The notes: generated by a model from the letters alone, not told the origin. Positions 1 through 15,990 are shown, counted from the first letter of the stretch. The stretch is DNA of 15,990 nt from Clostridia bacterium (GCA_030595925.1 JAUVLC010000056.1:1-15990); one strand, 5' to 3'. Numbers and translations are program-made.

Positions 1-153
1 ATTTTTTTTGCCTTTTTTACCTCCGGGGTGAATTTCCTTTTTTAACCATCCTTCCATCCATCTTTCCCTGCAAACTTTGGGGTAAAGTGATTTTTAATTT
101 CTTGTTTCTTCGACGCTATTTTTACAGCGCAAATAGCTCTGGTTATATAAATA

Positions 154-182
154 TTGACTTTATAAGAAAAAAAAGATAAAAT
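154..182 (+). promoter_or_regulatory. Sigma-70 promoter for purC
   Basis: A -35 box TTGACT (154-159), a 17-nt spacer and a -10 box TAAAAT (177-182) form a near-consensus housekeeping promoter. It is the best match in the 232 bases before purC. Transcription would start near 189, leaving a leader of about 45 nt that carries the purC ribosome binding site. The match and spacing are seen in the sequence; use in vivo is inferred. Confidence 0.65.
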
Positions 183-232
183 TAGGCTCGGTTTTTTTAA
201 TAGTTCGAAAAAAGGATAGGGAGGGCGTTTAA

Positions 233-1138
233 ATGATAGAAGGAAATATTTTAGAAAAAGCTGACTTAAAAGATTTAAAATTTTTTAAAAAAGGAAAAGT
301 GCGGGATATTTATGATTTTGACAAAAAACTGTTAATTATAGCTACGGATAGAATTTCCTGTTTTGATGTTGTTTTATCTTCCTGTATACCGTATAAAGGT
401 GAGGTGTTAACCAGGTTATCTGCTTTCTGGTTTGCATTTATGAAGAATATTATTGACAGTCATTTTATTAGTATGGATGTAGAGCAATTTCATCCTTCTG
501 TCTTGAAATATAAAGATTTGCTTGAAGGACGGGCAATGTGGGTAAAAAAAACACAACCCCTTCCGGTAGAGTGTGTAGTAAGAGGATATCTTTCCGGTTC
601 GGCATGGAAAGAGTATAAAAACAAATCTTCGGTTTGCGGGATAGAACTTCCTTCCGGGCTTAAAGAATCGGATAAGCTCCCGGAGGTTATTTTTACTCCG
701 TCAACAAAAGCGGAAAGCGGACATGATGAAAATATTAGTGAAAAAGAAGTACACAATTTAATTGGGATAAATCTTACACAAAAAATCAAAGAAAAAAGTG
801 TCGCCATTTATAAAAAAGGTGCGCAATATGCTGAAAGTAAAGGGATAATTATTGCCGATACTAAGTTTGAGTTTGGTTTATACGAAGATGAACTTATCTT
901 AATTGATGAGGTGTTGACCCCTGATTCATCCCGGTTTTGGCCCAAGGATGATTATGAAGCAGGTAGAGCACAGGCAAGTTTTGATAAACAGTTTGTAAGG
1001 GATTATTTGATTAGTCGTGGGGATTTGGATAAAAAGGAAACCTTTTCTACTCCTTTACCTGAGACAATAATGCAGAGAACCAGCCGAAAATATTTGGATA
1101 TTTATAAGATAATTACCGGACAAGATTTAATACAATAA
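233..1138 (+). CDS. purC: SAICAR synthase PurC
   Basis: Phosphoribosylaminoimidazole-succinocarboxamide synthase is cytosolic and joins CAIR and aspartate using ATP in de novo purine synthesis. The 301-residue product has the family blocks in order: the N-terminal nucleotide-binding stretch GKVRDIYDF with ATDRISCFDVV (residues 21-47), the ECVVRGYLSGSAWKEY block (113-128), the substrate-binding SGHDENIS (162-169), IADTKFEFG (207-215), and the C-terminal LIDEVLTPDSSRFWP (223-237) followed by the Y-x-x-G-x-x-Q-x-S-F-D-K-Q region. About 300 residues matches the longer form of the family. The ATG at 233 is preceded by a purine-rich ribosome binding site (GGATAGGGAGGG). The gene stands alone here, without other pur genes next to it. 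The family call is firm. Confidence 0.97.
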   Translation: MIEGNILEKADLKDLKFFKKGKVRDIYDFDKKLLIIATDRISCFDVVLSSCIPYKGEVLTRLSAFWFAFMKNIIDSHFISMDVEQFHPSVLKYKDLLEGRAMWVKKTQPLPVECVVRGYLSGSAWKEYKNKSSVCGIELPSGLKESDKLPEVIFTPSTKAESGHDENISEKEVHNLIGINLTQKIKEKSVAIYKKGAQYAESKGIIIADTKFEFGLYEDELILIDEVLTPDSSRFWPKDDYEAGRAQASFDKQFVRDYLISRGDLDKKETFSTPLPETIMQRTSRKYLDIYKIITGQDLIQ

Positions 1139-1209
1139 AATTTAGAGTTTTTATTAGCGTAGCTTATAAAAATTCTGTAATCGAATTGATCCTGAGCATT
1201 TCAGCTGGG

Positions 1210-1243
1210 TTTATCCTGAGTAAAGCGAAGTGCTCAGCATAAA
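1210..1243. repeat. Imperfect palindrome, dispersed-repeat type
   Basis: The arms TTTATCCTGAG (1210-1220) and CTCAGCATAAA (1233-1243) pair with one mismatch around a 12-nt loop that contains AAGCGAAG. A related CCTGAGC occurs just upstream, and CCCGAAGGG follows at about 1259-1267. The sequence style (CCTGAG...GCGAAG...CTCAG) resembles short intergenic repeats found scattered in many bacterial genomes. There is no T-run after the stem, so it is not a convincing intrinsic terminator for purC. Confidence 0.5.
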
Positions 1244-1281
1244 CTCTCTTGAAGGGAGCCCGAAGGGTCGAGGTTTTAATT

Positions 1282-1308
1282 TCCCCACAGCTTACTGCAG
1301 GGTAGTTG
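1282..1308 (-). repeat. 27-bp dispersed repeat, copy 1
   Basis: Read on the minus strand, this 27-mer matches 10510-10536 at 23 of 27 positions, sharing CAACTAC at one end and AAGCTGTGGGGA at the other. The two copies lie about 9 kb apart in opposite orientation, both between genes. The copy at 10510 folds into a better hairpin (CCACAGC/GCTGTGG); this copy has lost several pairs. It is probably one of many genomic copies, which the window cannot show. Confidence 0.55.
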
Positions 1309-1373
1309 ATTTTTGAAAAATTAATTAGAAGGAACAATGTCAAAAATAAAATAAAAGGAATGACAAATAATTT

Positions 1374-1392
1374 CCCCCTTTGAAAAAGGGGG
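1374..1392. repeat. C-run/G-run hairpin upstream of pckG
   Basis: CCCCCTTT (1374-1381) and AAAGGGGG (1385-1392) form a perfect 8-bp stem with a 3-nt loop, followed by GGTAGGGGGATTT. This pattern (CCCCCTTTGAAAAAGGGGG then a GTAGGGGGATTT tail) is a common intergenic repeat in unrelated bacterial genomes. It ends about 37 nt before the pckG start and lies in its probable leader, so it could affect mRNA stability or folding, but nothing in the sequence shows that it does. Confidence 0.55.
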
Positions 1393-1429
1393 GTAGGGGG
1401 ATTTCTAAGATATAAGGGAGAAAAAAATT

Positions 1430-3316
1430 ATGGAAGAAAAAATAATGGGTTTACTTAAGGATAAATGCGGGGAAGAAAATTATAAAAAACTTGAATTATT
1501 AAATAATCAAAAAGTTAATGATTTTATTACCGGATATATTCAACTATGTAATCCGGATAAGGTTTTTGTGCGTACCGATTCTGAGGAAGATGCTTCCTAT
1601 ATCAGAAATAAAGCAATAGAAAACGGAGAGGAAAAAAAATTGGGTATTGATGGACACACGGTTCATTTTGACGGATATTATGATCAGGCAAGAGATAAAG
1701 GAAACACTAAATATTTGTTGGCGAAAGGGGTAGATTTTGGTCCCAGTATTAAAGGAATAGATAAGGAAGCAGGCCTTGCTGAGATTAAGGATTATTTAAA
1801 AGACAGTATGGGTGGGAAAGAAATGTACATTTGTTTTTTCTGTTTGGGACCTTTGGATTCTGAATTTTCCATTGTTTGTGTGCAAATTACGGATTCAAGT
1901 TATGTAGCACACTCCGAGGGGATTCTTTATCGTAGTGGATATGAATCATTTAAAAAGAAGGGAAATTTTGATAAATTTTTCCGATTTGTTCATAGTGCCG
2001 GGGTTATCGAATCAGGGGTAAGTAAAAATGTTGCTCAACGCCGCGTATATGTGGATTTGCAGGATAGAATCGTTTTTAGTACTAATACTCAATATGCGGG
2101 GAATACTGTGGGACTTAAAAAATTGGCTTTACGCCTGGCTATTTATCAGGCTTCCAAAGAAGATTGGTTAGCCGAACATATGTTTGTGATGGGTATCCAT
2201 AATCCGAAAGGCCGGGTGACTTACTTTACAGGGGCTTTTCCCAGTGCCTGTGGAAAAACCTCAACCTCAATGCTGCCCGGGGAAACAATTGTTGGTGATG
2301 ACATTGCTTATTTAAGAAATAAGGAAGGGAAAATATACGCTGTAAATGTAGAGAGTGGAATTTTTGGAATTATTCGTGATGTTAATCCGGAAAGCGATCC
2401 TTTAATTTGGGAAGCACTTACTTCTTCGGGAGAGGTCATTTTTTCTAATGTTCTGGTGACTGAAAAAAATGCTCCTTCCTGGTTGGGAGATGAGAGAGGA
2501 ATTCCTGAATCAGGAATTAATTATTCAGGTGAATGGGTAAAAGGTAAAAAAGATGCCAAGGGAAATGATATAACTTCTTCCCATAAAAACGCAAGATATA
2601 CGGTTCGTATTGGCAGATTAAAAAATCGTGATGTCATGGCCGATGATGAGCAGGGGGTGTTGGTAGGCGGAATTATTTATGGCGGCAGGGATTCCAATAT
2701 TTCTGTTCCGGTACAGGAGTCATTTGATTGGAAACATGGGGTGTTAACTATGGGGGCTTCTCTGGAATCGGAAACAACGGCGGCAACATTAGGACAGGAA
2801 GGGGTAAGAAAATTTAATCTTATGGCTAATCTTGATTTTTTATCTATTCCTCTGGGAAAGTATATAAATAAACATCTTGATTTTGGAAGTAAATTAACTT
2901 CCGCCCCTATTATTTTTGCGGTTAATTATTTTCTGAAAAATAGCAAAGGTGATTATTTAACTGAAAAAGAAGATAAACATGTATGGATGAGATGGATGGA
3001 AGAGAGGATACACAAGGAAATAGATGCGATTAAAACCCCAACGGGCTTTATTCCTGAATATAAAGACCTTAAAAGATTGTTTAAAGAGGTTTTAGACAGA
3101 GAGTATAGTAAAGAAGAGTATATAGAGCAATTTACTTTAAGAGTTACTGAAAATATTGCTAAGATTGAGAGGGTTATTGCTGAATATAAAGCTAACGTTC
3201 CTGATTCTCCCCAGGTGTTATTTGAAGTTCTGGAAGGACAAAAACAGGGATTGGAAACATTAAAAGCTGAATATGGGGATTACATTTCTCCGGAAGTCTT
3301 AAAAACTTCCCGTTAA
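1430..3316 (+). CDS. pckG: GTP-dependent phosphoenolpyruvate carboxykinase
   Basis: PEP carboxykinase interconverts oxaloacetate and PEP with GTP/GDP in the cytosol, serving gluconeogenesis or anaplerosis. The 628-residue length and motifs are those of the GTP family rather than the ATP (PckA) family. The P-loop-like FPSACGKTS (residues 270-278) carries the reactive Cys274 and Lys276. It is followed by IVGDDIAYLRN with its acidic metal/nucleotide ligands and by the IFGIIRDVNP block. MFVMGIHNPKGRV upstream supplies the metal-binding His, and the N-terminal CNPDKVFVRTDSEED region matches the family. The usual FPSACGKTN ends in Ser here, a mild variation. The ATG at 1430 has a good ribosome binding site (AAGGGAG, 9 nt spacing). 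Its stop codon overlaps the convergent response-regulator stop by a few bases. Confidence 0.96.
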   Translation: MEEKIMGLLKDKCGEENYKKLELLNNQKVNDFITGYIQLCNPDKVFVRTDSEEDASYIRNKAIENGEEKKLGIDGHTVHFDGYYDQARDKGNTKYLLAKGVDFGPSIKGIDKEAGLAEIKDYLKDSMGGKEMYICFFCLGPLDSEFSIVCVQITDSSYVAHSEGILYRSGYESFKKKGNFDKFFRFVHSAGVIESGVSKNVAQRRVYVDLQDRIVFSTNTQYAGNTVGLKKLALRLAIYQASKEDWLAEHMFVMGIHNPKGRVTYFTGAFPSACGKTSTSMLPGETIVGDDIAYLRNKEGKIYAVNVESGIFGIIRDVNPESDPLIWEALTSSGEVIFSNVLVTEKNAPSWLGDERGIPESGINYSGEWVKGKKDAKGNDITSSHKNARYTVRIGRLKNRDVMADDEQGVLVGGIIYGGRDSNISVPVQESFDWKHGVLTMGASLESETTAATLGQEGVRKFNLMANLDFLSIPLGKYINKHLDFGSKLTSAPIIFAVNYFLKNSKGDYLTEKEDKHVWMRWMEERIHKEIDAIKTPTGFIPEYKDLKRLFKEVLDREYSKEEYIEQFTLRVTENIAKIERVIAEYKANVPDSPQVLFEVLEGQKQGLETLKAEYGDYISPEVLKTSR

Positions 3317-3915
3317 AGTTCCCCGATTAAATCTTTTATTTTTACCCCCAGGGCATGGGATATTTTATAGAGGGTCATTATTGATGCTGAATTGCGGGCA
3401 TGTTCAAGTTGAGAGATTAAACTCTTGGATAGATTTGTATGTTGGGAAAGTTGGTCTAATGTCCAGTCTTTTTGTTTGCGGTATTTTTTTATGCGTTTTC
3501 CTATCAGGGTATTCATTTTGAGCGTTGCATCTTCAATTATACCCATATGTTGCAGTTGCCTTTTGATAGAGTTTTTTAATTGTTCAGGATCAAAGGGCTT
3601 TTTTATATAATCAAATGCCCCGTTTTTAAGCGTAATCAAAGCACTGTCTACGGAAGGATAACCGGTTAAAATAATTATTCCTATTTTAGGATCTATCTCT
3701 TTTATCTTTTTAAAAACTTCCAGTCCATCAATTGAAGGTAATTTTAAATCCAGAATTCCGATGTTAAAATAATTTGGTTTAAATTGTTCTATTGCTTTTT
3801 GTTCATCCGTAAAATAAACTACTTCCCATCCGTAAGAGGTAAGTTTTTCCTTGAGAAATTTACAAAGGTCCTCCTGGTCGTCAATAACGAGTATTCTTAT
3901 TGTTGATTTTGCCAT
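3313..3915 (-). CDS. Response regulator, REC plus XRE-type HTH
   Basis: This is a 200-residue regulator, probably the phosphorylation target of the histidine kinase encoded directly upstream. The receiver domain spans about residues 6-120 and keeps all key residues: acidic pair Asp12/Asp13, phosphoacceptor Asp56 (ILDLKLP), Thr84 (ILTGYP) and Lys105 (IKKPF). The output domain (about 136-198) is a Cro/C1 (XRE, HTH_3) helix-turn-helix: IGKRIKKYRKQKDWTLDQLS, then LSKSLISQLEHARNSASIMTLYKISHALGV. XRE outputs are rare in response regulators, which more often carry OmpR, NarL, LytTR or NtrC/Fis domains. The ATG at 3915 has a strong ribosome binding site (AAGGGGG) in the 31-nt gap after the kinase. 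It is the last gene of the minus-strand operon and converges on pckG with overlapping stops. Candidate targets are the ketosynthase operon itself, but no operator was recognised. Confidence 0.9.
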   Translation of the reverse strand: MAKSTIRILVIDDQEDLCKFLKEKLTSYGWEVVYFTDEQKAIEQFKPNYFNIGILDLKLPSIDGLEVFKKIKEIDPKIGIIILTGYPSVDSALITLKNGAFDYIKKPFDPEQLKNSIKRQLQHMGIIEDATLKMNTLIGKRIKKYRKQKDWTLDQLSQHTNLSKSLISQLEHARNSASIMTLYKISHALGVKIKDLIGEL

Positions 3916-3946
3916 AATTATTTCCCCCTTGAGCTGATTTTGCTGT

Positions 3947-6157
3947 TTACTTTTTAGGATGTTTGATTTTTTCCACGTTTTTTCTTAAAGTATTATTTGT
4001 TTTATAATTAAGCAAATTTTCAGATAAAGGGAGTTTTATAATCATTTTTGTCCCTTGACCTATTACGCTCTCCACATTAAAACTACCCTGGTGTTGTTCA
4101 ATTATACGGGAACTAATACTTAAACCCAATCCTGCACTGGATTGCGATTCTTTAGTAGTATAAAACGGATTAAAAATTTTGTCAATATTTTCTTTTGCAA
4201 TTCCACAACCGGTATCAGTAATTTCAATGTTTATTGTTGGTGATGAAAATAACAATTGCTGAGGGGAAAAGCAGGGTTTAAATGTCTTTATAATGATGGT
4301 TTTTTTGTTGGTTAATGCAACAGCCTGGATGCTATTTTCTATTATATTGATAAACACCTGTTCGATTTGGACAGGATTGATTTTTATCTCCGGGAGGTTA
4401 GATTCAAGTTGCCTGATAATTTTTATTTTGTTTTTAGAAATTTGGTGGTCAAAAAAATCCAATGAGTTTTCAATAAGTTTATTGATATTGAACAAATATT
4501 TATCCGGTAGTCCTTTCTGAGAAAAAATAGAAAATCCTTTTACGATTTTCGCTGCCCGTGTTACTTCTTTTTCGATAATATCTAAATCTTTAGGGGTATT
4601 CGTTTTATAAACACTTTTTGATAAGTGTGCGTTTATGTTTATTTTAGTTAATGATTTATTTAGCTCGTGAAACATTTCACTGGATAATTGCCCGATTATA
4701 GCAAGTTGTTCGTTTTGAGCAATCCATTCCTGTTGTTTTTTTATTTTTTTAATTGATTGGGCATTACTAATAGCAATAGCTGATTGATTGGCCAGGGTAG
4801 TCAGTAATTTTAAATCTTCCCGGTTGAATAAATCTCCTGATTGTTTGTTTCCCAGATTTAACAAACCAATTAATTTATTATTTATATAAAGGGGCACGCA
4901 TACTTGGGATTGTATACAGAGCAGGTCTTGATGAAGCTGTTGTAATTCTTTGCTTTTTCTATGGGAAAGCATATTTCTTTCAACCTCTTCTTGCAGTAAG
5001 ATGAAATTATGCTTGTTAAAATATTGAACTAATCTGTTTTGGTGGGTTAATTGAATTTCGTTAAGTCTATTATTTTTTTTCAAACCTTCAAGATATTTGA
5101 AAGCATAGGAGTTTTTCGATTGATCATAAAGGATTAAAGAGCAGGAAGATAGATGCATTGTCTTATAAATAGTGGTTACAATTAAAGGGATTAATTCTTC
5201 CAGTTCTAAAATTGTAAGCAAAGATGTCGTGAAATTTTTGAGGATAACCTGATAGTTGTATTTATTTTTGAAAAGGATAGTTTCTAATAAATTTTCCAAT
5301 TTTTTTCGTACGGAGAAAAACCCCAAAAGAAATAAAATAACACCTACGAGAATTAAAATAAAAGGTTCATCTATTTTGTGGGTGTAGGTCATTTCCCTAA
5401 TTACAAAAATACCCATTAAATAACTCAGTCCTACTAAAAAGAGCCAACAGGAATAAACAAGCCCTTTTTTAAAAACAATATTAATGTCTAATAATCTAAA
5501 TTCAATAATAGCATAGGTTATTAATAAAGAATAAATGCAATTAGCGATATTGCCCATGGGATAAATACAAAAACCGTGTACAGACATAAAATTTGTGCTT
5601 CCGCCAATAATAGAGATGAAAGATCCCCAGAAAACATATTTTATTTGGTTGGATTTATAACCCTCTGCTTTTTTATAGGCATTATATAAAAGGTAAAGGG
5701 AGTAAAAAACATAAAAAGAAAAAATAATTATAAAAAACAAATCCCCTATACCTGCTTTGGGGTAATATCCCCAGTAATGTTTTAACAGCTCTTTATTTAT
5801 TAAAGGAAAACCAAGAGTGGTTGGTATGAAGAACAATAAACTGAAAAGATAGCCTATTTGCAGGATTTTTTTATTAATTTTACTTTCGTTTTCGGTAAAG
5901 ACTAAGACAAAGTGAAAAAAACAAGAATGAAGAAAAACCAATCCGGGTGTATGAATAAATTTAGTGAAAAAAAGAGCTTCCTGATGGGATGAACTGCTGT
6001 TTCTGAGCAGAGCCCCCGTATTCCAGATTCCTACACAAAGATTTAAAAGCGCAAAAATTTTATTGACTATACAGCGGTGGTTTTTAATTAAAATAAAAAT
6101 AGCTAAAGAAAAATTTAATAAAGCCGCTACTAAAATAGGGAGAAGATAAATGTTCAT
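3947..6157 (-). CDS. Membrane sensor histidine kinase (7TM-GAF-HATPase)
   Basis: This 736-residue sensor kinase has an N-terminal membrane region (about residues 1-285, roughly eight hydrophobic segments). The phrase RLLDINIVFKKGLVYS (221-236) is typical of the histidine-kinase N-terminal 7TM family. A GAF-like domain follows (about 310-466). The H-box is FHELNKSL with His497; the usual N-P after the His is replaced by K-S. The HATPase_c domain has an N-box with Asn604/Asn608, a G1 box DTGCGIA (648-654), an F-box FNPFYTTKES (662-671) and a G2 box GLGLS (676-680). The layout resembles PrsK-type kinases of exosortase/exopolysaccharide systems, but the partner here is not an NtrC-like PrsR. The ATG is 13 nt after the ketosynthase stop, with AAAGGAA as ribosome binding site, so it is co-transcribed with the polyketide-like genes. 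The signal sensed is unknown. Confidence 0.9.
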   Translation of the reverse strand: MNIYLLPILVAALLNFSLAIFILIKNHRCIVNKIFALLNLCVGIWNTGALLRNSSSSHQEALFFTKFIHTPGLVFLHSCFFHFVLVFTENESKINKKILQIGYLFSLLFFIPTTLGFPLINKELLKHYWGYYPKAGIGDLFFIIIFSFYVFYSLYLLYNAYKKAEGYKSNQIKYVFWGSFISIIGGSTNFMSVHGFCIYPMGNIANCIYSLLITYAIIEFRLLDINIVFKKGLVYSCWLFLVGLSYLMGIFVIREMTYTHKIDEPFILILVGVILFLLGFFSVRKKLENLLETILFKNKYNYQVILKNFTTSLLTILELEELIPLIVTTIYKTMHLSSCSLILYDQSKNSYAFKYLEGLKKNNRLNEIQLTHQNRLVQYFNKHNFILLQEEVERNMLSHRKSKELQQLHQDLLCIQSQVCVPLYINNKLIGLLNLGNKQSGDLFNREDLKLLTTLANQSAIAISNAQSIKKIKKQQEWIAQNEQLAIIGQLSSEMFHELNKSLTKININAHLSKSVYKTNTPKDLDIIEKEVTRAAKIVKGFSIFSQKGLPDKYLFNINKLIENSLDFFDHQISKNKIKIIRQLESNLPEIKINPVQIEQVFINIIENSIQAVALTNKKTIIIKTFKPCFSPQQLLFSSPTINIEITDTGCGIAKENIDKIFNPFYTTKESQSSAGLGLSISSRIIEQHQGSFNVESVIGQGTKMIIKLPLSENLLNYKTNNTLRKNVEKIKHPKK

Positions 6158-6170
6158 ACTGAATGTTCCT

Positions 6171-7418
6171 TTAGTTAAAATACCTTTTTATAGCTAACGC
6201 TGCGCACCTTCCGGCAAACCCGGAAGTATTTATTAAAGTAACTTCTACTTGAGCCGGACGCGCTGAATTAGGGACATAGTCCAGATCGCAGTCAGGATCA
6301 GGATTCTGATAATTTATTGTTGGGGGGATAAAATTTTTCTCCATTACCAATAAAGAGGTTATTGTTTGCATTGCTCCTGCTGCTCCCGGAGGATGTCCCA
6401 GCATTGACTTTATTGAACTTATCGGAATTTTATAAGCGTATTTTCCGAATACCCTTTTTATGGCCACTGTTTCCATTTTTCCGTTTATAGGGGTAGAACT
6501 TCCGTGGGCACAAAGATATCCGACTTGTTCGTTCTCTATTTGGCCTGCCTCCAGTGCTTCTTTCATTGCCCGGGCTGATTCTTCCCCTGTTGGTTCCAGC
6601 GAGGTCATATGATAAGCAGTGAAACTTGCTCCGTAGCCAACGATTTCCCCATATATTTTTGCTTTTCTTTCTAAAGCATGCTTAAGTTCTTCTAAAATAA
6701 TTATTCCTGCCCCTTCTGCTAAAATAAAACCGTCCCGCTCTTTATCAAAAGGCCGGCTGGCTTTTTCCGGAGTATCGTTGCGATGCGACAAGGCACGCAG
6801 GGAACAAAAAGAATTAAAAGTTTCGGGTGTAAGTGGGGCTTCTGTGCCTCCTGCCAGTATAATGTCTTGTAGATTATCCCTTATTGTGCAATATCCCAGT
6901 CCAATAGCATCGGTAGCAGAGGTGCACCCGGTAGAAATAACATTACTCTGTCCCTTTAATTTAAATTCCAGAGAAATATATCCGGAACAGGCACTGGGAA
7001 ACCAGGAAAGATATAAGTAGGGACTGATACTTTCCGGTCCCTTAGTTGCATAAAAATTAAATTGTGGTTCGGCAATATTTACTCCCCCAACACCTAATCC
7101 GACAAAAGTTCCTATTTTTTCCTTGTTTTCTTCTTCAAGCTTTAATTTAGAATCATTAATAGCTAATTTTGCTGATGCTATTGCAAATTGAAAAGCCCTG
7201 TCTATAAAAGGGATTTTTTCTTTGTCTATATAAACGGCAGGATTAAAATTATGTATTTCTCCTGCCATTTGGCTATAAAAATTATCGGCATTAAACCGGG
7301 TAACCCGTACGACACAATTTTTGCCGGAAACAAGTCCCTGCCAGAAAAAGTCTTTTCCGACACCATTGGGTGCTATTACCCCTAAACCGGTAACAACAAC
7401 CCTTCTTTTTTTGTACAA
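6171..7418 (-). CDS. Beta-ketoacyl synthase (FabF/KS-alpha-like), catalytically intact
   Basis: This 415-residue thiolase-fold condensing enzyme has the KAS II layout. Catalytic residues are all present: nucleophile Cys165 in STGCTSATDAIG, His305 in CAHGSSTP, Lys337 in ISSIKSMLGH and His342 in GHPPGAAGA. It should perform decarboxylative Claisen condensation with malonyl-ACP. The C-terminal glycine loop reads SGFAGRCAAL instead of the usual GFGGTNA-type sequence, so it is diverged from housekeeping FabF. Only one base separates the upstream ketosynthase-like stop (TAA, 7422-7420) from the TTG start at 7418; the ribosome binding site GGGGA lies inside the end of the previous gene, implying translational coupling. 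Tight pairing with a Cys-less homologue and an SRPBCC protein makes it KS-alpha of a type II polyketide-like system rather than plain fatty-acid FabF. No ACP is nearby. The product is unknown. Confidence 0.9.
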   Translation of the reverse strand: MYKKRRVVVTGLGVIAPNGVGKDFFWQGLVSGKNCVVRVTRFNADNFYSQMAGEIHNFNPAVYIDKEKIPFIDRAFQFAIASAKLAINDSKLKLEEENKEKIGTFVGLGVGGVNIAEPQFNFYATKGPESISPYLYLSWFPSACSGYISLEFKLKGQSNVISTGCTSATDAIGLGYCTIRDNLQDIILAGGTEAPLTPETFNSFCSLRALSHRNDTPEKASRPFDKERDGFILAEGAGIIILEELKHALERKAKIYGEIVGYGASFTAYHMTSLEPTGEESARAMKEALEAGQIENEQVGYLCAHGSSTPINGKMETVAIKRVFGKYAYKIPISSIKSMLGHPPGAAGAMQTITSLLVMEKNFIPPTINYQNPDPDCDLDYVPNSARPAQVEVTLINTSGFAGRCAALAIKRYFN

Positions 7419-7419
7419 T

Positions 7420-8712
7420 TTATCCCCGATAATCGTTTAATAATAAACATGAATTTTTTCCCATAAAACAGCAAGAAGTCTGTAAAACAAAATTAATATC
7501 CTTTTTACAACTTTTTTTTGTTAGATGTTTGGAAAATTCCTTTGAATAAGGCAATTCACAATTGATTAAGGGGGGAACTATTTTATTTTTAATGGCCATT
7601 GCCGATGTTATGCCTTGTAATGCACCCTGTGCTCCCAAAGTGTTTCCCGTTATCGGAGAAATGGCGCTAATTAAAAAGCTATCATTTCTTTCTTTAAAAA
7701 TATATTCTATAGAATTCATTTCCATTATATCATATTCCTTAATGCATAGCCCATGGGTATTTATATAATCAACATTTTCCGGTTCTATATTAGCTTCTTT
7801 AAACACATCGTTTATTGCTCTTTTCATTTCTGTCCCATTTGTATCCGTATGAAACGAATCATAAGCACTATTATTATTTTGATAACCTGCAATTTCACAA
7901 TAAATATTTGCTTTACGCCGCAGGGCATGTTCGAGTTCTTCTAAAACAAGAATTCCCGCTCCCTCGGATAAAACAAATCCACCAGTATCTTGATTGAAAG
8001 GACGGCTTGCCTTTTGGGGGTTATCCGTTATTTTAGATAAAACACCCAATTTATCAAACGAACATAAAAAAGCAGAGATCAGTGGTGCTTCCGTTCCTCC
8101 GGCAAACATTACTTCATTTTTGCCTTCCTGAATTATACGATAAGCCATTCCCATAGCGTCGGTTCCGGAAGTGTTGCCATTGCATACGGTAAGGGTTTCT
8201 CCTTTTAAACCCAGACGAATAGAAAGTAATCCTCCGGTTCCACAGGGAAAGAAAGCAACTGATAAAAAGGGACTACCTCTTTTTGGCCCAAAATCCCTTA
8301 AAACATTTAATTCTTTATTGGCAAATTCCACTCCACCAACAGCATTACCGATTATGCTTCCGATTTCTTGCCGATTTTCTCCTTCAAGATCCAATCGGCT
8401 GTCTTCCAGAGCCATCAAAGCTGCAGCAATTGCATATCTGTTAGAGCGGTCGGTATGTCTTATCTCTTTTGTTTTAAAGTATGATAGAGCATCAAATCCC
8501 TGTATTTCTCCGGCAACCTGATTATTTTCTGTTTCATAACTAAAACGGGTTAATTTCTTTATTCCCGATTGGCCATCTAATAAACTTTTCCAGAATGCTT
8601 CTTTACCGATTCCGTTAGGAGCAATAACTCCTAATCCGGTTATTACTACCCGTTTCTTATTTGTTTGTTGATAAAATTGTTTAGTTTTGTTTTCCATATA
8701 GGTAAAAAGCAA
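7420..8712 (-). CDS. Ketosynthase-like chain length factor (KS-beta), active-site Cys replaced
   Basis: This 430-residue KAS-fold protein is clearly homologous to the ketosynthase that follows it. Three catalytic positions are substituted: the nucleophile Cys is Asn180 (CNGNTSGTDAMG against STGCTSATDAIG), the Lys is Ser352, and the second His is Asn357 (GNTLGAQGA against GHPPGAAGA); His320 remains. In classical type II polyketide synthases the chain length factor has Gln at the Cys position, so this is a CLF-like partner with a different substitution. It presumably heterodimerises with the adjacent intact enzyme. The C-terminus is Cys-rich and diverged. The start is uncertain: TTG at 8712 has a weak, close AGG, and ATG at 8697 lacks a clear ribosome binding site. 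It is the second gene of the operon, 39 nt after the cyclase-like gene. Confidence 0.85.
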   Translation of the reverse strand: MLFTYMENKTKQFYQQTNKKRVVITGLGVIAPNGIGKEAFWKSLLDGQSGIKKLTRFSYETENNQVAGEIQGFDALSYFKTKEIRHTDRSNRYAIAAALMALEDSRLDLEGENRQEIGSIIGNAVGGVEFANKELNVLRDFGPKRGSPFLSVAFFPCGTGGLLSIRLGLKGETLTVCNGNTSGTDAMGMAYRIIQEGKNEVMFAGGTEAPLISAFLCSFDKLGVLSKITDNPQKASRPFNQDTGGFVLSEGAGILVLEELEHALRRKANIYCEIAGYQNNNSAYDSFHTDTNGTEMKRAINDVFKEANIEPENVDYINTHGLCIKEYDIMEMNSIEYIFKERNDSFLISAISPITGNTLGAQGALQGITSAMAIKNKIVPPLINCELPYSKEFSKHLTKKSCKKDINFVLQTSCCFMGKNSCLLLNDYRG

Positions 8713-8751
8713 ATCGCCTGTATTTTTTTACGGTTCTGAGATTTTTTTTAT

Positions 8752-9195
8752 TTAATTTCCGTTTTTTTCTATTTTATTTTTTAGTGCTATTAAGACATTT
8801 CCGGCTGTTTTTTCTATACGGGGACGGGCAACAAGTTTTTCCAGAAACCAACCTACCAGAGGAATGTGTAATTTAAATATATGAATAATGGTTACTTTTG
8901 TTCCGTTGGGAAGTTGTTCGAAAAACCATTTTACTCTCATTCCTTTTAATCTTCCTTCTATTTGTTCAAATTCTATTGATTTGTTGTAATCAAACCAGGC
9001 TTTGGATTTCCACCGCATAATGCGTTGATTAATTAAAGCTGCTCTTTCAATTATTATTTTTCCGTTTTCACGGCCTATAATTTTACTTTTTTTATATACG
9101 GGAATAAATTCCGGATATCTTTCTACCGCTTGGGCAAGTTTATAGATTTTTTCTAAATTAGCATTAATGATAATAGAATTTTCCAGTTTAGTCAT
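8752..9195 (-). CDS. SRPBCC (START/Coq10-RatA-like) putative cyclase/aromatase
   Basis: This 147-residue protein fits a single SRPBCC helix-grip domain: the N-terminal beta strand with IIINANLEKIYKLAQAVERYPEFIP (about residues 8-32), a central antiparallel sheet, and a long C-terminal helix (about 118-143). The ERYPEFIP signature is shared by RatA/Coq10 proteins and by polyketide aromatase/cyclases of the TcmN N-terminal type. Its position as first gene before a KS/CLF pair favours a polyketide cyclase or aromatase that binds the poly-beta-keto chain; a lipid- or quinone-binding role cannot be excluded. It has no signal peptide. The ATG at 9195 has a strong ribosome binding site (GAGGAG, 7 nt spacing), consistent with being the operon's first gene. 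No convincing promoter was recognised upstream. Confidence 0.8.
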   Translation of the reverse strand: MTKLENSIIINANLEKIYKLAQAVERYPEFIPVYKKSKIIGRENGKIIIERAALINQRIMRWKSKAWFDYNKSIEFEQIEGRLKGMRVKWFFEQLPNGTKVTIIHIFKLHIPLVGWFLEKLVARPRIEKTAGNVLIALKNKIEKNGN

Positions 9196-9597
9196 TTTTA
9201 TTCTCCTCTATTATTTTTTGGTAATGTCAAAAATATCTGCACATTTCTGTTCTGATTTCTGTCCATGTAACTACAGGCTTTATAGAGTAAGCCTGCGTAT
9301 AATTAGCTCCTGTTGCACAAAGCCTATGTCAGGTCGGAGGACAGATTGTATCACAACCCCTTTTTTGGTAGTCGCAGGCTTTAGCCTGCGAAAAATCTCC
9401 AACGATAACGCAGGCTAAAGCCTGCGGCTACCTCCCCCTATTTACAGAAGATTTTCCCTTTATCTACAAACTTCTTTCTGTTTTTCTTTCATACCTTTTT
9501 TGACACTACCCTGCTTTTTAAAGAGTTCTATAACATAGACAACATTTCATAAAACTCTTATCTATTTTTTGATTTATGTATCTAATATTTTATAAAA
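9196..9597. other. Repeat-containing spacer between the PKS-like operon and metF
   Basis: This 402-bp gap separates two minus-strand transcription units. It contains a double palindrome (9368-9431), a degenerate relative (9274-9295: CAGGCTT, 8-nt loop, AAGCCTG), and a long-loop inverted repeat AAGAGTT (9521-9527)/AACTCTT (9553-9559) just downstream of metF. The last has no T-tract on the minus strand, so it is a poor terminator candidate. The short plus-strand ORF here crosses the repeats and the cyclase start and is not credible as a gene. Confidence 0.6.
9368..9431. repeat. BIME-like pair of inverted palindromic repeats
   Basis: Two 23-nt arms (9368-9390 and 9409-9431) are inverted copies matching at 22 of 23 positions, separated by 18 nt. 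Each arm contains its own perfect hairpin, CGCAGGCTTTAGCCTGCG or its equivalent, with flanking GTAG/CTAC. This is the organisation of REP/BIME elements: two palindromic units in opposite orientation in an intergenic region. GC content is far above the surroundings. A decayed unit lies at 9274-9295. REP elements are usually mobilised by a Y1/HUH TnpA-REP transposase, which is not in this window. Confidence 0.75.
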
Positions 9598-10473
9598 TCA
9601 AGATTTCACTTTTAGGGAAAGGTTCTCTATTACTTTTGATACAATTTGCCATTGATTAAGTGTATAAAAATGAAAATGTTTTACCCCCTGAGACAGAAGA
9701 TCTTCACATTGTTTAGTAGTATAATCAATACTGACTTCCTGTATGCTTTCAGGTGAGTCCTCATATTTGGTCATTAATTTATCGAGTTCAACAGGAATAG
9801 TTGCTTTACACATCCCGGCTAACTGTTTAACCCTGGGGAAATTATTAAGCAACATAATACCCGGAATAATAGGAACATTAATCCCTGCTTTATCCGCTCT
9901 CCGGAGAAAATCATAAAAAAACCTGTTATCAAAAAACATTTGTGTAACAAGAAAATCCGCCCCCGCTGCTATTTTCTCCTTAGTATAAATCATATCTATA
10001 CTCAAATCAGGCGCATCCGGGTGCCCCTCAGGATAAACCCCAGCCCCAATACAAAAAGAATTAAAATTATTCAAAAATGCAATTAAATCCTTAGCATAAT
10101 TAAAACCATTTTTTACTTCCGGTAATTTACTTGTTTCATCCGTAGGATCACCCCGAATAGCCAAAATATTTTCTATTCCGATTCTTTTATAATATTCTAC
10201 AATCTCGGTTATTTCCTTTTTATCACAGCCTATACCTGTTAAATGGGAAACCACGGTAAACGGATTATCCCGGTTAATCCGTTCTACGGCAGACATCGTT
10301 TTATCCTTAGTAGTGCCACCTGCACCGTAAGTTACGGAAACATAATCGGGATTAAAAACACTTAATTTTTTTATTGTTTCAAAAAGAATAGTTTCTCCGC
10401 GTTGTGTTTTTGGAGGAAAAAATTCGAAGGAAAGTGTCTTTCCCCTACGTTCAATAATATCTCTTATTTTCAT
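9598..10473 (-). CDS. metF: 5,10-methylenetetrahydrofolate reductase MetF
   Basis: This flavoprotein reduces 5,10-methylene-THF to 5-methyl-THF for methionine synthesis or, in acetogens, the methyl branch of the Wood-Ljungdahl pathway. The 291-residue TIM-barrel protein has the signature SFEFFPPKT with the catalytic Glu near residue 17. It also has VTYGAGGTT, the SHLTGIGC strand, ILAIRGDP, the GVYPEGHPDAPD flavin/folate block, TQMFFDN, and the C-terminal GVKHFHFYTLN strand. Length is normal for the bacterial catalytic-domain-only form. I chose the ATG at 10473; an in-frame TTG at 10479 would add two residues. Its ribosome binding site is weak (GAAAGC), and it lies 25 nt after the stop of a flavodoxin-like remnant whose promoter and stronger ribosome binding site may drive it. 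No SAM or folate riboswitch was seen. Confidence 0.95.
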   Translation of the reverse strand: MKIRDIIERRGKTLSFEFFPPKTQRGETILFETIKKLSVFNPDYVSVTYGAGGTTKDKTMSAVERINRDNPFTVVSHLTGIGCDKKEITEIVEYYKRIGIENILAIRGDPTDETSKLPEVKNGFNYAKDLIAFLNNFNSFCIGAGVYPEGHPDAPDLSIDMIYTKEKIAAGADFLVTQMFFDNRFFYDFLRRADKAGINVPIIPGIMLLNNFPRVKQLAGMCKATIPVELDKLMTKYEDSPESIQEVSIDYTTKQCEDLLSQGVKHFHFYTLNQWQIVSKVIENLSLKVKS

Positions 10474-10498
10474 AACCAAAGCTTTCTTAATTTAACTT

Positions 10499-10609
10499 TT
10501 ATATAAAAACAACTACTCCACAGCAAGCTGTGGGGAACCTTTCGACTATATCCTTAGCCACTTTTAATGAATTACCTGTCCCTGAAAAATAAAAAATACT
10601 AGTCTTCAC
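10499..10609 (-). pseudogene. Truncated 5' end of a flavodoxin-like (EFR1-type) gene
   Basis: A GTG at 10609 follows a strong ribosome binding site (AAAGGAGA, 6 nt spacing) and opens a 36-codon frame. It begins VKTSIFYFSGTGNSLKVAK and continues DIVERFP before stopping at 10499. SIFYFSGTGNSLKVAKDI is the first strand, the FMN phosphate-binding loop (SGTGNS) and the first helix of a flavodoxin-fold protein, most like flavodoxin/ferredoxin EFR1 proteins. The rest of the roughly 150-260-residue protein is missing. The homology ends where the palindromic repeat at 10510-10536 begins, and the frame reads through that repeat to the stop. It looks like a deleted or recombined gene whose promoter and leader survive just upstream of metF. 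It may act as a short leader peptide, but no function is shown. Confidence 0.75.
10510..10536 (+). repeat. 27-bp dispersed repeat, copy 2 (hairpin)
   Basis: This unit contains CCACAGC (10518-10524) and GCTGTGG (10527-10533), a perfect 7-bp stem with a 2-nt loop, and is the inverted counterpart of 1282-1308 (23 of 27 matches). It lies at the point where the flavodoxin-like frame loses recognisable homology, so it may have been involved in the deletion that produced the remnant. Confidence 0.6.
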
Positions 10610-10644
10610 AAAAAATCTCCTTTTTATATTTGTAAAACAATTGA

Positions 10645-10673
10645 ATTCTATCAAAATTATCTTGTTTTGTCAA
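10645..10673 (-). promoter_or_regulatory. Strong sigma-70 promoter for the flavodoxin remnant/metF
   Basis: On the minus strand, TTGACA (10673-10668), a 17-nt spacer and TAGAAT (10650-10645) give an almost perfect sigma-70 promoter. Transcription should start near 10638, about 30 nt before the GTG of the flavodoxin-like remnant, and continue into metF. No other promoter is evident closer to metF. Confidence 0.75.
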
Positions 10674-10919
10674 TAAATGTTAAGTTTTAAAAATAATGAT
10701 TGAAAAATACAATCCATATATGTTATATTATTGATACTTCTAATTAAAAGTTTGGGGAAAAAGCTTATTCAGGTAATTTATCGTATCCTTAAAACATAAG
10801 GGATAAAATATTTATTCTTCATTCATTGCCTCATCTTTCAATCTCTTCTTCCCCTTTTAGTGTAAACAACTTTCCATCCGGCCAACGTTTTTTATTTATT
10901 GAAAACCCGCTGGGTTTGA
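10674..10919. other. Divergent intergenic region, little recognised
   Basis: This AT-rich stretch separates the metF-side promoter from the riboswitch promoter. It contains a weak inverted repeat (ATCCTTA...TAAGGGAT around 10785-10803) and a small perfect hairpin AAACCC-GCT-GGGTTT (10903-10917) ending two bases before the -35 box of the downstream promoter. No gene was recognised; short ORFs here overlap the riboswitch and are not credible. Confidence 0.5.
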
Positions 10920-10947
10920 TTGACAAATTATGTTTTTGTGCTATATT
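10920..10947 (+). promoter_or_regulatory. Sigma-70 promoter upstream of the c-di-GMP riboswitch
   Basis: TTGACA (10920-10925) is a perfect -35 box, followed 16 nt later by TATATT (10942-10947) as a -10 candidate. The predicted start near 10954 would place the riboswitch about 30 nt into the leader of the large surface-protein gene, giving a 5' UTR of about 180 nt. Confidence 0.65.
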
Positions 10948-10984
10948 TATAGTAAGAAAAAACGTAAATATATTATTGATTGAA

Positions 10985-11058
10985 AAAGGCAAATTTCGAG
11001 TAATCGAAAGACGCAAAGCCACGTGATCCATCACGCAAGGAGGGATAGCCGGGTTACC
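10985..11058 (+). ncRNA. Cyclic-di-GMP-I (GEMM) riboswitch aptamer
   Basis: The sequence carries the conserved GEMM-I elements in order. GGCAAA (10988-10993) is followed by a perfect 6-bp stem TTTCGA/TCGAAA closed by a GNRA tetraloop GTAA (10994-11009). Next come GACGCAAAGCC (11010-11020), a P3-like hairpin CGTGA/TCACG (11022-11035), and GATAGCCGGGTTACC (11044-11058), the near-invariant 3' block. GGC and GCC close the first helix. The G before CAAA is the form I expect for c-di-GMP rather than 3'3'-cGAMP binders, but I could not verify this against the consensus numbering. It sits in the leader of a secreted surface protein, a typical target for c-di-GMP control of adhesion or motility. The P3 arm is short compared with the Vibrio Vc2 example. 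Confidence 0.87.
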
Positions 11059-11095
11059 AAAAATATTAAAGGTAGTTCGGCTATTGTGCCTTTAA
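11045..11095 (+). promoter_or_regulatory. Probable riboswitch expression platform
   Basis: The aptamer's 3' strand (11045-11058) can pair along all 14 positions, counting three G-U pairs, with 11071-11084 (GGTAGTTCGGCTAT) across a 12-nt loop. Forming this helix would destroy the ligand-binding fold. A competing hairpin TTAAAGG (11066-11072)/CCTTTAA (11089-11095) uses the same GG at 11071-11072 and would hold the rest of the anti-aptamer strand in its loop. This is the logic of a switch. A T-rich run follows (11102-11111), but neither hairpin is a textbook terminator and the ribosome binding site (AGGAGA, about 11119) is not clearly sequestered, so the output mode is undecided. Confidence 0.6.
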
Positions 11096-11132
11096 ATAAA
11101 ATTTATTTTTTGCTGTCAGGAGATAATCAAAA

Positions 11133-14100
11133 GTGAAAAAAACATTAACAACCTTTTTAGGAATAATAACCATATTGAGTATTAATATAAGGGTGATCAA
11201 TGCCCAGCAAGGCGGACCGGATAGCTACGGCTATATGTGGACAGATAGCAAAGATCCTGCCCCAAAAACAACTTATGGCTGGGATGATGATATTTCCTCA
11301 ACAGGATCCAATATCGGAACACACAATGATGATGGAGAATACGGACCATATCCCATTGGTTTCACTTTTACTTTCTATGGTCAGAATAAAACACAATTTT
11401 ATATCGGAAATAACGGAGCAATACTATTTAATACCGATAATTTGCCGGCTACCAACTCAACAATACCTACTACATCCGCGCCTGATCCTATTATTGCCCC
11501 TTTTTGGGACGACTTAGACAGTGCCGGATCAATTTATTACGAAACAAAAGGAACATCCCCAAATAGATTTCTGATAATTCAATACGACAATATTAATCAT
11601 AAAGATAGACAAAACCAATATATAACCTTTCAGATAATATTATTCGAAACAACCAATGCAATAAAATTTCAATATAAGGATGTAGATTTTAATAGTTCTT
11701 CTTTTGATGGTGGTGCTTCCGCAACTGTGGGAATAGAAGACAACGCCGGTGATATTGGCCTGCAATATTCTTTTAACACGGCCTCTCTTGAAGATAGTAT
11801 GGCTATTCTTTTTGAACTTCCGGATAATAATCCTCCCGATGTCCCCACACTGGTAAATCCGGCAGACCTCTTTATTACCCGGGATAATACACCTACTTTA
11901 ACCGCCCATTATTCCGACCCTGATTCAAATCCGGGCCAAATTAATTTTGAAATTGCTTCCGATTCAGGGTTTACTTCTATCCTCGCCAGTGGAAATTCAA
12001 GCCAGGTTGATAGCGGAACCAATGCCTCATGGACACCAGGCAGTAGTATCAGTGACGGAATAAGATATTGGCATGCACAAGCCGAAGATATTCACGGCTC
12101 TACCTCTACATGGAGCACTTACCGTACAATAACTATAGAGACTGTTCGACCTATTACTGCTTCGGTAACTACACCTGCTAACGGTGGAAATTATAATCAA
12201 TATACTATGCCTGCCACCTTTCAGGGTAAAGCAGCTGATAACCTCGGAGGGGTTGGACTATACGAAAATAGCACTATCTTTTATCTAAGGAGAGAAAGTG
12301 ACGGCAGGTATTGGAATGGAATTAATTGGGTAGATCTATTTTCATGGCTTTCCACTACCCATAACGCAACCACCGGTAATACAGAAGAGACCTGGAACGA
12401 TGACATTACTTTACCTTCCTCCTGGACCGATGGGACATACTTTGTTAGAGCCAGAGCAACAGATAAAGCCAGTAATCGTTTTTCAGGACCTCAAATAAGT
12501 TTTTCTTTCAGCGCAGACTTACCGGAAATAACCAATCTTACCCTTGATCCAATAGATCCGTTCAATGGAGAGAGTGATGTAGAAATAACCATTGAATTCA
12601 GTAAAGAAATGGATACATCTATCAATCCTACAATAAAGTTTGGTGCAACCGACCCTTATGAAACTTATACTTTAAGCACAGCAGGCGTATGGAGCCAGGG
12701 TGTAGGATATGATATTTATACTACTACTATGACCGCAACTGAAATCACCACTGCCGGCAGCGGAAACTATCATTTTAACATCAGCCAGGCAGAAGATGAG
12801 TTCGGTTATATGATGAAGCCGGACACTAATTACACTTTTACTATCGATACGGATGAACCAGTAATAAACACTCTTACTTTGAATCCTCCCAGCCCTTTTA
12901 ACAACAGTCAAAATGTTCAGATAACTATTGAATTCAATGAAGAAATGGATACATCGGTCAATCCGTTAATAAGGTTCGGACAAAATCCCCCTTATACTGA
13001 TTATACTTTAAGCACACCAGGCTCGTGGAGCCAGGGAGCAGGATACGATATTTATACTACTACCTTGATTACAAGTGAGATTACTACCGCCGGCAGCGGA
13101 AATTATCATTTTAACATCAGTGAAGCAGAAGATGAAAACGGTAATACTATGCTGGTAAATACTGCTTACACTTTCATCATAGATTTAGATGACCCGGAAA
13201 TAACCAATCTTACCTTGAATCCTCCCAGCCCTTTTAACGGAAGCCAGAATATCCAGGTAACTATTGAATTCAATGAAGAAATGGATACATCGGTCAATCC
13301 GTTAATAAGGTTCGGACAAAATCCCCCTTATACTGATTATACTTTAAGCACAGCGGGCTCGTGGAGCCAGGGAGCAGGATACGATATTTATACTACTACT
13401 ATGACTACAACAGAAATCACCACCGCCGGCAGCGGAAATTATCATTTTAACATTAGCGAAGCAGAAGATGAAAGCGGTAATACTATGCTGGTAAATACTG
13501 CTTACACTTTCATCATAGATACGGTTAAACCGGTAATAATCAGTCTTACTTTAAACCCTCTCAGTCCTTTTAACGGAACCCAGAATATCCAGGTAACTAT
13601 CCATTTCAGCAAAGAGATGAATATTTCAGTCAATCCGTTAATAAGGTTCGGACAAAATCTCCCCTATACTGATTATACTTTAAGCACAGCAGGCGTATGG
13701 AGCCAGGGAGCGGGACACGATATTTATACTACTACCTTGACGGCAGGTGAAATTATTACCGCCGGTAGTGGAAATTACCATTTTAATATCAGTCAGGCAG
13801 AAGATGACATAGGTAATGTTATGCAGGTAAATACCGGATACACTTTCATTATTGATGTAGATAAACCGGTAATAACCAGTCTTACTTTAAACCCTCCCAG
13901 TCCTTTTAACGGAACCCAGAATGTCCAGATAACTATCCTTTTCAACGAAGAAATGGATACATCAGTCAATCCCTTAATAAGGTTTGGTATAATTAACCCT
14001 TATACTGATTATACTTTAAGCACAGCGGGCTCGTGGAGCCAGGGAGCAGGATACGATATTTATACTATTACTATGACTACAACAGAAATCACCACCGCCG

Positions 14101-15851
14101 GCAGCGGAAATTATCATTTTAACATTAGCGAAGCAGAAGATGAAGTAAATAATATTATGGACCCAAATACTATTTATACTTTCATCATCGATGTAGATAA
14201 ACCGGTAATAACCAGTCTTACTTTAAACCCTCCCAGCCCTTTCAACGGAAGTCAAAATATCCAGGTAACTATTGAATTCAACGAAGAAATGGATACATCG
14301 GTCAATCCCTTAATAAGGTTTGGTATAAGTAACCCCTATACTACTTATACTTTAAGCACAACAGGCGTATGGAGCCAGGGAGCGGGATACGATATTTATA
14401 CTACTACCTTGACGGCAGGCGAAATTACTACCGCCGGTAATGGTACTTACCGTTTTAATATTAGTCAGGCAGAAGATGAAGCAAACAACATTATGAACAC
14501 AAATACTAATTACTCTTTTGTAATAGATACGGATTTACCGTCAATAACCAGTCTTACCCTTGAACCGGCAAGTCCCTTTAACGGCCATCAGAATGTAAAA
14601 ATAACCATCGAATTCAGCGAAGAAATGAATACCGGCGTTGACCCAACAGTAATGTTTGGACAGAGTAGTCCATATACCGATTATACTGTAAGCACAACGG
14701 GCTCGTGGAGCCAGGGAGCGGAATATGATATTTTCATTACTACGATGACTATAAATGAAATCAACATTGCCGGCAGCGGGGATTATCATTTCAATATTAG
14801 CGGAGCAAAAGACACAATAAATAAAACTATGTCCGTAGATACAAATCATTCTTTCAGGATAAATCTGGTTTATCCTATAAACTTTGCCGATGAATCACCA
14901 ACTTCTTCCCAATGGCAAAACAGTTCTACAGTAACCTGCCGGATAACCGTGGTTGACCTTACTGATACCGCTATTGATACCGGCACCATAAAATACCGAA
15001 TTGCAGATTCTATATCGGCATTTTCTACTCCCGGAACATGGCATGAAAACAATATTGAATGTATCGATACAACCGCTATCACTGCAAGATTTAGCGTTAG
15101 CATAACCGAATTGCAAGAAGGAGAAAATAATTATATCAAATGGAAATGTAGTAATATAGACGGTAGTGAAGGGATATCAAATCCGTACCAAATAAAAATA
15201 ACCGCTAATCAATCTCCTCAGCTAAATATATTACAACCGGACGAAAATGCCTATACCGGAATTCATCCCTTAATCCAAGCTACTGTATCCGATGAAGGCA
15301 GGGGAATAGACCCTGATTCAATAAACATTGTTTTAAGTGAATATCACGGTAGTAATATAATAACAGTAACAGGTTCTCAACATCCTGAAATTTATAATCC
15401 AAACAAAGGATTGATTTCTTATCTCTATCAAAATAATGCTTTAACCAACGGAAAAAGATATACGGTAACTATTTCGGTAAGAGACCTGGGATATAACCAA
15501 CCCGGAGAAACTCAAAAATCAGTTAATTTTGTGGTTAAAGAAAAAGCGATTGTTGATTTTGTACCTTATCCTTCTCCCTTTGATCCTTTGAAAATTCCAC
15601 TTACTATCAGATATGTTTTATCCAAAAAGGCCGGAGTAACTATTAACATTTACGATGTAAGCGGGAAATTAATAAAAACAATAATTAAAAGCGAAGAACG
15701 GGAAGCAGGGGAACATACTGATGATAAATGGGTAGGAACTGATTATGCCAATCAACCTTTAGCCAATGGTATTTATTTTTGTGAAATTGTAGTCGAAAAC
15801 GAAGATGGTGAACATAGAATGTATAAATCTTTAGCTCTTTTTGGGAAATAA
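11133..15851 (+). CDS. Large secreted Ig-repeat surface protein with FlgD-like C-terminal domain
   Basis: This 1572-residue protein starts with a signal peptide (MKKTLTTFLGIITIL..., likely cut after INA, about residue 24). Residues 25-235 form a beta-rich domain with PIGFTFTFYG and IAPFWDDLD phrases common in exported proteins of environmental bacteria. Residues 235-340 resemble a fibronectin/Ig module. Residues 464-1247 are seven 112-residue Ig-like repeats of the Big_5/Big_12 type (PVITSLTLNPPSPFNG...FNEEMDTSVNP...YTFIID). Two further Ig-like modules follow (about 1248-1472). The C-terminal 100 residues (PYPSPFDP, NIYDVSGKLIKTI, NGIYFCEI) match FlgD-Ig/type-A sorting-like domains, suggesting surface anchoring or secretion. 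The GTG at 11133 has an AGGAGA ribosome binding site. A c-di-GMP-I riboswitch in its leader suggests an adhesin-like role; no enzyme domain is visible. Confidence 0.85.
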   Translation: MKKTLTTFLGIITILSINIRVINAQQGGPDSYGYMWTDSKDPAPKTTYGWDDDISSTGSNIGTHNDDGEYGPYPIGFTFTFYGQNKTQFYIGNNGAILFNTDNLPATNSTIPTTSAPDPIIAPFWDDLDSAGSIYYETKGTSPNRFLIIQYDNINHKDRQNQYITFQIILFETTNAIKFQYKDVDFNSSSFDGGASATVGIEDNAGDIGLQYSFNTASLEDSMAILFELPDNNPPDVPTLVNPADLFITRDNTPTLTAHYSDPDSNPGQINFEIASDSGFTSILASGNSSQVDSGTNASWTPGSSISDGIRYWHAQAEDIHGSTSTWSTYRTITIETVRPITASVTTPANGGNYNQYTMPATFQGKAADNLGGVGLYENSTIFYLRRESDGRYWNGINWVDLFSWLSTTHNATTGNTEETWNDDITLPSSWTDGTYFVRARATDKASNRFSGPQISFSFSADLPEITNLTLDPIDPFNGESDVEITIEFSKEMDTSINPTIKFGATDPYETYTLSTAGVWSQGVGYDIYTTTMTATEITTAGSGNYHFNISQAEDEFGYMMKPDTNYTFTIDTDEPVINTLTLNPPSPFNNSQNVQITIEFNEEMDTSVNPLIRFGQNPPYTDYTLSTPGSWSQGAGYDIYTTTLITSEITTAGSGNYHFNISEAEDENGNTMLVNTAYTFIIDLDDPEITNLTLNPPSPFNGSQNIQVTIEFNEEMDTSVNPLIRFGQNPPYTDYTLSTAGSWSQGAGYDIYTTTMTTTEITTAGSGNYHFNISEAEDESGNTMLVNTAYTFIIDTVKPVIISLTLNPLSPFNGTQNIQVTIHFSKEMNISVNPLIRFGQNLPYTDYTLSTAGVWSQGAGHDIYTTTLTAGEIITAGSGNYHFNISQAEDDIGNVMQVNTGYTFIIDVDKPVITSLTLNPPSPFNGTQNVQITILFNEEMDTSVNPLIRFGIINPYTDYTLSTAGSWSQGAGYDIYTITMTTTEITTAGSGNYHFNISEAEDEVNNIMDPNTIYTFIIDVDKPVITSLTLNPPSPFNGSQNIQVTIEFNEEMDTSVNPLIRFGISNPYTTYTLSTTGVWSQGAGYDIYTTTLTAGEITTAGNGTYRFNISQAEDEANNIMNTNTNYSFVIDTDLPSITSLTLEPASPFNGHQNVKITIEFSEEMNTGVDPTVMFGQSSPYTDYTVSTTGSWSQGAEYDIFITTMTINEINIAGSGDYHFNISGAKDTINKTMSVDTNHSFRINLVYPINFADESPTSSQWQNSSTVTCRITVVDLTDTAIDTGTIKYRIADSISAFSTPGTWHENNIECIDTTAITARFSVSITELQEGENNYIKWKCSNIDGSEGISNPYQIKITANQSPQLNILQPDENAYTGIHPLIQATVSDEGRGIDPDSINIVLSEYHGSNIITVTGSQHPEIYNPNKGLISYLYQNNALTNGKRYTVTISVRDLGYNQPGETQKSVNFVVKEKAIVDFVPYPSPFDPLKIPLTIRYVLSKKAGVTINIYDVSGKLIKTIIKSEEREAGEHTDDKWVGTDYANQPLANGIYFCEIVVENEDGEHRMYKSLALFGK
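12522..14873 (+). repeat. Seven tandem 336-bp coding repeats
   Basis: Units start at 12522, 12858, 13194, 13530, 13866, 14202 and 14538, each exactly 336 bp (112 codons) with no insertion or deletion. Units 2 and 3 share a 95-bp identical run (12922-13016 and 13258-13352), while units 1 and 7 are the most diverged. The pattern indicates tandem duplication with central homogenisation. Each unit encodes one Ig-like beta-sandwich domain of the surface protein. Confidence 0.95.
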
Positions 15852-15907
15852 ATAAGAATTCGATGAAATAGTTTTTTTACTTTTTCCTGTAAACGGAGGA
15901 ATAATCT

Positions 15908-15990
15908 GTGCTTAAGAAGGTAATTTTTATATTAGAAGGGATGTGTTTGTTTTTTTTATCATTAATATTCAATAATGGTTTACTCCATGC
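15908..15990 (+). CDS. Start of an exported protein (partial, runs off the window)
   Basis: A GTG at 15908 follows a strong ribosome binding site (GGAGG, 8 nt spacing), 56 nt after the stop of the large surface protein. The 27 visible codons read VLKKVIFILEGMCLFFLSL and then IFNNGLLH, a lysine-containing n-region followed by a hydrophobic core, typical of a signal peptide or membrane anchor. No terminator was seen in the gap, so it is probably co-transcribed with the Ig-repeat gene and thus also under the riboswitch. The rest of the protein lies outside the window. Confidence 0.75.
   Translation, partial: MLKKVIFILEGMCLFFLSLIFNNGLLH

Follow-up and report, generated by a model that had tools for sequence, protein, structure and literature searches.

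What is a ketosynthase (KS) doing in one operon with a membrane histidine kinase (HK)? The question is raised by five minus-strand genes in a stretch of 15,990 nucleotides from a Clostridia bacterium (GCA_030595925.1, JAUVLC010000056.1:1-15990; the window, by which we mean this whole stretch), which constitutes one contig (C86) of a 2.6-Mb genome in 193 contigs, 97% complete. A preliminary description interpreted these genes as a minimal module like a type II polyketide synthase (PKS), with the core known from aromatic pathways, unusual in that a complete two-component system was embedded in it. The five open reading frames, their coordinates and the intergenic gaps of 39, 1, 13 and 31 nt were confirmed, and Pfam and NCBIfam agreed with the gene families of the first reading, i.e., an SRPBCC protein, two KS proteins, a 7TM-GAF HK and a REC-XRE response regulator (RR) (Table 1). 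The CLF-like protein more likely starts at an ATG at 8697 than at the TTG at 8712, since the congener protein aligns there. The operon has MTHFR as its neighbor at one end and purC and PEPCK at the other, where the 3' end of the RR gene shares 4 nt with the convergent gene for PEPCK (1430-3316). Consensus promoters were no more frequent in the window than in shuffles, and no significant match was found for a promoter conserved between the window and its congener G002. Between MTHFR and the operon, at 9367-9432, lies an inverted repeat of 24 nt (GGTAGTCGCAGGCTTTAGCCTGCG) that is near-perfect (96%) and REP/MITE-like.

Table 1. Features of the operon, numbered from the first nucleotide of the window (G002, congener; G185, closest relative, from another phylum)
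Feature	Position	Strand	Evidence or remark
SRPBCC (START-like) protein, polyketide cyclase/lipid-binding family, 147 aa	8752..9195	(-)	Pfam Polyketide_cyc, 1.2e-13
Gap between SRPBCC and CLF-like genes	8713..8751	(-)	Two ICMT-family genes here in G002, one in G185
CLF-like (degenerate KS) subunit	7420..8712	(-)	Pfam ketoacyl-synt N+C
KS, intact C-H-K-H active site	6171..7418	(-)	Pfam ketoacyl-synt N+C
7TM-GAF HK	3947..6157	(-)	Pfam HisKA_7TM + GAF + HATPase_c
RR, REC + XRE-type HTH, 200 aa	3313..3915	(-)	Response_reg 3.4e-25, HTH_3 5.8e-12

The CLF-like and KS genes are kept together, and the KS-HK-RR unit is intact, in all three genus genomes (the window's, G001 and G002). Both congeners possess the RR and retain the order CLF-KS-HK-RR, again facing PEPCK, with the G002 genes spread over two contigs. 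The neighborhood, which had been expected to be conserved in related genomes, was thus present throughout the genus, and G002 carried two extra methyltransferase genes of the ICMT family between the SRPBCC and CLF-like genes. The window KS is 88 to 89% identical to the congener KSs and 50% identical to that of G185, while the CLF-like protein is 87 and 77% identical in the two congeners. Because the unit is kept in 3/3 genus genomes and the KS-HK pair recurs far outside the genus (see below), we regard the five-gene unit as real and as more than a chance association. For the CLF-like gene, a collection scan with two narrow 7-residue patterns, which is a weak test, matched the genus MAGs RS_13_36 and RS_2_16 and none outside the genus.

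Likeness of the SRPBCC protein to cyclases/aromatases, as initially proposed, is suggested by a match to TcmN ARO/CYC in the PDB (E value of 2e-5), but the protein also matched TTHA0849 in the PDB (1.5e-8) and a RatA model. At the equivalent position, G185 encodes an SRPBCC protein 39% identical to that of the window. A single-sequence structure prediction of the window protein reached a pLDDT of 38 and was discarded. Since ICMT-family genes occur not only in G002 but also in G185 of another phylum, an ICMT step was probably present ancestrally and later lost in the window lineage. When the window was searched for a scar of the lost genes, the match obtained upstream of the CLF-like gene lay mostly inside the CLF coding sequence and was not clearly above shuffles. 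Two distant ICMT-family genes in the window's genome were considered as relocated copies and dismissed, as they are not orthologous.

Catalytic residues of both KS proteins were read by alignment to E. coli FabF. In the KS, Cys, His, Lys and His are all intact and the active-site motif is STGCTS, as in KSalpha, so that the intact Cys-His-His expected of a type II PKS KSalpha is present. In the CLF-like protein, Cys is replaced by Asn, Lys by Pro and the second His by Asn, with only the first His retained. Its active Cys is therefore lost, but the Gln typical of KSbeta is absent: the replacements in actinobacterial KSbeta are Q, D and R, in contrast to N/P/N in the window. In the PDB, two different FabF-like chains of entry 9s5h (B and C) match the window KS (320 and 251 bits).

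A tree of 53 KSs, which included HK-linked KSs, Streptomyces KSalpha and KSbeta, FabF genes and the genome's own FabF, recovered a single clade (100/99), separate from FabF, that comprises the KS and CLF-like protein of the window, every HK-linked KS and the Streptomyces KSalpha and KSbeta. The grouping of the two KS proteins inside housekeeping FabF clades, which would have spoken against the preliminary description, was hence not seen, and a tree constrained to join the genus KS to the FabF of the window's genome was rejected (p-AU of 0.031). In the best tree, the window KS and the CLF-like protein grouped with the G185 KS (86/88), the CLF-like branch being long (1.22) beside that of the KS. 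The phylogeny accordingly favors, but does not prove, that the CLF-like copy arose separately from actinobacterial KSbeta: neither a grouping of the CLF-like protein with Streptomyces KSbeta (p-AU of 0.22) nor an exclusive clade of HK-linked KSs without Streptomyces (p of 0.30) was rejected, and the position of the Streptomyces KSs inside the HK-linked clade may reflect long-branch attraction. The shared clade of HK-linked KSs and Streptomyces KSalpha/KSbeta bears on how type II KS/CLF pairs arose from FabF.

As noted in the preliminary description, ACP, KR and PPTase genes are absent from the operon, and an ACP dedicated to the cluster, as expected of a type II PKS, is thus missing. Elsewhere, the window's genome encodes a FAS ACP beside fabF (C58), one AcpS and, as revealed by the genome-wide search that had been suggested, one orphan ACP (G000:C130). 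The latter lies in L045:10051-13144 between genes for a TetR-type regulator, a GNAT-like protein and a patatin-like protein (families assigned by sequence reading) and is a candidate carrier for the window KS. Assignment to the aryl polyene clusters was rejected, because by comparison with the E. coli CFT073 cluster the operon lacks ACP, dehydratase, LolA-like, MMPL and other APE genes. Of the aromatic type II PKS-like module originally proposed, the clade shared with KSalpha/KSbeta and the TcmN match stand, but actinobacterial KSbeta carries other substitutions than the CLF-like protein, whose gene was found only in the genus by the narrow pattern scan.

To determine the distribution of the kinase, 336 mostly unrelated genomes were searched with its sensor part alone, and 27 loci were read outside the genus. 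In 12 of them, a FabF-like KS gene was located directly upstream of the HK gene on the same strand, and at one further locus a KS preceded two tandem HKs. Within the phylum of G278, a kinase profile search of 68 genomes found the kinase in 35; among the 30 loci read, KS was directly upstream of HK in 29 (the remaining locus ends at a contig edge), commonly with overlaps of 1, 4 or 10 nt. Together with the genus and G336, both searches yielded KS-HK pairs in 45 genomes of 15 families and at least five phyla (those of G000, G185, G044, G026 and G278). For the search of the 336 genomes, only ∼0.03 loci with a KS directly upstream would be expected by chance by our estimate, which assumes ∼3 KS genes per ∼2,500-gene genome. 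As a control from the KS side, no HK was found within 1.5 kb in 26 other KS loci (0/26), many of which adjoin an ACP gene. An acyl enzyme gene is hence conserved beside a membrane histidine kinase. In the kinase tree, KS linkage occurred in several clustered branches, and some related kinases had no acyl enzyme neighbor. The closest relative, G185, exhibits the order SRPBCC-ICMT-KS-HK without a CLF. These results indicated that, contrary to the first reading, the kinase is no exceptional insertion into an aromatic pathway but part of a conserved KS-HK core that mostly occurs without CLF or SRPBCC genes.

Upstream of the KS-HK pairs, genes for B12-radical SAM proteins or ICMT were found, and further kinases, sigma-54-type regulators and an HD-GYP-like regulator are encoded downstream in relatives; some loci also have an MMPL exporter gene or FadL-like genes nearby (HD-GYP-like and FadL-like by sequence reading). 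Two loci (L112:7670-13224 and L165:1885-7448) contain one KS followed by two tandem paralogous 7TM-GAF kinases, i.e., a local kinase duplication. The active sites of the HK-linked KSs were found to vary: C-H-H is present in G185, G029, G044 and G189, C-H-N in G253 and G116, C-H-Q in f16 and in 28/28 complete sequences of the G278 phylum, and C-N-I in f25. One common reaction is therefore not required, and the loss of the second His in many of these enzymes would argue against ordinary decarboxylative elongation.

Other acyl enzymes can take the place of the KS beside the same type of kinase: a BioF/Kbl-type acyltransferase in G228 (187 bits against an autoinducer synthase model with a cut-off of 428; BioF/Kbl fits better) and thioester-reductase-like proteins in G088 and G286. 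G088 and G228 belong to one family, and their sister kinases and orthologous B12-radical SAM proteins are 54% and 47% identical, respectively, whereas the enzyme encoded in between differs. The radical SAM partners resemble the lipid biosynthesis families HpnJ and rSAM_ladder_B12, with scores below the cut-offs. The window's genome itself harbors a second arrangement without KS (L114:4872-11976, G000:C120), in which genes for FadL-like, SRPBCC, acyl-ACP-reductase-like, 7TM-GAF kinase, FadL-like and SRPBCC proteins follow each other. Of all observations, the exchange of the enzyme beside a retained kinase type hints most strongly at an acyl-derived product as the input read by the kinase.

The window HK has intact H (FHELNK), N and G boxes, and the REC Asp of the RR (LDLKLP) is intact as well. 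An identity with PrsK was rejected (NCBIfam TIGR02916, 100.7 bits at a cut-off of 300). With PrsK/PrsR of the XrtA/PEP-CTERM system, the window HK has in common the general layout of multiple TM segments, GAF and kinase domains, but the operon lacks exosortase or EpsI genes and has a KS as neighbor instead.

Gene content, catalytic residues, phylogeny, the conserved KS-HK adjacency and the exchange of KS for other acyl enzymes together led us to a reading in which the operon is a product-sensing unit: intermediates on the FAS ACP would be turned by the KS into a hydrophobic product, acyl or polyketide in nature, to be sensed by the kinase. We give this reading an even chance of being correct. 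In such a unit, the KS and its degenerate CLF-like partner would extend or condense an acyl chain from the fatty acid ACP pool, the SRPBCC protein would bind, cyclize or shield what is formed, which an ICMT-type enzyme would methylate in relatives. Being hydrophobic, the product would partition into the membrane, where the 7TM-GAF kinase of the same transcript could sense it and hand phosphate to the REC-XRE regulator, which would set transcription, probably including that of its own operon. The KS-CLF heterodimer, substrate, product, ligand, phosphotransfer and regulated genes are what we infer here. The KS-HK adjacency would also be compatible with a kinase that responds to the state of the membrane, or to some upstream cue, and regulates the enzyme; the resemblance of the HK family to PrsK, the related kinases with no acyl enzyme neighbor and the differing active sites of linked KSs likewise count against this reading.

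If the operon were instead a true minimal type II PKS, a poly-beta-ketone would be built on the FAS or orphan ACP and cyclized by the SRPBCC protein, and the two-component system would be a pathway-specific regulator answering an outside cue. Such a function would agree with the grouping of KS and CLF with Streptomyces KSalpha/KSbeta, the KSalpha-like STGCTS motif, the TcmN ARO/CYC match and the orphan ACP at G000:C130, and KS-CLF pairs outside the actinobacteria, including candidate phyla, have already been catalogued (14 phyla in all; PMC10132072). We nevertheless consider it unlikely: the operon is devoid of ACP, KR, oxygenase and exporter genes, the CLF replacements are N/P/N rather than the KSbeta-type Q and R, the nearest relative has SRPBCC-ICMT-KS-HK but no CLF, and the partner conserved across phyla is the HK, not the CLF or the cyclase. 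Given the conserved KS-HK core, the detection of the CLF only in the genus by the narrow scan and its substitutions unlike those of KSbeta, we would sooner expect a sensed lipid than an aromatic pigment as the product.

A lipid need not be a signal, though. The KS might make or tailor an unusual membrane lipid, with the 7TM-GAF kinase sensing the state of the membrane and adjusting synthesis, for which DesK-like logic is the model. The multi-TM sensor with its GAF domain is compatible with such a homeostat, as is the fact that all linked enzymes act on acyl chains and that the radical SAM partners resemble HpnJ and rSAM_ladder_B12, yet the single-enzyme loci are unlike complete lipid pathways, and the sigma-54 activators and HD-GYP-like regulator downstream in relatives point to a wider regulatory output; we therefore judge it unlikely. 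Finally, KS and HK could be joined by history only, in an operon inherited or transferred without functional coupling and with the CLF-like copy as a decaying duplicate. The long CLF-like branch and the apparent loss of ICMT genes from the window lineage would be in line with decay, but the CLF is intact and well conserved in congeners, KS-HK persists in 15 families, often with overlaps of 1 to 10 nt, and the synthase is exchanged while the kinase is retained, which makes a purely historical linkage very improbable.

The product-sensing unit that we favor has parallels among known signaling systems. RpfF differs from a KS in having a crotonase fold, and PqsBC is FabH-like, with a transcription factor, PqsR (MvfR), as receptor. 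As in RpfF/RpfC/RpfG, genes for an acyl-substrate enzyme, a multi-TM histidine kinase and a regulator occur together in the window, and the G029 locus has an HD-GYP-like regulator; however, the window regulator is REC-XRE and the window enzyme is a KS. The kinase RpfC senses DSF and binds RpfF, and CqsS senses CAI-1 (PMC13220807). Alpha-hydroxyketone signaling by CqsA/CqsS and LqsA/LqsS likewise combines a single synthase gene with an adjacent membrane histidine kinase, and in G228 a kinase of the window's family adjoins a PLP acyltransferase gene, whereas the window enzyme is a KS. The heterodimeric KS PqsBC, one subunit of which is inactive, synthesizes the signal HHQ (PMC4807248) and resembles the window pair of one catalytic and one inactive KS-fold subunit, but it is not known to have a linked kinase. 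Actinorhodin-type PKSs, in turn, resemble the window in having a KS beside a degenerate KS of the same clade, the STGCTS/G motif and a TcmN-like SRPBCC neighbor; they differ in that the window has no cluster ACP, KR or tailoring genes and its KS has a histidine kinase as conserved partner.

No account of the KS-HK linkage was found in the open-access literature, and the main text of PMC10132072 mentions neither histidine kinases nor two-component systems. The linkage looks like signaling by a synthase and a receptor kinase, although we do not class it as a quorum-sensing system, and the pair may represent an undescribed family of lipid-based signaling rather than merely an unusual pigment or antibiotic pathway. 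More tentatively, and with less than even confidence, we suggest that KSalpha-like KSs, often translationally coupled to a 7TM-GAF HK, make the ligand of that kinase, which would amount to an undescribed but widely distributed class of cell-cell signaling by lipids or polyketides, and that the genus duplicated its KS to form a KS/CLF heterodimer whose CLF-like subunit would have originated separately from actinobacterial KSbeta. Known lipid quorum-sensing kinases rely on few synthase types, to which a KS-kinase pair distributed among many uncultivated phyla would, if true, add a class. It would also provide a function for orphan FabF-like genes that annotation labels as fatty acid enzymes, and since the receptor kinases would report their own product, the molecule could be found by reporter assay rather than by blind chemistry. 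Apart from the operon, the window encodes a repetitive protein of 1572 aa (11133-15851) with repeated Ig-like units and a FlgD_ig/Por_Secre_tail-like C terminus.
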